Assembly (NCBI RefSeq): GCF_016595675.1
Contig: NZ_JAENJH010000002.1
Span: forward strand, 1,116,001-1,180,000
Reading direction: 5' to 3'
Length of the DNA stretch: 64,000 bases
Origin: Prauserella cavernicola
GTDB taxonomy: Bacteria > Actinomycetota > Actinomycetes > Mycobacteriales > Pseudonocardiaceae
This document shows positions 1 through 64,000 of the stretch, piece after piece. The notes under the pieces were generated by a model. That model was given only the letters and a program-made list of their open reading frames with translations, was not told the origin of the DNA and did not search any database. The position numbers were made by a program, and so were the translations under genes. Positions within the stretch are counted from its first letter, which is position 1. Each line of letters starts with the position of its first letter.

Positions 1-645
1 CATCCGCCCGCCGTCGCGTTCCGCGTCGACGACGCGCTGCGCAGGGCGGGCATTCGCTCGGTCGTCGAGGTCACCGGGCCTGGCGCCGAGCGCACCGAGT
101 ACCACGAGGCCGGTCTCGCGGCGGCGACGCCGGTGTGGCTGGCCACCGCGCAGTCCTCGGGCGGACCGTCGTCCTGGGCGGCGAGTGCGCCCCGCGACGA
201 GAGCCCCGTCCACCCGGTCGCCGAGGCCTCGCGCGAGCCGTTGCACGCGGCTCCCGACTTCGAGGAGCCCTCGGTCAAGGTCTCATCGGCGGAGCAGCCC
301 GAGCCCGCGGAGGAGCCGGAACCGGCGCCGGAGCCTGAGCAGCCGCCGTCCCCGGCCGAGCGCGAGAACCGCGCCGCGGCGACCACCGAGATGACCAAGG
401 AAGAGGTCGCCCAGTTGCGCGCGGCCATCGCGGAGGACCCCGACAAAGGCCGCGCGATCGCGGGCCTGCGCGCCGAGGGCGTGGTCGACCTGCCCGAACT
501 GGATCTCGACGACCCGCAGCTCTCCGACCGCGACCGGCAGCTGCTGCGCGAGCTGCACGCTGAGCTCGCCGAGCGCGAGCGGGCCGAGGCCGCCAAGAGT
601 GCGCAGGGCAGGGCCAACGGCAGCGAGCACCGCTGGGCGGACTGA
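1..645 (+). CDS. C-terminal part of an unrecognised protein, 5' end outside window
   Basis: The frame is open from base 1 to the stop at 643-645, so the start lies upstream. I do not recognise the family. The first 45 or so visible residues look folded. They are followed by a Pro/Glu/Ala-rich linker (many PEP and PEPA repeats) and then a charged helical C-terminus with several Glu/Arg/Ala stretches. The long acidic linker suggests two small domains joined by a flexible tether. It reads toward the Nudix gene with a 19-base gap and may share its transcript. No function is proposed. Confidence 0.6.
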   Translation, partial: HPPAVAFRVDDALRRAGIRSVVEVTGPGAERTEYHEAGLAAATPVWLATAQSSGGPSSWAASAPRDESPVHPVAEASREPLHAAPDFEEPSVKVSSAEQPEPAEEPEPAPEPEQPPSPAERENRAAATTEMTKEEVAQLRAAIAEDPDKGRAIAGLRAEGVVDLPELDLDDPQLSDRDRQLLRELHAELAERERAEAAKSAQGRANGSEHRWAD

Positions 646-664
646 TTTCCGCGTAGTTGCGGGT

Positions 665-1477
665 ATGTTGCGGGACGTGCCAGCAATTTTTCGGGTGCCG
701 AAGCAGTCCGTGCTGAGTTTGCCGACCGACGCGCCGGCACACCCCGTGGCGCCGCGCGACGCCGCGACCGTCCTGCTGTTGCGCGACACCGACGCCGGTG
801 TCGAGGTCTTCCTGCAGCGCCGGGTGGCGGCGATGGCGTTCGCGGCCGGTATGACCGTCTTTCCCGGCGGCGGCGTCGACCAGCGAGACGCTGACGCCTC
901 GGTGAGCTGGGAGGGTCCGCCGCCGCAGGAGTGGGCCGACCGGTTCGGGTGCTCCGAGCCGGTGGCGAGGGCGCTGGTCTGCGCGGCCGTCAGGGAGACC
1001 TTCGAGGAGTCCGGCGTGCTACTGGCCGGCTCCGGAACCGAGCTGGTCACCGACACCTCGCCGTACGACGGCGCCCGCGCCGAGCTGGTGTCGCGCGAGC
1101 TCTCCCTCGCGGGCTTTCTCGCCCGTGAGGGCCTGACCCTGCGGGCGGACCTGTTGCGGCCGTGGGCGAACTGGCTCACCCCCGAGCAGGAGCCGCGCCG
1201 CTACGACGCGCGGTTCTTCCTCGCCGCGTTGCCCGAGGGCCAGCAGGCCGACGGCAGGACGACCGAGGCCGAGTCCTCGGACTGGCAGCTGCCAGCCGAC
1301 GCCATCGCCGACGCGGAGGCCGGCAGGTCGATGCTCATGCCGCCGACGTGGTTCCTGCTCGACGAGCTCAACGCGTATCCGTCGGTGGCTGAGGCGCTGG
1401 CCGTGCGGAAGCCGGTGGAGAAAGTGATGCCCCGGATGGTCGTCGAGGGCGACGAGGTGAGGGTGGAGGTTCCGTGA
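665..1477 (+). CDS. Nudix hydrolase family protein
   Basis: A Nudix fold protein of 270 residues that would hydrolyse a nucleoside diphosphate linked to another moiety; the substrate cannot be told from sequence. The Nudix box is seen as FPGGGVD followed by a REtfEEsG core (RETFEESG). The spacing between the two halves is long, as in the larger actinobacterial members. I chose ATG 665 because it removes an Arg/Ala-rich extension that overlaps the upstream gene; GTG 677 is an alternative and no clear ribosome site decides between them. Its GTGA stop overlaps the start of the MBL gene, which implies translational coupling. Confidence 0.75.
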   Translation: MLRDVPAIFRVPKQSVLSLPTDAPAHPVAPRDAATVLLLRDTDAGVEVFLQRRVAAMAFAAGMTVFPGGGVDQRDADASVSWEGPPPQEWADRFGCSEPVARALVCAAVRETFEESGVLLAGSGTELVTDTSPYDGARAELVSRELSLAGFLAREGLTLRADLLRPWANWLTPEQEPRRYDARFFLAALPEGQQADGRTTEAESSDWQLPADAIADAEAGRSMLMPPTWFLLDELNAYPSVAEALAVRKPVEKVMPRMVVEGDEVRVEVP

Positions 1478-2250
1478 CACATCCCGCGTACGGCGCGCTC
1501 AGGGAGGTCTCTCGCGCCGCTTCGGTGCTGCTGGAGAACAACCCCTCGATGATGACGCTCGAGGGCACCAACACGTGGGTGTTGCGGGCGCCGGGCTCGC
1601 GCGCGTGCGTGGTGGTGGACCCCGGCTACGAGGACGTCGAGCATCTGGAGCGGGTGGCCGAGGTCGAGCCCGTCGAGCTGGTCCTGCTGACGCACCACCA
1701 CCCCGATCACTCCGAGGGCGCGCCGTGGCTCGCGGAGCGGGTGGGCGCTCCGGTGCGAGCGTGGCGCGCGGACCTCTGCCGGGACGCCGAACCCTTCGCG
1801 CACGGCGATGTCGTGAGCGCGGCCGGACTGGACCTGAGCGTGTTGCACACGCCGGGACACACGGACGACTCGGTGACGCTGCGCTTCGCGTCCGGTGGGA
1901 CCACCCACGTGCTCACCGGCGACACCGTGCTCGGCAGGGGCACCACGGTCCTGACCGATCTCGGCGACTACCTGCGGTCACTGAAGCTGTTGTGTGCGCT
2001 GCCGGACGGCGCGTTGGGGCTGCCGGGGCACGGACCGGAGCTGGCCGACGTCACGGCCACGGCCAGGGAGTACGCGGCGCACCGGGAGCAGCGCCTGGAC
2101 CAGGTGCGTTCCGCACTGCGGCAGCTCGGTTCCGACGCGACGCCGCGTCAGGTGGTGGAGCTCGTCTACGCCGATGTCGACCGCTCGTTGTGGGCGCCCG
2201 CGGAGTCGAGCGTGGTTGCTCAGTTGGAGTATCTCCGCTCCGAGGGATAG
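1474..2250 (+). CDS. Metallo-beta-lactamase fold hydrolase, LACTB2-like (Rv3677c type)
   Basis: A 258-residue MBL fold hydrolase. The metal-binding motif THHHPDHSEG (HxHxDH) lies near residue 75, a second histidine sits in HTPGHTDDS, and an aspartate in LTGDTVLG; the C-terminal GHGPE supplies the last histidine. The C-terminal helical extension resembles the winged part of LACTB2-like endoribonucleases. It starts at GTG 1474, overlapping the Nudix stop by four bases. Position next to crp and nth matches Rv3677c of mycobacteria. The natural substrate is not known to me. Confidence 0.8.
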   Translation: MTHPAYGALREVSRAASVLLENNPSMMTLEGTNTWVLRAPGSRACVVVDPGYEDVEHLERVAEVEPVELVLLTHHHPDHSEGAPWLAERVGAPVRAWRADLCRDAEPFAHGDVVSAAGLDLSVLHTPGHTDDSVTLRFASGGTTHVLTGDTVLGRGTTVLTDLGDYLRSLKLLCALPDGALGLPGHGPELADVTATAREYAAHREQRLDQVRSALRQLGSDATPRQVVELVYADVDRSLWAPAESSVVAQLEYLRSEG

Positions 2251-2318
2251 CACTTTCCGCACGAATCCCGTTACCGTGATGGCGTTTTGATCGACGTCCC
2301 AATGGAGGGAGGCGCACC

Positions 2319-2417
2319 ATGATCGAGTCGGGCGAGCTAGAGGTCTGGACCACTCCGGACTTCGAGGAGTACGAGACCCCGATGGAGGTCACGGCGTACT
2401 TCGGCCGTATGGAGTGA
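2319..2417 (+). CDS. pqqA: PqqA, PQQ precursor peptide
   Basis: A 32-residue peptide that is the substrate for PQQ synthesis: a glutamate and a tyrosine are crosslinked and become the cofactor. The diagnostic core is PMEVTAYFG, with Glu23 and Tyr27 in the conserved E-x3-Y spacing, and the usual upstream aromatic/proline stretch (WTTPDF). A strong ribosome site (GGAGGGAGG) lies at about 2304-2312, before ATG 2319. It is the first gene of the pqqA-C-D-E-B cluster. A stem-loop follows it directly, consistent with separate control of peptide dose. PqqA peptides are usually 22-40 residues, so the length is normal. Confidence 0.92.
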   Translation: MIESGELEVWTTPDFEEYETPMEVTAYFGRME

Positions 2418-2427
2418 CGAGTGTTGT

Positions 2428-2477
2428 GACGTGGTCAGCGGGAAAGCGCTTTCAATCGCGCCCCCGTTGGCCACGTC
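2428..2477 (+). promoter_or_regulatory. Stem-loop between pqqA and pqqC (possible attenuator or processing site)
   Basis: GACGTGGTCAGCGGG (2428-2442) can pair with CCCGTTGGCCACGTC (2463-2477): 15 pairs including two G-U. The 20-base loop contains the perfect palindrome GAAAGCGCTTTC (2442-2453, overlapping the last stem base). No U-run follows, so this is not a classic intrinsic terminator. It could stabilise the pqqA message or partly stop transcription. The palindrome alone also resembles a LacI-family operator. Confidence 0.55.
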
Positions 2478-2498
2478 CCTCGACCCGGGAGGACGGCA

Positions 2499-3206
2499 GT
2501 GCCGCCGATGCAATCGATGCAACCGATGACCGAGCAGGCCTTCGTCGCCGAGCTCAAGGGACTCTCGCACCGCTACTGGGGCACCCATCCGTTCCACCAC
2601 CGCATGCACGCCGGTGAGCTGAGCGAACACGAGCTGCGGATCTGGGCCGCCAACCGCTGGTACTACCAGCGCATGCTGCCGCAGAAGGACGCGGCGATCA
2701 TCAGCAACTGCCCCGTCCCGGGCGTCCGCAGGCAATGGCTGGACCGGATCGTCTACCACGACGGCAGGACCGAGAACGAGGGCGGAGCGCAGCGGTGGCT
2801 TCGCCTGTGCGAGGCCGTGGGGCTCGACCGTGCGGAGGTGCTCGACGAACGTCACCTCGCTCCCGGCGTGCGGTTCGCTGTCGACGCCTACGTCAACTTC
2901 GCGCGCACCAGGCCGTGGGTCGAGGCGGTGGCCTCCGGGCTCACGGAGATGTTCTCCGGGCACCTCATGCGGCGCAGGGTCGGCGACATGCTCGCGCGCT
3001 ACGACTGGATCCGCAGCCAGGACCTCGAGTACTTCACCACCCGCATCGACGCGGTGAGCGGTGAGGGCGAACAGACGCTCGCGCTGGTCGTCGAGCACGC
3101 CGTGAGCAGGCAGCAGCAGGACGCCGCCGTCGCCGCGCTGGCGTTCAAGTGCGACGTACTGTGGTCGATGCTCAGCGCCATCGAGGACGCGGCGGCCAAG
3201 CGGTGA
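2499..3206 (+). CDS. pqqC: PqqC, pyrroloquinoline-quinone synthase
   Basis: PqqC carries out the last step of PQQ synthesis, an oxygen-dependent, cofactor-free oxidation and ring closure. The 235-residue protein has the TENA/PqqC helical fold. Landmarks are YWGTHPFHHRMHAGELS near the N-terminus, the NRWYYQR motif, and a C-terminal half rich in helices with DYDWIRS-like sequence (ARYDWIRS). GTG 2499 is chosen because GGGAGG lies about six bases upstream; three in-frame ATGs follow within ten codons. Its stop overlaps pqqD. Confidence 0.92.
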   Translation: MPPMQSMQPMTEQAFVAELKGLSHRYWGTHPFHHRMHAGELSEHELRIWAANRWYYQRMLPQKDAAIISNCPVPGVRRQWLDRIVYHDGRTENEGGAQRWLRLCEAVGLDRAEVLDERHLAPGVRFAVDAYVNFARTRPWVEAVASGLTEMFSGHLMRRRVGDMLARYDWIRSQDLEYFTTRIDAVSGEGEQTLALVVEHAVSRQQQDAAVAALAFKCDVLWSMLSAIEDAAAKR

Positions 3207-3454
3207 CGCCGCGGCTGCGCAGAGGCGTGCGCCTCACCTACGACCGCACGCGGCAGACCCACGTGTTGCTGTTCCCGGAGGGAGTACTCGTGACCAACCC
3301 GACCGCGGCGGCCGTGCTCGAGCTCTGCGACGGCGAGCGCACCGTGCCCGACATCGTGGCCGCGCTCGGCACGCGCTACGCGGGCGTGCGCGAGGCTGAC
3401 GTCGACGACGTGCTCGCCCGGCTCGTGGACCGGCAGGTGGTCGAATGGACGTGA
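3203..3454 (+). CDS. pqqD: PqqD, PqqA peptide chaperone
   Basis: PqqD binds PqqA and presents it to the radical SAM enzyme PqqE. The 83-residue product matches the family length of about 90 and has the winged-helix PqqD pattern: an N-terminal strand with YDR, a VLLFPEGV strand, LxLCDGERTVPDIVAAL, and a C-terminal helix ending in a hydrophobic strand. GTG 3203 overlaps the pqqC stop by four bases, and its end overlaps pqqE by ten, so the three are probably made in a fixed ratio. Confidence 0.9.
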   Translation: MTPRLRRGVRLTYDRTRQTHVLLFPEGVLVTNPTAAAVLELCDGERTVPDIVAALGTRYAGVREADVDDVLARLVDRQVVEWT

Positions 3455-4521
3455 CCCAGCCGCCGTTGGGCATGCTCGCCGAGCTGACCCACCGCTGCCC
3501 GCTGCACTGCCCCTACTGTTCCAACCCGCTCGAACTCGTCACGCGCGCGAACGAGCTGAGCACGGCCCAATGGATCTCGGTGTTCGACCAGGCGCGTGAG
3601 CTCGGCGTGCTCCAGGTGCACCTCTCCGGCGGAGAGCCGCTGGCCAGGCCGGACCTGCCCGAGCTGGTCTCCCATGCGAGCGAGCTCGGCTGCTACGTCA
3701 GTCTTGTCACCAGTGGCCTCGGGCTCACCGAGTCGCGCTTCGCCGATCTCGTCGACCGAGGGCTCGCGCACGTCCAGCTGTCCGTGCAGGGCGCCGACGC
3801 CGAGCGGGCCAACCTGCTCGCGGGCACGAAGGCCCACGACCACAAGCTCACCGCCGCCCGGCTCGTGAAGGCCGCCGGGTTGCCGCTGAGCGTCAACGTG
3901 GTGCTGCACCGCGCCAATCACGACCAGCTCGAGGGCATGATCGCGCTCGCCGAACAGATGGAGGCCGACCGGCTGGAGCTGGCGAACACGCAGTTCTACG
4001 GCTGGGCGCTGCGCAACCGGGACGCGCTGCTGCCAACGCGCGAGCAGCTCGCGGCAGCCGAACCGGTGGTGCGCGCCGCGATCGAGCGGCTGCGGGGGCG
4101 GATGCAGGTCGTCTACGTGCTCTCGGATTACTACGAGCCCTACCCCAAGCCGTGCATGTCCGGCTGGGGCGCCCAGCAGCTCACCGTCGCGCCCGACGGC
4201 ACGGTGCTGCCGTGCCCCGCGGCGACGGCGATCACGACCCTGTCGCTGGAGAACGTGCGCGAGCGGCCGCTGGCCGAGATCTGGTACGACTCCGAGTCGT
4301 TCAACGCCTACCGTGGTGAGGACTGGATGCGCGAGCCGTGCCGGACGTGCGATCGGCGGAGCGTGGACTTCGGTGGGTGCCGTTGTCAGGCGTTCCAGCT
4401 CACCGGCGACGCCGCGGCGACCGACCCGGTGTGTGAGCGCTCGCCGGACCGGGGGCTCGTGGACCTGATCTTGGAGGCGCCCAGTGGTGCGAGCGAGTTC
4501 GTGATGCGAGGACCGCGATGA
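3445..4521 (+). CDS. pqqE: PqqE, PqqA radical SAM crosslinking enzyme
   Basis: PqqE forms the Glu-Tyr carbon-carbon bond in PqqA using S-adenosylmethionine and iron-sulfur clusters. The radical SAM motif CPLHCPYC (CxxxCxxC) is near residue 20, followed by the HLSGGEPL glycine motif. The C-terminal SPASM region has cysteines in PCMSGWGAQ, VLPCPAA, PCRTCDRR, GGCRCQAF and DPVCE, as expected for auxiliary clusters. Length (358 residues) is typical. ATG 3445 starts inside pqqD and the end forms an ATGA overlap with pqqB. Confidence 0.93.
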   Translation: MDVTQPPLGMLAELTHRCPLHCPYCSNPLELVTRANELSTAQWISVFDQARELGVLQVHLSGGEPLARPDLPELVSHASELGCYVSLVTSGLGLTESRFADLVDRGLAHVQLSVQGADAERANLLAGTKAHDHKLTAARLVKAAGLPLSVNVVLHRANHDQLEGMIALAEQMEADRLELANTQFYGWALRNRDALLPTREQLAAAEPVVRAAIERLRGRMQVVYVLSDYYEPYPKPCMSGWGAQQLTVAPDGTVLPCPAATAITTLSLENVRERPLAEIWYDSESFNAYRGEDWMREPCRTCDRRSVDFGGCRCQAFQLTGDAAATDPVCERSPDRGLVDLILEAPSGASEFVMRGPR

Positions 4522-5399
4522 GAGTGATCGTGCTCGGCACGGCGGCCGGCGGCGGTGTTCCCCAGTGGAACTGTGCGTGCCCGACGTGTGAGGCCGTGCG
4601 CGCCGGGGCTGCCCCGGCGCGAAGTCAGGACTGCCTCGCCATCAGCGCCGACGGCAGGAACTTCCACCTGCTCAACGCTTCCCCGGACATCCGCACGCAG
4701 CTGACGTCGTGTGCGGCGCTCGCCCCGGGACCGGGAGCGAGACAGACGCCGCTGCGCGGGGTGCTGCTCACCGACGGTGAGCTCGACCACACGCTGGGGT
4801 TGTTCCAGCTCAAGGAGGCCGCGGGGCTGCGGGTGTGGGCGCCCGACGCGGTCGCGAACACCGTGCCCGCCCGCGAGATCGCGGGCCGCTACCACGGTTG
4901 GCAGTGGCCGGAGCTGGAGAGCGAGTTCGAGTTCGACGGCCTGCGGGTCACGGTGTTCCCGGTGAGTGACAAGCAGCCGAAGTACGCGGCGGAGTCCACG
5001 CTGCCGGGCCCGTGGGTGGTGGCCTACCGCATCGAGGATCCCGCCACCGGCGGCTCGCTCGTGTACGCGCCGTGCGTGGCGCAGTGGCCCGCCGGGTTCG
5101 AGGACTTCTGCGCCGGGGCGAGCTGTGCGCTGCTCGACGGCTCGTTCTACGCGCCGGACGAGATGGCGGACGCGACCGGAGGCGGCGTCGGGTCGGGCGC
5201 GCAGCTGGCGATGGGGCACCTGCCGATGGCCGGTGAGCACGGCAGCCTCGCGAGGATCCGGCGTTCGCCGGGCACGCGCTGGCTCTACACGCACCTCAAC
5301 AACACCAACCCGGTGCTGGACCCGGTCTCGCCCGAACACGCCGAGCTCGTGGCCGCGGGCGCGGAGCTGCCCGTCGACGGCATGGAACTGGTGCTCTAG
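4518..5399 (+). CDS. pqqB: PqqB, PQQ biosynthesis MBL-fold protein
   Basis: PqqB is an MBL-fold protein thought to hydroxylate the crosslinked tyrosine in the PQQ pathway. The 293-residue protein begins with VLGTAAGGGVPQWNC and has the CACPTC zinc-knuckle, SQDCLAISADG and LLTDGELDHTLG, where the usual HxHxDH is replaced by DGELDH as in PqqB proteins. It starts at ATG 4518 inside the pqqE stop. Here pqqB closes the operon, rather than following pqqA as in the textbook Gram-negative order. Confidence 0.9.
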   Translation: MRVIVLGTAAGGGVPQWNCACPTCEAVRAGAAPARSQDCLAISADGRNFHLLNASPDIRTQLTSCAALAPGPGARQTPLRGVLLTDGELDHTLGLFQLKEAAGLRVWAPDAVANTVPAREIAGRYHGWQWPELESEFEFDGLRVTVFPVSDKQPKYAAESTLPGPWVVAYRIEDPATGGSLVYAPCVAQWPAGFEDFCAGASCALLDGSFYAPDEMADATGGGVGSGAQLAMGHLPMAGEHGSLARIRRSPGTRWLYTHLNNTNPVLDPVSPEHAELVAAGAELPVDGMELVL

Positions 5400-5403
5400 C
5401 CGC

Positions 5404-6648
5404 TCACGCCGGGACCGCGGCGGCCCACGCCGGTACCGGCGGGCGAATCGTGTGGCGGAGGAACCAGACCACGGTCGCGAGCACGAGCGCGCAGCCCGCC
5501 GCTGCCAGGAATGCGGCGGGCGGCCCGCTGTGCTCCACCAGGTAGCCGCTCACGGACTGGCCGAAGGCGAGCCCGAGCGTGATCGCGGTGAGCACCCAGC
5601 CGAAGGCCTCGGCGGCCGTGCCCTTCGGGGCGACGATCTCGATCGTCGTGGAGTGGGCCGTGGACTGCGGGGTGATGAGGGCGCCCGCGCCGAGCATCGC
5701 GATGGCCAGCACCCACAGCGTCTCCGGCAGGGCCAGCACGGCGACGAGCACACCGAACAGGGCGAGCAGTACGGGCAGGCGCACCGGCAGCCGCCGGGGC
5801 CACGGCCGCAGGCTGTAGGCGACGCCGAAGCCGACCGAGCTGACCGACCACACCGACAGCAGCACCCCGCCGAGCGCGACGTGGCCCGCGGCGTCGGCGG
5901 CGGCGGGCACGGCGACCTCGACGAAACCGATCACCATGCCGAAGCCCAGCGCCGCGAGCGCGAGCGTCCGCATCCCCGGGCTGGCGAGCGCACCGAGCAG
6001 GCGCCCGCCGCGTTCCTGCGAAGGACCCCACTCGCGGACGGCGGGACTGAGCGCGAACAGCACCGCGCCGGTCACCATGCACGCGGCACCCAGCACCATG
6101 CCGGTGCCCGGCCACGGTGCGGCGATGAGCACCCCGGCCAGGCCGGGACCGAGGATGAAGAAGGTCTCCATGCTGATGGCCTCGTAGGCGAACGCGGCTT
6201 CCCTGGCCGGTCCGGCGGGCACCAGCCTGGCCCACAGGGCGCGCGAGGCCGACCCGGTCATCGGCTCGGTCACGCCGATGCCCACCGCGAGCGTCACCAG
6301 CAGCGGGGTGGGCGCGTGGGCCTCGATGGCGACGGCGAGCGCGGTCATCGCCACGACGAACATCGCGGTGACCACCAGCAACGGCCTGGTCGGGCCGAAC
6401 CGGTCGATGATCCGGCCCTGGATGACCGAGCCCGCGGCGACCCCGACGAGCGCGCCTGCCGACACCAGTCCCGCAGCGGCGAACGACCCCGTCTCGTGCT
6501 GGACGAAGAGCAGCGCCGAGATGCCGATCATGGCGATGGGCAGGCGCGCGAGCAGCGACGCGATCATCGGGCGCCGGGCGCCAGGGGTGCTCAGTGCGGC
6601 GCGGTAGTCGGCCAGCGTCGTGCGGCCGTGAGCATCAGACTGGGACAC
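5404..6648 (-). CDS. Major facilitator superfamily transporter
   Basis: A 12-helix MFS permease of about 414 residues with alternating hydrophobic segments and short charged loops (for example QGRIIDRFGPTRP after helix 2). GTG 6648 is chosen because the preceding in-frame codons add a hydrophilic stretch with no ribosome site. It faces pqqB with only four bases between the stops. A role in moving PQQ or a PQQ-related compound is possible from position alone. Drug or sugar efflux is equally possible. Confidence 0.75.
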   Translation of the reverse strand: MSQSDAHGRTTLADYRAALSTPGARRPMIASLLARLPIAMIGISALLFVQHETGSFAAAGLVSAGALVGVAAGSVIQGRIIDRFGPTRPLLVVTAMFVVAMTALAVAIEAHAPTPLLVTLAVGIGVTEPMTGSASRALWARLVPAGPAREAAFAYEAISMETFFILGPGLAGVLIAAPWPGTGMVLGAACMVTGAVLFALSPAVREWGPSQERGGRLLGALASPGMRTLALAALGFGMVIGFVEVAVPAAADAAGHVALGGVLLSVWSVSSVGFGVAYSLRPWPRRLPVRLPVLLALFGVLVAVLALPETLWVLAIAMLGAGALITPQSTAHSTTIEIVAPKGTAAEAFGWVLTAITLGLAFGQSVSGYLVEHSGPPAAFLAAAGCALVLATVVWFLRHTIRPPVPAWAAAVPA

Positions 6649-6967
6649 GCGTACCAGTATGCCACCAGGGTGGTACGGAGGTACCACTTGTGGTCCGGTT
6701 TCGCGACTCGCCGGCGCCGTTGGGTGCGGGCGAGGCCCTGAACGGGTATTTCTGTCTCAGTTGGATAACAGAGTGCGGGTTCAGGGCATCAAATCATCAC
6801 ATTGGGCGTCCTTGAGAGTGAACGGCCTTGAGTTGGTGGGTGTAGCTCATGGATCGTTAGAAGCACCGCACCAACTACATGCTTTGCGAACTCCCTCCGG
6901 GAATCGGGTCGGGGCCTACACCGGAGGGCGGGGAGCGCGGGCTGTCGGGGGATGGTCCGCGCACAGC
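6649..6967. other. Non-coding stretch between the MFS and crp genes
   Basis: No convincing gene is seen. The stretch contains the MFS promoter region (about 6655-6700, with several GGTAC/GTACC half-sites around 6655-6690) and an inverted repeat CCCTCCGG/CCGGAGGG at 6893-6900 and 6921-6928. Its base composition near 6730-6880 is less GC-rich than the neighbours. I found no tRNA fold. Confidence 0.4.
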
Positions 6968-7010
6968 AAGGGGCCGGTGCGCCACGTCGGGGGTGGCGCC
7001 CGGCCCCTTG
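6968..7010 (-). terminator. Hairpin terminator downstream of crp
   Basis: AAGGGGCCGG pairs with CCGGCCCCTT around an inner TGCGCCAC/GTGGCGC stem, giving a long nested hairpin about 20 bases past the crp stop. The T-run is weak on both strands. It most likely ends the crp transcript. Confidence 0.6.
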
Positions 7011-7030
7011 TTATGTCTGGAGCTACCTGC

Positions 7031-7705
7031 TCAGCGAGCGCGGCGAGCGAGCCGCTCGGGGTCGAGGATGAGCACGCTCTTGCCCTCGAGCCGCAGCCAG
7101 CCGCGGTGTGCGAAGTCGGCCAGTGCCTTGTTGACGGTCTCCCGCGACGCGCCGACGTACTGCGCGATCTCTTCCTGGGTCAGGTCGTGCGTGACCCGCA
7201 GCAGCCCGGCCTCCTGGCTGCCGAAACGCTGCGCGAGCTGTAGCAACGCCCTCGCGACGCGACCAGGCACATCCGTGAAGATGAGCTCGGCCACCATGTT
7301 GTTGGTGCGGCGCAGCCTGCGCGCGACCACGCGCAGTAACTGCTCGGCGATCTCCGGGCGCGTCGAAATCCACTGCCGAAGGGCTGGCCGGTCCATCGTC
7401 ACGGCGCTGACCTCGGTCACGGTCGTCGCGGTCGAGGTGCGGGGGCCGGGGTCGAAGATCGACAGCTCACCGAACATGTCGGAAGGGCCCATGATCTGGA
7501 ACAGGTTCTCGCGGCCGTCCGCGGACTTGCGCCCGATCTTCACCTTGCCCGACTTGATGATGTAGAGCTTGTCGCCCGGCTCGCCCTCGTTGAAGATCAC
7601 GTGGCCGCGGGGAAACTCCACAGTCTCCAAGGTCTGCGCGAGCGCCTCGGCCGCTGCCGGTTCCACACCCTGAAAAATGCCCGCGCGGGCCAGGGTCTCG
7701 TCCAC
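7031..7705 (-). CDS. crp: Cyclic AMP receptor protein, Crp/Fnr family
   Basis: A global transcription regulator of 224 residues, the same length as M. tuberculosis CRP (Rv3676), to which it is very similar by recall. The cyclic-nucleotide domain (residues about 10-115) has [20 protein letters not shown] and the phosphate-binding-cassette region [18 protein letters not shown]. The dimer helix and the winged helix-turn-helix follow, with [18 protein letters not shown] as recognition unit. GTG 7705 is chosen because AAAGGAGG lies about seven bases upstream. The reading frame continues upstream without homology. Confidence 0.93.
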
Positions 7706-7753
7706 CTCGTGCCTCCTTTGAGAAGCGACCGCGATCCTTCGAACTCGAGGAGC

Positions 7754-7767
7754 GTGTCGCCGATCAC
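7754..7767. promoter_or_regulatory. Possible Crp half-matched site upstream of crp
   Basis: GTGTCGCCGATCAC fits GTG-N8-CAC, the outer bases of the Crp palindrome, and keeps the TCAC arm but not the TGTGA arm. It lies about 50 bases before the crp start, a plausible place for autoregulation. The match is weak. Confidence 0.25.
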
Positions 7768-7925
7768 TACGTGCAGTGTAGGGCGTGCTCCCGAGATCGC
7801 CTCCCGGCTCGCCGCGCAGCAGTGAACGCACCCTGGGCGGGTGATACCGCTACGCGTTCGCGCGAACACCGCCTGTCAGAGCGGTATGGGATCGATCTCG
7901 TCCGATCGAACAGCCTAACCCGCTG

Positions 7926-8177
7926 TTAACCCCGGACGCGGCGCGGCTTCAGTTTGCCGGTCTTCCCACCGAGCCTGCGCAGCCGGAAAAGCTCCAGCGC
8001 GCGGCCGATCCCGTGCCCGTAGAGCGCTCTGACCTCGTCAGGTCGTGCCTGCTCGAGGAACTCCTCGACGTCCTCACCTCGGACGGAGACATGGCGGAGC
8101 CGGTTCTCGACCCGCTCCATACCCAATGCGAACAGCATGATGACGAGCGGCACCGCGATGACGAACCAGACGGTCAT
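7926..8177 (-). CDS. Small single-pass membrane protein (Rv3675 position)
   Basis: An 83-residue protein with one N-terminal membrane segment (VWFVIAVPLVIMLFALGM) and a basic cytoplasmic tail ending in KLKPRRVRG. A conserved-looking acidic stretch (GEDVEEFLEQA) follows the membrane helix. A membrane protein of unknown function sits in the same place between crp and nth in mycobacteria. No function is known to me. Confidence 0.65.
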   Translation of the reverse strand: MTVWFVIAVPLVIMLFALGMERVENRLRHVSVRGEDVEEFLEQARPDEVRALYGHGIGRALELFRLRRLGGKTGKLKPRRVRG

Positions 8178-8269
8178 GAGTCTCCCGATCCCTCGCTCGT
8201 GGTCTGCCGGAGCTCGACCTTAGCCAAGCACGTATCCGAGTCGTCGGACGGCGCACGTAGGCTAGCGGT

Positions 8270-9040
8270 GTGTCGTCAGCCGTCGGTCGTGCCCCCCGGA
8301 AGCGGCGCTCGTTCGCTGACGAGAGCCGGTTGTCCTTGGTAAGACGCGCCCGGCGCATGAAACGTTGCTTGGACGAGGCCTATCCCGGCGCGCACTGCGA
8401 GCTGGATTTCACGACTCCGCTGGAACTCCTGGTCGCCGTGATCCTGTCGGCGCAGTGCACCGACCAGCGCGTGAACCAGACGACTCCGGCGCTGTTCGCC
8501 CGTTACCGCAGCGCCGCCGACTACGCGGGAGCCGACCGGATCGAGCTCGAGGAGCTGATCCGGCCCACCGGCTTCTACCGCAACAAGACCAACTCCCTGA
8601 TGGGGCTCGGCGCCGCGCTCGTGGAGCGGCACGACGGCGAGGTCCCCGGCAAGCTCGACCTGCTGGTGAAGCTGCCCGGCGTGGGCCGCAAGACCGCCAA
8701 CGTCGTGCTGGGTGAGGCCTTCGGCGTCCCGGGGATCACTGTGGACACCCACTTCGGCAGGCTGGTGCGCCGCTGGGGCTGGACGACCGACGACGACCCG
8801 GTGCGGGTCGAGCACGAGATCGGTGAGCTGATCCCCCGCAAGGAGTGGACGATGCTCTCCCACCGCGTGATCTTCCACGGCAGGCGCGTCTGCCACGCCC
8901 GCAAGCCCGCCTGCGGCGCGTGCCCGCTCGCGAACGACTGCCCCTCCTACGGTGCGGGGCCCACCGAGTTCGATGTCGCGGCAAAGCTGGTGAAGGGCGA
9001 CGAGCGGGAGCACCTGCTCTCACTGGTGACGAAGCCTTGA
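8270..9040 (+). CDS. nth: Endonuclease III
   Basis: A DNA glycosylase/AP lyase for oxidised pyrimidines in base excision repair. The helix-hairpin-helix [12 protein letters not shown] carries the catalytic lysine (about residue 141), and the catalytic aspartate is in TVDTHFGR (about 159). The iron-sulfur loop has Cys at about 208, 215, 218 and 224 in the C-x6-C-x2-C-x5-C pattern. The 256 residues include a basic N-terminal extension common in actinobacteria. GTG 8270 is used. The stop overlaps the start of the thioredoxin gene. Confidence 0.93.
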
Positions 9041-9642
9041 CCACTGCGACGAAATGGGCACTGGCGGTGGGCGTGCTGGCGCTCGCCGTGCTGGTGGCCG
9101 TGCTGCCGAACCTGCGTGGCGAGCAGCCTGCGCAGCCAGGGGCGGCCGCTGGCGAGGATCTCGGGCCCGCGCGCGCGGCCGCGGCGCTGGAGCCGTGCCC
9201 TCGCGGTGAGGGCACCGTCGAGCAGCTGGCCGGGGTCGAGGTCCCGTGCCTGGGAGACGGCTCGCAGGTCGACCTCGGCAGTGCGCTCGCGGGCGAGACC
9301 ACGCTGGTCAACGTGTGGGCCACCTGGTGCGGACCGTGCCGCGAGGAGCTGCCGCTGCTGCAGGAGTACGCCGAGCGGCCCGGTGCGGCGCGGGTGCTGG
9401 CCGTGCAGGTGCAGAGCGGCGCGCGCGAGGGCTTGGAGCTGTTCGACGAGCTGGGCGTGCGCCTGCCCTCGGTCTACGACGGTGAAGGTCCGACGGGGCC
9501 GGTCCGCGACGCGTTGCGGGTGCCGAGGTCGCTGCCCGCCTCGTACCTGGTGAGTCCCGACGGGTCCGTGCGGTTGATCGAGAACCCGCGCCTGTTCCGC
9601 TCCGTCGAGCAGATCCGCGAGGCAGTGGGAGCGGCGCGGTGA
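9037..9642 (+). CDS. TlpA/ResA-like membrane-anchored thioredoxin (Rv3673c type)
   Basis: An extracytoplasmic thioredoxin-fold protein tethered by one N-terminal helix (about residues 7-24). The active site is [11 protein letters not shown] and a cis-proline loop is seen in [10 protein letters not shown] second cysteine pair (EPCP and VPCLG) precedes the thioredoxin fold. TTG 9037 overlaps the nth stop (TTGA), which makes it the likely start, although GTG 9067 is possible. It probably reduces disulfides of envelope proteins; marP, two genes on, has a cysteine pair. Confidence 0.8.
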
Positions 9643-10349
9643 ACGGTCCGCTCGTCGATTCCGGCGGCGTTCCCGGCTGGCTGCGCGGGCTCGTCGAGAT
9701 CAGCGGCGAGCTGGATGCGAAGACGTTCACCCGTTTCGCCGTGCCCAACGGCGAGGCCACCCGTGCCGCAGCGGTGCTGATCCTCTTCGGCGAAGGGGAC
9801 GGTCGAGGCCCCGACGTGCTGCTGCAGCGCAGGGCCGACACGCTCGGCTCGCACGCGGGGCAGGTGTCCTTCCCAGGCGGCGGTGCCGAGGACGGTGACC
9901 ACGGCCCGGTCGGCACGGCCTTGCGCGAAGCCGAGGAGGAGACGGGCGTCGACCCGGCCGGGATCCGGCCGCTCGCCGTGCTGCCCGAGTTGTACGTTCC
10001 GGTGTCGAGCTTCGCCGTGACCCCGGTGCTCGCCTACTGGCACGAGCCTTCTCCCGTGCACCCCGTCGATCCCGCCGAGACCGCGGCCGTGGCCAGGGTC
10101 GCCGTGGCGGACCTCACTGATCCCGCCAACCGGTTCCGGGTCGGCAGGCCGGGTACGGGATACACCGGCCCGGCCTTCGAGGTCGGCGAGATGTTCGTGT
10201 GGGGTTTCACGGCCGGGCTGCTGTCGGTGCTGCTGACCCTCGCGGGCTGGGAGCGCGAGTGGGATCACACGGATGTACGCGAGCTTGACGTAGCGTTGGC
10301 GCGGCACGAAGCCCGCCTCCGCAGGGCGGAGCCGGAAGAGCGTGGGTAA
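9639..10349 (+). CDS. CoA pyrophosphatase-type Nudix hydrolase (Rv3672c type)
   Basis: A Nudix hydrolase of 236 residues. The upstream signature LLQRRADTLGSHAGQVSFPGG matches the motif that marks CoA diphosphatases (hydrolysis of CoA to phosphopantetheine and 3',5'-ADP). The Nudix box follows in GTALREAEEETGVDP. It starts at GTG 9639 over the stop of the thioredoxin gene, and marP follows after 29 bases, so nth to marP looks like one transcript. Confidence 0.85.
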   Translation: MNGPLVDSGGVPGWLRGLVEISGELDAKTFTRFAVPNGEATRAAAVLILFGEGDGRGPDVLLQRRADTLGSHAGQVSFPGGGAEDGDHGPVGTALREAEEETGVDPAGIRPLAVLPELYVPVSSFAVTPVLAYWHEPSPVHPVDPAETAAVARVAVADLTDPANRFRVGRPGTGYTGPAFEVGEMFVWGFTAGLLSVLLTLAGWEREWDHTDVRELDVALARHEARLRRAEPEERG

Positions 10350-10378
10350 CCGCCGGTGCCCCGCGGGTTGGGAGTGAC

Positions 10379-11563
10379 GTGAACTGGGTCGACGTGCTGG
10401 TGATCCTGCTGGCTGTGCTGGCGGCCGTCTCCGGTGCGCGTCAGGGCGTCGTGATCGCCCTGCCCGCGTTCCTCGGTGTCATCGCGGGGGCCGTCGCGGG
10501 TATCCAGCTGGCGCCCGTGATCGTCGATTTCTTCGACCATCCGGCCGCGCGGGTCGCGTTCGCGGTGGGCACGGTGGTGTTCCTGGTCGCACTCGGCGAG
10601 ACGCTCGGGGTGTGGCTGGGAAACAAGCTCAAGAGCAAGATCCGCTCGCCCAAACTGTCCGGCGTGGACAGCACGCTCGGCGCGGTGGTGCAGGGCGTCG
10701 TGGTGTTCGTGGTGGCCTGGCTGATCGCGTTGCCGCTCACCAGCGTCACCTCGCTGCCGGGACTGTCGAGGGCGATCAACAACTCCGTGGTGCTCGGCGG
10801 CGTGAACTCGATGATGCCCGAGGCGGCGCAGGGCCTTCCCGGTGAACTGCGCCAACTGCTCGACGCGTCCGGTTTCCCCTCCATTGTGGACCCGTTCCAG
10901 AAGGCGCCGGTGGCCGAGATCGGCCCCCCTGACACCGCGTTGCAGAACAGCGCCGTGGTGCGGGACCTGCAGCAGAGCGTGCTCAAGATCCGCGGCGTCG
11001 CGCAGGCGTGCTCGCGTTCGCTCGAGGGCAGCGGGTTCGTGGTCGCCCCCGAGCGCGTGATGACCAACGCGCACGTGGTGGCGGGCACCGACGAGGTGGC
11101 GGTCGAGACCGCGGGCGGCAGGCTCGACGCGCGCGTCGTCTACTACGACCCGGAGACCGACGTCGCGATCCTCGCGGTGCCCGGCCTCTCGTCGCCCTCG
11201 CTCCCGTTGGACCCGCGTCCGGCACAGAACGGCGACGACGCGATCGCGCTCGGCTACCCGCTCGACGGCCCGTACACCGCGTCGGCGCTGCGCGTGCGCG
11301 AGCGGATCAACCTGCGTGGCCCCGACATCTACGACGCGAACACCGTCGAGCGCGACGTCTTCACCGTGCGAGGACAGGTGCGCAGCGGCAACTCCGGCGG
11401 CCCGATGGTCGACCCCGATGGCGATGTCGTCGGCGTGGTGTTCGGCGCGTCGGTCGAGGACCCGGACACGGGCTTCGTGCTCACCGCCGACGAGGTGCGC
11501 GCCGAGGTGGAGGCCGCGCCGGGATTCGGGGCGGAGGTCAGCACCGGCGCCTGCACGGCGTGA
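10379..11563 (+). CDS. marP: MarP-like membrane-bound serine protease (acid resistance)
   Basis: A 394-residue protein with an N-terminal CvpA-like domain of four membrane helices (residues about 1-125) and a trypsin-like periplasmic protease. The catalytic triad is His232 (TNAHVVAG), Asp261 (PETDVAIL) and Ser339 (RSGNSGGP). Cys211 and Cys392 bracket the protease as in mycobacterial MarP, where the disulfide supports activity. In M. tuberculosis this protease keeps internal pH neutral in acid by acting on cell-wall hydrolases. Gene order matches Rv3671c. Confidence 0.9.
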   Translation: MNWVDVLVILLAVLAAVSGARQGVVIALPAFLGVIAGAVAGIQLAPVIVDFFDHPAARVAFAVGTVVFLVALGETLGVWLGNKLKSKIRSPKLSGVDSTLGAVVQGVVVFVVAWLIALPLTSVTSLPGLSRAINNSVVLGGVNSMMPEAAQGLPGELRQLLDASGFPSIVDPFQKAPVAEIGPPDTALQNSAVVRDLQQSVLKIRGVAQACSRSLEGSGFVVAPERVMTNAHVVAGTDEVAVETAGGRLDARVVYYDPETDVAILAVPGLSSPSLPLDPRPAQNGDDAIALGYPLDGPYTASALRVRERINLRGPDIYDANTVERDVFTVRGQVRSGNSGGPMVDPDGDVVGVVFGASVEDPDTGFVLTADEVRAEVEAAPGFGAEVSTGACTA

Positions 11564-11569
11564 CCGGCG

Positions 11570-12517
11570 TCAGGACTCGCGCAGGAACGTGACGAGCGAC
11601 TTCGCCGTGCGGTCGGGGTCTTCCAGGTGCGGGAAGTGCCCCACGCCGGGCAGCAACTCGAAGCGCGAGCGGGGGCCGAGCCACGGCGCGGAGTCGCGAG
11701 CGGTCGAGGGCAGCACACACGGGTCGGCGGCGCCGTGCACCTGAAGCACCGGCATGTGGAGCCTGGTGTCGACGGCGTCGGTGAACCGCCTGCCCTCACC
11801 GCGGAACTGGGCGCGGAAGGCCCAGCGGTAGTACTCGAGCGCGCTGTGGGCGACACCGGGAACGAGCATGGCGTTGCGGAAGGTCTTCGAGGCCTCGGCG
11901 AAGCCGGGGTCCTCGCGCCACGCGACGCCCGACCAGTCGTGCAGCAACCGCTCGATCTCGGCGGCCTCGTCTCTGACCAGGGCGCGTTCCGGCCGCATCG
12001 GGACCTGGAACCGCAGCAGGTGGGCCATCGCGCGCGCCTGGCCGCGCCTGCGCAGCACCGAGCGCCTGATGGCCGAGCGCAGCGCGAGCGGGTGCGCCCC
12101 GCCCAGCACGCTCACCGAGCTCACCAGGCGCGGGTGCAGGCTCGCGGCCGTCCAGGCGAGCATGCCGCCCCACGCGTGTCCGACCAGGTGGGCCCTGCGC
12201 TCGCCCAGCGCCCTGATGAGCCCAGCGACGTCGCCCGCGAGGGTCCACGCGTCGTAGCCCCTCGGGGGCTTGTCCGAGTCGCCGTAGCCGCGCAGGTCGG
12301 CGGCCACGACACGGAAGCCGGCGTCGGCCAGCGCTCGCAGCTGGTGGTGCCAGCTCCACCAGAGCCCGCCGAAGCCGTGCAACAAGAGCACCGGAGGACC
12401 GGATCCGGCCTCGGCGATGTGCAGGCGGATCCCGTTCGCGGAGACGTCGCGGTGGGTCCAGGGACCCGCCAGCCGGACGGTCGACGGGTCGGGTGCGGGC
12501 ACGGCGACCTGCCGCAC
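11570..12517 (-). CDS. Alpha/beta hydrolase, EphE-like, with altered nucleophile elbow
   Basis: A 315-residue alpha/beta hydrolase in the position of mycobacterial ephE (Rv3670). The oxyanion motif is LLHGFGG and the strand-5 elbow reads LVGHAWGGM. Epoxide hydrolases have Asp and esterases Ser at the third elbow position, where this protein has Ala115. The C-terminal His is kept in GVGHFPHLE and an acid in HGAADPCVL. GTG 12517 starts five bases after the stop of the membrane-protein gene. Either the enzyme uses another residue or it is not a normal hydrolase. Confidence 0.75.
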   Translation of the reverse strand: MRQVAVPAPDPSTVRLAGPWTHRDVSANGIRLHIAEAGSGPPVLLLHGFGGLWWSWHHQLRALADAGFRVVAADLRGYGDSDKPPRGYDAWTLAGDVAGLIRALGERRAHLVGHAWGGMLAWTAASLHPRLVSSVSVLGGAHPLALRSAIRRSVLRRRGQARAMAHLLRFQVPMRPERALVRDEAAEIERLLHDWSGVAWREDPGFAEASKTFRNAMLVPGVAHSALEYYRWAFRAQFRGEGRRFTDAVDTRLHMPVLQVHGAADPCVLPSTARDSAPWLGPRSRFELLPGVGHFPHLEDPDRTAKSLVTFLRES

Positions 12518-12522
12518 TGCCG

Positions 12523-13038
12523 TCAGCGTTGCACCGGCAGGCCCGGCTCCGCCTCGGCGGACTCGGGCTGGCGCCGGGACTTCAGCGCTGCGGCCGTCTC
12601 CTTGATGCTGTCGATCGAGCGCTGCGGCGCCCTGACCTTCTTCCACTTCCGGTAGCCGAGCAGGCCGAACAGCGCGGCCGTGACCAGCATCAGCAGGAAG
12701 ACGATGCCGAAGGCCGCCCAGCGCTGGAGCCACTCGGACAACAGCTCACCGAGGAAGAAAAAGAAGAAGAACGAGCTGTACAGCGCGATGACGCCGGCGA
12801 CGACGAAGAAGGCACTGCCCTTGGCGGCCTTCTTGGCCTCCCCGACGGCTTCGGACTTGGCCAGCTCGACCTCGGCCCTGAACAGGGTCGACAGGTGCGT
12901 CGTCGCGTCTTTGACGAGCGTGCCGATCGACTGACCGTCGGCCGCGGATCCGTTGTCTTCGGACAGCGGGATGTAGGGCACGGAGCCCACACGATCGCCG
13001 CCGACCGGTTCGTGTTTGGGGCTGCTCACGGGCATCAT
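12523..13038 (-). CDS. Phage holin family (holin-X) membrane protein, Rv3669 type
   Basis: A 171-residue protein with a charged amphipathic N-terminal region and two membrane helices (FFVVAGVIALYSSFFFFFFLG and FGIVFLLMLVTAALFGLLGY) typical of actinobacterial putative holin-X. Despite the name it is a chromosomal gene conserved beside ephE and marP, not part of a phage. It overlaps no other gene and is probably co-transcribed with the alpha/beta hydrolase. Function is not established. Confidence 0.75.
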   Translation of the reverse strand: MMPVSSPKHEPVGGDRVGSVPYIPLSEDNGSAADGQSIGTLVKDATTHLSTLFRAEVELAKSEAVGEAKKAAKGSAFFVVAGVIALYSSFFFFFFLGELLSEWLQRWAAFGIVFLLMLVTAALFGLLGYRKWKKVRAPQRSIDSIKETAAALKSRRQPESAEAEPGLPVQR

Positions 13039-13050
13039 CGTGCCATGTGA

Positions 13051-14265
13051 TCAATCCGATGGCTCGGTGGGCGCGCCCCTGGCGTGCACCTTGTTGCGCC
13101 TCGAGAGCAGCGCGGCGGCCGCCAGAGCCGCGAACGCCGACGCGATGAGCACGGCGGCCTTGGCCAGTTCGGCCGCTTCACCGTCCAGCGAGAGCTCGGC
13201 GACGAGCAGGCTCACGGTGAACCCGACCCCGCCGAGCATGGCGAGCGCGGCGACGTCGCGCCAGCTCAGCGAGCCGGGCAGCCGGGCGACGCCGAGTCGC
13301 ACGGCCAGCGCCGAGGCGCCGAGGATGCCGAAGAACTTGCCTGCCAGCAGCCCCGCGACCACGCCGAGCGGAATGGCACTGGAGAACACGGCCCCCAGCG
13401 AGTCGGCACTGATCGTGACGCCCGCGGCGAACAGCGCGAAGACGGGTACGGCCAGACCCGCCGACCACGGCTGCAGCCGGTGTTCGAGCCGCACCGCGGG
13501 CGCGTGCTCCTCGCCCGCGTCCGCGCGCACGCGGGTGAGCAGGCCGAGCGCGACGCCGGCGATCGTGGCGTGGATGCCCGCGGCGTGCACGGCGGCCCAG
13601 ACCACCACGGCCAAGGGAACGTAGAGCCACCAGGCACGCACCCGCCGGTGCTGGAGGTAGGCGTAGCAGGCGAGTCCCGCGACCGCGATCGCGGCGGCGA
13701 GCACGCTGAACGTCTCCGTGAACAGCACGGCGATCACGGCGATCGCGCCGAGGTCGTCGACCACCGCGAGCGAGAGCAGGAACACGCGGGCCGCCGTGGG
13801 CAGCCTCGATCCGACCAGCGCCAGCACTCCGAGCGCGAACGCGATGTCGGTGGCCACCGGGATCGCCCAGGCTCGTTCGATCCCGGGTTCGCCCCACGCC
13901 ACGCCGACGGCGATCAGCGCGGGCAGCAGCATTCCGCCCACGGCGGCGAGGATCGGCAAGGCGGCCGAGCGGAGGTCGGACAGCTCGCCGACCACCAGTT
14001 CGCGCTTGAGCTCCAGTCCGGCGACGAAGAAGAACAGCGCCAGCAGACCGTCCTTGGCCCAGTCGCCGATCGACAGGTTCAGGTGCAGCGACTCCGGTCC
14101 GATGTGGAAGTCGCGGATCGCGCGGTAGCTGTCGTCGAGCGGAGAGTTGGCCCACACCAGAGCGATCGCCGTTGCGGCCAAGAGCAGAAATCCGCCGGTG
14201 GTCTCGATCCGGAGGAAGCGGGCGAAACCGGACAGGATCGGCCGGGTGCGGTCGGAAGTGCTCAC
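13051..14265 (-). CDS. nhaA: NhaA-type Na+/H+ antiporter
   Basis: A 404-residue integral membrane antiporter that exports Na+ in exchange for H+. Landmarks are FFFVAGLELKRELVVGELSD, the VVDDLGAIAVIAVLF segment with the paired aspartates used for ion binding, and PVATDIAFALGVLALVG. Many membrane helices are predicted. GTG 14265 removes an 80-codon extension without homology that overlaps the neighbouring promoter. The divergent gene is the POT transporter, so the 170-base gap holds both promoters. Confidence 0.9.
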   Translation of the reverse strand: MSTSDRTRPILSGFARFLRIETTGGFLLLAATAIALVWANSPLDDSYRAIRDFHIGPESLHLNLSIGDWAKDGLLALFFFVAGLELKRELVVGELSDLRSAALPILAAVGGMLLPALIAVGVAWGEPGIERAWAIPVATDIAFALGVLALVGSRLPTAARVFLLSLAVVDDLGAIAVIAVLFTETFSVLAAAIAVAGLACYAYLQHRRVRAWWLYVPLAVVVWAAVHAAGIHATIAGVALGLLTRVRADAGEEHAPAVRLEHRLQPWSAGLAVPVFALFAAGVTISADSLGAVFSSAIPLGVVAGLLAGKFFGILGASALAVRLGVARLPGSLSWRDVAALAMLGGVGFTVSLLVAELSLDGEAAELAKAAVLIASAFAALAAAALLSRRNKVHARGAPTEPSD

Positions 14266-14435
14266 TAAACGGGCTCCGGTGGGGTCGACAACGGGACCGC
14301 CGACCAGACTTCCCGGCACACCCGCTGGCCACCCTAGTGGCTGTCCTGCGGTGAGTCGACCCGACTCCGGCGTGCATTTACCCAGAAGTAACCTACCGTG
14401 TTGGTGGTTTTCCAGACCCAGCACGACAAGGGCAG

Positions 14436-15911
14436 ATGCACGTGAACTCCTTGGACACGACCTCCACAGAGGGCAGCAAGGACACCGGCTTCTTCGGGCA
14501 CCCACGAGGGCTCGCGAACCTGTTCGGTGTCGAGATGTGGGAGCGCTTCTCCTACTACGGGATGCTCGGGATTCTCCCGCTGTATCTCTACTACGCGGTG
14601 GCCGACGGTGGCCTCGCCATGCCGAAGGCGACGGCGCTGAGCATCGTCGGCGGCTACGGCGGGCTCGTCTACCTCTCGACGATCGCGGGCGCGTGGGTCG
14701 CCGACCGGTTGCTCGGACCGGACCGGACCCTGTTCTACAGCGCCGTTCTGATCATGATCGGCCACGTCAGCCTCGCGGTGCTGCCCGGATACGCCGGCAT
14801 CGGCGTCGGGCTCGCGTGCGTCGCGCTCGGCAGCGGCGGGCTCAAGGGCAACGCGACCGCGGTGGTCGGAACGCTCTACAGCGAACACGACCAGCGTCGC
14901 GACGCCGGATTCACCATCTTCTACATGGGGATCAACCTCGGCGCGTTCGTCGGCCAGATCCTCACCGGCCTCGCGCAGAAGGAGGTCGGCTTCCACTTCG
15001 GGTTCGCGCTCGCCGCGATCGGCATGGCGCTCGGCCTGATCCAGTACACGCTGGGCAGGAAGAACCTCGGCGACAAGGCCCGCGAGGTTCCCAACCCGCT
15101 GCCGTCGTCGCGGCTGCCGCTCGTCGGCGTCGGGGTGCTCGCGCTGGCCGCACTGATCACGGTGCTCGTCATCGCAGGCGTCGTAACCGCGGCCAACCTC
15201 TCCGACGTCACCGTGTGGATCGTCGGCGTCGCGTCGGTGGCCTACTTCGCGGTGATCCTGTCCAGCAGCAAGATCACGTCCATCGAGCGCAGCCGGGTGC
15301 TGTCGTTCATCCCGATGTTCATCGCCAGCGCCGCGTTCTGGGCGCTGTACCAGCAGCAGTTCACGGTCGTCACCGTTTACTCCGACGAGCGGCTGAACCG
15401 CGATCTCTTCGGCTGGGAGATGCCGGTGTCGTGGGTGAACTCGGTGATCCCGGTGTTCATCATCGCGCTGGCCCCGCTGTTCGCCACGATGTGGACCAAG
15501 CTCGGCGACCGGCAGCCGTCGACGCCGATGAAGTTCGCGCTCGGCACGTCGCTGATGGGTGTCGCGTTCCTGCTGTTCCTGCCGATGGCGGGCGGTACCG
15601 GCAACACGAGCCCGCTGCTCGTGCTGATCGGCATCCTGCTGGTCTTCACCGTGGCCGAACTGCTGCTGTCGCCGGTGGGGCTCTCGCTGTCGACCAAGCT
15701 GGCGCCGAAGACGTTCCGCACCCAGATGGTGGCGCTGAACTTCCTGTCGGTGGCGCTGGGCACGGCGCTGTCGGGCTCGCTGGCCGAGTACTACAGCCCC
15801 GAGTCCGAAGGGTCGTACTTCGGCATCGTCGGCGCGGTCGCCGTCGTGGTCGGTGTCGCCATCGGCCTGCTGTCGCCGTTCATTCGCAAGCTGATGCAGG
15901 GCGTGCGGTGA
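14436..15911 (+). CDS. POT/PTR family proton-coupled peptide transporter
   Basis: A 491-residue transporter for di- and tripeptides driven by protons. The family signature MWERFSYYGM (ExxERFxYY) is in helix 1, and the PTR2 signature is seen in FTIFYMGINLGAFVG. About 12-14 membrane helices are evident. No leader ribosome site is obvious before ATG 14436. A weak promoter is likely in the AT-richer stretch around 14380-14410. Confidence 0.88.
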   Translation: MHVNSLDTTSTEGSKDTGFFGHPRGLANLFGVEMWERFSYYGMLGILPLYLYYAVADGGLAMPKATALSIVGGYGGLVYLSTIAGAWVADRLLGPDRTLFYSAVLIMIGHVSLAVLPGYAGIGVGLACVALGSGGLKGNATAVVGTLYSEHDQRRDAGFTIFYMGINLGAFVGQILTGLAQKEVGFHFGFALAAIGMALGLIQYTLGRKNLGDKAREVPNPLPSSRLPLVGVGVLALAALITVLVIAGVVTAANLSDVTVWIVGVASVAYFAVILSSSKITSIERSRVLSFIPMFIASAAFWALYQQQFTVVTVYSDERLNRDLFGWEMPVSWVNSVIPVFIIALAPLFATMWTKLGDRQPSTPMKFALGTSLMGVAFLLFLPMAGGTGNTSPLLVLIGILLVFTVAELLLSPVGLSLSTKLAPKTFRTQMVALNFLSVALGTALSGSLAEYYSPESEGSYFGIVGAVAVVVGVAIGLLSPFIRKLMQGVR

Positions 15912-15928
15912 CCTGCGGCTGACGCGGC

Positions 15929-16666
15929 CTATCCGGTCGTGACGCCGAACAGCAGCCCGACCACGTAGGTGATCAGCATCGTCAGCGCACCGACGCCGAC
16001 GTTGCGGGCCACGGCCCTGCCCACGCGGGCGTTGCCGAGCCTCGCGCTCGCCCAACCGGTGAGCGCGAGGCCGGCGACGACGCCGGCGAAACAGGCCCAC
16101 ACCCTGACCGAGACCGGTGGCAGCGCGATCGCCAGCAACGGCAGCAGCGCGCCGACCGTGAACGCGGCCATCGAGGCGAACGCCGCCTGCCACGGGCTCG
16201 TGAGGTTGTCGGGGTCGATGCGCAGCTCGGCCTCCGCGTGGGCGTGCAGCGCGTCCTTCTCGGACAGCTCGTGCGCCACCTTCGCCGCGAGGTCCGGCGA
16301 CAGTCCCTTCTCCTCGTAGATCTCGGCGAGCTCGCGTTCCTCCTCGTGCGGCATCGTGCGGAGCTCGTAGCGCTCCAGCCGCAACATCGCGCGCTCGGTG
16401 TCGCGCTGGGTGCTCACGGAGACGTACTCGCCGCCCGCCATCGACAGCGCACCGGCGACGAGCCCGGCGACGCCGGCGATCAGCACCGCCGCGCGGTCGG
16501 TGCCCGCTCCCGCGACACCCACCACGATTCCCGCGACGGACACGATGCCGTCGTTGGCGCCCAGTACTCCCGCGCGCAGCCAGTTGAGCTTGCCGCTGAC
16601 GTCCTCGTGGTGGTGCTCGCCGCGATGAGGCCCGGCCTCGGGTGTTTCGCTCACGGCGACATTCAA
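15929..16666 (-). CDS. VIT1/CCC1 family iron/manganese transporter
   Basis: A 245-residue member of the VIT1/CCC1 family that moves Fe2+ or Mn2+ out of the cytoplasm. The first helix motif GVLGANDGIVSVAGIVVG and MAGGEYVSVSTQRD are characteristic. The middle soluble stretch is rich in Glu (PHEEERELAEIYEEKG), which forms the metal-binding domain of the family. The N-terminus has a His-rich run (HRGEHHHED). GTG codon 4 is a possible alternative start. It converges on the POT gene. Confidence 0.87.
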   Translation of the reverse strand: MNVAVSETPEAGPHRGEHHHEDVSGKLNWLRAGVLGANDGIVSVAGIVVGVAGAGTDRAAVLIAGVAGLVAGALSMAGGEYVSVSTQRDTERAMLRLERYELRTMPHEEERELAEIYEEKGLSPDLAAKVAHELSEKDALHAHAEAELRIDPDNLTSPWQAAFASMAAFTVGALLPLLAIALPPVSVRVWACFAGVVAGLALTGWASARLGNARVGRAVARNVGVGALTMLITYVVGLLFGVTTG

Positions 16667-16737
16667 CGCCTCGTACGCGCGGCCGCAACCGCCAAACTCG
16701 CTTCCGCCGACTTGCCACCGGGCGGTATATCCGGCTC

Positions 16738-17214
16738 ATGGGACATCGTGAACATTCCTACGCACTGACCGTGCGCTGGACCGGCAACCAGGGCAGCGGC
16801 ACGTCGAGCTATCGCGCCTACAGCAGGGACCACGACATCAGCGCCGAGGGCAAGCCGGTGCTCGCCGGCTCCGCGGATCCCGCCTTCCGCGGCGACCCGG
16901 GGCGCTGGAACCCCGAGGAACTGCTGGTCGCCGCGCTGTCCGAGTGCCACATGCTGTGGTTTCTCGGGCTCTGCTCGCAGGCCGGCGTCGTCGTGACGGA
17001 CTACGTCGACGAGGCGGCGGGCACGATGGCCGAACAGGCAGGCGGTGCGGGCGAGTTCACCGAGGTGGTGCTGCGGCCGACGGTGACAGTCGCCGAGCAG
17101 GACATGGTGGAGCGGGCCGCGGAACTGCACGCGGCGGCTCACGAGAAGTGCTTCATCGCGCGATCGGTGAACTTCCCCGTGAAGCACGAGCCCACCACCG
17201 TCCTCGCGCGCTGA
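16738..17214 (+). CDS. OsmC/Ohr family protein
   Basis: A 158-residue OsmC-fold protein, a family of thiol peroxidases acting on organic hydroperoxides. The two expected cysteines are in LSECHMLWFL and HEKCFIARSV, and the GRWNPEELLVAALSEC run is typical. ATG 16738 has no ribosome site upstream, so the message may be leaderless. It is divergent from the VIT1 gene. Confidence 0.88.
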   Translation: MGHREHSYALTVRWTGNQGSGTSSYRAYSRDHDISAEGKPVLAGSADPAFRGDPGRWNPEELLVAALSECHMLWFLGLCSQAGVVVTDYVDEAAGTMAEQAGGAGEFTEVVLRPTVTVAEQDMVERAAELHAAAHEKCFIARSVNFPVKHEPTTVLAR

Positions 17215-17236
17215 GGAACTTCCCCGGCGCAAAGCG

Positions 17237-17274
17237 ACGGCTCCGGCCCCGGGTAAGTCCGGGACCGGAGCCGT
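17237..17274. terminator. Bidirectional hairpin between OsmC and DUF6319-like genes
   Basis: ACGGCTCCGG (17237-17246) pairs perfectly with CCGGAGCCGT (17265-17274). It lies between two converging genes and can end both transcripts. Confidence 0.75.
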
Positions 17275-17287
17275 CAGGGGGAAAGTC

Positions 17288-17749
17288 TCAGCTCTCCAGC
17301 TCGGCGAGGGCCTGCTTGGCCTGCTCCAGCTGGGCCTCCAGCTCGGCGACCTTGGCCTGCTGCTGTTCCTTCGCCGCGTTGATGACCTCGTCGATCGGGG
17401 CGGACAGCTCCTCGTGGAGCTCCTTCGCCGCCCTCGACACCGCGGCGGCGGGGATGCCGAGGCCACGGGCGACCCACTTGCTGCCGTGCTTCAGCTCCGC
17501 CTGCCACTCGCCGTCGGCGGTGCCGGTGACCGTGAGCGTCAGCTCCACGGTGCGGGTCTTGCGCGCGGCGGTCGCACCCTTGGGGCGGCCGCGCTTCGGC
17601 TTGCTCTCCTCCGCGGACTCGGAGGACTCGGACTCGGTGTTGTTCTCCGCGCCGTTCTGGGCAGGCTGCTCGGCCTGCGCAGGCTGGGCGGGAGTCTCGG
17701 CTGCCGAGTTCACCTGCTCGTCCGGGGTGGTGGATGTGTCCAGGCTCAT
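17288..17749 (-). CDS. DUF6319-like protein with AT-hook-like motif and coiled coil
   Basis: A 153-residue protein. The acidic, low-complexity N-terminus (Gln/Glu/Ser) is followed by the basic KPKRGRPKGATAARK, an AT-hook-like DNA-binding motif. Next comes a folded middle (VELTLTVTGTADGEWQAEL), and the end is a coiled coil (QAKVAELEAQLEQAKQALAEL). It resembles an actinobacterial family I recall as DUF6319. ATG 17749 is preceded by AGGGAG. A nucleoid role is possible but unproven. Confidence 0.6.
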   Translation of the reverse strand: MSLDTSTTPDEQVNSAAETPAQPAQAEQPAQNGAENNTESESSESAEESKPKRGRPKGATAARKTRTVELTLTVTGTADGEWQAELKHGSKWVARGLGIPAAAVSRAAKELHEELSAPIDEVINAAKEQQQAKVAELEAQLEQAKQALAELES

Positions 17750-18220
17750 GCGGAGTGATCTCCCTGTCGGTGGCGTCCGGCTGCGACGGCCAGAATTATA
17801 GAACACACGTTCGAGATCGGCGGGTTCGGGGCGGGCGTTCATGATTGTTTCGCTGTTGCCGAGTTCGAGCTACTGTGTCACTACTCGCACTTTCAGGGCA
17901 GCGATTCACGAGTGAAGTAGCCACTGTCGGGTGACGCGCGCGGGAACTGGTCACGCCATGCAACCGCAGGTCGCGTTACCCCTTCCGCTTAGGGTTAACA
18001 CTATCGAGTGATCCACTAGCGAGTTTCTGGCCTGCGTAAATGCAGCATTTGTGCTGTTGCCGGAGTTGCGGTGGAAAACCGACCAGTTTGATCCGTCGTT
18101 CTTCACGGGATAACAATGCGAGGCGTCTCGTACGCATGCGGTAGTCGCCGTGTTCGGCGTCTTCGTTGGGGTTCCGCGTGCGTGTACCTGTGTCCCTACT
18201 GCGTTCAGGACAAGTGATCG
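17750..18220. other. 470-base divergent promoter region
   Basis: This gap separates the DUF6319-like gene (leftward) from the L,D-transpeptidase gene (rightward). It is lower in GC than the genes around it, with an AT-rich patch at about 17995-18060. I see no gene, tRNA or strong hairpin in it. Promoters for both neighbours must lie here. Confidence 0.4.
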
Positions 18221-19033
18221 ATGGATAGATCTGGCACCTCCCCTGCCCACGGGAGGAAGAGGTCGACGCGGCTGTTCGCGCTCGCGGGCGCCGCACTGCT
18301 CGCACTCACGGTCTCCGCGTGCGGCGGCGAGGCGGAGGAACAAGCCGCCGTCGAACCCGCCGCGGTGAGCCAGGAGGACCTGACCAAACTGCCCGACGCC
18401 ACGACGTTCGGCACGGTCGAGGGTGCTCCGTCCGACCCCGGTGGCGAGTCCACCGGGCGCGTGGTTCACCCCAAGAAGGACCTGGTCGTCTACAAAGCAG
18501 TGAACGGCGAGCCCTTCGCGAAGCTGCCGACCCGCCAGATGGGTTCCCCGACCTGGGTTCCCGTGGTCGCAGAGCAGGGCGAGTGGGTGCAGGTTCTGCT
18601 GCCGACCCGTCCCAACGGAGCCAGCGGCTGGATCCACGCCTCCGACGCCGACCTCGAGTCGGCCGAGAACACCTTCGCTGTCAACGTGGACAGGGAGAAC
18701 TTCGAGATCGAGATCACCGAGAACGGTGAGTCGATCGGTACATGGACCATCGGCATCGGTACGAATGAGCACCCGACGCCGGAGGGGCGTGCGTACATCA
18801 TCGCCTCCATCGAGGAGACGGTGAACGACTACAGCCCCATCGTGCTTCCGTTGAGCTATCACTCGGACTCGCACGAGACGTTCGGCGGTGGCCCCGGCAC
18901 CGTCGGCATCCACACCTGGCCCGACGACAGCTTTGTCGGCCAGGCGAACAGCGACGGGTGCATCAGGGTGACGCAAGAAGCCCTCGACGAGCTCGTCAAG
19001 CTTCCGCTCGGCACGATCGTCAACATCGTCTGA
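18221..19033 (+). CDS. L,D-transpeptidase lipoprotein
   Basis: A 270-residue lipoprotein with a signal peptide ending in the lipobox VSAC (Cys34). A middle SH3-like part contains WVPVVAEQGEWVQVLLP. The C-terminal YkuD catalytic domain has the active-site motif HTWPDDSFVGQANSDGCIRV (His, Ser, Gly, Cys, Arg). It would form or edit 3-3 crosslinks in peptidoglycan outside the membrane. No transmembrane segment is present besides the signal. ATG 18221 has a weak AGGACAAG-like ribosome site. Confidence 0.88.
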   Translation: MDRSGTSPAHGRKRSTRLFALAGAALLALTVSACGGEAEEQAAVEPAAVSQEDLTKLPDATTFGTVEGAPSDPGGESTGRVVHPKKDLVVYKAVNGEPFAKLPTRQMGSPTWVPVVAEQGEWVQVLLPTRPNGASGWIHASDADLESAENTFAVNVDRENFEIEITENGESIGTWTIGIGTNEHPTPEGRAYIIASIEETVNDYSPIVLPLSYHSDSHETFGGGPGTVGIHTWPDDSFVGQANSDGCIRVTQEALDELVKLPLGTIVNIV

Positions 19034-19125
19034 CTTCTCGGCCGGATCACGATTCCGGAAGCCTTTTTCGCGCATGAAGAACCGCATTCGCGGTAACTGT
19101 ACGTAATTCCTTGAAGGGTATTTCT

Positions 19126-19899
19126 GTGTCCAAGAAGAGACTGGCCATGGCTGGTGTCGGCGCGCTTTCCGCCGTGCTGACCGCTGGCGTCCTGATCGCC
19201 CCCGCCGCGTCCGCGACCGGTGGCGAGAACTCCGCCTTCGCCATCGCCGCCGACGGCCTGCTGAAGGTCGCGAAGACGCCGTTCGTGGACGACACCAACG
19301 GTGCCTCCGAGGAGTCCGTCGCGCACCTGGACGTGCCGGAGAACCTGCTCGACGTGCGTGCCCTCAACGCCCGCGCCGGCGACGGCTACGCCAAGGCGAG
19401 CATCGCCGACGTGCGCGTCGACATCAGCGCGCTGCCCGACCTCGGCCTGAACCTGGCCAAGCCGCTCGTCGCCGCCGAGGCCATCGAGGCCTCCTGCGAC
19501 AACGGCGTCGCGTCGTCGTCGGTGGCCGCCGCGTCGGTCGCAGGCATCGCGCTGGACGTGACCGCTCCGGCGAACACCGCCGTCGAGGTGCCGGGCCTTG
19601 CCTCGGTGACCCTGAACAAGCAGGTCACCAACGAGGACGGCTCCACCACGGTCACCGCGCTGTCGGTCGAGGTCAACAATCTGCAGACGCTCGACCTCGC
19701 GTCGGCCACCTGCTCGAAGGCCGGCGACGACGACGGCGAGGAGCCGACCACCCCGCCCACCGACGACAACGGTGACGACGGCGACAACGGCGGCGACCAC
19801 GGTGACGACAACGGCTCGGACGACGGTGGCTCGGGCTCGCAGTCGGGCCACGCCCCGACCCCGACCCCGGTCAAGGCCCACCTGGACGTGACCGGCTGA
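19126..19899 (+). CDS. Secreted choice-of-anchor-P family protein
   Basis: A 257-residue exported protein. A signal peptide (LSAVLTAGVLIAPAASATG) is followed by a domain with NSAFAIAADGLLKV, an EASCDNG cysteine and a late SATCSKAG cysteine, the pattern of choice-of-anchor P proteins. The C-terminus is a low-complexity Asp/Gly/Asn tail and a Pro/Thr stretch, probably a wall-spanning linker. GTG 19126 is chosen because GAAGGG lies about eight bases upstream. TTG 19111 is an alternative. Function unknown. Confidence 0.65.
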   Translation: MSKKRLAMAGVGALSAVLTAGVLIAPAASATGGENSAFAIAADGLLKVAKTPFVDDTNGASEESVAHLDVPENLLDVRALNARAGDGYAKASIADVRVDISALPDLGLNLAKPLVAAEAIEASCDNGVASSSVAAASVAGIALDVTAPANTAVEVPGLASVTLNKQVTNEDGSTTVTALSVEVNNLQTLDLASATCSKAGDDDGEEPTTPPTDDNGDDGDNGGDHGDDNGSDDGGSGSQSGHAPTPTPVKAHLDVTG

Positions 19900-19982
19900 T
19901 CAGCTGAGCGCGCAACGACAAGCGGCCTCCACCCCGCCGGGTGGAGGCCGCTTTCGCGTGCGGTGGGCGTCTACTCGTCGCC
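19895..19982. repeat. Duplicated acs 3' flank, copy 1
   Basis: This 88-base stretch matches 20822-20909 at 84 of 88 positions by eye. Both copies contain the same terminator. Copy 1 follows the choice-of-anchor-P gene and then runs into a remnant of acs sequence. Confidence 0.85.
19920..19954. terminator. Strong hairpin terminator, copy 1
   Basis: AAGCGGCCTCCACC (19920-19933) pairs perfectly with GGTGGAGGCCGCTT (19940-19953) around a six-base loop and is followed by T residues. It ends the choice-of-anchor-P transcript. Confidence 0.9.
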
Positions 19983-20020
19983 GCAGCGCAGGATCACGGA
20001 CGCCACGATGCCTTGGCCGG
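19980..20020 (-). pseudogene. Remnant of acs internal sequence
   Basis: Bases 19980-20019 match 21147-21186 inside acs at about 37 of 40 positions. The duplicate jumps from the acs 3' end straight to this internal part, skipping about 237 bases. Both ends of the gap carry CTCGTCGCCGCC-like sequence, so the loss looks like recombination between short repeats. Confidence 0.75.
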
Positions 20021-20059
20021 GTTTTCCTTCGGCGAATGCCATCGAGCCATTTCGCGTCC

Positions 20060-20090
20060 TTGATCTCAAGTGCGCTTCAACTTCTAGTCT
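20060..20090 (+). promoter_or_regulatory. MerR-type promoter of the MBL gene
   Basis: TTGATC (20060-20065) and TAGTCT (20085-20090) are separated by exactly 19 bases. The spacer holds an imperfect dyad with TCAAG and CTTCA arms. A 19-base spacer with a central dyad is the hallmark of promoters twisted open by MerR-family activators. It ends 47 bases before the MBL start. Confidence 0.6.
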
Positions 20091-20137
20091 CGCTGACATC
20101 GACAGGAACTGGCCGGATCACGAGAGCGGAGTCAGAC

Positions 20138-20803
20138 ATGTCCCGTACCCGTAGCCGGGAGTTGGAGAGCATCTTCGATGAACTCGCCGCCACATCCACG
20201 ACGCGGCTGCCCTACCAGGACAACGTGCTGCTGCGGTCCTTCATCCTGCGGCGCCCCGCAGGTAACGTCGTGGTCTACAACTCCCCGGGGGTGAGCGATG
20301 GTGCTGCGGCCATCCGTCGGATGGGTGCTCCGGCGCGCCTGCTGATCAACCACGCGCACGAGGCGATGTACGGTCAGCCCGCACTCGACGTTCCGATCTG
20401 GTCGCATCGAGACGACCGCGCCGAGATGAAGGATTCGGTCCGGATTCACGGCACTTTCGACGGGTCCACGACGATTGATGACGATCTGTATGTCATCCCC
20501 ACTCCGGGACACACCAGTGGCACCACCTCCTACCTCTGGGACAGCGGACAGCACCGATTCCTCTTCACCGGCGACTTCATCTGGATCGAGGACGGGGAGT
20601 GGAAAGCGGTGGTCCTCGACTCCGATCTGCGCCAGGACTACGTCGACAGCCTCACTCGGGTGCGAGACCTCGAGTTCGACGTCCTTGTACCGTGGGGCGT
20701 GACGGAGGGCGACTCCCCGGCCTTCGTCGTTCGGGATGACCTGGAGAAGCGCGAGCGGATCTCGCAGATCATCGAGCGGGTCGCACAGGGTGGCAATCGG
20801 TAG
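20138..20803 (+). CDS. MBL-fold protein with incomplete metal site
   Basis: A 221-residue MBL-fold protein starting at ATG 20138. The usual HxHxDH is reduced to NHAHEAMYG, so Asp and the third His are missing. Later elements are kept: PTPGHTSGTTSYL, FTGDFIWI and VLDSDLRQD. It may bind one metal or have lost the hydrolase function. It is less GC-rich than acs, has a MerR-type promoter, and lies between two copies of the acs 3' flank, all signs of late arrival. Substrate unknown. Confidence 0.7.
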   Translation: MSRTRSRELESIFDELAATSTTRLPYQDNVLLRSFILRRPAGNVVVYNSPGVSDGAAAIRRMGAPARLLINHAHEAMYGQPALDVPIWSHRDDRAEMKDSVRIHGTFDGSTTIDDDLYVIPTPGHTSGTTSYLWDSGQHRFLFTGDFIWIEDGEWKAVVLDSDLRQDYVDSLTRVRDLEFDVLVPWGVTEGDSPAFVVRDDLEKRERISQIIERVAQGGNR

Positions 20804-20821
20804 GACGGTCGGTTACCTCTT

Positions 20822-20909
20822 GCTGATCAGCTGAGCGCACAACGACAAGCGGCCTCCACCCCGCCGGGTGGAGGCCGCTTTCGTGTGCGGTGGGTGCCTA
20901 CTCGTCGCC
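20822..20909. repeat. Duplicated acs 3' flank, copy 2
   Basis: This is the second copy of the 88-base repeat and includes the last codons and the stop of the intact acs gene. It differs from copy 1 at four positions that I can see. Confidence 0.85.
20847..20881. terminator. Strong hairpin terminator, copy 2
   Basis: The same 14-base stem as at 19920-19953, here between the converging MBL and acs genes. It can serve both. Confidence 0.9.
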
Positions 20910-22877
20910 GCCGGTCTTGAGGCCGCTCGAGATCAGGTCCATCACGGACGAGTCCGCGAGCGTGGTGACGTCGCCGACCTCGCGGTTCTCGGCGACATCG
21001 CGCAGTAGCCTGCGCATGATCTTTCCGGAGCGGGTCTTCGGCAGCTCCGGCACGACCATGATCTGCCTCGGCTTGGCGATCGGGCCGATCTCCTTGGCGA
21101 CGTGGTTGCGCAGCTCCTGGATGGCCTCGTCGCCGCCGCCCTCGGCGCCGCCGCGCAGGATCACGAACGCCACGATGCCCTGGCCCGTGGTCGGATCGGT
21201 CGCGCCGACGACGGCAGCCTCGGCGACGGTCGGGTGCGACACGAGCGCCGACTCGACCTCGGTGGTGGAGATGCGGTGACCGGAGATGTTCATGACGTCG
21301 TCGACCCGGCCCAGCAGCCACACGTCGCCGTCGGCGTCGTACTTGGCGCCGTCACCCGCGAAGTAGTAGCCCTGGTCGGCGAAGCGCGACCAGTAGGTGT
21401 CGCGGTAGCGCTCGTTGTCGCCCCAGATGCCGCGCAGCATCGCGGGCCACGGCTTGTCGAGCACGAGGTAGCCACCGCCGCCCTTGCCCACCTCGTCGCC
21501 CTTGTCGTCCACGACCTTGGCCGAGATCCCCGGCAGCGGGCGCTGCGCGGAGCCGGGCTTGGTGCTGGTGACCCCGGGCAGCGGCGAGATCATGATCGCG
21601 CCGGTCTCGGTCTGCCACCACGTGTCGACGATCGGGCAGCGCTCGGCGCCGATGTTCTCGCGGTACCACATCCACGCCTCGGGGTTGATCGGCTCGCCCA
21701 CGGAGCCCAGCACGCGCAGCGACGACAGGTCGTACTTCGCCGGGATGTCCGCGCCCCACTTCATGAACGTGCGGATCAACGTCGGCGCCGTGTAGTAGAT
21801 GGAGACCTTGTACTTCTGCACGATCTCCCAGTGCCTGCCCTCGTGCGGCGTGTTGGGAGTGCCCTCGTAGACCACCTGCGTCGCGCGGTTCGCCAGCGGC
21901 CCGTACACGATGTAGGAGTGCCCGGTGACCCAGCCGATGTCGGCGGTGCACCAGTAGACGTCCTCGCCCGGCTTGTGGTCGAACACCGCGTTGTGCGTGT
22001 AGGCGGCCTGCGTGAGGTAGCCGCCCGAGGTGTGCAGGATGCCCTTCGGCTTCCCGGTGGTTCCCGAGGTGTAGAGGATGTAGAGCGGGTGCTCGGAGTC
22101 GAACGCCTCGGGCGTGTGCTCTTCGGACTGACCGTCGACCAGCTCGTGCCACCACACGTCGCGGCCCTCGGTCCACGGCACCTCGGCGTCGAGGTCGTCG
22201 CCCGTGCGGCGCACCACGAGGACCTTCTCGACGCTCTCAGCGCCCTCGAGTGCTTCGTCCACGTTGGCCTTCATCGGAGCGGCCTTGCCCCTGCGGTACT
22301 GGCCGTCGGAGGTGATCACGACCTTCGCCTCGGCGTCGTCGACGCGCTGCCGCAGCGCGCTCGGCGAGAACCCGCCGAACACCACGCTGTGCAGCGCGCC
22401 GATCCTCGCGCACGCCAGCATCGCGACGATCGCCTCGGGAACCATCTGCAGCTGGATGGCGACGCGGTCGTTGGCCGAGACACCCAGTGACAGCAGGGCG
22501 TTGGCCGCCTTGGACACCTCGCGCTTGAGGTCGGCGTAGGTGAGGTCGCGGGTGTCGCCGGGCTCGCCGACCCAGTGGATCGCGACCTGGTCGCCGTGCC
22601 CGGCCTCCACGTGCCGGTCGACGCAGTTGTAGGCCACGTTGAGTTTGCCGCCGACGAACCACTTCGCGAACGGCGCGTCGGACCAGTCGACGACCTGGCT
22701 CCACTCGGTGTCCCAGTGCAGCCGGTGCGCCTGCTCGGCCCAGAAGGCGTCGCGATCCTCGTCACCCTTCGCGTACCAATCCGCGGTCGCGTTGGCCCGC
22801 GAGGCGAAGTCCTCACTCGGAGGGAAGGTCCGGCTCTCGGTCAGCAGGTTGTCGAGTGCCGGCGACTGCTCTGTCAT
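20898..22877 (-). CDS. acs: Acetyl-CoA synthetase
   Basis: A 659-residue enzyme that activates acetate to acetyl-CoA through acetyl-AMP. Adenylate-forming motifs are YTSGTTGKPKG (ATP binding), WWQTETG and DVWLLGRVDDVMNISGHRIST. The C-terminal lysine that is acetylated in the family is in KTRSGKIMRRLLR. ATG 22877 has AGGAGG nine bases upstream. Position matches Rv3667. Its 3' end is the source of the duplicated segment next to the MBL gene. Confidence 0.95.
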   Translation of the reverse strand: MTEQSPALDNLLTESRTFPPSEDFASRANATADWYAKGDEDRDAFWAEQAHRLHWDTEWSQVVDWSDAPFAKWFVGGKLNVAYNCVDRHVEAGHGDQVAIHWVGEPGDTRDLTYADLKREVSKAANALLSLGVSANDRVAIQLQMVPEAIVAMLACARIGALHSVVFGGFSPSALRQRVDDAEAKVVITSDGQYRRGKAAPMKANVDEALEGAESVEKVLVVRRTGDDLDAEVPWTEGRDVWWHELVDGQSEEHTPEAFDSEHPLYILYTSGTTGKPKGILHTSGGYLTQAAYTHNAVFDHKPGEDVYWCTADIGWVTGHSYIVYGPLANRATQVVYEGTPNTPHEGRHWEIVQKYKVSIYYTAPTLIRTFMKWGADIPAKYDLSSLRVLGSVGEPINPEAWMWYRENIGAERCPIVDTWWQTETGAIMISPLPGVTSTKPGSAQRPLPGISAKVVDDKGDEVGKGGGGYLVLDKPWPAMLRGIWGDNERYRDTYWSRFADQGYYFAGDGAKYDADGDVWLLGRVDDVMNISGHRISTTEVESALVSHPTVAEAAVVGATDPTTGQGIVAFVILRGGAEGGGDEAIQELRNHVAKEIGPIAKPRQIMVVPELPKTRSGKIMRRLLRDVAENREVGDVTTLADSSVMDLISSGLKTGGDE

Positions 22878-23058
22878 GTTCCATGGCCTCCTGATGCGCG
22901 AATCCGTGGCGGCGTCCGTAGTGACGTTAGTACGGCAAGTAGAAGGTTGCAGCCAGGTTGCGGGCACGACAAGCCACGGGCGACGAGCGGCTGACAAGCG
23001 GTCGACGGGCGCTGCTTATCCTCGACGGACCCGGTAGTAGGCGAAAGGGACGGCGCGG

Positions 23059-23553
23059 ATGGCTGAGCGCGAAGAGCTCACGTGGGAACTGTTCGGTACG
23101 GCGAGCCGTGAGCTGGCGACCCAGGTGGCTGAGGACGGCTTCGAGCCCGACCTGATCCTGTCGATCGCGCGCGGGGGACTGTTCGTCGCGGGCGCGCTCG
23201 GCTACGCGCTGGACGTCAAGAACCTGCACGTGATGAACGTCGAGTTCTACACCGGTGTGGACGAGCGTCTCGACCTCCCGGTGATGTTGCCCCCGGTGCC
23301 CAACGTCGTCGACCTCGCGGGAGCGACCGTGCTGGTCGCCGACGACGTCGCCGACACCGGCGCCACGCTCAAGCTCGTCCGCGACTTCTGCGCCGACCAG
23401 GTGGCCGAGGTGCGCTGCGCGGTCGTCTACCAGAAGCCCGCGTCCGTCGTGGAGTGCGAGTACGTGTGGCGGCGCACCGACAAGTGGATCAACTTCCCGT
23501 GGTCGACGCTGCCCCCGGTGGTCAGCAAGGAAGGTCAGGTGCTCGACGCATGA
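23059..23553 (+). CDS. Phosphoribosyltransferase domain protein
   Basis: A 164-residue type I phosphoribosyltransferase. The PRPP-binding loop is VLVADDVADTGATLK, and SIARGGLFVAGAL forms the pyrophosphate loop. It resembles xanthine/hypoxanthine phosphoribosyltransferases and could salvage purines, but the hood region is not diagnostic. Its stop overlaps the next gene (ATGA). Confidence 0.8.
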   Translation: MAEREELTWELFGTASRELATQVAEDGFEPDLILSIARGGLFVAGALGYALDVKNLHVMNVEFYTGVDERLDLPVMLPPVPNVVDLAGATVLVADDVADTGATLKLVRDFCADQVAEVRCAVVYQKPASVVECEYVWRRTDKWINFPWSTLPPVVSKEGQVLDA

Positions 23554-24284
23554 CGGATCCGCTGGCGCCGCTGCTCGAGCTCGACGGGGTCGCCGCCGCC
23601 GCAAAGTCCGCGCAGGACGCCGTGTTCGCGGTGCACCGCCACCGGGCGAACCTGCGGGACGGCTCCGCGACCGCCGCGGAGGCGTCGGTCCGTGCCGCGC
23701 GCGCCTCGGCAGGCACCGAGGGCGCCGACCCCGAACTCCCGGCCGAGGGGGCCGTCACCGACCCCGTGCTCGCGGGCGCGCTGCGGGTCGCCGAAGCCAC
23801 GGAGTCGCTGCTGCCCACGTGGCGCAGGGCGCCCGCGCAGGCGCTGGCCCGCGTTCACGTGCTCGCCGCGGCTGATCTGGTCTCGGACTCCGACGCGCTG
23901 GGCAGGCCCCGCGCCGAGGCGGGCGTCGGGGCGCGGCTGGAGTTGCTCTCCCAGCTCGTCACGGGTGCGACGGCGGTGCCGGGCCCGGTGCTCACCGCCG
24001 TGGTGCACGGCGAACTGCTCGCGCTGCGGGCGTTCGGCTCGGCCGACGGCGTGGTCGCGCGCGCCGCGTCGCGGCTGACGATGATCGCGACGGGACTCGA
24101 CCCGAAGGCACTGACCGTTCCCGAGGTCGCCTACTTCCGGCGCGCGGCCCAGTACCGCGAGGCCGCGCAGGCGTTCGCGAGCGGCGAGGCCGATGGCGTA
24201 CGGCAGTGGTTGTTGTTCTCGTGCGAGGCGTTCGAGGCAGGTGCGCGGGAGGCGACGAGCATCGCCGACGCCGCCGCCTCCTGA
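23550..24284 (+). CDS. Fic-like protein with degenerate active site
   Basis: A 244-residue, mostly helical, Ala-rich protein. The layout recalls Fic domains: an early TAAEASVRAARAS segment and a later LRAFGSADGVVARAASRL that aligns with the Fic motif HPFxDGNGRxxR. The catalytic histidine and the NGR triplet are absent. Relatives in actinobacteria are often labelled oxidoreductase, for which I see no basis. AMP transfer is unlikely with this motif. It starts at ATG 23550, coupled to the phosphoribosyltransferase. Confidence 0.5.
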   Translation: MTDPLAPLLELDGVAAAAKSAQDAVFAVHRHRANLRDGSATAAEASVRAARASAGTEGADPELPAEGAVTDPVLAGALRVAEATESLLPTWRRAPAQALARVHVLAAADLVSDSDALGRPRAEAGVGARLELLSQLVTGATAVPGPVLTAVVHGELLALRAFGSADGVVARAASRLTMIATGLDPKALTVPEVAYFRRAAQYREAAQAFASGEADGVRQWLLFSCEAFEAGAREATSIADAAAS

Positions 24285-24300
24285 TCGTTGCCCGCCGGAG

Positions 24301-25311
24301 TCACGAAGCCCTGGCGCGTACGAACTCCAGGGCCTTGCGGACATGTCCGTCCGAGCGGGCCAGTGCCTTGTGCGCCTCGGCGACGTCCACTCCGGACAGC
24401 AGGTGGACCAGCGCGACCTTGAGGTCGCCGTCCGCCTTCGTGAGAGCCTCGTCGCACTCGTGTGCGCTCAGTCCCGTTGCCTCCTGCAGGATGCGCAGCG
24501 TGCGGCCCCGGAGCTTCGCGTTGGTGGCGCGCATGCTGACCATCAGGTTCGAGTACGTGCGGCCCAGCTTCACCATCGTGGCCGTGGAGAACGCGGTCAG
24601 GATGATCTTCTGGGACGTGCCCGCCTTCATCCGGGTCGACCCCGCGATGGCCTCGGGGCCGGTGTCCACGGCGATCAGCACGTCGACCCCCGGCGGTTTC
24701 GGCGCCCCCGGGTTGCCGGAGACCAGGCCGGTCCGTGCGCCACGCCGCTGAGCGGCCTTCAGCGCACCCAGTACGTAGGGCGTCCTGCCGGACGCGGTGA
24801 GTCCGAGCACGAAGTCGCCCGGTGCCGCCGTGGAGCTCAGCTCGGCGGCGCCCGCGCTCTCGTCGTCCTCGGCGTTCTCCACCGCGTGCCGCAGCGCCCG
24901 CTCGCCGCCCGCGTGATGGGCGACGAACCAGTCGGGCGGCACGTTGAACGTGGGCACCAGCTCGGCCGCGTCGAGCACGGCGAGCCTGCCGGACGTGCCC
25001 GCGCCCACGTAGTGGACGCGGTACCCGCCCCTGAGCGCTTCTGTCGCGTAGTCGACGGCCGTCGCGAGCTGCGGCAGCACCGCGTGCACGGCCCGGGGAA
25101 CACGGCTGTCCTCGGCGTTGATCGCCGTCAGGATCCCCGCGGTGGACATCTGGTCGATGTCGGTCGTGCGCGTGTTGCGTTGCTCCGTTGGCGAGTCGAC
25201 GTGCACCACCTGAGCGGGCACGCCCACTCCGCTGCGGCTCGATGTCATAGGCCTCACCGTTCTCGCTGTTCGCCTTTCGGAACGCGCAGCGATGTCCACC
25301 GCGTCGCTCAT
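24301..25311 (-). CDS. murQ: N-acetylmuramic acid 6-phosphate etherase
   Basis: MurQ cleaves the lactyl ether of MurNAc-6-phosphate to give GlcNAc-6-phosphate and lactate in cell-wall recycling. The SIS domain shows VGAGTSGRLAVLDAAELVPTF and a second SIS loop GLTASGRTPYVLGAL; the C-terminal UBA-like helices include VALVHLLSGVDVAEA. ATG 25311 overlaps the murR stop (ATGA); an internal ATG 21 codons on would give a length nearer the family norm of about 300. Confidence 0.92.
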   Translation of the reverse strand: MSDAVDIAARSERRTARTVRPMTSSRSGVGVPAQVVHVDSPTEQRNTRTTDIDQMSTAGILTAINAEDSRVPRAVHAVLPQLATAVDYATEALRGGYRVHYVGAGTSGRLAVLDAAELVPTFNVPPDWFVAHHAGGERALRHAVENAEDDESAGAAELSSTAAPGDFVLGLTASGRTPYVLGALKAAQRRGARTGLVSGNPGAPKPPGVDVLIAVDTGPEAIAGSTRMKAGTSQKIILTAFSTATMVKLGRTYSNLMVSMRATNAKLRGRTLRILQEATGLSAHECDEALTKADGDLKVALVHLLSGVDVAEAHKALARSDGHVRKALEFVRARAS

Positions 25312-26342
25312 TTGCCGGTCTCCCGGGGCCTGCGCCTACCGTCCGGCCTGACCCCGAGCCTGTGTGTGCCCACCGCGTCGCGGGTGGCGTCCAACGCGCT
25401 CACGGCGTCGTCCATGTGCCGTTGCGCGACCCCGATGAACAGGCAGTCGATCACCGTGAGCTGCGCGATCCTGCTGGCCGTCGCGCCGGAGCGGAAGGTC
25501 GTCTCCCTCGCGGCGGTCGTGAGCACGTGGTCGGCGACCTCGGTCACCGGCGAGCGCGGGAAGTTCGTCAGCGCCACCGTGGTCGCGCCGTGCTCCCTGG
25601 CCACTCGCAGCGCCTCGACCGTGTCGGTGGTGGCTCCCGTGTGGGAGATGCCCACCGCCACGTCGCCCGAGTTCAGCACCGCCGCGGAGGTCAGCATGAT
25701 GTGCGTGTCCGACCAGGCGAAGCTGATGCGGCCGATGCGGTGCAGCTTCTGCTGCAGGTCCGCGGCGACGAACGCGCTCGCTCCGACGCCGTAGACATCC
25801 ACTCTGCCCGCGGCGGCGAGGATGTCGATGACCTGCTCCAGCTGGCCGATGTCGAGCTGCTCGGCCGTCTCCTCGACCGCCCTGGCATCGGCGTAGCTCA
25901 CCTTGCTGACGACGGAAGAGAGCTCGTCGTCGCGGGTGATGTCACCGCCGAGGTTGCGGGTCGAGCGGGCTGCCGAGCGGGCGGTGTCCGCGGCCAGCGC
26001 GATGCGCAGCTGCGGATAGCCGCCGACCCCGATCGCCTTGCAGAAACGGGTGACTGTGGTCTCGCTCGTGTTCGCGGCGAGCGCGACCTCGGTGATGCTG
26101 CGGCGGGCGACCGCGGACGGGTCGTCGAGGACGACCTTCGCCACGCGCTGTTCCGCACGCGCCAGGCCCGGCAAAAGGGAACGGATTCGAACGAGCGGGC
26201 TGGCATCGGCGTCCAGGCTCTGCCCCACGGTCGTCTCGGGACCGTGCTCGGCATCGCGCTCGGGACCGTCGGTCGACGGCTCCGTTGGCGAGTCGGCGGG
26301 GCTGGCACTGCTCACCGTGGGAAACTTACTAACCGTAGGCAT
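25308..26342 (-). CDS. murR: MurR-like RpiR family regulator
   Basis: A transcription regulator with an N-terminal RpiR helix-turn-helix (AEQRVAKVVLDDPSAVARRS, then SETTVTRFCKAIGVGGYPQLR) and a C-terminal SIS domain (VDVYGVGASAFVAADLQQK, GISHTGATTDTVEALR) that senses a phosphosugar. In other bacteria MurR represses MurNAc genes and responds to MurNAc-6-phosphate. The start is uncertain: ATG 26342 is used here, with TTG 26381 and GTG 26315 possible. The N-terminal 45 residues are Pro/Ser/Glu-rich. Confidence 0.82.
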   Translation of the reverse strand: MPTVSKFPTVSSASPADSPTEPSTDGPERDAEHGPETTVGQSLDADASPLVRIRSLLPGLARAEQRVAKVVLDDPSAVARRSITEVALAANTSETTVTRFCKAIGVGGYPQLRIALAADTARSAARSTRNLGGDITRDDELSSVVSKVSYADARAVEETAEQLDIGQLEQVIDILAAAGRVDVYGVGASAFVAADLQQKLHRIGRISFAWSDTHIMLTSAAVLNSGDVAVGISHTGATTDTVEALRVAREHGATTVALTNFPRSPVTEVADHVLTTAARETTFRSGATASRIAQLTVIDCLFIGVAQRHMDDAVSALDATRDAVGTHRLGVRPDGRRRPRETGK

Positions 26343-26450
26343 CTGCGACAAGGTTACCCACACCTTTCGGAATGATCGCAACCTGAGAGTGTTCCCACGT
26401 CCCGTGCTGCTGCTTCGCTAGTTGCTGAGAAAGTCGCCAACCGGGTCGTG

Positions 26451-26476
26451 GTCGTTAACCTTGGTTGGCTAACGAC
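26451..26476. promoter_or_regulatory. Inverted repeat upstream of murR
   Basis: GTCGTTA and TAACGAC form a perfect seven-base dyad around a 12-base centre in the gap between amiE and murR. It could be the MurR operator or a weak terminator for the upstream genes. Confidence 0.4.
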
Positions 26477-26487
26477 TCTGCAACTAA

Positions 26488-28218
26488 TTACCGGCTGTGC
26501 AAAGCGAAGCCGATCGCGGAGAAGGCTTCGGGATGCCGTTCGCCGTCTACAAGGGCGCCCTCTGTATCTATTACCCGAATGTCGTCGAGTGACACCCCGC
26601 GCGCCGTGTAGTTCCCGTCAGTGGTGAATCGCCAACGAAGCGTGAGATTTTCAGTGCTGGGAAGCTCCGCGCGCACGGACCACCACGAACGGTGACCCGT
26701 TCCGGCCAAAAAAGGGGTGGCTTCGCGCGGTGCCCCGGCTCCCTTCGCGTGCAACGGAACCGTCTCCCACGTGACGCCGTCGGTGCTCGATTCGAGTACG
26801 AGCGGGTCTGCCGATTCGTTGTCAACGAAGGCCGAAAACCGCACCGAGACGTAACGACCACTGGGAGTGAGCGGCTGTGTCGTCAGCGTGGCCGTGCTGT
26901 CGTCGCCGAGTGCGCTGAACCAGTACGAGCGTCCTTTGGCGGGCAGCACCGCCATCGAGCGCGACAGTGCCGTCGCCCACGCCTGCCTGGCGACGTTGAT
27001 GGATCCCCATTCCCTGCTGGGATGCACGCGGTTGCTCAGCAGAATGGCGATCGAGCGTGACTTCGGGTCGAGGACGAACGACGTGCCCGAGTAGCCGGTG
27101 TGCCCCGCCGTGACGGTGGAGTTGAGCCCGCCCATGTACCAGAGCTGGTTCAGCTCGAACCCGAGTCCGTGGTCGTCGCCGGGGAAGTCGAGGTTGTAGT
27201 TCGTGAACATGGCGCGGACGCTGTCCTCGCTGAGCACTCGCGTTCCGTCGTAGGTTCCGCCGTTGAGCATCGCCTGCCCGAGCACGGCCATGTCCCTGGC
27301 CGTCGAGAAGACCCCGGCGTGGCCGGCGACTCCGCCGAGCGACCACGCGTTCTCGTCGTGCACCTCACCGCGCACCATGCCCCGGTCCGGGTCGCTCTGG
27401 AACTCCGTCGCGGCGATGCGGTCGAGCTTCGACGCGGGCGGGTTGAAGCCGGTGTCGGACATCCCGAGCGGTGCCGTGATCCGCTCGGTCACCACCTGGT
27501 CCAACGTAGACCCCGTGAGCCGCTCCACGAGCACACCGAGCGTGATGAGGTTGAGGTCGGAGTAGGTGTAGGTGCTGCCGGGCTCGTTCTCCGGCGCGAC
27601 GTCCATGACGGCCTTGATGCGCGATTGCTTGTCGGGCCAGTCCTGCCACAGCAGCAGGAACGGCTCGAGCCCTGAGGTGTGGGTGAGCAGCTGTTCCACC
27701 GTGATGGACTGCTTGCCGTTGACGCCGAACTCGGGCAAGTAGCGCGCCACCGGCGCGTCCAGCTCCACCTGGCCGTCCTGTACCAGCTGCATCACCGCGA
27801 TCGAGGTGAACAGCTTGGTCACCGAGGCCATGTCGAAGATCGTGTCCGGGCGCATGGGCACCTGCTCGGACTCCGGCAGCTCGGTGCCCTCGCCGTCGGC
27901 GTAGCGCACGGCTTCGCCCGTGGCGTGTGTGTCGACGATCTTCCCGCCGTGCACCAGCATGCCGACCGCTCCGGAGAACAGCGGATGCCCGTCGACGGCG
28001 TCGTCCTGGGTCCACTCGGTGAGCTGCCGGTCGGCGTCGCGCAGGGGCTCGGGGTCGAGCCCCACCTGCTCGGGAGGGGCCTCGTGCAGGACGGTGGACG
28101 CGGGCGCGAAACCCTCCTTCGACCGGTCGAACCGGCCGCTGTCGGGGTGAGCAGAAGCCATGGCCGTCGCTCCCGTGAGCACTATGACCGCGGTCAGTGT
28201 CGCGATTTTCGCCCGCAC
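26488..28218 (-). CDS. AmiE-like secreted serine hydrolase (beta-lactamase family)
   Basis: A 576-residue exported protein with a signal peptide (residues about 1-23) and a class C beta-lactamase/esterase domain. Ser132 and Lys135 are in MASVTK, the YxN-like motif is YSDLN, and HTGYSG takes the KTG position. A C-terminal beta-rich domain (from about 435, YWFSALGDDS onward) looks like a carbohydrate- or wall-binding module. In Bacillus subtilis amiE of the mur-nag cluster belongs to this family and removes peptides from MurNAc. Cluster context supports that role. It starts ten bases after namZ. Confidence 0.8.
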   Translation of the reverse strand: MRAKIATLTAVIVLTGATAMASAHPDSGRFDRSKEGFAPASTVLHEAPPEQVGLDPEPLRDADRQLTEWTQDDAVDGHPLFSGAVGMLVHGGKIVDTHATGEAVRYADGEGTELPESEQVPMRPDTIFDMASVTKLFTSIAVMQLVQDGQVELDAPVARYLPEFGVNGKQSITVEQLLTHTSGLEPFLLLWQDWPDKQSRIKAVMDVAPENEPGSTYTYSDLNLITLGVLVERLTGSTLDQVVTERITAPLGMSDTGFNPPASKLDRIAATEFQSDPDRGMVRGEVHDENAWSLGGVAGHAGVFSTARDMAVLGQAMLNGGTYDGTRVLSEDSVRAMFTNYNLDFPGDDHGLGFELNQLWYMGGLNSTVTAGHTGYSGTSFVLDPKSRSIAILLSNRVHPSREWGSINVARQAWATALSRSMAVLPAKGRSYWFSALGDDSTATLTTQPLTPSGRYVSVRFSAFVDNESADPLVLESSTDGVTWETVPLHAKGAGAPREATPFLAGTGHRSWWSVRAELPSTENLTLRWRFTTDGNYTARGVSLDDIRVIDTEGALVDGERHPEAFSAIGFALHSR

Positions 28219-28227
28219 GATCGTCCC

Positions 28228-29490
28228 CTACCGGTAGCTGAGGTAGTCCTGGCGGCTTCGCCGGAAGTCCGCGAGCTCGTCCTGCCAGGAACCGACGATC
28301 TCGTCGGTGCCCGCACCGGCATCGACCATCGTGCGCAGGCGAGTCGAGCCCGCGAGCTTGTCGATGAAGTTGTCCGGCCGCCAGCCGAACTGCTCCGGGT
28401 GTGCCCGCTTGGCGGTGACGAGCATGGCCACGCCCGTGCGGACCGGGTCGAACGAGTACGGGTCGGTGATGCTCAGCTCCACCCCGCCGCACGTCTCGTC
28501 GGTGAACTTGCCGAACGTGGGCACGAAGTAGGTCTCTCGGAACGACACACCCGCGAGCCGCTCGGCCGCGAGCGCCTCGCGCCACCGCCAGTCGATGCCG
28601 GGCGCGCCGATGGTCTCGAACGGTTTCGTGGTGCCCCTGCCCTCCGAGAGCACCGTGCCCTCGAACAGGCACGTGCCCGGGTAGGCGAGCGCGGTGTCGG
28701 CGGTGGGGATGTTCGGGCTCGGCGGTGTCCACAGGAGCCCGGTGTCGGCGAAGACCGTCGACCGCTGCCACCCGTGGACCTCGACGACCTCGAGCGAGTC
28801 GAGGCGGCCGCCGTCATCGGGCAGGAACTCCGCGTCGAAGAACCGGGCCAGCTCGCCGACGGTCATGCCGTGCTGCTGCACGATCGGTTTGAGGCCGACC
28901 CCCGAGCTGAACGCGGGGTCGAGCATCGGTCCGAAGGCCTGGCCTCCCACCGGGTTCGGCCGGTCGAGCACGACGAACGCGGCGCCGGTGCGCGCGGCGG
29001 CCGCCATCGCCGTGTACATCGACCAGATGTAGGTGTAGAAGCGCGAACCGATGTCGGCGATGTCGAAGACGACCGTGTCGACGCCCGCCTTGGTGAACAT
29101 GCCCGCGAGTGAGCCGGCGGTCGCCCCGTAGGCGTCGTACACGGGCACACCCGTGCGCGGGTCCGCGTAGTCGCCCTCCGAGCCGCCCGCCTGCGCGCTG
29201 CCCCGAAATCCGTGCTCGGGGCCGAACGCGGCCACCGGCCGGATGTCGGCCGCCACCAGCGAGTCGACGATGTGGTCGCGGTTCGCGAGCACGCCGGTGG
29301 GGTTGGACAGCACGCCGAGCTTGCGGCCGGCGAGCCGTTGCCAGCCCTCTGCCGCCAGCTGGTCCGCGCCCGGTGTGACCTCGCCGCCGCCGCGTTCGAT
29401 CGGTGCCGCCGCGGCGAACTGGGACCCCGTGGTGAGCATCGGGGTCGCCAGCGCGCTCGCGGCGAGGAAGAGCCGCCGGTTGACGGTCAC
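28228..29490 (-). CDS. namZ: NamZ-like exo-beta-N-acetylmuramidase (DUF1343)
   Basis: A 420-residue exported protein of the DUF1343 family, whose B. subtilis member NamZ (YbbC) releases terminal MurNAc from peptidoglycan fragments. The signal peptide has an Arg-Arg start (VNRRLFLAASALA). Conserved blocks include LGVLSNPTGV, FGPEHGFRGSAQAG, VFDIADIGSRFYTYIW, VLDRPNPVGG and LFEGTVLSEGRGTTKPFE. GTG 29490 overlaps the nagZ stop. Confidence 0.9.
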   Translation of the reverse strand: MTVNRRLFLAASALATPMLTTGSQFAAAAPIERGGGEVTPGADQLAAEGWQRLAGRKLGVLSNPTGVLANRDHIVDSLVAADIRPVAAFGPEHGFRGSAQAGGSEGDYADPRTGVPVYDAYGATAGSLAGMFTKAGVDTVVFDIADIGSRFYTYIWSMYTAMAAAARTGAAFVVLDRPNPVGGQAFGPMLDPAFSSGVGLKPIVQQHGMTVGELARFFDAEFLPDDGGRLDSLEVVEVHGWQRSTVFADTGLLWTPPSPNIPTADTALAYPGTCLFEGTVLSEGRGTTKPFETIGAPGIDWRWREALAAERLAGVSFRETYFVPTFGKFTDETCGGVELSITDPYSFDPVRTGVAMLVTAKRAHPEQFGWRPDNFIDKLAGSTRLRTMVDAGAGTDEIVGSWQDELADFRRSRQDYLSYR

Positions 29491-31310
29491 CAGCTGATCC
29501 CGTGGCCGAACGGGTACAGCACAGTGCCGGTGTCGTCTCCGGCCGGGATCGTCACGGGAAGCGTGCCCTGCGGTGGTTGTTCGCCGAGGAGCACCTTCGC
29601 GAGCGAGGACATCGTCACGCTCCGCCAGTCGTAGGTGGCGACCCACGTGGGCACGTCCGCGTACCCGGGGTCGTACGGTTCCTGGACCGACACTGCCACG
29701 ACAGGCTTGCCGGTGGCCACGAGTTCTTCGACGAGCGCGCGCTGCCCTTCGTCGTCGCGCAGGCCGTTCGTCAGCACGATCACGGTGTCCGCGCTGGTCG
29801 CGGCGGACACGGCGCTGTCGATCGTGCTCGGGTCAGGTTCACTTCCGGTTGCCAGAGGTGTCGCGAACGGGCCGATCGCGTCGGCCAGCGCGTCCACCGG
29901 CTCCGCCGGGTAACCGGGGTAGTCGGGTCGGTTCCACCCCGTCACGAGCACGTTGCCGGGATCGCGCAGCGGCAGCGTTCCGGCGTCGTTGCGCAGCACC
30001 GTCGTGGTCTTGTCGGTGACTTCCTGGACGCGCGCCAGGTTGTCCGGCGTGCCCACGACGAGGTCGACGGCCTCCTCGTCGGCATAGGGCTGCTCGACGA
30101 TGCCGCGCTTCTCCTTGAGTTCGAGGATGCGCCGCACGCTCTGGTCGATGCGCTCCTCGCTGAGCCTTCCGCTCCGCACGGCGTCGAGCACGCCGTTGAT
30201 CGCGACGTCGAGGTCCGGCGGCATCAGCATCTGGTCGACGCCGGCCTCGATCGCCAGCACCGGGATCTCGTCGTCGGGGTGCAGCTCGCGCACGCCCTGC
30301 ATCTGCAGCGAGTCGGTCACCACGACGCCGTCGTAGCCCAGCTCTTCGCGCAGCAACCCGCCGATGATCGGCTGGGACAACGTGGCGGGATTGCCGGATG
30401 GGTCGAGGCTCGGCACGGTGATGTGCGCCGTCATGATCGAGTCGATGCCCGCGTCGATCGCCGCCTTGAACGGAGGAAGGTCGGTCTCCCGCCACTCCTG
30501 CTCGGTGCGGTCGATCTGGGGCAGCGAGGTGTGGCTGTCGGTCGCGGCGTCGCCGTGGCCGGGGAAGTGCTTGGCGGCCGCCGACACGGACTCCGTGGGG
30601 CCGGCCCCGTTCTGGTATCCGTCCACCTGCGCGGCCACGAACTCGCCCGCCAGCGCCGGGTCGGAGGAGAACGACCGCGAACCGATGACGGGGTTGAGCG
30701 GGTTGGAGTTCACGTCGGCGTCGGGTGCGAAGTCCTGCGCGATGCCCATCGACCGCAGCTCGACGCCGCTGATCGCCGCGGCGTCGCGCGCGTCCCCGGC
30801 GTCCCGCCCCGCGCCCAGCGCCATCGCGCTCGGGTACTCGGTCGCGGGATCGCCGATACGGGTGACCCGGCCACCCTCCTGGTCGACGGAGATCACGAGC
30901 GGAATGTTCGGCTCGGCCGAGAGCGCGGCGCGCTGCAGCCCGTTCGAGAAGCGCGCGACCTGCGCCGGGTCGTCGACGTTGTCGGTGCCGGCGTTGTTGA
31001 AGTAGATGACCCCGCCGACCTGGTAGCGCTGCACGACCTCCGCAGGGGTGTCGACGCCGTACTTCTCCTGGTTCGAGGGGTGGGTCTCGTCGGCGGACTT
31101 GCCGAAGACGTCGGCGACGAAGAGCTGGCCGACCTTCTGTTCGAGGGTCAGCTCCGCGAGTGTCTGTTCGGCCCAGCTCCGTGCCTGTTCGTCGGCGGGC
31201 TCCGCTGTGGCGGGGACGGCGGCGGCGCTCATGGCGAGCAAGCCCGCGATCGAGACTGTGGCGCCTTTCCTGGCATGCGTTCTCCTGCGCCGGACACGGG
31301 GGATCGTCAC
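29487..31310 (-). CDS. nagZ: NagZ-like exo-beta-N-acetylglucosaminidase (GH3)
   Basis: A 607-residue exported glycoside hydrolase family 3 enzyme that removes GlcNAc from muropeptides. The NagZ signature KHFPGHGDAATDSH carries the acid/base histidine, and the nucleophile aspartate is in VVVTDSLQM. A C-terminal GH3_C domain follows, as in the Gram-positive secreted form. GTG 31310 has GGGAGG six bases upstream. It is the first gene of the recycling operon. Confidence 0.92.
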   Translation of the reverse strand: MTIPRVRRRRTHARKGATVSIAGLLAMSAAAVPATAEPADEQARSWAEQTLAELTLEQKVGQLFVADVFGKSADETHPSNQEKYGVDTPAEVVQRYQVGGVIYFNNAGTDNVDDPAQVARFSNGLQRAALSAEPNIPLVISVDQEGGRVTRIGDPATEYPSAMALGAGRDAGDARDAAAISGVELRSMGIAQDFAPDADVNSNPLNPVIGSRSFSSDPALAGEFVAAQVDGYQNGAGPTESVSAAAKHFPGHGDAATDSHTSLPQIDRTEQEWRETDLPPFKAAIDAGIDSIMTAHITVPSLDPSGNPATLSQPIIGGLLREELGYDGVVVTDSLQMQGVRELHPDDEIPVLAIEAGVDQMLMPPDLDVAINGVLDAVRSGRLSEERIDQSVRRILELKEKRGIVEQPYADEEAVDLVVGTPDNLARVQEVTDKTTTVLRNDAGTLPLRDPGNVLVTGWNRPDYPGYPAEPVDALADAIGPFATPLATGSEPDPSTIDSAVSAATSADTVIVLTNGLRDDEGQRALVEELVATGKPVVAVSVQEPYDPGYADVPTWVATYDWRSVTMSSLAKVLLGEQPPQGTLPVTIPAGDDTGTVLYPFGHGISW

Positions 31311-31442
31311 TGAAAGCCTCCCAGAGCGATGTGTTCGTGGATTCTCCACGAGAACTCGCCGACTTTGGAAAGCTACTGACGAAGCGGGGAGTGGTCAATG
31401 ACCGAATGGTCCGTTCCCCGGGAAAAAGTACCCGGACATGAT

Positions 31443-31481
31443 GGCGGCGCCCGTCGACGTTGAACGTCGACGGGCGCCGCC
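31443..31481. terminator. Perfect 18-pair hairpin
   Basis: GGCGGCGCCCGTCGACGT (31443-31460) pairs without mismatch with 31464-31481 around a three-base loop (TGA). It lies about 350 bases past the HAD gene and 130 bases before nagZ. A T5 run follows 26 bases later on the minus strand. It probably ends a leftward transcript. Confidence 0.7.
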
Positions 31482-31687
31482 TGCTCGCGCGAACTGCTCG
31501 GGTGACCAAGCTGCAACTCGTGTCGTACTCAATGGGGTCTCGGCGTCCGGCGTCCCGTTACGCAGTCCCTCGACGACAAGCCTCCCGCGGCGTGCCCAGC
31601 GTGGGTGCCCGGAGTTCGCGCACGGAGATCGGATCGGGGTGGACCGGGCTTATCTTCGCCGGGTCCCTGGCCGACTCGATGTCCGCA
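31443..31687 (-). ncRNA. Candidate Ms1/6S-like small RNA
   Basis: The 520-base gap between the HAD gene and nagZ has no gene. By recall, Ms1 (MTS2823 in M. tuberculosis, scr3559 in Streptomyces) lies directly downstream of the Rv3661 HAD gene on the same strand, which is this location. Reading leftward, TTGAAG (31722-31717) and TAGAAA (31699-31694) are 17 bases apart around the perfect palindrome GTGACGGCCGTCAC. The proposed transcript ends in the perfect hairpin at 31443-31481. The ends are estimates and I have not folded the RNA. Confidence 0.4.
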
Positions 31688-31833
31688 ACTCCTTTTCTAC
31701 CTAGTGACGGCCGTCACTTCAAGAGGGAGCCGGGGTGCACCGGTACAGAGCCGCTATCCGGTGAGTTCCACGGTTGTGAGCACATCGATTTCCGTGACAT
31801 CCCAAGCAGAAGCCGCCGCCGTGTGGGTGGCGA

Positions 31834-32664
31834 CTAGGTCTCTTTGCGACGGCGGCGCGACAGTCCGTAGAGGGTCGCGCCCGCCGCGACCGCGCCCACC
31901 CCGAGTCCCACCGCCACAGCCGCCGACGGCGCCGGGATCCGTGCGCGCAGCGACACCGGGTTGGTGAACGCGAGCACGGGCCAGCCGCGCTCCACTGCGA
32001 TCTTGCGCAGCGCACGGTCCGGGTTCACGGTGTGCGGGTGGCCGACGACCTCGAGCAGCGGCACGTCCGTACTCGAGTCCGTGTAGGCGTGCGACGTGGC
32101 GAGGTCGTAGCCGTACTCGGCCGCGAAACGTTTGGCGGCGACGGCCTTCTGCTCGCCGTAGCAGTAGAACTCGAGTTCTCCCGAATACCGGCCGTCGACG
32201 ATCTCCATCCGCGTGCCCATGCTCCGCGTGGCCCCGAGCATCTCGGCGATCGGCGCCACCACTTCCTCGCCCATCGCGGACAGCACGATCACGTCCTCGC
32301 CGCGCGCCTTGTGTTCGGCGATCAGCTCCGCGGCCTCGGCGTACACGAGCGGAGCGACCACGTCGTGCAGCGTCTCGTTGACCACGGCACGGACCTGGCT
32401 GACGTCCCAGCCCGCGCACTGTGCCGAGATCTCCGCTCGCAACCGTTCGGTCCGGTCCGCGTCCGCTCCCGATAGCGAGAAGACGAGCTGGGCGTAGGCG
32501 CTCTTGAGCGCCGCACGCCTGTTGATCAGTCCTTGGCGCAGAAAGGGTTTGCTGAACGCGAGGGCGCTGGAGGAGGCGATGATCGTCTTGTCGAGGTCGA
32601 AGAACGCCGCCACCGCGGTGGGCGCTTCGGGCGCGCTCGGCGGCGAGCTGTTGGGTTCGGCCAC
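31834..32664 (-). CDS. HAD-IB family hydrolase with C-terminal membrane helix (Rv3661 type)
   Basis: A 276-residue HAD phosphatase of subfamily IB (SerB-like). Motif I is FFDLDKTII, motif II lies in VIVLSAMGEE and motif III/IV in YTDSSTDVPLLE. The C-terminus has one hydrophobic helix (SAAVAVGLGVGAVAAGATLYG) followed by RRRR, so it is probably membrane-bound facing inward. In mycobacteria and streptomycetes the same gene is beside ssd and tadA. The substrate is unknown. Confidence 0.87.
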   Translation of the reverse strand: MAEPNSSPPSAPEAPTAVAAFFDLDKTIIASSSALAFSKPFLRQGLINRRAALKSAYAQLVFSLSGADADRTERLRAEISAQCAGWDVSQVRAVVNETLHDVVAPLVYAEAAELIAEHKARGEDVIVLSAMGEEVVAPIAEMLGATRSMGTRMEIVDGRYSGELEFYCYGEQKAVAAKRFAAEYGYDLATSHAYTDSSTDVPLLEVVGHPHTVNPDRALRKIAVERGWPVLAFTNPVSLRARIPAPSAAVAVGLGVGAVAAGATLYGLSRRRRKET

Positions 32665-32939
32665 GTCTCCACAATAGTGATCGCGTTTCGGTGGCCGCGA
32701 CTCGGCGCGTGAGGCACAGGCACGGAGCGTGTCGAGTCGGATTCGCGCCGTGGCAAAGGAATCGTCGACCTCCTGCTCGTTACCGAATTGGGGTGGTCGG
32801 AGTCACATGACCTTGCGTTGACGGCGTTAGAGTTGAACTGTCCGGTCCAGCCGGACCCCCGGTTCAGTCCGACCCCCCGGGACTGAACCCACCGGCGGTC
32901 CCCGCTCCTCCCCCCTGGCGGGGGCCGCCTTCACCCCGG
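32665..32939. other. Divergent leader region with tandem hairpins
   Basis: No gene is seen. On the ssd side there are three neighbouring hairpins: GTCCGG/CCGGAC (32840-32856), GGTTCAGTCC/GGACTGAACC (32861-32889, perfect) and GGCGGTCCCCG with CGGGGGCCGCC (about 32893-32928). None has a T-run. They would lie in the 5' leader of ssd if transcription starts near 32835. Confidence 0.45.
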
Positions 32940-32978
32940 TTGTCCACGGAGTTGTCCACAGCGGGCGAGTTGTCCACA
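32940..32978 (+). promoter_or_regulatory. Three DnaA-box-like sites upstream of ssd
   Basis: TTGTCCACG (32940-32948), TTGTCCACA (32952-32960) and TTGTCCACA (32970-32978) lie in the same orientation. The last two match the actinobacterial DnaA box exactly and the first differs in one base. They lie 83-121 bases before ssd. Confidence 0.6.
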
Positions 32979-33060
32979 GGTTCGAAAACTCAGGGTTGTT
33001 CGTCGGCCTGCGCCGAGGTGAACGTGGAAGCGATCGCAGTGACGCTTCTGGGGGTGGCAA

Positions 33061-34128
33061 GTGCAGCAGGCCGACCGTCCGCTCGTCGTGGCGAGCGACG
33101 ACACCGTGCTCGACGAGATCCAGCGGATCGCGGCAGCCGTCGGCTGCGAGAGCGAGTGGGTGCGCGACCTCGGGGCCGCGCGCGAACACTGGGCCCACGC
33201 GCCGCTCGTTCTCGTCGACGACACCGCTGCTCTGCTCGACACGCCGCTGCCGAGGCGAGCGGACGTGCTGCTCGTCTGTAAGGGCGCTCCCGAACCGGCG
33301 TCGTGGCGGCGGGCGTTCGCGCTCGGTGCCCGCGACGTCGTCACGCTGCCCGACGGCGAGGACACGCTCGTCGCGGCGTTCGCCGATGTCGCGGAAGGTC
33401 CGAGCGACCGACGGGGACGAGTGCTCGCCGTTGTCGGAGGACGCGGCGGAGCGGGTGCCTCGGTACTCGCTGCGAGTGTGGGGCTTGGTGTGGCCCGAAC
33501 CGGCGGTTCCGCGCTGCTCGTCGACTGCGATCCCCTGGGCGGCGGGGTCGACCTGCTCCTCGGCTCCGAGCAGACCGACGGCGTGCGCTGGCCCGGTCTG
33601 CGCGTGCAGTCGGGGCGAGTGTCGATGGCCGAGCTGGAAGCGGCGTTGCCGGCCAGGAAAATCGGTGCCGGGCGGCTGTCGGTGCTCTCGTGCGATCGCG
33701 AGGGGCCGGGGCCGAGCTCGGACGCCGTGGCCGCGGTCGTCGAAGCCGGGCGGCGCGCGGGCAGAACCGTCGTGTGCGACGTGCCCCGGCACCCCGACGC
33801 CGCCGCGGCGGAGGCCCTGCGGCACGCCGACCTCGTGGTGCTGGTGGTGCCTGCCGAGGTCCGCTCCTGCGTGGGTGCCACGCGCGTCCTCGCAGGTCTC
33901 GACTGTCCCGGTGAAGTCCGGGTGCTGGCCCGCGGTCCCGCGCCAGACGGACTGAGCCCTGGCGAGGTCGCCGACGCCGTCGGTGTTGCCCTGCTCGGCT
34001 CTGTCCGCACCGACCGCGGGCTGGCGAGAGCCGTCGAGCGCGGTGCGTTCAACCCACGTCCCGGTAGCGCGCTCGGTCGCGCCGCCCGCACCGTGCTCGA
34101 CGCTCTCCACTCCGCACCTAGTTGTTGA
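33061..34128 (+). CDS. ssd: Septum-site-determining protein Ssd (MinD/CpaE-like)
   Basis: A 355-residue protein with an N-terminal receiver-like part and a C-terminal MinD/ParA-like domain. The Walker A region is degenerate (VVGGRGGAGASVLAA), as in CpaE/Ssd proteins, and LLVDCDPLGGGVDLLLG is the switch region. In mycobacteria Ssd affects septation, while CpaE relatives place Tad pilus machinery; location before tadA suits both. GTG 33061 is preceded by GGGGGTGG. Its last 11 bases overlap the SDR gene on the other strand. Confidence 0.85.
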   Translation: MQQADRPLVVASDDTVLDEIQRIAAAVGCESEWVRDLGAAREHWAHAPLVLVDDTAALLDTPLPRRADVLLVCKGAPEPASWRRAFALGARDVVTLPDGEDTLVAAFADVAEGPSDRRGRVLAVVGGRGGAGASVLAASVGLGVARTGGSALLVDCDPLGGGVDLLLGSEQTDGVRWPGLRVQSGRVSMAELEAALPARKIGAGRLSVLSCDREGPGPSSDAVAAVVEAGRRAGRTVVCDVPRHPDAAAAEALRHADLVVLVVPAEVRSCVGATRVLAGLDCPGEVRVLARGPAPDGLSPGEVADAVGVALLGSVRTDRGLARAVERGAFNPRPGSALGRAARTVLDALHSAPSC

Positions 34129-34855
34129 ACCCGCCGTCCACCGCCAGCACGGCGCCGGTCACGTAGGCGCCGCCGTCGCCCGAGAGGAACGCGACGGCGG
34201 AGGCGATCTCGGCCGCCTCGGCGTAGCGGCCGAGTGCGGTGAAGTCGCGGATCGTGTCCGCGTTCGGACCGTCGGCGGGGTTGGTCTCGGTGTCGGTGGG
34301 ACCGGGGCTCACCACGTTGACGGTGATGCCCCGTGGTCCCAACTCCCTGCCGAGACCCTTGGCGAGACCGGTGAGGGCCGCCTTGCTCATCGAATACGCC
34401 GAGAATCCGGAAAACACCACGCGTTCTGCCACGTTGCTGCCGATGTGGATGATCCTGCCGCCGGAGGTCATGTGCCGCGCCGCCGCCTTCGCCGCCGCGA
34501 ACGGAGCGCGCACGTTCACCGCGAGTGTCTCGTCGATCTCCGCGATACCCAGTTCTTCCAGCGGCGCCACCAGGAACACACCCGCGTTGTTGACGAGGAC
34601 GTCCAGCCTGCCGAACTCGGCCGCCGTGCGGTCGACGGCCTCGGTGACGGCCTCCGGGTCCGCGCTGTCCGCGCGGATCGTGAGCGCTCGACGGCCGGCG
34701 GCTTTGATCCGGCCGGCCACCTCCGCCGCTCTGTCCTCGTTGTGCTGAAAGGTTATGGCCACGTCGGCACCATCCTCGGCGAGCCGAAGCGCCGTCGCCG
34801 CACCGATTCCCCTGCTTCCACCGGTCACCAGTGCGACCTTGTCTGTGAGGTTCAT
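34118..34855 (-). CDS. SDR family oxidoreductase
   Basis: A classical short-chain dehydrogenase/reductase of 245 residues. The NAD(P) loop is VTGGSRGIGAA, NNAG is in DVLVNNAGVF, and the catalytic set is Ser (HIGSN), Tyr-x3-Lys (YSMSK). The C-terminal SPGPTDTE and DGGFNN are typical. The protein resembles FabG-like enzymes of unknown substrate. It sits between ssd and tadA, which are neighbours in mycobacteria, so it appears to be an insertion into the tad locus. Confidence 0.88.
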   Translation of the reverse strand: MNLTDKVALVTGGSRGIGAATALRLAEDGADVAITFQHNEDRAAEVAGRIKAAGRRALTIRADSADPEAVTEAVDRTAAEFGRLDVLVNNAGVFLVAPLEELGIAEIDETLAVNVRAPFAAAKAAARHMTSGGRIIHIGSNVAERVVFSGFSAYSMSKAALTGLAKGLGRELGPRGITVNVVSPGPTDTETNPADGPNADTIRDFTALGRYAEAAEIASAVAFLSGDGGAYVTGAVLAVDGGFNN

Positions 34856-34918
34856 GGGTCCAGTTTCTGGATTTCCGCGGCCAGGATCCGGCGGGAATCG
34901 GACCTCTCGCTGTGCGAG

Positions 34919-34945
34919 TTATCCACATCGGACCGGTTGTCCACA
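34919..34945 (+). promoter_or_regulatory. Two DnaA-box-like sites upstream of tadA
   Basis: TTATCCACA (34919-34927) is the E. coli consensus DnaA box and TTGTCCACA (34937-34945) is the actinobacterial form. The second one and its flank (GTTGTCCACAGGTTCG) are identical to the third site upstream of ssd. They lie 76-102 bases before tadA. Confidence 0.6.
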
Positions 34946-35020
34946 GGTTCGCGGACTTCACCTTGTTCGCGCCTCGGCGAGTCTTCGATCGTGGACGTAC
35001 AGCCGAACGGGGGGTTCACG

Positions 35021-35932
35021 ATGGATGGCACGACAGTCCACTCACGACAGGAGCGGCCGGAGACCGACACGGAGCTGGTCGAGCGCGTGCGCAGGCGAAT
35101 CGCCGGAGCGGGTTCGGGTACCGATCCCCGCACGGTCGCCGACGCGGTTCGCGCCGAAACCGGTGGTGTCGCGGGGCATCTCGACATCCTCGACGCGCTC
35201 AGGTTGCTGCGGCACGAGTTCGTCGGGGCCGGACCGCTGGAACCGTTACTGGCCGATCCCGGCGTCTCCGACGTACTAGTCACCGCACCCGACGAGGTGT
35301 GGATCGATGGCTCCAACGGCCTGCGCCGCACCGAGATCCGCTTCTCCGACGAGGAGGCGGTCCGGCGGCTCGCGCAGCGGCTCGCGCTCGCCGCGGGGCG
35401 CAGACTCGACGACGCCCAGCCGTTCGTCGACGGCTGGCTTCCCGGCAGCGGTCCGCACGGCCGGGTCCGCCTGCACGCGGTGCTGCCGCCGGTCGCGGCC
35501 GAGGGCACCTGTCTCTCCCTGCGGGTCCTGCGCCCCGCCGTGCACGACCTGCGCGCGCTGCGCAGGCTCGGCACGGTCGGCGGCGATGGGCTCGTCCTGC
35601 TCCGCGCACTCGTGTCGGCCAGGCTCGCGTTTCTCGTCACCGGAGCCACCGGCTCCGGCAAGAGCACGCTCCTGGCCGCGCTGCTCGGCGAGGTGGCGCC
35701 CACGGAGCGCATCGTCTGTGTCGAGGACGCGGGTGAGCTGCAACCCGCGCATCCACAGTTCGTTCGCCTCGTCGCGCGGCCACCGAACGTCGAGGGTGCG
35801 GGCGAGGTGACGTTGCGCGAACTCGTCCGCGAGGCGCTGCGCATGCGCCCCGACCGGCTCGTCGTCGGCGAGGTCCGGGGACAGGAGGTGTGCGAGCTAC
35901 ACCGTTGTCAAGTACCTATACTCCGAGCATGA
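35021..35932 (+). pseudogene. tadA: TadA/CpaF-like secretion ATPase, cut by the prophage
   Basis: The N-terminal two thirds of a TadA-family ATPase that powers Tad pilus assembly. The Walker A motif GATGSGKST is at about residue 208, the Asp box in VCVEDAGELQ and the Walker B region in RMRPDRLVVGEVRGQEV. The expected continuation (LL-ALNTGHDG, the His box) is missing: after GQEVCEL the frame enters phage sequence and stops at 35930-35932. About a fifth of the protein is lost, so the ATPase should be inactive while the prophage is present. The rest should lie past the right prophage end, outside the window. Confidence 0.85.
35891..35915. other. Left attachment site (attL) region
   Basis: Similarity to TadA stops within TGCGAGCT (35891-35898), and the integrase gene starts at 35929. 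The crossover of a serine integrase is only a few bases long, so the core must lie near 35885-35900. The exact core needs attR or an empty site. Confidence 0.55.
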
Positions 35933-37320
35933 CCGTGACTGCCGCGATCTACTGTCGACTGAGCTGGGCGCCGGACGGATCACTGGAAAACGTCGATCGG
36001 CAAGAGTTGGACGCCCGCGCGTTGGCCCAGCGTAACGGCTGGCGAGTGAGCGAGAACCACATCTACAAGGACAACTCCGTCTCGGCCTGGCAGCGCAATC
36101 GCAAGCGCAGGGGCTGGGACGCGATGCTCGAAGCGATCAAGAACAACCAGGTCAACGGCATCATCGTCTACCACGGAGACCGCCTCGTACGTCAGCCCTG
36201 GGACCTTGAGTTGCTGCTGAGGCTTGCCGACGAGCGCCGCCTGCAACTGGCATCGGTGTCCGGGGTTAGGGACCTCAACAGTCCGGACGACAGATTCGTC
36301 CTTCGCATTGAGGCAGCGCAGGCGTGCAAGGCCAGCGACGACACATCGAGGCGTGTCAAGCATGCATGGGAAAGGCGCGCCGAGAAGGGCCTGCCTGCGG
36401 GCGGTGGACGGCGTCCGTTCGGATTCGAGGCAGACAAGGTTACGCATCGCCCAGACGAGGCCGTGCTCGTCGAGGAGGCCGCTGAGCGGCTGGTCGCGGG
36501 ACAGACGATCGCCGGAGTCGTGGCCTGGTTGAACGAACGCTCCACAACCAGCATGGGGAACCGCTGGGATCCGCGAGCCATGCAGAACGTGCTGCTAGCG
36601 CCTCGTGTGGTCGGCCTGATCCAACGTCAAGGACAGACCTACGAGGGGGCTTGGGCCCCGATCATCTCAGTGGAGCTCTGGGAGGAAGTGAAGGCGTTGT
36701 TCGCCAGGAACGCCAAGCTCTTCCCGTACCAGGGGCGTGCCCGTCGATACCTGCTGACGGGTGTCGCGGAGTGCTACAACTGCGGCAGCACGCTGAGTAG
36801 CAAGCCGACCGGCGGACGGAACCGCAAGACTTCGCGAATCTACTACTGCCGACAGTGCAAGCGTGCTGGTCGGAACACGGAGCACCTCGACGAGTACGTG
36901 GTGACGCAGGTGCTCGCGGTGCTCAACCGGCCGCGGTTCAAGGAGCGATTAGCTGAGGCAGCGAATGCGGATCCGAAGGTCGGTAAGGAGATCGCGCAGC
37001 TGGAGCGACGTCGCGAAGCCGCGAAGAAGCAGCTTGAGCAACTCGTCGACCACCCCGACATCGATCCTGCTCTCATCGCGAAGTCGCTCGCGGCCTTCTC
37101 TGCGAAGATCGATGATCTGCGGTCTCAGCAGTCGTTGAGCACCCGTCACAGGTTGTTGTTGCGTGCGGCTGGCATGGATCGCGCGGGTTGGGATGCGTTA
37201 CCGCTCGATCTTCGGGCCGAGGTCATCCGTGCGTTGTTCCGCGTAGTCGTTCTGCCGGCGACGTGGCGAGGACCTGGTTTCGATCCCGACTCTGTGAAGC
37301 TAATCCGGGTACCGGGTTAG
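35929..37320 (+). CDS. int: Large serine integrase
   Basis: A 463-residue large serine recombinase that integrates and excises the prophage. The resolvase domain has the catalytic Ser12 in YCRLSWAPDGS, then the recombinase domain (WERRAEKGLPAGGGRRPFGF), a zinc ribbon (CYNCGSTLSS, YYCRQCKRAG) and a coiled coil (IAQLERRREAAKKQLEQL). ATG 35929 lies six bases after a TATACT -10 element, so the message is probably leaderless. The gene borders the attachment site, as is usual for such integrases. Confidence 0.95.
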   Translation: MTVTAAIYCRLSWAPDGSLENVDRQELDARALAQRNGWRVSENHIYKDNSVSAWQRNRKRRGWDAMLEAIKNNQVNGIIVYHGDRLVRQPWDLELLLRLADERRLQLASVSGVRDLNSPDDRFVLRIEAAQACKASDDTSRRVKHAWERRAEKGLPAGGGRRPFGFEADKVTHRPDEAVLVEEAAERLVAGQTIAGVVAWLNERSTTSMGNRWDPRAMQNVLLAPRVVGLIQRQGQTYEGAWAPIISVELWEEVKALFARNAKLFPYQGRARRYLLTGVAECYNCGSTLSSKPTGGRNRKTSRIYYCRQCKRAGRNTEHLDEYVVTQVLAVLNRPRFKERLAEAANADPKVGKEIAQLERRREAAKKQLEQLVDHPDIDPALIAKSLAAFSAKIDDLRSQQSLSTRHRLLLRAAGMDRAGWDALPLDLRAEVIRALFRVVVLPATWRGPGFDPDSVKLIRVPG

Positions 37321-37538
37321 GAAGCGCCTCGATGGCGGTTCGGACGCGACTCTCGGGCGCAGGGCCCGCCTGCGATGCCCGGGCCCGCCTTGCTGTTCGA
37401 GACGAGTCGAAGGTTTGCCCGCCGCGGCGGAGGTGGCCGTGGCTGCTCGTGTTCCAGCTGGTCGATCTTGTCGCGGACTCGCCGTAGCTGGTCTTCGATT
37501 TGTTTTAGTTCGACTTGCAGTAGTTCACGGTCGGGCAT
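37317..37538 (-). CDS. Small coiled-coil phage protein
   Basis: A 73-residue protein whose N-terminal half is a coiled coil (LLQVELKQIEDQLRRVRDKIDQLEHEQ) followed by a Pro-rich stretch and a basic tail. ATG 37538 is chosen because GGAGGAAAG lies upstream; GTG 37559 is the alternative. It overlaps the end of int by four bases on the opposite strand. It could be an excision factor for the serine integrase, since such factors are small, variable and often near int; this is only positional. Confidence 0.5.
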   Translation of the reverse strand: MPDRELLQVELKQIEDQLRRVRDKIDQLEHEQPRPPPPRRANLRLVSNSKAGPGIAGGPCARESRPNRHRGAS

Positions 37539-37648
37539 TGCGGGGTCGCTTTCCTCCACTCAAGGGGACGCGTTGGTTAGTTCCCCCTATCGGCTGACCC
37601 TAAATGACCGTTCGCGCTGGTCAAAGCGCTGTAATAACTCCTTTACCG

Positions 37649-38032
37649 TTACTGTGCCCGCCGTTTTTCACTCGGATGGCTCAATTGGTTGAGCCGTTCG
37701 CGTAATTCGTGAGCTTGCTTTTCGAGGGTCTCGGCCATCTCGCGCAGTTGCTGCAATTCGGCCTCGCGGTCACCGTCACGTGCGGGTTCGGCGACGTCGC
37801 GGACGCGTGGCTCTTGCCCGGCCCGGATTCGGTTGATGTCCCCGTTCGTCCATTCGAGGGCGCGTTCGAGGGCGGATCGGTTCGTCGTGCGCATCGGCCG
37901 GCCGCGTGCGGCAGCGAACAAGGTCTCCGTGGACAGGTTTGCCCTCGTTGCGAGCTCGTCCCACGTCAAGCGGAGCTCGGCGCGACGCTCGTCGATCCAC
38001 CAGCCAAGTGAACCGTCCTCGTAGTTGCTCAT
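37649..38032 (-). CDS. Probable phage repressor, XRE-type helix-turn-helix
   Basis: A 127-residue protein with a helix-turn-helix (LTWDELATRANLSTETLFAAARGRPMR) in the N-terminal part and a C-terminal coiled coil (EAELQQLREMAETLEKQAHELRERLNQL) that could dimerise. It is transcribed leftward, divergent from a Cro-like gene, which is the usual lysogeny arrangement. A TTTAAT -10-like element inside operator 1 lies 23 bases from its start, suggesting autorepression. Confidence 0.75.
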   Translation of the reverse strand: MSNYEDGSLGWWIDERRAELRLTWDELATRANLSTETLFAAARGRPMRTTNRSALERALEWTNGDINRIRAGQEPRVRDVAEPARDGDREAELQQLREMAETLEKQAHELRERLNQLSHPSEKRRAQ

Positions 38033-38047
38033 GGCATGTCAGTCTGG

Positions 38048-38179
38048 CGTGATTAAACGTGAGTGTCCAGCCGACGGCGAACGTCGTTTTGGCAGGTCTA
38101 GACGTTACAAGCTCACGTATAATCACGTTAGAGGGCCGAACTGTGGCGTTTCACGCTTGCCTGCGTGAGTAAACGTGAT
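38048..38179. promoter_or_regulatory. Repressor operator array with CGTGA repeats
   Basis: Three related 16-base sites occur: CGTGATTAAACGTGAG (38048-38063), its near-exact inverse CTCACGTATAATCACG (38112-38127) and CGTGAGTAAACGTGAT (38164-38179). Each contains two CGTGA units ten bases apart, and a further CGTGA follows site 3 at the same spacing. Site 2 contains TATAAT and site 1 TTTAAT read leftward, so bound protein would cover promoter -10 elements. Confidence 0.7.
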
Positions 38180-38194
38180 CTAGCGTGACGACCC

Positions 38195-38419
38195 ATGAGA
38201 TCAACATCCGTCGATGGGACGGCCATCCGGCGCTCCCGTGAGCTCGCTGGATTCACCCAGGATGAGCTTGCACGCAAGCTCAGCGTGGACCGCTCCGCGG
38301 TCGGGCACTGGGAGGCCGGGCGGCAGTCCCCGAGCCCGGGAAACTTCAAAGCGCTGTGCCGAGTGCTTCGCGTCAAACGGGAATCACTCCTCGCAGCGGT
38401 CCACGATCGAGCCGCGTGA
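38195..38419 (+). CDS. Cro-like XRE helix-turn-helix protein
   Basis: A 74-residue DNA-binding protein with a textbook XRE domain: RRSRELAGFTQDELARKLSVDRSAVGHWEAGRQSPS. It is divergent from the repressor and the first gene of the rightward early operon, so it is the likely Cro. No ribosome site is seen before ATG 38195. Confidence 0.8.
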   Translation: MRSTSVDGTAIRRSRELAGFTQDELARKLSVDRSAVGHWEAGRQSPSPGNFKALCRVLRVKRESLLAAVHDRAA

Positions 38420-38422
38420 CCG

Positions 38423-38572
38423 GTGGTTGGCTATGGGCGCAAACCCGGACCCAAACCGAAGCCTGTGCCGTGCGGCCGATGCAACGGAGAAGGCTACGTC
38501 CCTGTCGATCCCAACGATCGGCGCAAAGGCGAAACCATCTGCAACCGATGCAACGGTTCAGGCGAGGTGTAG
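38423..38572 (+). CDS. Small zinc-knuckle protein (DnaJ-type CxxCxGxG)
   Basis: A 49-residue protein with two CxxCxGxG-type knuckles, CGRCNGEG and CNRCNGSG, separated by a short charged loop (PNDRRKGE). The four cysteines would bind one zinc as in the DnaJ cysteine-rich region. GTG 38423 follows the cro stop by three bases. The function is unknown. Confidence 0.65.
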   Translation: MVGYGRKPGPKPKPVPCGRCNGEGYVPVDPNDRRKGETICNRCNGSGEV

Positions 38573-38600
38573 CGAGAAGTCGCCGCACCGCCCCTCCCGG

Positions 38601-38765
38601 CTGTGCCGAACTGTCGAGGAGATCCGGGCCGCGGCCGCCGAAGACGCGAGCAAGCACCGGGACCTAACCGACGTCGAGGCCAGCAAGATCCTCGCGCTTC
38701 TCGCTCCCTATCGCGAGCAGATATCAACCCCAAGTTCTCCGCAGCGAACCAACGGCGCGGCGTGA
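38601..38765 (+). CDS. Possible small protein without a standard start
   Basis: An open stretch with protein-like sequence (VEEIRAAAAEDASKHRDLTDVEASKILALLAPYREQ). It has no ATG, GTG or TTG after the previous gene; CTG 38601 is the first candidate. The in-frame ATG at 38433 would overlap the zinc-knuckle gene completely. Low confidence. Confidence 0.3.
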   Translation: MCRTVEEIRAAAAEDASKHRDLTDVEASKILALLAPYREQISTPSSPQRTNGAA

Positions 38766-38829
38766 CCTTCCTGCCCGTCGACGGCCTAAGTCGATCACAT
38801 GCCGGCGAGCGAGCGGTCCCAGAACAAGC

Positions 38830-38859
38830 GCGGGGCCGGTGCTGGAACACCGGCCCCGC
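38830..38859 (+). terminator. Hairpin between early genes
   Basis: GCGGGGCCGGTG (38830-38841) pairs perfectly with CACCGGCCCCGC (38848-38859) around a six-base loop. No T-run follows. It may terminate part of the early transcript or protect its end. Confidence 0.6.
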
Positions 38860-38905
38860 TGAACGCCGCAGCACCAACCCATCCATCACGAAAGGAAGTG
38901 CCTCT

Positions 38906-39148
38906 ATGGCGTACGCACAGGTTATCGCCGCCCCAGCGGCGGCCGAGCTGGCGGACGTGCCGATCGTCTACCGCTGCCCGCAGCGGGTGCCCGATGGCCA
39001 CTACTACCGCGAGATCTCGCCAGGAGTATGGGAGACCTCGCTGCGCGCGGAGTTTTCGCACTCCGTGCGGGTCGAGGACACCAGCCGCGCGCAGATCGAG
39101 GCCCGCGGCCACATCCTCGTGCCCCTGCACGGCGGTGAGACGCGATGA
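38906..39148 (+). CDS. Phage protein of unknown function, 80 aa
   Basis: A soluble 80-residue protein with a likely beta-rich middle (VYRCPQRVPDGHYYREISPGVWE). ATG 38906 has AAAGGAAG eight bases upstream, the best ribosome site in this part, so translation of the following coupled genes probably begins here. Not recognised. Confidence 0.6.
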   Translation: MAYAQVIAAPAAAELADVPIVYRCPQRVPDGHYYREISPGVWETSLRAEFSHSVRVEDTSRAQIEARGHILVPLHGGETR

Positions 39149-39453
39149 CCATCGTGGCCTGGTTCCTGCTCGCCCTCACCCTCGTCGCCGCGGCCGGCTT
39201 CGGGCTCGGCGCGTGGGCGTTTTTCCACATGCTCGCCCAGCGCGACGCGTTGATCGACTACGTGCGTGCAGGCCGCGAGCCTGACCCGCTGCCCGACGCA
39301 CCGGAGGACGAACCGGCGTGGCATCCGGAGCCGCCGCGCGAGGCCTACACCGACCCGTATCCGAGCGGACGGCACGCGTTGCCCGAGCCGACCGAGGTCC
39401 TGCCCGCCGTCGGGCAGCTCGGCCACATCGACGACAACCAGTGGGCGCGGTGA
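39145..39453 (+). CDS. Small phage membrane protein, 102 aa
   Basis: One N-terminal membrane helix (IVAWFLLALTLVAAAGFGLGAWAFF) is followed by a Pro/Glu-rich hydrophilic tail. The start overlaps the previous stop (ATGA). Small membrane proteins in early operons often affect host functions, but nothing specific is seen. Confidence 0.6.
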   Translation: MTIVAWFLLALTLVAAAGFGLGAWAFFHMLAQRDALIDYVRAGREPDPLPDAPEDEPAWHPEPPREAYTDPYPSGRHALPEPTEVLPAVGQLGHIDDNQWAR

Positions 39454-39635
39454 TGGGCGCGCGGTGGGAGGAGCGGCAGGACGGGCGCGAGGCCGGTCGC
39501 GTCGAGGTGGCCTCGGCCGCCCCGACACCGGCCGGTGGCGTGGGGTGCCCGCTCGTCGCGGCCCCGCTGGCCTTCGCCGCTCTGTACCTCGTCATCCACA
39601 CGCTGGTGTGGCTGGGGCAGGTGCTGCTGCCGTGA
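39453..39635 (+). CDS. Small phage membrane protein, 60 aa
   Basis: A 60-residue protein with a C-terminal membrane helix (LVAAPLAFAALYLVIHTLVWLGQVLL) and a charged N-terminus. ATG 39453 or the adjacent in-frame GTG 39450 starts it over the previous stop. Confidence 0.55.
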   Translation: MGARWEERQDGREAGRVEVASAAPTPAGGVGCPLVAAPLAFAALYLVIHTLVWLGQVLLP

Positions 39636-39829
39636 CATCCGCACAGATGTTGGCCGCGGCCGTCCTGCTCGCGACCGCAATCCTCGCCGTGCTGGCGGGT
39701 TGGCTGCTGGCCGGTGCCGCGGTCGGTGCGGACCGGCGCCGTCGGCGCCGTGAGTACCGGCTGAGGCTCCGCAGCCAAGGCCACACCCGCGCTCGTGCTC
39801 GGTCCCTGGCCCGGCGGTGGGTGTCGTGA
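39632..39829 (+). CDS. Small phage membrane protein, 65 aa
   Basis: One membrane helix (AAAVLLATAILAVLAGWLLAGAAVGA) is followed by a strongly basic tail (DRRRRRREYRLRLRSQGHTRAR) expected on the cytoplasmic side. GTG 39632 overlaps the previous stop. It is the third of three consecutive small membrane proteins. Confidence 0.55.
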   Translation: MTSAQMLAAAVLLATAILAVLAGWLLAGAAVGADRRRRRREYRLRLRSQGHTRARARSLARRWVS

Positions 39830-40131
39830 GCGGCCAGGTGTGCCGCAAGTGCGGCGAGCCGATGGCCGCTCACGACGACAAGACCGTGAGGTGGGGAGAC
39901 CGGCGCTGCGGGCGCGGCATGCACAACCGCTGCTACCAGCGGGAACTCAGGGCCGGCAACGCGACCGCGTACCCGCGCCAGCTTCGCCCGGGGGTCGAGG
40001 TGATCGAGGACTGGACGTTCCTCGCCGCCCAGAACCTCACCCGCCGCGCGGCCGCCGAACGCATGGGCATGTCGCTCGGCGCGCTCGAGCGGGCGATCCA
40101 CCGGCACCGCAGCACGGAGCGCGCCTCGTGA
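39826..40131 (+). CDS. Phage zinc-finger plus helix-turn-helix protein
   Basis: A 101-residue protein. CRKCGE near the start and RRCGRGMHNRCY form a zinc-binding pattern, and the C-terminal NLTRRAAAERMGMSLGALERAIHRHR looks like a helix-turn-helix. It probably binds DNA and may regulate early genes. GTG 39826 is chosen for its GTGA overlap. Confidence 0.6.
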   Translation: MSGQVCRKCGEPMAAHDDKTVRWGDRRCGRGMHNRCYQRELRAGNATAYPRQLRPGVEVIEDWTFLAAQNLTRRAAAERMGMSLGALERAIHRHRSTERAS

Positions 40132-40331
40132 CCCCTGACCAGATCATCGCCGCGCACAACCTTCCGTGCGAGGAGTGCGGCCAGGCCGCCCACCACGTCG
40201 AGGTGTTCCCGCGCGGCCGCCTCGTGAACCACACCGACCGCCGCGTCCGGCCGTGCCTGCTCACCGGCCGCATCCAGACCACCGACACCGACGACACCAC
40301 CCACGACAACAGTCCTGAAAGGACCCGATGA
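40128..40331 (+). CDS. Small phage protein with Cys pair, 67 aa
   Basis: A 67-residue protein with PCEECGQAAHHVEVF and a later CLL; two cysteines and two histidines could bind zinc. The C-terminus is Thr/Asp-rich. GTG 40128 overlaps the previous stop. Not recognised. Confidence 0.5.
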   Translation: MTPDQIIAAHNLPCEECGQAAHHVEVFPRGRLVNHTDRRVRPCLLTGRIQTTDTDDTTHDNSPERTR

Positions 40332-41161
40332 GCAACTACACCGCCCCGATCCGGCGCGTCGACACCGCCCGGGGACACCACTACGTCGACGCCAACGGCA
40401 CCCGAGTGCCCGGCGTGACCACGATCCTGTCCGGCGGCCTGCCGAAGGCCGCGCTGATCAACTGGGCGGGCAAGGCGACCGCTGAATACGCGATCGACAA
40501 CTGGGCCGCCCTCGGCGAGCTGTCACCGGCGAAACGGCTGGAGAAGCTGCAGAAGGCCCGCTACGAGGAGAAGGATCGGGCGGCCAAGCGCGGCACCGAG
40601 GTGCACAACCTCGCCGAGCGCCTGGTGCGCGGTGACGAGGTCGAGGTGCCCGACGAGCTCGCCGGCCACGTCGAGTCCTACGTAGCGTTCCTCGACGCCT
40701 GGCAGGTGCAGCCGGTGCACATCGAGATCACCGTCATGTCGCACCGCCACGGCTACGCCGGAACCCTCGACCTGATCGCCGACTTCCCGCTCGGCGTGCC
40801 GGGCATCGACAAAGAGTGCCCGCGGCTGCTCGTCGACCTCAAGACCAACCGGTCCGGGATCTTCGGTGAGACCGCGCTGCAGCTGGCCGGGTACCGCTAC
40901 GCCGACACCTACGTCGACCCCGACGGCGCCGAGCAGCCGATGATCCCGGTCGACGGGTGCGCCGCGGTGCACGTCCGCGCAGACGGCGCCGACCTGATCC
41001 CGGTCACGGCGGGCCCCGTGCAGCACCGACAGCTGCTGTACGCGCAGCAGGTCGCCGAGTTCGACAAGGGCTCGCGCGACCTCGTCGGCAACCCCGCGGT
41101 GCCGCCACGCAGCGTGCCGCGCCGCCGCCTGGAGATCCTGCGCGAGGAGGCCGCCGCGTGA
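40328..41161 (+). CDS. PD-(D/E)XK exonuclease, Cas4/RecB-like
   Basis: A 277-residue nuclease of the RecB/Cas4 superfamily. Motifs in order are RGTEVH (about 89-94), GTLDLIAD (Asp148), LLVDLKT (Asp170, Lys172) and QLAGYRYA (Gln185, Tyr189). Next to a RecT-like protein it would resect DNA ends to make single strands for annealing, like phage exonuclease/annealase pairs. No Cas4-type iron-sulfur cysteines are seen. Confidence 0.82.
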   Translation: MSNYTAPIRRVDTARGHHYVDANGTRVPGVTTILSGGLPKAALINWAGKATAEYAIDNWAALGELSPAKRLEKLQKARYEEKDRAAKRGTEVHNLAERLVRGDEVEVPDELAGHVESYVAFLDAWQVQPVHIEITVMSHRHGYAGTLDLIADFPLGVPGIDKECPRLLVDLKTNRSGIFGETALQLAGYRYADTYVDPDGAEQPMIPVDGCAAVHVRADGADLIPVTAGPVQHRQLLYAQQVAEFDKGSRDLVGNPAVPPRSVPRRRLEILREEAAA

Positions 41162-41376
41162 ACGCCGAGAGCGTTGTCGACGCCGAGATCGTCGATCCCG
41201 AGTGGCGGTTCGAGTCCGCCATCAGCACCCCGGACGGCGTGCGCATCCGCGCCGAGGTCACCGTGCCGGACCGGCTCGCCGGGGCCGACCTCGGCGAGGT
41301 CGGCGAGCTGGTGCACATGGCCGCCAACAAGACCCTGTCCCACCTCCGCACAAGTTCAGGAGTGAGCCACCTGTGA
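41158..41376 (+). CDS. Small phage protein between nuclease and RecT-like genes, 72 aa
   Basis: A 72-residue acidic protein with a strand-rich look (VVDAEIVDPEWRFESAIS, then VRIRAEVTVPD). It is coupled on both sides by GTGA-type overlaps, so it probably belongs to the recombination module. Not recognised. Confidence 0.5.
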   Translation: MNAESVVDAEIVDPEWRFESAISTPDGVRIRAEVTVPDRLAGADLGEVGELVHMAANKTLSHLRTSSGVSHL

Positions 41377-42455
41377 GCACCGCCATCGCCCCGTTCCAGC
41401 CCGATACGGCTGCCGTCGCGGCGCCCGCCGCGCGTTCGTCGGCACTGCCCGCGCAGGCCGCCGCGCTCGTCGAGTGGGCGCACAGCGCCGACGCCGCCAT
41501 GCACCTGGCCAAGGGACTGGTCTCCACCCCGTTCTGCCCGCAGGGGTTCCGCGAGAAGCCCTACGACGCCGCAGCCGCGATCCTCGCCGGTGCCGAGGTC
41601 GGCCTGTCCCCGCTCGGCGCGCTGCGCTCGTTCGACGTCATCCAGGGCACCGCTGCACCCCGTGCCATCACGCTGCGCGCGATCGTGCAGTCCCACGGAC
41701 ACCAGATCTGGGTTGAGGAGCAGACCTCCGCCCGCGCGATCGTCGCCGGCAAGCGCGCCGGGTCCGACCGCATCGAGCGTTCCGAATGGACGATCGACCG
41801 TGCGCGCGGGCTCGGACTGCACACCAAGGACAACTGGAAGAAACAGCCCGGCGCGATGCTCGTCGCTCGCGCCACCGCCGAGTGCGCCCGCCTGATCGCC
41901 GCGGACGCCATCCTCGGTATCGCCTACGTCGCCGAGGAGATCGAGGACGACCAGGTCGAGCGCGCCGAGCAGGAACAGCCCAAGCGCACCGCCCGGCGCC
42001 GCACCACCGCTGAGGCGAGGCCGGCCACACGGGCGACTGCCGAACGCGTCGCCCCGCCCGCTCGCCGCGCGCAGGCCGAGCCGGAGTCCGCCAACGCCGG
42101 GCCGCCGCTGCCCGGCGAGGACGAGCACGCCGACGACCCCGATCCCGTGGCTGACACGACGGCCCGCGAGCCGGTCGCGTCGGGAGACGACAAGCGCAAG
42201 GTCACCCGCGACCAGCAGAACAAGCTCCATGCCCAGCTCGGAGAGCTCGGCATCACCGACCGCGACGACAAGCTGCGCGTGGTCGGACTGCTGATCAACC
42301 AGCGGCTCGCATCGTCGAGCGACCTCACGCGCGCCGAAGCGTCGCAGGTGATCGACATGCTCGACCGCGCGCTGGGTAGCGACGACCCGAAGCGCACGCT
42401 CGACATTGTGCTGGCCCAGCTCGAGGACGGCGACGACAACGGCGGCGCCCAGTGA
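41373..42455 (+). CDS. RecT-like single-strand annealing protein
   Basis: A 360-residue protein. The N-terminal 190 residues match the actinophage RecT-like pattern: YDAAAAILAGAEVGLSPLGALRSFDVIQG, TLRAIVQSHGH, then NWKKQPGAMLVARATAECAR and YVAEEIEDD. A Pro/Ala-rich linker leads to a small C-terminal helical domain (KVTRDQQNKLHAQLGELGI). It would bind single strands made by the nuclease two genes upstream and anneal them. Confidence 0.8.
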   Translation: MSTAIAPFQPDTAAVAAPAARSSALPAQAAALVEWAHSADAAMHLAKGLVSTPFCPQGFREKPYDAAAAILAGAEVGLSPLGALRSFDVIQGTAAPRAITLRAIVQSHGHQIWVEEQTSARAIVAGKRAGSDRIERSEWTIDRARGLGLHTKDNWKKQPGAMLVARATAECARLIAADAILGIAYVAEEIEDDQVERAEQEQPKRTARRRTTAEARPATRATAERVAPPARRAQAEPESANAGPPLPGEDEHADDPDPVADTTAREPVASGDDKRKVTRDQQNKLHAQLGELGITDRDDKLRVVGLLINQRLASSSDLTRAEASQVIDMLDRALGSDDPKRTLDIVLAQLEDGDDNGGAQ

Positions 42456-43042
42456 GCGACCTCGACCAGTACCAGCGGGCCGTGACCAAGCTCGACTCCG
42501 CCGCGGGGATCCCGGACTACGGCACGCCCGCCGAGCGATACCAGCTCGACGCCGCGCACGTTCACGCCACGCTCGCGGTCGCTGATCGGCTCGGCCAGCT
42601 CGTGGACCGGCTCGACGAGCTCGGCCGTCTGTTCGCCGCGAAGGTCGCCGACATCGACAGCGCGCCCTACCCGGAGGTGCAGCAGCCGGGGAAATGCGCC
42701 GCGCAGAAGCCGTCCGGATCGTTCGTCTGCTCGCGGTGGCGTGGGCACCTCGGCGACCACGTGGCCTACACCGAGCACGAGGAAGCCGCCTCGTGGTCGC
42801 GCACCTGGAACCCGGGTGACGACGAGCCGCCCGCCGACGTGCGGGTGCTCTACGACGAGGACAGCAAGACGAGCTGGGCCTGGCTCTACCGCACGACCAC
42901 CGGATGGGCCTGGGGCAACGAGGCAGAGCCGGGCGGTCAGGCGCAGCGGTGGACGGACGCAGCTGGTCACGCCGAGGCGCCGCTGCGCGACGTCACCGGT
43001 GTCGTCGCCGCCGCCGAGGCCGCGAGAGAAGCCACGTCGTGA
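42452..43042 (+). CDS. Phage protein of unknown function, 196 aa
   Basis: A 196-residue protein with an N-terminal helical part (LAVADRLGQLVDRLDELGRLF), two cysteines in KCAAQKPSGSFVCSRWRGH and a C-terminal Trp-rich part (TSWAWLYRTTTGWAWG). The middle Cys/His set could bind zinc. Not recognised. Confidence 0.55.
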   Translation: MSDLDQYQRAVTKLDSAAGIPDYGTPAERYQLDAAHVHATLAVADRLGQLVDRLDELGRLFAAKVADIDSAPYPEVQQPGKCAAQKPSGSFVCSRWRGHLGDHVAYTEHEEAASWSRTWNPGDDEPPADVRVLYDEDSKTSWAWLYRTTTGWAWGNEAEPGGQAQRWTDAAGHAEAPLRDVTGVVAAAEAAREATS

Positions 43043-43323
43043 CACCGCCCGCGGGGGTCGCCCTGGCTCCGTTCCGCGACACGTGCAAGTCGTGTCGCGC
43101 ACGGATCTTGTGGGCGACCACCCGCGAGGGCGAGCGCATGCCCGTCAACGCGGACCCGGCCAGCAACGGCAACGTCCTGCTCGTCGTGCAGGGCGCGCTG
43201 CTCGTCGCCGCCGTGCTCACCTCCGGCCAGGCGCGCATGTCCCGCGCCCGCCGCACCCGACTGCACCTCGCGCACTTCGCGACGTGCCCCAACGCCAATC
43301 ACCACAGAAGGAGAACCCGTTGA
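43039..43323 (+). CDS. Phage zinc-ribbon protein, 94 aa
   Basis: A small protein of a type common in actinophages. CKSCRARILWATTREGERMPV near the start and HFATCPNANHH near the end would hold one zinc. GTG 43039 overlaps the previous stop. Function unknown. Confidence 0.6.
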   Translation: MTPPAGVALAPFRDTCKSCRARILWATTREGERMPVNADPASNGNVLLVVQGALLVAAVLTSGQARMSRARRTRLHLAHFATCPNANHHRRRTR

Positions 43324-44021
43324 TCCGCATCGAAACCGTGCGGCTGGTGCAGCTACTCGGCGACCTCGCGCACACCGCCGCGTTCGGCAGCGGCGCCGCA
43401 TCCGAGGGCATCCTGCTGAACTCCGCCCGCGGCTACCTCGGCGAGGACGTCGGCGTGACCGACCTGCTCGTCGGCACCTCGACGAGCGGCGTCGCCATCG
43501 GCCACACCTACGTGCAGGCCTACGGCCTCATGGAACACCCGATGCTGTGGCCGCTGACCGACGTGCGCGCCGTCATCGCCGCGTTCAAACCGAAGGCCAC
43601 CAGCCACAAGGACCACGCCGTCGAGATCCGCCGCGACCTCAACGAGATCCGTGTCTGCGAGGACCCCGACCTCTTCGGTGACGGCCTGGCCCTGCGCTTC
43701 ACCGAAGGGCCGGCCGCGAAGTTCCCGCGCGTATTCACTGCGCTCGAGACACCCCCTGTCGTCGACGAGGACACCCCGTCGCTGCCGCGCCACGACTACA
43801 CCGCCGCTCGCCTGGCGCCGTTCCTGAAGGTCGCCAGGTCCCGGGGCGAGGCCGTTCAGCTCTACCGGTACCACCACACGCGGCGCGCGCTCGTGCAGAT
43901 CGGCCCGCACTACCGCGGAGTGATCACCCCGTTCGGCGGGTGGAACGACCAGCCGAACGAGGGTGCAGAGCCCAGCGCCGAAGTGCACGCCGCCGCGCTG
44001 CCCGTCGAGCACGGCGAGTAG
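43320..44021 (+). CDS. Phage protein, 233 aa, possibly clamp-like
   Basis: A TTG start (43320) is supported by AAGGAG seven bases upstream and a TTGA overlap with the previous gene. The 233-residue protein alternates strands and helices (ILLNSARGYLGEDV, DVRAVIAAFKPKA, GDGLALRFTEGPAAKFPRVFTAL). The look recalls DNA polymerase sliding clamps, but I cannot establish it from sequence alone. It lies between recombination and replication genes. Confidence 0.5.
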   Translation: MIRIETVRLVQLLGDLAHTAAFGSGAASEGILLNSARGYLGEDVGVTDLLVGTSTSGVAIGHTYVQAYGLMEHPMLWPLTDVRAVIAAFKPKATSHKDHAVEIRRDLNEIRVCEDPDLFGDGLALRFTEGPAAKFPRVFTALETPPVVDEDTPSLPRHDYTAARLAPFLKVARSRGEAVQLYRYHHTRRALVQIGPHYRGVITPFGGWNDQPNEGAEPSAEVHAAALPVEHGE

Positions 44022-44026
44022 AGGCC

Positions 44027-44293
44027 ATGCCCACACTCCCGGCGGTCCTCACCCCGCAGTTGCCCGTCGAGCCCGCGCCCGGCTCGGTGGTGATCGCCTC
44101 GACCGGCCACGCCTGGCAACGCCGTAGCGAGACCGATGAGCACCCGTGGCGGATCACCCCGCCCGATGTTCACCGGTGGTTCCCGGCGACCCCCTGCGGT
44201 CGCCCGCTGTCGTGGCCGCTGCTGCTCGCCGTTTCCGGTCCCGTGGTGCTCGTGCACGTGCCCGGCGCGACGGCGGCCGCCGAGATCCCGTAA
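44027..44293 (+). CDS. Small phage protein, 88 aa
   Basis: An 88-residue protein starting at ATG 44027, five bases after the previous stop. It has WRITPPDVHRWFPA and a hydrophobic end (PLLLAVSGPVVLVHV). It is followed by a strong hairpin. Not recognised. Confidence 0.5.
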   Translation: MPTLPAVLTPQLPVEPAPGSVVIASTGHAWQRRSETDEHPWRITPPDVHRWFPATPCGRPLSWPLLLAVSGPVVLVHVPGATAAAEIP

Positions 44294-44297
44294 GCCC

Positions 44298-44334
44298 GCT
44301 GGGCCGCCCCGAGGAGTGCGCGGGGCGGCCCAGC
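44298..44334 (+). terminator. Hairpin within the early operon
   Basis: GCTGGGCCGCCCC (44298-44310) pairs perfectly with GGGGCGGCCCAGC (44322-44334). There is no T-run. It separates two groups of early genes. Confidence 0.65.
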
Positions 44335-44358
44335 ACCCTGCCGACGAACGGAGCCCCG

Positions 44359-44640
44359 GTGAGCCTGCACGTCCACGGCTACGCCATACCGGACCGCCCC
44401 GCCGTGCGCGTCATGTCGCTGCAGGTCCTGCGCGGCATGTGCTGGCGCGGCGAGATGCCCGCCGAGGCGCTCGCACTCGTCGACCCCGCCGAGGTCGACC
44501 AGCTCATCTACCGGTTCTGGCTCACCGGCTGGTCTGACGTCGAGATCGCCACGCACACACGCATGTCCACCTACACGGCCGCGAGGATCCGAGACCGCCT
44601 CGGCCTCGCGGCGCACCCAGCACGAAAGGTGCCCGCCTGA
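44359..44640 (+). CDS. Phage helix-turn-helix protein, 93 aa
   Basis: A 93-residue protein whose C-terminal half (WSDVEIATHTRMSTYTAARIRDRLGLAAH) is a likely helix-turn-helix. It directly precedes the replication-type gene, sharing one base between stop and start. It may regulate or load replication genes. Confidence 0.55.
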   Translation: MSLHVHGYAIPDRPAVRVMSLQVLRGMCWRGEMPAEALALVDPAEVDQLIYRFWLTGWSDVEIATHTRMSTYTAARIRDRLGLAAHPARKVPA

Positions 44641-45473
44641 TGCCCTGGTTCAAGAGCGACGACTCGTTCTGGCGTCACCCCAAGGTCCGCAAACTCGGCC
44701 GGGACAAGCTGCCCGCCGTCGGACTGTGGGAGCTCGCCGGAACCTGGTGCGCCGACAACGTCGACACCAACGTCGCCGACGGGTTCGTGCCCGACGAACA
44801 GGTCACGTTGTGGGACCCGCGCCACCGCTACGCCAAGCGGCTCGTCGACGTCGGCCTGTGGAACCGAACCGAGGTCGACGGCGAGTCCGGCTACATGTTC
44901 CACGACTGGGCCGACTACCAGCCCACCCGCGCCACCGTCGAGGCCGAGCGCGAGGCGTGGCGGGAACGCAAGGCCGAGCAGCGCCGGAAACGAAAGACCG
45001 GAACGTCCACCGAAGTGTCCCCACGGGACACCAACGGAGACACCACAGTGGACTCACGCAAGACTCCACACGGGAGTCACAACACACCCGGTCCCGGTCC
45101 CGTTCCCGGTCCCGTCCCTTCCAATGGTCACCTTGGGGAGGGGCACTCACCTACCGAACGCGACGGCGAAACCCCCACCCCCTCGAAACCCCTCGACGGG
45201 CCACGACCGGCCGACCGCTGCGACCGCCACCTCGGCGACGACGACCCGCCACCCTGTCGGGCCTGCCGAGACGCACGCCTCACCGCGGAAGCCTGGGACA
45301 CCAGCGAAACCGAGCGCGCCGGGCAGGTCACCCGCGACATCGAAGCCGCCATCGCCGACCCTCGCATGCGCTGCGAACACGGCACCGACGGAGGCCTGCA
45401 CCTCCACCCGATCACCGGCAAGTCCGCCACGTGCGCACTCTGCCGCCTAACCCCGAAGCGCGAGGCCTCATGA
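44640..45473 (+). CDS. Probable phage replication protein
   Basis: A 277-residue protein of a layout common in actinophage replication modules. A folded N-terminus begins MPWFKSDDSFWRHPKVRKL and continues with LWELAGTWCADN and FHDWADYQPTR. A basic helix, a Gly-Pro repeat linker (GPGPVPGPVP) and a C-terminal Cys/His region (CDRHLGDDDPPPCRACRD, CALCR) follow. The N-terminus resembles replication initiators or organisers. Zinc binding at the end is likely. Confidence 0.55.
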   Translation: MPWFKSDDSFWRHPKVRKLGRDKLPAVGLWELAGTWCADNVDTNVADGFVPDEQVTLWDPRHRYAKRLVDVGLWNRTEVDGESGYMFHDWADYQPTRATVEAEREAWRERKAEQRRKRKTGTSTEVSPRDTNGDTTVDSRKTPHGSHNTPGPGPVPGPVPSNGHLGEGHSPTERDGETPTPSKPLDGPRPADRCDRHLGDDDPPPCRACRDARLTAEAWDTSETERAGQVTRDIEAAIADPRMRCEHGTDGGLHLHPITGKSATCALCRLTPKREAS

Positions 45474-45703
45474 CCACCGCGACCGACGTCCAGGCCCTGC
45501 ACGAATACGGCCTGACGTTCCACCAGACCGCCCCCTTGCGCCGGGCGGGCATCACCACCACCGAGCAGCTGGCCGAGCTCGTCGACGAGCACCGTGCCAC
45601 CCCGACCGGCTCGCAGCTGTCGGACGTGTCCGGCATGGGCGCCCAGCGCATCGCGGCCGTGTGCGCCGCTGCTGAGGCGTGGCGCGCGGCGAGACCGACG
45701 TGA
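45470..45703 (+). CDS. Small helix-hairpin-helix-like phage protein, 77 aa
   Basis: A 77-residue protein with AGITTTEQLAELV and LSDVSGMGAQRIAAVCAAAEAW, which resembles the C-terminal helix-hairpin-helix of RNA polymerase alpha subunits. It may bind DNA. ATG 45470 overlaps the previous stop. Confidence 0.55.
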   Translation: MTTATDVQALHEYGLTFHQTAPLRRAGITTTEQLAELVDEHRATPTGSQLSDVSGMGAQRIAAVCAAAEAWRAARPT

Positions 45704-45945
45704 CCGCCCGCAAGGCTCGCGGCCAGGCCCCGACCGGGATGGCGCCCGCCGCGCTGTTCTGGAACGGCCAGGCCGCCAACGCGGACAAGGCCGAGACCCG
45801 CGACAACCCGCGCCTACGCCACTGCCCGTGGCCACCCTGCGGAGCCGGACCCAACCAGCCCTGCACCGTCCAGGCCAGCCGCGGCCGCCGCAGACCCATG
45901 ACCGGCTACCACGACGCCCGCCAACCTCCCCGGGAGACACCGTGA
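45700..45945 (+). CDS. Phage zinc-finger protein, 81 aa
   Basis: An 81-residue protein with the actinophage zinc-finger pattern CPWPPCGAGPNQPC ... GYHDAR, with the last His as fourth ligand. GTG 45700 is preferred over GTG 45679 for its GTGA overlap. Confidence 0.6.
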   Translation: MTARKARGQAPTGMAPAALFWNGQAANADKAETRDNPRLRHCPWPPCGAGPNQPCTVQASRGRRRPMTGYHDARQPPRETP

Positions 45946-46436
45946 CCCTCACACCCACCGACCTCGAGCACGTGGCCGCGGTGAGCCCCGCCGTGTTCGT
46001 GCCCGGCATCCCGCGTCCCCAGGGCAGCAAGCGCGCCTTCCACCACAAGCAGAGCGGCAAGATCGTTCAGATGGAGGTGTCGCAGCACGTCAAGACCTGG
46101 CGCGGCGACATTCGGGACGCGCTCGTCGGCGCTGACCGGCCGCGCCTCGACGGCTCCGTCGACGTCGATCTGGTGTTCGTCATGCCGCGTCCGAAGTCGC
46201 ACTACCGCACCGGGCGCAACGCGCACCTGTTGCGCGACAACGCACCCGTCGCGCCGACCGGCAAGCCCGACATCGACAAGCTCGTGCGCGCCGTGCTCGA
46301 CGCCATCGGCAGCGCCGGGGTGTGGGGCGACGACTCGCAGGTCGTCGAGCTCCACGCCGTCAAGCGCTACGCCGGAGGCTCGGGCGCACAGGTCGAAGCC
46401 TCCGGCGTCCACATCACCATCCGCGCAGTGGCCTGA
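45942..46436 (+). CDS. rusA: RusA-like Holliday junction resolvase
   Basis: A 164-residue member of the RusA family, which cuts four-way DNA junctions formed in phage recombination or replication. The catalytic region GKPDIDKLVRAVLDAI (Asp110, Asp112) and GDDSQVVEL (Asp130, Asp131) is clear, as is VPGIPRPQGSKRAF near the start. It is the last gene of the first rightward early block. Confidence 0.88.
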   Translation: MTLTPTDLEHVAAVSPAVFVPGIPRPQGSKRAFHHKQSGKIVQMEVSQHVKTWRGDIRDALVGADRPRLDGSVDVDLVFVMPRPKSHYRTGRNAHLLRDNAPVAPTGKPDIDKLVRAVLDAIGSAGVWGDDSQVVELHAVKRYAGGSGAQVEASGVHITIRAVA

Positions 46437-46461
46437 CGTGAACGGCAGCAGCGCGGTGCCC

Positions 46462-46977
46462 CTACGGCTGGTCCTTGCGCGGCCGGCCGGGGCGGCGCGG
46501 ACGGTTCTTCGCGTAGTGCTCGGCGGCCGAGCGGAGCCAGTAGCCCGGCACGACCGGTGTCGGGAACCGGCTCGTCTTGCCCTGCTCGACCGTCTTCTTG
46601 CGTTCGGTCTCCAGTTCGTAGATGCGCTGCTTGGTGATCCCGCACAGCTCGGCGAACTCGGTCGCCGACACCATGGCCGGGATGGCCGCGGCCTCGATGC
46701 GCCGCTGGGTCTCGGCCTCGGACAACACCTCGGCGGACTCCCACGACAGCACCGTGAACCCGTGGTGGGCCATCGTCTGCTCGTAATTGTCGATGACGTC
46801 CTGCAGGATGCCGAATCCGTCGACGCTCTCGCTGGACACCACGCAGGAGACGCGGTTGTCCTGGATGCCGACCATCACCAGGTCCTCGCCCGCGATCTCG
46901 CGGCCGAGTTGCATGGTCTCGTGCTGGGAGGGCGCGCGATCAAGCGCGGCCGTCACCGTCAAACTCCACATCGTCAT
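46462..46977 (-). CDS. Phage DNA-binding regulator, leftward, 171 aa
   Basis: A 171-residue protein with an N-terminal alpha/beta part and a C-terminal helix-turn-helix (MVSATEFAELCGITKQRIYELE), followed by a basic AT-hook-like tail (RPRRPGRPRK). It is transcribed against its neighbours from its own promoter, so it could be expressed in the lysogen. ATG 46977 lies exactly where the transcript should begin. Confidence 0.6.
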   Translation of the reverse strand: MTMWSLTVTAALDRAPSQHETMQLGREIAGEDLVMVGIQDNRVSCVVSSESVDGFGILQDVIDNYEQTMAHHGFTVLSWESAEVLSEAETQRRIEAAAIPAMVSATEFAELCGITKQRIYELETERKKTVEQGKTSRFPTPVVPGYWLRSAAEHYAKNRPRRPGRPRKDQP

Positions 46978-46983
46978 GCTCCC

Positions 46984-47012
46984 ATAATGCGCTTGGACTT
47001 GACTTGATTCAA
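46984..47012 (-). promoter_or_regulatory. Leaderless promoter of the leftward regulator
   Basis: Reading leftward, TTGAAT (47012-47007) and CATTAT (46989-46984) are separated by 17 bases. The predicted start point coincides with ATG 46977, implying a leaderless message. TCAAGGATTA at 47009-47018 recurs at 47424-47433. Confidence 0.5.
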
Positions 47013-47042
47013 GGATTATCGAACGGCGGGTACCCTGGGCAA

Positions 47043-47077
47043 GCTGGCCGGGGGTGCTTCCTTCACCCCCGGCCAGC
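47043..47077 (-). terminator. Hairpin terminator of the small leftward gene
   Basis: GCTGGCCGGGGGTG (47043-47056) pairs perfectly with CACCCCCGGCCAGC (47064-47077), directly after the stop of the leftward gene at 47088. Confidence 0.75.
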
Positions 47078-47087
47078 CCTCACGCGA

Positions 47088-47366
47088 TCACCACCAGTCG
47101 AGTCGCGGTGTCTCGCCACCCTGCGCCCCGTCGGACGGTTCCGGCGGCCAAGGCCACTGCAGTCCGTACACGGCTATCAGCGAGAGCAGCAGAACGCCCA
47201 ATCGGCGCTCGTTACCCTGCTGGAGCAGGACGGTCGGGACCACCATCGACTTGAGCGATTCGCCGTCCCGCGTGGGCGGGTAGCAGGCGAGAGTGTTGGT
47301 GCCGCTGATGAGCAGCCAACCCTGATCGCGCATCGCGGTGATGATCGCCGTTCCCAGGTCTCCCAT
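47088..47366 (-). CDS. Small phage protein, leftward, 92 aa
   Basis: A 92-residue protein with an N-terminal helix, a central strand region (GWLLISGTNTLACYPPT, SLKSMVVPTVLLQQG) and a hydrophobic segment (LGVLLLSLIAVYGLQWPW). ATG 47366 has AGAGGAGG about six bases upstream. Like its leftward neighbour it may be expressed in the lysogen. Not recognised. Confidence 0.55.
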   Translation of the reverse strand: MGDLGTAIITAMRDQGWLLISGTNTLACYPPTRDGESLKSMVVPTVLLQQGNERRLGVLLLSLIAVYGLQWPWPPEPSDGAQGGETPRLDWW

Positions 47367-47443
47367 GTGTTCACCTCCTCTCTGAAGTTGTGCCATCAGT
47401 CTAGGGTGAAATACCCAGTAAAGTCAAGGATTAGTGAGGGAAG

Positions 47444-47725
47444 GTGAGCACCGCATGGGAAGGCGGAAGCACCCGCCGCTGGCGCAAGATCCGACTGTTC
47501 GTCCTCGACCGCGACAGGTGGATCTGTCAGCTGTGCCACCAGCCCATCGACCCGACCCGCAACGGACGACGCGACCCCAAGGCCCCGTCCGTCCATCACA
47601 CCCGAGGCAAGGTCAACGGCGACGACCCCGCGTACCTCGTCGCCGCACACCGCAAGTGCAATATGGACATCGGCGATCCCAGCGCACAGCCCGATCCTGA
47701 GCCCCGACCCGTGACAAGGTGGTGA
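47444..47725 (+). CDS. HNH endonuclease
   Basis: A 93-residue HNH nuclease. The zinc pairs are CQLC near residue 28 and HRKC near 68; the catalytic HH is in SVHHTRGKVNGD and the Asn in KCNMD. Free-standing HNH proteins near terminase genes often assist DNA packaging. GTG 47444 has GAGGGAAG directly upstream. It opens the second rightward block. Confidence 0.85.
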   Translation: MSTAWEGGSTRRWRKIRLFVLDRDRWICQLCHQPIDPTRNGRRDPKAPSVHHTRGKVNGDDPAYLVAAHRKCNMDIGDPSAQPDPEPRPVTRW

Positions 47726-47727
47726 CC

Positions 47728-48210
47728 ATGGCCGAACTGACTGAGTTCCTGCGCGCGCGGCTCGACGAGGACGAGAACTCAGCCCGGCTCTGCTCCTCCG
47801 CGGAATGGACGGGAGACCAGGACACCGGGGAGATCTACCGGGCCGATGACGATGCAGTGTGGGGCGGCACGGTTGCCGTCGTCCATGGGGAGCGCCTGCA
47901 GCACATCACTGGGACGTTGGGCTACTTCGAGGCGGTACACATCGCACGGCATGATCCCGCTGCCGTCCTGGATGACATCGAGTCCAAGCGGCGCATCCTC
48001 GACGAACACGCAGAGCTGTGGCGCGATATCGGCTGGCTCGCCGATGGTGATGAGGAGTACAGCGAACTGCCCGTGTGTGGGGTGTGCGTGCCGAAGCACT
48101 CGCATTTCAAAAGCCGGAGCGATGTGCCGAATGGTCCGTGTCGGACCGTTCGCCTGCTCGCTCTGCCGTACGCCTCCCACTCGGACTACCGCGAGGAGTG
48201 GCGGCCGTGA
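47728..48210 (+). CDS. DUF6221-like phage protein
   Basis: A 160-residue protein of a family common in actinophages and actinobacteria that I recall as DUF6221: an N-terminal helix (LTEFLRARLDEDE), RHDPAAVLDDIESKRRILDEHAE, then a C-terminal Cys/His-containing end (CGVCVPKHSHF). Function unknown. ATG 47728 has AAGGTGG nearby; GTG 47719 is an alternative. Confidence 0.65.
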   Translation: MAELTEFLRARLDEDENSARLCSSAEWTGDQDTGEIYRADDDAVWGGTVAVVHGERLQHITGTLGYFEAVHIARHDPAAVLDDIESKRRILDEHAELWRDIGWLADGDEEYSELPVCGVCVPKHSHFKSRSDVPNGPCRTVRLLALPYASHSDYREEWRP

Positions 48211-48395
48211 CCACCGAGATGACGTGGGAGTTTGACGTAGGCGTCACGACACACGAACTTCTCCAGCAGGGCGTCACCGTCGCACAGTGGGCACGCGTCG
48301 ACGTGGCCGCGTCGTCCTACCTCGAAGCTGCCCAGCTCGCCATCCAGATGGGCGGAGTCGTCGGCTACGCCACTGACTGCGTCTACGTGGAATGA
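48207..48395 (+). CDS. Small phage protein, 62 aa
   Basis: A 62-residue protein with TTHELLQQGVTVAQWARVDVAASSYLEAAQLAIQM and a C-terminal strand. GTG 48207 overlaps the DUF6221 stop. Not recognised. Confidence 0.5.
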   Translation: MTTEMTWEFDVGVTTHELLQQGVTVAQWARVDVAASSYLEAAQLAIQMGGVVGYATDCVYVE

Positions 48396-48404
48396 GGGAG
48401 CGAT

Positions 48405-48569
48405 ATGAAGAGTCAAGCCCGAAAGGCCGCTGACCTGCGCGAACAACAGTCCACAGTGGTCGAACCCCTGACCTGCGGTTTTTCCGAGGTCCCCGGCCGG
48501 CGGACACCCCGAGTCCCTATGTCCTCTCTCTCCCCGCATGTTTTGCACACCACGCGAGGTGCACGGTGA
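48405..48569 (+). CDS. Small phage protein, 54 aa
   Basis: A 54-residue basic protein (SQARKAADLREQQ at the start). ATG 48405 has AGGGAG upstream and the end overlaps the next gene by four bases (GTGA), the same coupling seen throughout the phage. This supports translation. Function unknown. Confidence 0.45.
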   Translation: MKSQARKAADLREQQSTVVEPLTCGFSEVPGRRTPRVPMSSLSPHVLHTTRGAR

Positions 48570-48919
48570 CCGCGGCGAAGCGCGCGCCGAGGGCCAAGTC
48601 CGCGGCGACGTCGAAGGCGGTCTACACCGCGGTGAACGCGACGCTGAAGGAACTCAAGCTCGAGGAGCAGGACAAGGCGGCCGCGTCGCTGACGCGGCGG
48701 CTGGCGAAGGCGATCGACCAGGAGACCAGCGGGCGCACGGTCGCCGAGCTGGGCCGCGCGATGCTCGCGGTGCTGGAGTCGCTCGGCGCGACGCCGGCCG
48801 CGCGCAAGGCGATCCTGCCGAAGGGAGGTGCGCCCCTTGACGACGGTGGTGGAAGCACCAAGAAGGCCAAGCTCATCGAACTCCGCGGAGACCACGCCGG
48901 ACGTACTGGGTCGGACTGA
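48566..48919 (+). CDS. Terminase small subunit (putative)
   Basis: A 117-residue protein directly before the large terminase. A basic Lys/Ala-rich N-terminus is followed by helices (VYTAVNATLKELKLEEQDKAAASLTRRLAKAI) and a second helical pair (LGRAMLAVLESLGATPAARKAIL), the pattern of small actinophage terminase subunits that recognise phage DNA. Its end overlaps the large subunit by 83 bases in another frame. Confidence 0.7.
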   Translation: MTAAKRAPRAKSAATSKAVYTAVNATLKELKLEEQDKAAASLTRRLAKAIDQETSGRTVAELGRAMLAVLESLGATPAARKAILPKGGAPLDDGGGSTKKAKLIELRGDHAGRTGSD

Positions 48920-50495
48920 ACCGCGGCTGTTCACGCCTCCACTGGTCACCGGCTCGCCTGGGCCGTGTGGCTGCGGGTGCGCGCTGACGCCGGCGACCTC
49001 CTACGGGTTCGCCGTCGACGAGTTCGCCCGCGACATCCTCGAGCAGCCGCTGGACCCATGGGAGCGGTGGCTGGTGATCCACGCGGGCGAGCTGCTGCCC
49101 GATGGGCGGCCGCGGTTCCGCAAGGTGCTGGTGATCGTCGCGCGGCAGAACGGCAAGACGCACGTTCTGGTGGTGCTGTCGCTGTACTGGCTGTTCGTGA
49201 TGCAGGTCGGGCTCGTGCTGGGCACCTCGACGAACCTCGACTACGCGCGCGAGTCGTGGGAGAAGGCCGTCGAGCTCGTCGAGTCCATCGAGGAGCTGGC
49301 CGAGGAGGTCCCCAAGGGCGGGATCCGCAAGGCCAACGGTGAGCAGACGTTGACGATCGCCCGGACGGTGAAGGGCAAGCGGCACAGGTCTCGCTACAAG
49401 ATCGCGGCCAGTAACAGGAAGGGCGGCCGGTCGCTCACCGTGCACAAGCTCATCCTCGACGAGCTGCGCGAGCACGACTCGTGGGCCGCCTGGAACGCTG
49501 CCTACAACGCGATGAACGCTGTACCCGACGCGCAGGCGTTCGGGATCACGAACAAGGGCGACGCCCGCGCCGTGGTGCTCAACTCCCTGCGTAAGGACGC
49601 CGTCGAGGTCAACGAGGTCACCGGCCGCGAGACGATGCGCGCCGACGGCGATCCCGAGCTGGGGCTGTTCGAGTGGAGCGCTCCGCAAGGCTCAGAGCCG
49701 GACGACCCGCATGCTCTGGCCCAGTCCAACCCGAATCTCGGCCGCCGCATCAGCCTGCGCTCGCTGCTCGCCGACGCGCGGCGCGCGAAGCGCAACGGCG
49801 GCGAGGAGCTGGCGCAGTACCTGACCGAGATCCTGTGCATGGACGTGCCGAACCTCAACCCGGCCATCAGTGCCGCGGGCTGGGCCGAAGGTCACGTGCC
49901 CGGCGACCTGTCCGAGTTGCGTGACCAACTGGCGCTGGTTGTCGACGTGTCGATGGACGAACAGCACGCCGCACTGCTCGCCGCCGCCCAGCTGCCCGAC
50001 GGCAGGGTGCGGATCGAGCCGGTGCACGCCTGGTCCGGGCCGACGGCGGTCAAGGACATGCGCGCCGAGGTCAAGGGCCTGGTCGCGCTCGTGCGGCCGC
50101 GCAAGCTGGGCTGGTTCCCGAACGGCCCGGCCGCCGTGGTCGCGGCGGATCTCGCCGAGGGCGAGGACTGGCCACCCGAGGACGTCGAGGTTGAGGCGAT
50201 CCGCCGGGACGTGCCCGCGGTGTGCATGGGCTTCGCTGAGCTGGTCAAGTCCGGGCAGGTCCTGCACTCCGACGACCCGATGCTCAACGCCCAGGCCGGT
50301 GGCGCCGAGAAGCTGCCGCGTGGCGACGCGTGGGTGTTCACCCGGCACGGCGCCGGCCATGTCAGCGGCATCTACGCCGCGGCCGGCGCGGTGCACCTGG
50401 CGCGCACGCTCCCGGTGCCGAAGCCACCGCCGAAACCGGTGATTTTGCGTGGACGCCGAACCAGTGACGCGTCAGACGGGAAATCGTCCGGCTAG
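48837..50495 (+). CDS. terL: Terminase large subunit
   Basis: A 552-residue packaging motor. The ATPase Walker A-like motif VARQNGKT is at about 101-108 and Walker B LILDELREH at about 206-213 (Asp208, Glu209). The nuclease domain begins at LVVDVSMDEQHAAL (Asp370). TTG 48837 is chosen because AAGGGAGG lies eight bases upstream; GTG 48828 overlaps that site. It cuts phage DNA and pumps it into the head through the portal. Confidence 0.92.
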   Translation: MTTVVEAPRRPSSSNSAETTPDVLGRTEPRLFTPPLVTGSPGPCGCGCALTPATSYGFAVDEFARDILEQPLDPWERWLVIHAGELLPDGRPRFRKVLVIVARQNGKTHVLVVLSLYWLFVMQVGLVLGTSTNLDYARESWEKAVELVESIEELAEEVPKGGIRKANGEQTLTIARTVKGKRHRSRYKIAASNRKGGRSLTVHKLILDELREHDSWAAWNAAYNAMNAVPDAQAFGITNKGDARAVVLNSLRKDAVEVNEVTGRETMRADGDPELGLFEWSAPQGSEPDDPHALAQSNPNLGRRISLRSLLADARRAKRNGGEELAQYLTEILCMDVPNLNPAISAAGWAEGHVPGDLSELRDQLALVVDVSMDEQHAALLAAAQLPDGRVRIEPVHAWSGPTAVKDMRAEVKGLVALVRPRKLGWFPNGPAAVVAADLAEGEDWPPEDVEVEAIRRDVPAVCMGFAELVKSGQVLHSDDPMLNAQAGGAEKLPRGDAWVFTRHGAGHVSGIYAAAGAVHLARTLPVPKPPPKPVILRGRRTSDASDGKSSG

Positions 50496-50536
50496 TTGAC
50501 AGATTGACCGAAAATCTTCCTGCTAGTCTCGGTCGT

Positions 50537-53500
50537 GTGGGGCTGTGGCGGACGGTGTTCGGCGGGGGCTGGCGCGATGCGCCGGCCCCCGGTCGTCCCC
50601 GCCCCCCGCACCTGACGTCGAACAACGTCGCCTTCGAGCTGAACGCGCCCGAGATGATCCGTCGCGGCGGATCGACGACGGGCCCGCTCGCGCCCCGCGT
50701 CGGCCGCGCCGAGGCCTTGACCGTCGGCGCGGTGAAGCGCGCGCGAGACCTGGTGTGCGCCACGCTCGGCACCCTGCCGATCCGGCTGCACGACTCCACC
50801 CGGAACGCGATCCGCTCCGATCTGCTCGAGCAGCCGGAGAGCGACGTTGCCCGCTCGGTCACCATGACCCGCATCGCCGAGGACATGCTGTTCGAGGGTG
50901 TCTCCTGGCTACGCATCACCGAGTTCGGCTGGCACGGGTTCCCCACCAAGGTCCGCCGCCTGGAACCGCGCAGTGTCACCGTGCGCACCGACGCCCGCGT
51001 GTACGTGTCCAGTGAGGACGGTCGGCCGCAGGGCATCGCCGAGGAGCACGTGCCCGACGCCGAGCTGATCCGGATCGACTCGCCCAACGAGCCGCTGCTG
51101 AAGTCCGCCGCGCGGGCCATCCGAATGGCGATCGCGCTGGACCAGGCCACCGAGCGCTACACCAGGGACCCGCTGCCGCTGGGCTACTTCAGCCCTGCCG
51201 AGGGCATGGCCGACCAGGACCCGAATGAGATCCAGCCGTTGCTCGACGAGTGGGAGACCGCCCGCTCTGAGCGCTCGTGGGGCTACATCGGTGCCGCGCT
51301 CAAGGCGAACGTGCTGCAGTGGGACCCCGAGAAGCTGCAGCTCGCCTCGTCGCGCAACGCGATCGTGCTGGAGATCGCCCGGCACGCCGGTGTCGACCCG
51401 GAAGACCTCGGGGTGTCGACCACCTCGCGCACCTACGCCAACGCCGAGCAGCGCCGCCTCGACCTCGTCGACTTCACCCTGGCCGCCTACGTCGGCGCGA
51501 TCGAGACCCGGTTGTCGATGCCCGACGTCGTGCCCGGCGGGCACCTCGTGCGCTTCGACTACGCCGGGTTCCTGCGCAGCGACACCAAGACCCGCATGGA
51601 GACCTACAAGGTCGGCCGCGAGGTCGGCGTCTACAACGACCAGCGGATCGCCGAGATCGAGAACATCCCCAGCGCTGTCCCGCAGCCCCCGCCGAAGCCC
51701 GCGCCGCGGCCGGCCGACACCCCCGACGAGGAGACCACCGTGCAGCAGTCGGCCCCGCGCCCGCTCCGCGTTGCCCCCGCCCCCGCGCACGTGCCCTCGG
51801 CGCAGTTCGCCAGCACCGAGACCGGCACGGCCCTGCAGACCTTCACCTTCGGTGGCGACGCCGTGGCGGCCCAGTTCGCCGTCGACAGTGCGAAGAGGAC
51901 CATCACCGGGCTCGCGGTGCCGTGGAACATGATCGCCCGATCGGGGTGGGCGTTGTGGAAGTTCCCGCCGGATTCGCTGGTGTGGTCCGATGTCTCGCGC
52001 GTGAAGATGTTCCGCGATCACGACTACGACCAGGCCGTCGGTGTCGCGACGTCGCTGCAGTCCACCGACGCGGGCCTGGTGGCCACGCTCAAGGTCGCCC
52101 GCGGCGCCGAGGGCGACACGATCCTGACCCTCGCCGAGGACGGCGTGCTCGACGGCCTGTCCATCGGCGTGTGGTTCGACGGTGAGTCCGACGACTGGCA
52201 GCCCGACCCCGCCGACGAGCGCGTGCGCCTGGTCCGCCGCGCGTCCCTGCGTGAAGTCAGCATCACCCCGATGCCCTCGTTCGACACCGCCCGCATCACG
52301 TCCGTGACCGCATCCCAGACCTCGCCCGGGGCATCGGCCCCGACAGCAAAGGAGAACAGCACCATGACCGCACCGGCTCCCGAGCAGCAGCCCGCTGCCG
52401 CGCCCGCCGCCCCGGCTGCTCCGGCCGCCGGTACCACCGCCGCGCCCGCCGCTCCGGCCGCGCCGGTGCAGGCCTCCGCGCCCACCGTCGACATGGCCCA
52501 GTTCACCGCGGGCATGAGCGAGGCCGTCGCCACCGCCGTCGCCGAGGCCTTCGCCAAGCTGCCGTTCCAGCAGCAGCACGAACGTCAGGTCGTGCCCGCC
52601 GGCCGTGCCGTGGTCACGCAGGAAGCGCCGGTCTACTCGATGAACGGCTACGGCCACTCGCTCGTGCGCGACTCCTGGCGCGCGCACCGCGAGTACGACT
52701 CCGAGGCCCGCGAGCGGCTGCGCAAGTTCGAGGCGCAGACCGACGACATCGCCAAGCAGGCCGCGTCCGTGATGTTCGCGGCGAACACCACCAACGCGGC
52801 CGCCGTGATCCCGCCCGGCTACCGGCCCGACCTCTACGTCACGCAGCTGATGCGCGGCCGCCCGCTCGTCAACGGTGTCTCGCGCGGCGCGCTCGAGGAC
52901 GCGACCCCGTTCACCATCCCGTCGTTCACCTCGGCATCGGGCATGAGCAGCCAGCACACCGAGGGCACCAACCCCAGTCCCGGCACGCTCGAACTGGACG
53001 TCGTCACCGTCACCCCGCGCGCGATCTCGGGCACTTTCCAGCTCACGCGCGAGATCGTCGACAGTTCGAACCCGGCCATCGACGCCATCGCCATGCAGGC
53101 GATGGGCGAGTCCTACAGCCAGCAGACCGAGGGCATGGTCTACGCCGAGGTCAACGGCGCCAACGGCCAGGGCGGCCCCATCACCGCCGGTTTCACCCCC
53201 TCCGGTGCGCAGGCCTCCGCCACGACCGGCGGTTCGGCTGCTGAGGGCACCTTCGGTGGCCGCGAGCTGATCGCCGGCATTCGCGGCGCCGAGGCGCTCT
53301 ACCCGTTCCGCCGCTTCGCGGGACCGACCCGCGGCTACCTCTCGCAGGAGGGCACGAGCGCGCTGGCCACCGCGGTCGACAACGACGGGCGCCCGCTGCT
53401 GCCGCCGGCCAACCCCTCGAACTCGGCCGGTACCGGTGTGGCCGGGCAGGCGTGGGTGATCGACAACCTCGTGTTCGAGCCGTGCTGGTCGATGACCGGC

Positions 53501-53695
53501 AACGCTGCGGGCGACGCCGACGCGCTCATGTTCAACCAGGCCGACGTGTGGGCGTGGGAGTCGGGCCTGCTGACGTTCCGCTACGAGGAGCGCAACGGCC
53601 CGGCCAACGTCGACCTCGCGCTGTTCGGGTACTTCGCGTCCCGCGTGCTGCGCCCGGTCGGCCTCTCCGCGGTCCGCCACACCCGGGGCGAGTGA
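50537..53695 (+). CDS. Portal-protease-major capsid fusion protein
   Basis: One uninterrupted frame of about 1052 residues encodes three head proteins that are normally separate. Residues 1-401 are an HK97-type portal (VGLWRTVFGGG start, DPNEIQPLLDEWE, GVSTTSRTYANAEQ). Residues 402-609 are an HK97 prohead protease (His495 in KMFRDHD, Ser542 in GLSIGVWF). Residues 610-1052 are an HK97-fold major capsid protein (VIPPGYRPDLYV, FTIPSFTSASG, GTFQLTREIVD). GTG 50537 gives a typical portal start; TTG 50504 is possible. TTGACA at 50496-50501 may belong to a promoter. Internal ribosome sites precede the protease and capsid parts. Confidence 0.85.
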   Translation: MGLWRTVFGGGWRDAPAPGRPRPPHLTSNNVAFELNAPEMIRRGGSTTGPLAPRVGRAEALTVGAVKRARDLVCATLGTLPIRLHDSTRNAIRSDLLEQPESDVARSVTMTRIAEDMLFEGVSWLRITEFGWHGFPTKVRRLEPRSVTVRTDARVYVSSEDGRPQGIAEEHVPDAELIRIDSPNEPLLKSAARAIRMAIALDQATERYTRDPLPLGYFSPAEGMADQDPNEIQPLLDEWETARSERSWGYIGAALKANVLQWDPEKLQLASSRNAIVLEIARHAGVDPEDLGVSTTSRTYANAEQRRLDLVDFTLAAYVGAIETRLSMPDVVPGGHLVRFDYAGFLRSDTKTRMETYKVGREVGVYNDQRIAEIENIPSAVPQPPPKPAPRPADTPDEETTVQQSAPRPLRVAPAPAHVPSAQFASTETGTALQTFTFGGDAVAAQFAVDSAKRTITGLAVPWNMIARSGWALWKFPPDSLVWSDVSRVKMFRDHDYDQAVGVATSLQSTDAGLVATLKVARGAEGDTILTLAEDGVLDGLSIGVWFDGESDDWQPDPADERVRLVRRASLREVSITPMPSFDTARITSVTASQTSPGASAPTAKENSTMTAPAPEQQPAAAPAAPAAPAAGTTAAPAAPAAPVQASAPTVDMAQFTAGMSEAVATAVAEAFAKLPFQQQHERQVVPAGRAVVTQEAPVYSMNGYGHSLVRDSWRAHREYDSEARERLRKFEAQTDDIAKQAASVMFAANTTNAAAVIPPGYRPDLYVTQLMRGRPLVNGVSRGALEDATPFTIPSFTSASGMSSQHTEGTNPSPGTLELDVVTVTPRAISGTFQLTREIVDSSNPAIDAIAMQAMGESYSQQTEGMVYAEVNGANGQGGPITAGFTPSGAQASATTGGSAAEGTFGGRELIAGIRGAEALYPFRRFAGPTRGYLSQEGTSALATAVDNDGRPLLPPANPSNSAGTGVAGQAWVIDNLVFEPCWSMTGNAAGDADALMFNQADVWAWESGLLTFRYEERNGPANVDLALFGYFASRVLRPVGLSAVRHTRGE
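51732..51742 (+). promoter_or_regulatory. Internal ribosome site for the protease part
   Basis: GAGGAG lies six bases before the in-frame GTG 51740, at the junction of the Pro-rich portal tail and the protease domain. It could yield a 651-residue protease-capsid product. The site overlaps Glu codons, so it might be chance. Confidence 0.4.
52364..53695 (+). CDS. Major capsid protein from internal start
   Basis: AAAGGAG (52348-52354) lies nine bases before ATG 52364, in frame with the fusion. Starting here gives a 443-residue capsid protein with an Ala/Pro-rich scaffold-like N-terminal arm (about 60 residues) and the HK97 fold after it. A capsid needs over 400 copies against 12 portals, so a strong internal start would solve the copy-number problem. 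Cleavage of the arm by the protease is expected in HK97-type phages. Confidence 0.65.
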   Translation: MTAPAPEQQPAAAPAAPAAPAAGTTAAPAAPAAPVQASAPTVDMAQFTAGMSEAVATAVAEAFAKLPFQQQHERQVVPAGRAVVTQEAPVYSMNGYGHSLVRDSWRAHREYDSEARERLRKFEAQTDDIAKQAASVMFAANTTNAAAVIPPGYRPDLYVTQLMRGRPLVNGVSRGALEDATPFTIPSFTSASGMSSQHTEGTNPSPGTLELDVVTVTPRAISGTFQLTREIVDSSNPAIDAIAMQAMGESYSQQTEGMVYAEVNGANGQGGPITAGFTPSGAQASATTGGSAAEGTFGGRELIAGIRGAEALYPFRRFAGPTRGYLSQEGTSALATAVDNDGRPLLPPANPSNSAGTGVAGQAWVIDNLVFEPCWSMTGNAAGDADALMFNQADVWAWESGLLTFRYEERNGPANVDLALFGYFASRVLRPVGLSAVRHTRGE

Positions 53696-53697
53696 CG

Positions 53698-54006
53698 ATG
53701 GCTGCCCGCAAGCGGAGCACGAGCACCGCCGCCGCGGCTCCGGAGCAGGCCGCGACCGCGCAGGGGGCGGCCGCGTCAGCTCCGCAGCCCACCAGCGCCG
53801 CACCGGAACCTGTTGCGGCTGAGTCGGCCCCGGCTGCCGACGAGCAGCAGGCAGCCGGGGCCGAGCCGGAGCCCGCTCTGGCCGAGCCCAGCGCCTTCGT
53901 ACCCGTGCACACCTACAAGGTCGTGCGCCGCGATGGTGCGCCGGTGCGCGCCGGTGGCCACGTGCTCACCGACGACGGCTGGGCGCCGGAATCGAGCGCG
54001 CGGTGA
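53698..54006 (+). CDS. Ala/Pro-rich phage protein, 102 aa
   Basis: The first two thirds are low complexity (Ala, Pro, Glu, Gln). The last 35 residues look folded (FVPVHTYKVVRRDGAPVRAGGHVLTDDGWAP). It lies between capsid and connector genes, so it may be a head decoration or linker protein. ATG 53698 is two bases past the capsid stop. Confidence 0.55.
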   Translation: MAARKRSTSTAAAAPEQAATAQGAAASAPQPTSAAPEPVAAESAPAADEQQAAGAEPEPALAEPSAFVPVHTYKVVRRDGAPVRAGGHVLTDDGWAPESSAR

Positions 54007-54209
54007 TGACGGCCCCGCGGCACCCGAGCATCGACAACCTCATGCGGTTCTTCGCGTGGGAGCACCTTCCCGCGCACCTGCAGGAGGTGTCCAAGCCCTT
54101 CGCCGAGCTCGCCGAGCTCATGGCGGCACGGCTGGAGGGTCCGGAGCTGGCCGCGGGGCTGCGCAAGCTGTTGGAGGCCAAGGACTGCTGCGTGAGGGCC
54201 GCGCTATGA
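54006..54209 (+). CDS. Conserved small actinophage protein, 67 aa
   Basis: A helical 67-residue protein (NLMRFFAWEHLPAHLQEVSKPF, then KLLEAKDCCVRAAL) of a kind frequently encoded near capsid genes and elsewhere in actinophages. I recall it as a domain of unknown function (DUF7681-like). GTG 54003 would add one residue. Confidence 0.65.
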   Translation: MTAPRHPSIDNLMRFFAWEHLPAHLQEVSKPFAELAELMAARLEGPELAAGLRKLLEAKDCCVRAAL

Positions 54210-54577
54210 CCGAACCGGCACCGGCCCTGTCCTGGCCGCCCACCGTGGCACAGATCAAGATCGACCAGAAGATCGAACCGGACGACACCCGCGACGACGT
54301 GCGCCTGCAGCAGGTACTCGATGCCGCGATCGTGTTCGTCCGGTCTCGGCGGCCGCGGTTCAACTACGACAGCGAACCCGAGTCCACACTGCCCGCGCCC
54401 ACCCACGATCTGATCCTGGGAACGATGCGGCTCGCGTTCCGCTGGCACACGCGCCGGCGCTCGCCCGACGCGCTGATCGCGATGGGTGAGCTCGGCAGCA
54501 CGCGGGTGCCCTCATTCGACCCGGACATCGAGCAATTGCTGCGGATCGGCCGCTACGCCAAGGCGGTCATCGGATGA
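54206..54577 (+). CDS. Head-tail connector (gp6-like) protein
   Basis: A 123-residue helical protein (TVAQIKIDQKIEPDDTRDDVRLQQVLDAAIVFVRSRRP, FDPDIEQLLRIGRYAKAVIG). The order capsid, connector, tail completion, major tail is standard for HK97-type siphoviruses. It should bind under the portal as adaptor. Confidence 0.7.
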   Translation: MTEPAPALSWPPTVAQIKIDQKIEPDDTRDDVRLQQVLDAAIVFVRSRRPRFNYDSEPESTLPAPTHDLILGTMRLAFRWHTRRRSPDALIAMGELGSTRVPSFDPDIEQLLRIGRYAKAVIG

Positions 54578-54948
54578 GCCTGGTGCGTGAAGCCGCCGAG
54601 CGGCTCGAGGCGGCGTTGGCAACAGTGGGCGATCTGCGGGTGACTCGTGATCTGGGGTCCAACGTGGACCCACCAGCGGCGATCATCGGGCCGCCGCGGC
54701 TGGACTGGGACGGCTACCTCCCGCTCGGTGAGCTCGCCCAGCCCACCAGCGCGACGTGTGTGGTGTACGTGGCCGTAGCCAACGACGATCGGTCGCTGGA
54801 GCGGTTGTGGGAGTTCGTTCCCCGCGTCGCCGCCGCGTTGTCCGAGGTGCAGGACGCCGTCACGACCAGCGCTCTGCCCGGGATGTTCCCGGTCGGCAAC
54901 GCCGACCTTCCTTGCTATGAGATCACCGTAGAAATGAGCCTGACATGA
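54574..54948 (+). CDS. Tail terminator or completion protein (putative)
   Basis: A 124-residue alpha/beta protein (EAAERLEAALATVGDLRVTRDLG, ATCVVYVAVAND, AVTTSALPGMFPVGNADLPCYEITVEMSL). Size and position between the connector and the major tail protein fit a tail terminator. It is coupled to both neighbours by ATGA overlaps. Confidence 0.6.
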   Translation: MSLVREAAERLEAALATVGDLRVTRDLGSNVDPPAAIIGPPRLDWDGYLPLGELAQPTSATCVVYVAVANDDRSLERLWEFVPRVAAALSEVQDAVTTSALPGMFPVGNADLPCYEITVEMSLT

Positions 54949-55391
54949 GCGTTCACCAGCGCCGCCTCAAGCTGATCAACTTCACCGTCGACGGGATCGC
55001 GTTCGAGTGCCAGATCCGGTCCTGGACCCTGGATCCGGGCACCCAGGACGGCGATCGGCAGTACACCTACTGCAGCGGCTCGGAGGAGGGCGACAACTCG
55101 TTCATCGAGGAGACCGACGACGAGCCGACGCTGCAGCTGACGGCGTTCTCCGACTGGCGTAGCGATGGGTTCTCGGACTTCCTGTGGACCCACGCCAACC
55201 AGACTGTTGACTTCGTACTCGATCACCACCCCAACCTGCCCGAGGGCAAGCGGTGGCGCGGTCGGGTGCAGATCAAGCCCGGCCCTGTCGGTGGCGACGC
55301 GCGCACCACAGAAATCACCGAGGTCACGCTGCCGATCGTCGGCACCCTCGGCGACGGCCTGTACTACGAGCCGATGGGCGCGGGGGCCTAG
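54945..55391 (+). CDS. Major tail protein (putative)
   Basis: A 148-residue beta-rich protein (INFTVDGIAFECQIRSWTLDPG, EPTLQLTAFSDW, TTEITEVTLPIVG). Position before the tail chaperone genes and the tape measure identifies it as the tail tube subunit. It is small for the family but without breaks. Confidence 0.68.
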   Translation: MSVHQRRLKLINFTVDGIAFECQIRSWTLDPGTQDGDRQYTYCSGSEEGDNSFIEETDDEPTLQLTAFSDWRSDGFSDFLWTHANQTVDFVLDHHPNLPEGKRWRGRVQIKPGPVGGDARTTEITEVTLPIVGTLGDGLYYEPMGAGA

Positions 55392-55393
55392 TC

Positions 55394-55738
55394 ATGGCGC
55401 GCGCGAACGTGCTCACGCAGCCAATCGTCAAGACCGGAGTCGAGCCGGAGCTGACGGCGCCCACCGTCGACGGTGACGTGATCGACACCGGCCGGGTGCT
55501 GCTCATGGTCGACAACGCCGGTGCCTCGCCGGTGACGGTCACGGTGCAGACACCGCTCACCGTGGACGGCCTGGCCGTCGACGAGCTCGCCGTGCAGGTT
55601 CCTGCCGGTGGCCGTCGACTGATCGGCCCGTTCAGCAAGACGACGTTTGGCCGCCCGACCGGGCAGCCCGACTCCGGTCGGGCCTATGTGGACTACTCGG
55701 CTGTGGCCGACGTGACAAGGGGAGTTTTCTCGCTGTGA
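55394..55738 (+). CDS. Small beta-rich tail-region protein, 114 aa
   Basis: A 114-residue protein with strand-rich, Ig-like look (VLLMVDNAGASPVTVTVQTPLTVDGLAV, VQVPAGGRRLIGPFSK). It may decorate head or tail. ATG 55394 follows the tail tube gene by two bases. Confidence 0.55.
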   Translation: MARANVLTQPIVKTGVEPELTAPTVDGDVIDTGRVLLMVDNAGASPVTVTVQTPLTVDGLAVDELAVQVPAGGRRLIGPFSKTTFGRPTGQPDSGRAYVDYSAVADVTRGVFSL

Positions 55739-56025
55739 AGCTGAAAATCACGCTGACGCCGGAGCACGGCGACGCGATTGACATCGAGACGAACAGCCGC
55801 GACGTCCTGAACTGGGAGCGCACCACCAAGGGCGCATCGTTCGGGAGCTTTGTCGACGACATGCACATCGTCGACCTCTACAAGATCGCCTGGTACGCCA
55901 GCCGCCGCCTCGGCGAGTACAGCGGGCCGCTCAAGGAGTTCGAGCAGGCCTTCGACCTCGAGGTCGACCGGGCTTCGGACGACGAAGACGACGACGAGCT
56001 GGACCCTACCCAGTTGGGTCTCTAG
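55735..56025 (+). CDS. Tail assembly chaperone, short form (gpG-like)
   Basis: A 96-residue protein with an acidic C-terminus (RASDDEDDDELDPTQLGL) just before the tape measure region. GTG 55735 overlaps the previous stop. The short form is made when ribosomes stop at 56023-56025. It would coat the tape measure protein during tail assembly. Confidence 0.72.
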   Translation: MKLKITLTPEHGDAIDIETNSRDVLNWERTTKGASFGSFVDDMHIVDLYKIAWYASRRLGEYSGPLKEFEQAFDLEVDRASDDEDDDELDPTQLGL

Positions 56026-56198
56026 CGCGGCTCGTCATCGAGCTGGCGATAGCGACCAACACCGCACCGAGCGCGTGGTGGGACGAGGACGAACGCACCC
56101 TCTTCACCGCGCTGGACGTGCTGAAGCAGCGAACCGACGCACGCGGTGATCGTGCGCCCGGGGCCGGAGGCCCGACAGGAATGCAGCTGTCGGGCTAA
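55735..56198 (+). CDS. Tail assembly chaperone, frameshifted form (gpGT-like)
   Basis: In the -1 frame an open stretch without its own start runs to TAA 56196-56198 and reads LARLVIELAIATNTAPSAWW then DEDERTLFTALDVLKQ, protein-like sequence typical of the second chaperone domain. A -1 slip near GTTGGGT (56013-56019) would join it to the short form (GGT to GGG, both Gly). Tail chaperones of this kind are made by frameshifting in many siphoviruses. The exact slip site is inferred. The long form has about 153 residues. Confidence 0.7.
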
Positions 56199-56215
56199 CG
56201 GAGGAGGGCGCACGG

Positions 56216-56707
56216 ATGGCGGGCACAGCGTTGACCGTGCGCATGCGCATCGACGGTGTGCGCGACACCCTGCAGGCGCTGCAGGCGATGCCGAAGGACG
56301 CCAACGAGCAGCTGCGCGAGCGATCGATGGCGCTGGCGACGGTGCTCGCCGAGGACGCGGCACTCAGTGGCCGTGCGGAGGGCGCGCAGGCCGCGCTCGT
56401 GGCCGGCACGGTCAAGGCGCGGCGCGACCGGGTGCCGGTCGTCGAGGCCGGTGGCACCAAGCGCCTCGGCCGTAACAAGGCACCGGCGTGGGCGCTGCTG
56501 TTCGGCTCGGTGTTCGGCATGAACCGCCGTTCCGGCTGGTTCGGTGCGCCTCGCTTCCGGGAGGCCACCGGTCGCCAGTACCGCCCGCACGGCGGGCAGG
56601 ACGCCTACTGGTTCTTCCCGGTGATCGAGGCCAACCAGGCGAGGATCGCGCGCGAGTGGAACGCGGCGGCATCGGAGATCGCCCGCAAGTTCGGTCGGGG
56701 CGGGTAG
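56216..56707 (+). CDS. HK97 gp10-like tail protein
   Basis: A 163-residue protein resembling HK97 gp10-like tail components: MRIDGVRDTLQALQAMPKDANEQLRERSM at the start, GGTKRLGRNKAPAWALLFGSVFG in the middle and AYWFFPVIEANQARIAREWNAAA at the end. It lies between the chaperones and the tape measure. ATG 56216 has GGAGG upstream. Confidence 0.6.
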   Translation: MAGTALTVRMRIDGVRDTLQALQAMPKDANEQLRERSMALATVLAEDAALSGRAEGAQAALVAGTVKARRDRVPVVEAGGTKRLGRNKAPAWALLFGSVFGMNRRSGWFGAPRFREATGRQYRPHGGQDAYWFFPVIEANQARIAREWNAAASEIARKFGRGG

Positions 56708-56710
56708 CTC

Positions 56711-59587
56711 ATGGCCGACTCTCAGCGGACGATCCGGATCCGGTTCGACGGCACCGCGGACCGGTTGCGGGCGGCCGCGAACCGGGTGCGTGAGGAGCTG
56801 CGCGCCTCGACGCGCGGCGTCACCGACTACAACAAGCACATCGCCGACGCCGCGGCGCGGGTGCGCCGCGCCTATGACGGTGAGGCGGACGCCACCGAGA
56901 AGCTGCGGGTCGCGCAAGCTCGGCTGCAGGAGGTGCGCGACGCGGCGGTGGTGAAGGCCTCGACGCTCGCCGCGGCCGAGGCGGCGGTGGCCAAGGCCAC
57001 CCGGGGTGTGGCCGCGGCACAGGCCACCCACGCCGAGGCCACTCGCCAGTACGGCGAGGCGCAGCAGGAAGCCGTGCGCCAGGCCGAGGAGGCGCGCCGC
57101 TCGTCGGGGCGGCTGCGGGCGGCGATCACCTGGGTCGGTGATGCGGCTGACCGGGCACGCGGGATGGTGACCCGCTTCGGTGGGGCGTTCCTGCGGCTGG
57201 CGCTGGTCGGCGCGGCACTCAACGGCGTGATCGGGCTCGTCGCCGGGCTCGCCGGCGTCATCGCGTCGGCCTCGGGTGCGCTGGGGTTGCTGCCCGGGAT
57301 CGCCGCGGCCGCCGTCGCCGGTTTGGTCGCGGTCAAGCTCGGCGGCGAGGGCATCGAGCGCGCGTTCAAGCGCCTCACCCCGACGTTGGACGGGCTGCGC
57401 TCGGCGGTGTCGGGCACGTTCGAGCGTGGGCTGCGGCCCGCTGTCGACAACCTCAACGAGGCCCTGCCCAAGACCGAGACCGGCCTGAACGCCGTGGCGG
57501 CCAGTGTGTCGGACGCCGCGACCGGGTTCACGGCCATGCTCAAGCAGGGCCGCAACACCACGACGTTGAACCGGATCCTGCTCACCTCGTCGAGGACCGT
57601 CCGGAACTTGGGGAAGTTCCTGGCCCCGGTGGGGCAGGCGCTGCTCGACATCGCCGACGTGGGCGGCGAGGTGTTCGCCGACCTCACCGAGGGCGCCGGT
57701 GCGGCGGGGGAGCGGTTCGCGGAGTTCATCAAGCAGGCCAAGGAATCCGGCCAGCTGCGCGAGTGGATGCAGGAGGGCATCGACACCTTCCGCGAGATCG
57801 GCGACGTGCTCGGCGATGTGTGGGCGACCGTGCGCAGCGTGTTCGCCGCCCTGGAGGAGGGCGGCGCCGGTCTCGGCGGGGTCCTCGGCCCGGCGATCGA
57901 GACACTGAAGGAGTTCGTCGAGTCGGCCGAGGGCCAGGAGGTGTTCCGCACGCTCGGCGGGATCCTCGAGGACTGCTCCCGCATCATCACCTCGCTGCTC
58001 GAGCCCGCGCTGGCGCTGCTGCAGCCGATCATCGGACCGCTCGGCCGCGCCGTGGACACCCTGGCGAACTTCGTCGAGGAGGACCTGGCCCCGGCGCTGG
58101 AGACGCTGGCCGAGTTCATCGGCCCGCTCATCGGCCTGGCCCTGGACCTGACCACGGCCGCCGACGGGCTCGGCATCAAGGTGCTGGTCGCCGCGGCCGC
58201 GCTGGCCACGTTCGCCAGTGCCGCGCGCAGGCTCAAGGGCATCGGTTCGACCATCGCGGGCGCGTTCTCATGGCGGAACTCGAGGGCCGACGGCAGGCGC
58301 GACGGCAACGGCTACGTCGGTGGCGTGGTCGAGAGCACCGAGAAGGGCGGCAAGAAGAAGGGACCGAGCGCGGCCCGGCAGTTCGGCGGGGCGTTCTCGC
58401 AGGGCCTGAAGGCGCTCGGGTGGGTCGGTCTCGGCTACGCGATCGCCGACGAGATCACCGGTGGGTGGCTCTCCGCCCGGGTCGAGGACACGGTGGCCTG
58501 GACCGGCGAGCAGATGACCAACCTGATCGTCAACGAGTGGGGTCCCAAGATCACCTCGGCGAGCAAGGGGCTCACGGACTTCGGCAACACCGCCACCCAG
58601 ACGTGGACCACCGTCGCCAACACCACCACGCAGAAGGCCGGCGAGATCACCGCCACGATCGGCCAGAAGGCCGGCGAGATCCCCACGTTCTGGAACACCG
58701 CGATGAGCACCACCGCGTCCGGGAACACGCTGGCGTGGACCGGGATCGCCGATCAGGTGCGGGGCAAGGCGTTCTGGGCGGCCTCGAGCGCCACGACTGC
58801 GGCGACGAACACGCGCAACGGGTGGTGGTCGCAGCTGTCGGCCACCGGCTCGGGCAACGCCACGATCTGGGACCGGATCTCCCGCGACGCCGGCAACAAG
58901 TCCCGGTCGGCGGCGCTGTCGGCGAAGACGCAGGCGAACAACGCGCGCGCCTGGTGGGCGGGCGGGGTCAACGGCGCGGCCGGTGCGAACAACAACGCGT
59001 GGGCGCGGATCGTGGCCGAGACCAGGCGCCAGGGCGACATCAATCGCAAGCGTGCCGAGAACGCCGCCAGCGGCGTGCGCAACGCGTTCTCCGGGATGTC
59101 GCTGTGGTCGCAGGGCTCGGCGATCATGTCCAGCCTCCGGGTGGGAATGCAGGCCGCTCTGCCCGGGGTGCTCGGCTTCGCCGCCGGGATCGCCTCGCAG
59201 ATCGCCGCGGTCAAGGGCCCCATCGAGAAGGACCGGCGGCTGCTGATCCCGCAGGGCCGGGCGATCATGCAGAGCCTCACCACCGGACTGGACTCCGGGC
59301 TGACCGAGGTGCTGCGCACCGCGGCCGCGATCGCGCCGGCCATCGCCGCCCGGGTCGGCGGCTCCGGTGTGGTCACCCGCGGCTACCTCGACGCCGCCGC
59401 CCTGCCCGTCACCGGCCAGACCGCCACTGCCGGGAGCTCGTCGACGAGCACGCCCACCGAGCAGATCACCGAGGTGCGGGTGTTCATCGGTGACCGTGAG
59501 CTCACCGACATCGTGCGCACCGAGGTCACCACCCGCGACCGGGACACCCGGCGCCGCGCCAGCCAGGGAGTGGGGGCCGCCCGATGA
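56711..59587 (+). CDS. Tail tape measure protein
   Basis: A 958-residue protein that sets tail length. A coiled coil (residues about 20-140), hydrophobic helices (about 160-215, LALVGAALNGVIGLVAGLAGVIA) and a long helical middle are followed by a Thr/Ala/Asn-rich repeat region from about 630 (TTTQKAGEITATIGQKAG, ARAWWAGGVNGAAGANN). At 0.15 nm per residue this length predicts a tail near 140 nm. ATG 56711 follows gp10-like by three bases. Confidence 0.88.
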   Translation: MADSQRTIRIRFDGTADRLRAAANRVREELRASTRGVTDYNKHIADAAARVRRAYDGEADATEKLRVAQARLQEVRDAAVVKASTLAAAEAAVAKATRGVAAAQATHAEATRQYGEAQQEAVRQAEEARRSSGRLRAAITWVGDAADRARGMVTRFGGAFLRLALVGAALNGVIGLVAGLAGVIASASGALGLLPGIAAAAVAGLVAVKLGGEGIERAFKRLTPTLDGLRSAVSGTFERGLRPAVDNLNEALPKTETGLNAVAASVSDAATGFTAMLKQGRNTTTLNRILLTSSRTVRNLGKFLAPVGQALLDIADVGGEVFADLTEGAGAAGERFAEFIKQAKESGQLREWMQEGIDTFREIGDVLGDVWATVRSVFAALEEGGAGLGGVLGPAIETLKEFVESAEGQEVFRTLGGILEDCSRIITSLLEPALALLQPIIGPLGRAVDTLANFVEEDLAPALETLAEFIGPLIGLALDLTTAADGLGIKVLVAAAALATFASAARRLKGIGSTIAGAFSWRNSRADGRRDGNGYVGGVVESTEKGGKKKGPSAARQFGGAFSQGLKALGWVGLGYAIADEITGGWLSARVEDTVAWTGEQMTNLIVNEWGPKITSASKGLTDFGNTATQTWTTVANTTTQKAGEITATIGQKAGEIPTFWNTAMSTTASGNTLAWTGIADQVRGKAFWAASSATTAATNTRNGWWSQLSATGSGNATIWDRISRDAGNKSRSAALSAKTQANNARAWWAGGVNGAAGANNNAWARIVAETRRQGDINRKRAENAASGVRNAFSGMSLWSQGSAIMSSLRVGMQAALPGVLGFAAGIASQIAAVKGPIEKDRRLLIPQGRAIMQSLTTGLDSGLTEVLRTAAAIAPAIAARVGGSGVVTRGYLDAAALPVTGQTATAGSSSTSTPTEQITEVRVFIGDRELTDIVRTEVTTRDRDTRRRASQGVGAAR

Positions 59588-60972
59588 CCTTGACCGCCAC
59601 CTACGCCGACGACCTCTCGCGCGTGCGCCTGTCGATCACCGGCGCCCCGGCCGCGGCCGACTACGCGCGGGTGGAGCGCTCGACAGATCTGATCACCTGG
59701 TCGACCGTGCGCGGCGGCGACACCGTGCCCCTCACCACCGGGGCGGGCTCGCTGGACGACTACGAGTTCACCCCGGGCGTGCCCAACCACTACAGGGCGT
59801 CCTATGTGGACTCGGCGCCGGTGTCGTTCGTCGGTGCCGGGGCCGCGGCCGCCGGGGTCAACGCCGCGCTCACCCCGCCGCTACCGACCGGGCTGCTCGA
59901 GGGCGACCTGCTGCTGATCTGGACCGCGATCCGCAACACCGCGGGCCGCCCCGTCGTCCCCGCGGGCTGGAGCACGCTGGTCGAGGTCGGCAACGCCGCC
60001 CTGCTCGGCCGCCGCTACCTGCCCGGCGACACCGCGCCGACCGTCGGCTTCACCGGTGGTGTGGCCGGCGCGGACACGCTCGCCCAGTGCGCGGCGTTCC
60101 GCAACGCCGCGCTCACCCCGGCCACCGCCAACACCCAGATCAACACCAGCGGCCAGAACATCGCCTACCCGCCGTTGACCGTGCCCGGCGACGGGCACCT
60201 GGTGCTCATCGCCGGGTGGAAGGCCGACGACTGGGCAGGCGTGGGCATGCCGGTCACCGAGATCGGCGAGCCCTCCAGCGTCACCGGCGACGACGCCGGG
60301 ATCGCCTGGTGCTACCTCGTGCAGAGCACGCAGGTCAACGTCGTGCCCGGCGTGTTCGATGTCTCCGGCGGCGCGGCCGCGGTGTCCCGAGCGGTCACCG
60401 TGGCGTTCCGGCCCGCCGACCGGCTCGCCGCCGAGCAGGCCACCGTCACGCCGGCCATGACCGGGGTGTGGATCAAGAACGTGCAGCGCCCCTACCTGAA
60501 CCGGCGCGTCGTAGTCACCGACTTCGGGCAGATCACCCGGCCCGCCCGCGGCGGCGTGTTCGAGGTCGTGTCCCGCTCGCTGCCGGTCGCGGTGACCGAC
60601 CTGCGCGGCTCGCGCCGCTACCCGCTCACCATCACCGCCGCCAACCTCGACCTCGCCGAGGACCTGGACTACTGCTTCGCCACCGGCGAGCCGGTGCTGC
60701 TGCACGTGCCACCCGGCTGCCCGTTCCCCGGCATGTACGCGGTGATCGGCGACATCAGCACGGACAAGCACAGCAAGCGCACGCTGCGCCGGTTCCTCGA
60801 GCTGCCGCTGACCGAGGTCGCCGCCCCGCCCGGAACGCTCGTCGGCGAAACCGTGCTCTACGCCGACCTGCTCGCCGCGTTCGCCACCTACGCCGACCTG
60901 CTCGCCACCGAGCCGACCTACGCCGACGTGCTCGACCGCATCGCCGACCCCGAAGACGTGATCGTCCCGTGA
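59584..60972 (+). CDS. Minor tail protein, distal-tail type (putative)
   Basis: A 462-residue beta-rich protein following the tape measure, the usual place of the distal tail protein. The middle (about 80-280) is a jelly-roll-like domain of the kind seen in phage tail carbohydrate modules. The C-terminal part (GVFEVVSRSLPVAVTDLRGSRR) looks like a distal-tail ring domain. It ends in three 10-residue repeats (YADLLxxxxT). Confidence 0.65.
   Translation: MTLTATYADDLSRVRLSITGAPAAADYARVERSTDLITWSTVRGGDTVPLTTGAGSLDDYEFTPGVPNHYRASYVDSAPVSFVGAGAAAAGVNAALTPPLPTGLLEGDLLLIWTAIRNTAGRPVVPAGWSTLVEVGNAALLGRRYLPGDTAPTVGFTGGVAGADTLAQCAAFRNAALTPATANTQINTSGQNIAYPPLTVPGDGHLVLIAGWKADDWAGVGMPVTEIGEPSSVTGDDAGIAWCYLVQSTQVNVVPGVFDVSGGAAAVSRAVTVAFRPADRLAAEQATVTPAMTGVWIKNVQRPYLNRRVVVTDFGQITRPARGGVFEVVSRSLPVAVTDLRGSRRYPLTITAANLDLAEDLDYCFATGEPVLLHVPPGCPFPGMYAVIGDISTDKHSKRTLRRFLELPLTEVAAPPGTLVGETVLYADLLAAFATYADLLATEPTYADVLDRIADPEDVIVP
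60859..60948 (+). repeat. Three 30-base tandem repeats in minor tail gene
   Basis: TACGCCGACCTGCTCGCC recurs at 60859 and 60889, with a diverged third unit at 60919. Each encodes a 10-residue unit: YADLLAAFAT, YADLLATEPT, YADVLDRIAD. The repeat sits at the very C-terminus and could vary in copy number. Confidence 0.75.
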
Positions 60973-62078
60973 GGCCCGTGTCCGATCGGTTCCTGACCAC
61001 CATCCGCGGCTCGCACGCCATGTGCGCGCGGGTGCGGGTGTGTCCACCGGGGCAGGTCGGCATCAACCCGCACGGCGTCGAGATCGCCATCACCGCGGGC
61101 GACGTGCGCCTGGACGCCACCGCACAGATCCGCGGGTCGCTCGACCTGACCACGACCCACGAGTGGCCCACCGACGCCGGCGGCACGCTCACGCCGTACG
61201 GCAACGAGCTGTTCGTGGAGCGCGGCGTCGTCTACGGCGACGGCGTGCGCGAGTGGGTGTCGCAGGGCTACTACCGGCTGGAGGACGCCGACCAGGAGGA
61301 AGCCCCGTCCGGGCTGGTGCGGCTCTCCGCGCGCGACCGGATGGCCGGCATCGTCGATGCCCGCCCGCTCGCACCGCAGGAGTTCGGGCCCGGCACGTCG
61401 GTGGCGGCGATCTTCGACTACCTCGTGGGCGAGGTCTACCCGGGTGCGGTGGTGTTGTTCGACTTCGACGCCGCCACCGCGAGCTTCCCGGGCAGCCACA
61501 TCCTCGAGGACGACCGGTATGCGTTCCTCAAGGACATCTGCGACTCCCTCGGCAAGGTCATGTGGTGGGACTACGCGGGCAGGCTCCGCGTGGAGACCGC
61601 GCCCGACCCCGCCCGCCCGGCGTTCGCGGTCAACCACGGCCGCGGCGGCGTGGTCACCAAGGTCTCGCGCTCGCTCTCGCGGCAGGGCGTCTACAACGCC
61701 GTGGTCGCCACCGGCGAGCAGGCCGGCGAAACCCCGCCCGTGCGCGCCGTGGCGTTCGACCTCAACCCGAACAGCCCGACCTACTGGAACGGCCCGTTCG
61801 GGCGGGTGCCGAAGTTCTACAGCTCGACGTTCCTCACCACCGAGGCCCAGTGCCAGACCTCCGCCGACGCGATGCTCGCCCGCGCGATCGGCCTGCCCTA
61901 CTCGGTGGACTTCTCGATGGTGCCCAACGTCGCCCTCGAGCCGCTGGACCCCATCGCCGTGTCCTATTCGGACCGCACCGCGCCGGAGACACACGTGATC
62001 GAAACCCTGACCGTCCCGCTCGACTCGGGCGCGGCCATGACCGGAACCACCCGCGCGAAAGTCGAGGTCGACGAGTGA
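60969..62078 (+). CDS. Minor tail protein, DUF5047-like
   Basis: A 369-residue protein with the pattern of actinophage DUF5047 tail proteins: a beta-rich start (HGVEIAITAGDVRLDATAQIRGSLDLTTTHEWPTDAGG has these features), LSARDRMAGIVDARPL, and SLGKVMWWDYAGRLRVETAP. It probably forms part of the baseplate hub. GTG 60969 overlaps the previous stop. Confidence 0.62.
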   Translation: MRPVSDRFLTTIRGSHAMCARVRVCPPGQVGINPHGVEIAITAGDVRLDATAQIRGSLDLTTTHEWPTDAGGTLTPYGNELFVERGVVYGDGVREWVSQGYYRLEDADQEEAPSGLVRLSARDRMAGIVDARPLAPQEFGPGTSVAAIFDYLVGEVYPGAVVLFDFDAATASFPGSHILEDDRYAFLKDICDSLGKVMWWDYAGRLRVETAPDPARPAFAVNHGRGGVVTKVSRSLSRQGVYNAVVATGEQAGETPPVRAVAFDLNPNSPTYWNGPFGRVPKFYSSTFLTTEAQCQTSADAMLARAIGLPYSVDFSMVPNVALEPLDPIAVSYSDRTAPETHVIETLTVPLDSGAAMTGTTRAKVEVDE

Positions 62079-62779
62079 GGTCCACCGACATCGCCGCCCT
62101 GCTCGCCGACGGAATGCAGCAGCAGGTCACCGGAACCACCGAGCTCGGCTGGCACACCGGCGTCGTGCTGTCCTGGGACGACCTCACCGGCCTCAACAGC
62201 GTCGAGATCAAGGGCCGGGTGTTCACCAACCTCAAGGTGCTCTCCACGGGCTCGGTGCAGCCGTTCCAGCCCGACGACGTGGTGGGTGTGCTCCGCGTGG
62301 GCACCACCTACTTCATCTTCGGCAAGATCCGCGCGCCCGGCGCCGGGGCGGGTGAACGCATCGACTCGGACCGCGTCGCAGCGTCGTTGTTCGTGCCCAA
62401 CAACGACACCTTCGGCGACCTCACCGGCTCCTACGGCCCAGAAGTGACCGTCTACATCGGATCACAGCGCCGGGCGCTGGTCATTCACTCCTGCGAAGTC
62501 ATCATCTCGGGCGCTGTGAACATCGGGCAACAGGGGCAGATCCATCAGGGCGTGGCGATCTCCGGAGCCACGCAGGCATCCCCAGCATCCGCGATCACCA
62601 ACGCCTACCTCAAAGGGCCCGCGGGGGTGGCCGGATCTGCCTCGGCCACGACGTTCATCACCGCCGAGAACGGTCTACAGCAGGGGCTCAACACCTTCAC
62701 CTGCAAGTACCGCGGTCTCGCCGACGGAGATCAAAACCTGCAGGTCAACAACCGTGTCCTGACCGTGATGCCGTTCTAG
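62075..62779 (+). CDS. Minor tail protein, 234 aa
   Basis: A 234-residue beta-rich protein. The N-terminal 90 residues (GVVLSWDDLTGLNSVEIKG, VLRVGTTYFIFGKIRAPG) resemble an OB-like tail-tip domain common after DUF5047 proteins. The C-terminal half is a beta sandwich candidate for host binding. Not recognised in detail. Confidence 0.58.
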   Translation: MRSTDIAALLADGMQQQVTGTTELGWHTGVVLSWDDLTGLNSVEIKGRVFTNLKVLSTGSVQPFQPDDVVGVLRVGTTYFIFGKIRAPGAGAGERIDSDRVAASLFVPNNDTFGDLTGSYGPEVTVYIGSQRRALVIHSCEVIISGAVNIGQQGQIHQGVAISGATQASPASAITNAYLKGPAGVAGSASATTFITAENGLQQGLNTFTCKYRGLADGDQNLQVNNRVLTVMPF

Positions 62780-62788
62780 GAGCCCTCC

Positions 62789-63358
62789 ATGCCGACCACG
62801 CCGATCTACTCGCTGCCCTACCCGGCGCTGAGCGACCCCCCGAACGTGCCCGCCGACATCGCGGCACTCGCCACTGCGTCGGAGGCTGGCCTGGCGCAGA
62901 TCGCGGCCGCGATCGCCGCGCAGCTCGAGGGCCGCCACGCCCGCTACATCGCCGCGGGCAACATGTCGCTGCCCAACGCCTCCTACACCAAGCTCGCCTA
63001 CGCCCAGCCGATCGAGACCAGCTCGGACATCGCCGTGTCCGGCGGTGGCACCGACTTCACCATCAACCGGCCCGGGGTGTGGCTCGTCGAGGCCGGCGTG
63101 CGCGCACTGCCCGCCTCCGGTGGTGGGCAGCGGTTCCTCCGGATCGCCGCGGCGTCCAACAACGGCACCGCCTACGGCAATTCCGCGCAGATCACCGTCG
63201 GCGCCTCGCACGTCACCGCGCTGTCGACGACCACGGTCCGCCGGTTTCCCGCGGGGACGACGCTCGCCGCGTGGATGTATCAGGACTCGGGCGGGCCGCT
63301 GTCGACCAGCCAGCAGCTCGAGGAGAACCACATCTCGTTCACGTGGCTGCGGGCATGA
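62789..63358 (+). CDS. Tail fibre or receptor-binding protein (putative)
   Basis: A 189-residue protein. The start (PTTPIYSLPYPALSDPPNVPADIAALA as a pattern) is shared by many actinophage tail fibre proteins: a short attachment peptide and a helix. The rest is a TNF/C1q-like beta sandwich (INRPGVWLVEAGVRALPAS, RFLRIAAASNN, VRRFPAGTTLAAWMYQDSG). It may bind the cell surface. Confidence 0.6.
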   Translation: MPTTPIYSLPYPALSDPPNVPADIAALATASEAGLAQIAAAIAAQLEGRHARYIAAGNMSLPNASYTKLAYAQPIETSSDIAVSGGGTDFTINRPGVWLVEAGVRALPASGGGQRFLRIAAASNNGTAYGNSAQITVGASHVTALSTTTVRRFPAGTTLAAWMYQDSGGPLSTSQQLEENHISFTWLRA

Positions 63359-63377
63359 CCACTTCGAGGGGGTGTGT

Positions 63378-63614
63378 GTGAGTGAGGTTGCTGACCTGGT
63401 CGTCGCGATCGGCGGGCTCATCGGCTCGATGGTCAGTGCCTACGTCCTGCTGCGGTCGCATGTGGACCGCAAGCGGGAACCGAGACGAGTCGCGAAGCGG
63501 GCCGCGTCCTCGTCGGCTGCAGCGTTTCTCGACGCGCTCGCTGACGGCCAGATCACCCCGGACGAGGTCGAGGAGCTCCGCCGTGCGCTCGAGGACGAGG
63601 ACGGTGAGCCATGA
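63378..63614 (+). CDS. Small membrane protein, holin candidate, 78 aa
   Basis: A 78-residue protein with one N-terminal membrane helix (VADLVVAIGGLIGSMVSAYVLLR), a basic stretch (RKREPRRVAKR) and an acidic helix at the end. Position after the tail fibre gene suits a holin or a lysis-related protein. GTG 63378 has GAGGGGG about seven bases upstream. Confidence 0.5.
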   Translation: MSEVADLVVAIGGLIGSMVSAYVLLRSHVDRKREPRRVAKRAASSSAAAFLDALADGQITPDEVEELRRALEDEDGEP

Positions 63615-64000
63615 GACCGGATGACGCACGTCAGCTGCGCGACAACGCCGCCGAACGGGCCGTGCAGGAATCCGACCGCAGACGGGGTCCGTGGCTGGCA
63701 TTCGCCATGCTCGTGCTCTGCGTAGCCGGTGGCTTCGGCTACCAGCAGTGGCGCGTCAACTCCACACAGGATGCCGTCGTCCACAACGCCGCCGCAGCCG
63801 CCGCGCTGGCCGCGCAGGTGCGCGAGCTCGGCGCACGCCCGGTCGTCGAGCCGCCTTCGGTCGAGGAGCCGGCCGAGATCGTCGAAGTGCCGCGCGTCGA
63901 CCCCGCCGCGGTGCGCGAGGCGGCCCGGCGCGCGGTGCAGAACTACTGCGCGGACGACCGGTGCCGCGGCGCCGACGGCCAGGCGCCCGACCTCGACGCC
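63611..64000 (+). CDS. Membrane protein, 3' end outside window
   Basis: ATG 63611 overlaps the previous stop and the frame stays open to the window end (130 codons). A cytoplasmic N-terminus, one membrane helix (WLAFAMLVLCVAGGFGY) and a Pro/Glu-rich outer part with a late cysteine pair (YCADDRCRG) are seen. It may be a second lysis-region membrane protein. Confidence 0.6.
   Translation, partial: MRPDDARQLRDNAAERAVQESDRRRGPWLAFAMLVLCVAGGFGYQQWRVNSTQDAVVHNAAAAAALAAQVRELGARPVVEPPSVEEPAEIVEVPRVDPAAVREAARRAVQNYCADDRCRGADGQAPDLDA

Follow-up and report, generated by a model that had tools for sequence, protein, structure and literature searches.

A portal-protease-capsid fusion frame with recurring internal start sites in a prophage of Prauserella cavernicola

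We identified a single stop-free reading frame that encodes, in this order, a phage portal protein, an S78-family prohead protease and an HK97-type major capsid protein, and that recurs in 27 further loci. The frame lies in a 64,000-nt stretch of Prauserella cavernicola DNA, hereafter the window (assembly GCF_016595675.1, contig NZ_JAENJH010000002.1, positions 1,116,001 to 1,180,000 of the forward strand). Judging from the sequence, it is quite likely that this is a temperate-phage gene with nested products, one mRNA giving rise to three in-frame proteins, namely the triple fusion, a protease-capsid protein and a free capsid protein. The locus is a prophage of this soil actinomycete; a search for its ends found no convincing attachment repeat.

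Domains and relatives of the fused frame

The frame follows the gene for the large terminase subunit and contains three Pfam domains:

48828..50495, + strand, terminase large subunit, directly upstream of the triple-fusion ORF
50537..53695, + strand, triple-fusion ORF (portal, S78 prohead protease, HK97-type major capsid protein), 1052 aa, 112.5 kDa
50729..51661, + strand, Phage_portal domain PF04860, residues 65-375, E 1.5e-29, 103.7 bits against a cut-off of 39.1
51899..52309, + strand, Peptidase_S78 domain PF04586, residues 455-591, E 2.7e-11, 44.3 bits against a cut-off of 21
52805..53425, + strand, Phage_capsid domain PF05065, residues 757-963, E 7.7e-7, 29.2 bits against a cut-off of 24.2

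ORF analysis showed the frame to be free of stops from GTG 50537 to the TGA at 53693-53695, with TTG 50504 as a possible alternative start; the remaining two + strand frames contain 23 and 6 stops over the same stretch. Together, the domains and the stop count confirm the original prediction that portal, protease and capsid share one frame. Since the DNA is GC-rich, and an antisense frame of 964 aa overlaps the ORF, a long open frame carries little weight by itself; the weight of the observation is in three consecutive domains in one frame, recurring in relatives. PDB sequence comparison matched the portal part to the portals 3kdr, 8cez and 9lbn, and PHROG 2263 (major head protein) matched residues 440-1043 with an E value of 3e-56. 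Residues His495 (52019-52021) and Ser542 (52160-52162), which by analogy with HK97 we take to be the catalytic residues of a putatively active S78 protease, are conserved in 37 of 37 aligned proteins. The N-terminal part of the capsid product, ahead of the capsid domain, is P/A-rich and is possibly a scaffolding delta domain. The host genome has a single match each to portal, protease and capsid, all in the triple-fusion frame, and no second match to any of them.

Isolates and metagenomes yielded 27 further loci with the same three-domain frame, at 34-76% identity to the window protein. The resulting set of 28 fused loci, window included, leaves out the near-copies L016 and L018, counts the close pairs L020/L021 and L083/L084 as two each, and counts L019 as fused though it lacks the first 84 portal residues. 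Near-copies (also L007, L074 and L075) were left out throughout, and the truncated loci L008, L019 and L022 wherever the missing part was needed; the apparent split class of L008 and L022 is a product of truncation. Linkers are P/A-rich and of variable length, that between portal and protease having 18 different lengths (47-137 aa) across the in-frame loci. The original prediction had called for a search for this fusion as one check. Its recurrence, with domains and protease residues conserved, leaves a negligible chance that the frame reflects decay of the prophage or a mistake in sequencing or assembly, and no observation pointed to either; relatives with the same frame rule out a sequencing error or pseudogene.

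Genome surveys placed the fusion in 14 of 390 genomes of the host family, that is the window's genome and 13 others, or 14 of the 100 genomes with a portal match (one of the 14, G228, was equated with L005/L014 from place and size). Among 394 genomes sampled from the class, the sole fused genome besides the window's was G606, and it was also alone in its family (22 genomes). Its locus, L096, has a capsid score of 22.7 bits, slightly below the Pfam cut-off of 24.2, and its alignment to the window protein spans 4-1051 at 49%. The phylum sample of 396 genomes held no fusion besides the window; its sole other frame of at least 999 aa, in G512, matches MuF. Pfam scanning of 20 other long portal frames from these surveys, a set that excludes L106 and L091 (which ends at a contig edge past the portal), gave one triple fusion (L096), 12 portal-MuF loci, of which 5 score above the Pfam MuF cut-off, and 7 frames with portal only. 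Frames below about 800 aa were covered in part, the shortest fused frame found being 944 aa. In phage and plasmid records, no place covered 80% of the query among the best 60 of 385 and the best 20 of 182 matches to the window protein or the best 40 of 560 matches to L096, a coverage test that could miss records with a diverged capsid.

Start sites within and ahead of the frame

The sites and nested products considered are as follows:

50524..50529, + strand, TAGTCT, -10-like box of the TANNNT type that follows a TGC and lies 7 nt ahead of GTG 50537, candidate leaderless promoter
51728..51733, + strand, GAGGAG, Shine-Dalgarno-like, protease-capsid start, 6 nt before GTG 51740
51740..53695, + strand, putative nested protease-capsid product from GTG 51740, 651 aa, 68.2 kDa (predicted)
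52348..52354, + strand, AAAGGAG, Shine-Dalgarno-like, capsid start, 9 nt before ATG 52364
52364..53695, + strand, putative nested capsid product from ATG 52364, 443 aa, 46.1 kDa (predicted)

Both internal sites were found where the original prediction had placed them, and its sizes of about 110, 70 and 46 kDa are close to the predicted 112.5, 68.2 and 46.1 kDa. By duplex energy they take ranks 1 and 2 among the 62 in-frame start sites of the frame. Reading them as internal starts is supported by their recurrence at the same two junctions in most relatives. At the capsid junction, 29 of the 34 loci had a duplex energy of -8 or below at the best site in an interval anchored on the protease-domain end, where 2.0 were expected, the other five lying at -6.3 to -7.6; the start codon chosen was ATG in 27 loci and GTG in 7. 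Such anchoring replaced a column-wise alignment test, in which 14 of the 22 rows had a start codon at the best junction column and which is weak because the linker aligns poorly. The protease start reached the same mark in 19 of 25 loci, against 1.4 expected, including L026, where the start is a TTG unusually near the protease; four of the six fused loci that missed it (L003, L020, L021 and L023) did so clearly, at -1.7 to -4.7, and L077 and L078 narrowly. L081, which has no motif match, was left out of the protease-start test, and L084 out of the duplex-energy, portal-start, TANNNT and mRNA-folding tests. The p-values are overstated because the loci are related. Synonymous-codon shuffles gave no clear sign that the sites are under selection at the codon level (Fisher p 0.28 for the protease, 0.02 for the capsid), and the start-site signal resides in the choice of encoded amino acids. 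In 34 loci, predicted mRNA folding was weak at the capsid start, with a median of -5.8 compared to -13.7 kcal/mol along the ORF; for the protease start the medians were -9.7 and -13.8 in 19 loci picked for a strong site.

These observations bear on the possibility that the triple fusion is the sole product, a polyprotein from which the S78 protease would cut out portal, protease and capsid, the internal sites being relics. The lack of intervening stops, the P/A-rich linkers of variable length and the His and Ser conserved in 37 of 37 proteins would all fit such processing, but it would yield portal and capsid at 1:1, and it leaves unexplained both the recurring ATG/GTG start sites and the weak mRNA folding predicted around the capsid start. 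Since a phage head needs hundreds of capsid subunits for its 12 portals, a fusion that supplies the two at 1:1 would not be enough by itself. We consider a sole polyprotein quite unlikely.

The portal start lacks a strong Shine-Dalgarno sequence (median duplex energy -1.65; -1.1 in the window). Among the 22 fused loci whose start was assigned in the energy test, 21 have a weaker site at the portal than at the capsid start. In the TANNNT test, 24 fused loci had an assigned start, and 18 of these carry the box 5-7 nt upstream of it while 6 lack one at that spacing, two further starts being unassignable. The assignment for L020 and L021 differs between the two tests, and the window's own start was assigned in the TANNNT test only. 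An unassisted search found the box in 17 of 26 loci against a null rate of 0.021, and it is also present in 2 of 6 split relatives. In the window, a TTGACA occurs at 50496-50501 at an unsuitable spacing from the box (22 nt), and a strict sigma-70 scan found no promoter in the window stretch. The TANNNT box suggests that the portal start may be leaderless. This box did not feature in the original prediction.

Split relatives and history of the fusion

The original prediction would have been contradicted by related phages with three separate genes at this place. The portal is indeed separate in six distinct viral-contig relatives and in the annotated phages opened, but protease and capsid are still one gene there. 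Four of the split loci (L004, L006, L009 and L010) have a portal stop that shares a few bases with the likely start of the following gene. On a protease-capsid tree of 34 loci the fused state occupies 28, a majority obtained with searches biased towards kin of the fused query. This tree (34 rows, quick method, outgroups L107-L109 excluded, L010 on a long branch) forces three fused/split changes, and the portal tree (37 rows) needs four, of which its well-supported branches force only one. A single fused clade on the protease-capsid tree was rejected by an AU test (p 0.0004). The fusion may have arisen repeatedly or may have been split repeatedly.

A small change could have joined the genes in loci where stop and start overlap, and with at least three changes of state on the protease-capsid tree this would suit an incidental read-through, in which portal, protease-capsid and capsid are ordinary coupled genes, the missing portal stop is tolerated and the joined domains are trimmed or idle. 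However, the frame persists in relatives as distant as 34% identity and with linkers of many different lengths, and the fused state is the majority even if favoured by the searches, and we regard read-through of this kind as unlikely.

Proposed expression scheme and known head modules

In the reading that we prefer, with three products from one mRNA, the transcript would probably begin at or beside the portal start codon, and reading from its 5' end would give a few copies of the portal-protease-capsid fusion. GTG 51740 would yield the protease-capsid protein and ATG 52364 many copies of free capsid protein. Since translation would not end after the portal part, every portal subunit would be synthesized with a protease and a capsid subunit attached. 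The fusion may then enter the portal ring, where the tethered copies could help to initiate prohead formation around the portal and carry the protease into it, the linkers being cut later by the S78 protease. More tentatively, a ring of 12 triple-fusion subunits, each with its tethered protease and capsid, might form a seed at exactly one vertex with protease loaded inside, while the shell is completed with free capsid made from the nested start and the tethers are severed by the protease; the ratio on the single mRNA would be set by a leaderless start for the rare fusion versus Shine-Dalgarno starts for the abundant parts.

An in-frame internal start gives an abundant shorter head protein in lambda C/Nu3. 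The likeness here is a recurring internal in-frame start with a ribosome site, the shorter product being predicted from the sequence. Lambda nests its scaffold in a protease of a different family, whereas here the capsid would be nested within the protease within the portal. Lambda scaffold-protease fusions are mentioned in passages of PMC5513430. Portal-MuF fusions, described in passages of PMC7302621, likewise join the portal to a head protein in one frame, with MuF rather than protease and capsid as the partner.

The HK97 head module encodes these three protein families in an identical order, but in separate genes instead of one frame. As described in PMC10275583, a domain of the HK97 capsid protein serves as the scaffold and lies around the portal, and the portal is thought to nucleate head assembly. 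How a head with twelve vertices acquires exactly one portal is an old question, and a natural covalent portal-protease-capsid link would make portal-nucleated assembly testable by genetic cutting. No portal-protease-capsid fusion was found named in titles, abstracts or passages of the literature covered, subscription papers being mostly outside its scope.

Small actinophages (Arthrobacter AN, Microbacterium EE, Gordonia, Rhodococcus RRH1) were the best phage-record matches among the matches listed. In these phages, too, a single frame downstream of the portal encodes both the S78 protease and the HK97-type capsid, but the portal is a separate gene in the annotated records opened, whereas the window has no stop between portal and protease. 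Their protease-scaffold-capsid fusions are described in PMC7302621 and PMC5513430, and the available passages of both make no mention of internal starts for them. Among eight annotated protease-capsid genes, five have the same kind of start at the protease-capsid junction and three lack a capsid start at the usual place. The five suggest that some annotated actinophage fusion genes hide a separately started capsid protein, which, if true, would correct their annotation and explain how such phages obtain sufficient capsid.

The fusion frame and its prophage

The original prediction placed the portal, prohead protease and major capsid protein in one reading frame, with ribosome sites before the two inner domains. 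The frame is open throughout, and Pfam profiles, with which PHROGs agreed, identified the portal, S78 protease and capsid domains within it in that order.

Features of the prophage:
50537-53695, + strand: triple-fusion ORF, a single open frame
Directly 5' of the fusion frame: terminase large subunit
3' of the fusion frame: major tail protein and tape measure protein
35890-37320: large serine integrase, adjoining the 5' part of a presumed TadA/CpaF-like ATPase gene

Both ribosome sites were found where predicted, GAGGAG (51728-51733) before GTG 51740 and AAAGGAG (52348-52354) before ATG 52364, and they are the two strongest among 62 in-frame start sites by duplex energy with the 16S tail. The calculated masses of the three predicted products, 112.5, 68.2 and 46.1 kDa, compare with the approximately 110, 70 and 46 kDa proposed initially. 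The host genome (7.2 Mb in 90 contigs) yielded single matches for portal, S78 and capsid, all within the fusion frame.

The serine-integrase prophage appears to lie within a secretion ATPase gene (window 33983-37320 and about position 10560 of L115), which we take to be TadA/CpaF-like from motifs rather than a profile search. An apparent 3' part of this gene was located ~10.56 kb beyond the window end, and the two interrupted parts would give a prophage of about 38.7 kb. A search for an attachment repeat at the prophage ends revealed none that was convincing. An antisense open frame of 964 aa (50909-53803, - strand) overlaps the fusion gene and is probably a consequence of high GC content.

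Recurrence of the joined frame

A scan of viral contigs yielded 11 loci: the triple frame in four, a portal split from a protease-capsid gene in six, and one truncated locus. Further scans and genome surveys brought the fused loci, sought in databases as initially proposed, to 28 including the window; this count excludes the near-copies L016 and L018, treats the close pairs L020/L021 and L083/L084 separately, and includes L019, which lacks the first 84 portal residues. The fused loci are 34-76% identical to the window protein, and their named hosts are Amycolatopsis, Actinophytocola and Labedaea. Within Pseudonocardiaceae, the fusion was present in 14 of 390 genomes, 100 of which have any portal match; the genome surveys found it in one further genome (G606) beyond this family.

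The portal and protease-capsid trees indicate that the fused and split states were switched several times. The portal-protease linkers have 18 distinct lengths (47-137 aa), a set chosen by being in frame. In the protease-capsid tree, 28 of the 34 loci kept the frame even though linker length changed many times. This retention suggests that the joined frame is under selection and speaks against the alternative of tolerated read-through.

Internal starts and the portal start

In all 34 loci, the stretch 3' of the protease domain contains an ATG or GTG (27 and 7 of the chosen codons, respectively) with a purine-rich site, the best energies ranging from -6.3 to -12.1. Energies of -8 or below were obtained for the capsid start in 29/34 loci (2.0 expected) and for the protease start in 19/25 (1.4 expected), the expectations being taken from equal-width windows elsewhere in the same frames. 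The 19 include L026, a TTG unusually near the protease; L003, L020, L021 and L023 have no credible protease site, and L077 and L078 fall just short of the mark. The capsid start is thus the more constant of the two. The peptides before the capsid Met vary (KEN, REE, QEG, RKE), whereas the purine run is kept. Folding predictions for the mRNA give a median of -5.8 at the capsid start, far weaker than the -13.7 elsewhere (34 loci); at the protease start the reduction is moderate (-9.7 vs -13.8, 19 loci picked for a strong site). Synonymous shuffles did not clearly reveal extra codon-level selection on the start sites (Fisher p 0.28 for protease, 0.02 for capsid). Since the loci are akin, p-values are too small throughout, and we put weight on the counts.

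Shine-Dalgarno complementarity is nearly absent at the portal start (median -1.65; window -1.1); in 21 of the 22 fused loci where this start was assigned, the capsid start is stronger. Of 24 fused loci with assigned starts, 18 have an upstream TANNNT box that stops 5-7 nt short of the portal start, a spacing at which transcription would begin at the start codon. An unassisted search over the first 90 codons recovered the box in 17/26 loci, against 0.021 per scanned window inside genes. It likewise occurs in two of six split relatives, and L030 has a strong Shine-Dalgarno site at the portal start in its place. A strict sigma-70 promoter scan of the window stretch found nothing. Leaderless mRNAs are common in mycobacteria, according to PMC4633059 and PMC3898074. 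By eye, short inverted repeats such as GGTATTTCTATACC seemingly lie 5' of the -10-like box in L026, L077, L078, L081 and L082, and are possible activator or operator sites.

The simplest reading of these sequences is one mRNA that would be translated from three in-phase starts, with capsid produced in excess over the other products. If the fusion were instead a polyprotein cut by itself, the recurring internal starts would be unexpected, and the stoichiometry also speaks against this reading. As the portal part has no stop, portal subunits would be born tethered. According to PMC10275583, the HK97 portal is encircled by scaffold parts from thirty capsid subunits; by analogy, tethered capsid could fill such places.

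Known fusions and phages with a separate portal

Fusions of protease with capsid and of portal with MuF are already known, as are nested head genes. For the portal-protease-capsid frame, literature searches found no report among the matches listed, and phage and plasmid collections gave no 80% match among those listed. Twelve long portal frames of other prophages (L085-L089, L093-L095, L097-L099, L105) match MuF behind the portal, a known arrangement; five exceed the Pfam MuF cut-off.

Of eight protease-capsid genes from annotated split relatives, five (Decurro, Kels, Kaijohn, Penoan and phiExGM16) carry an in-frame start codon together with a ribosome site where protease and capsid meet; in Kels this site ranks second among internal sites by strength.

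Junction starts in protease-capsid genes of small sequenced phages:
L107: aa 160
L108: aa 176
L109: aa 166
L110: aa 160
L112: aa 165

These genes may therefore give a separate, unannotated capsid product. They are termed fusions in PMC7302621 and PMC5513430, passages of which make no mention of internal starts. Emperor, SallySpecial and a Corynebacterium heidelbergense element lack such a start at the usual place. Internal starts in Emperor and SallySpecial, both Gordonia phages, are strongest well ahead of the protease domain end (L111 aa 121, L113 aa 134); this may reflect an annotated gene start too far upstream or another nested product.
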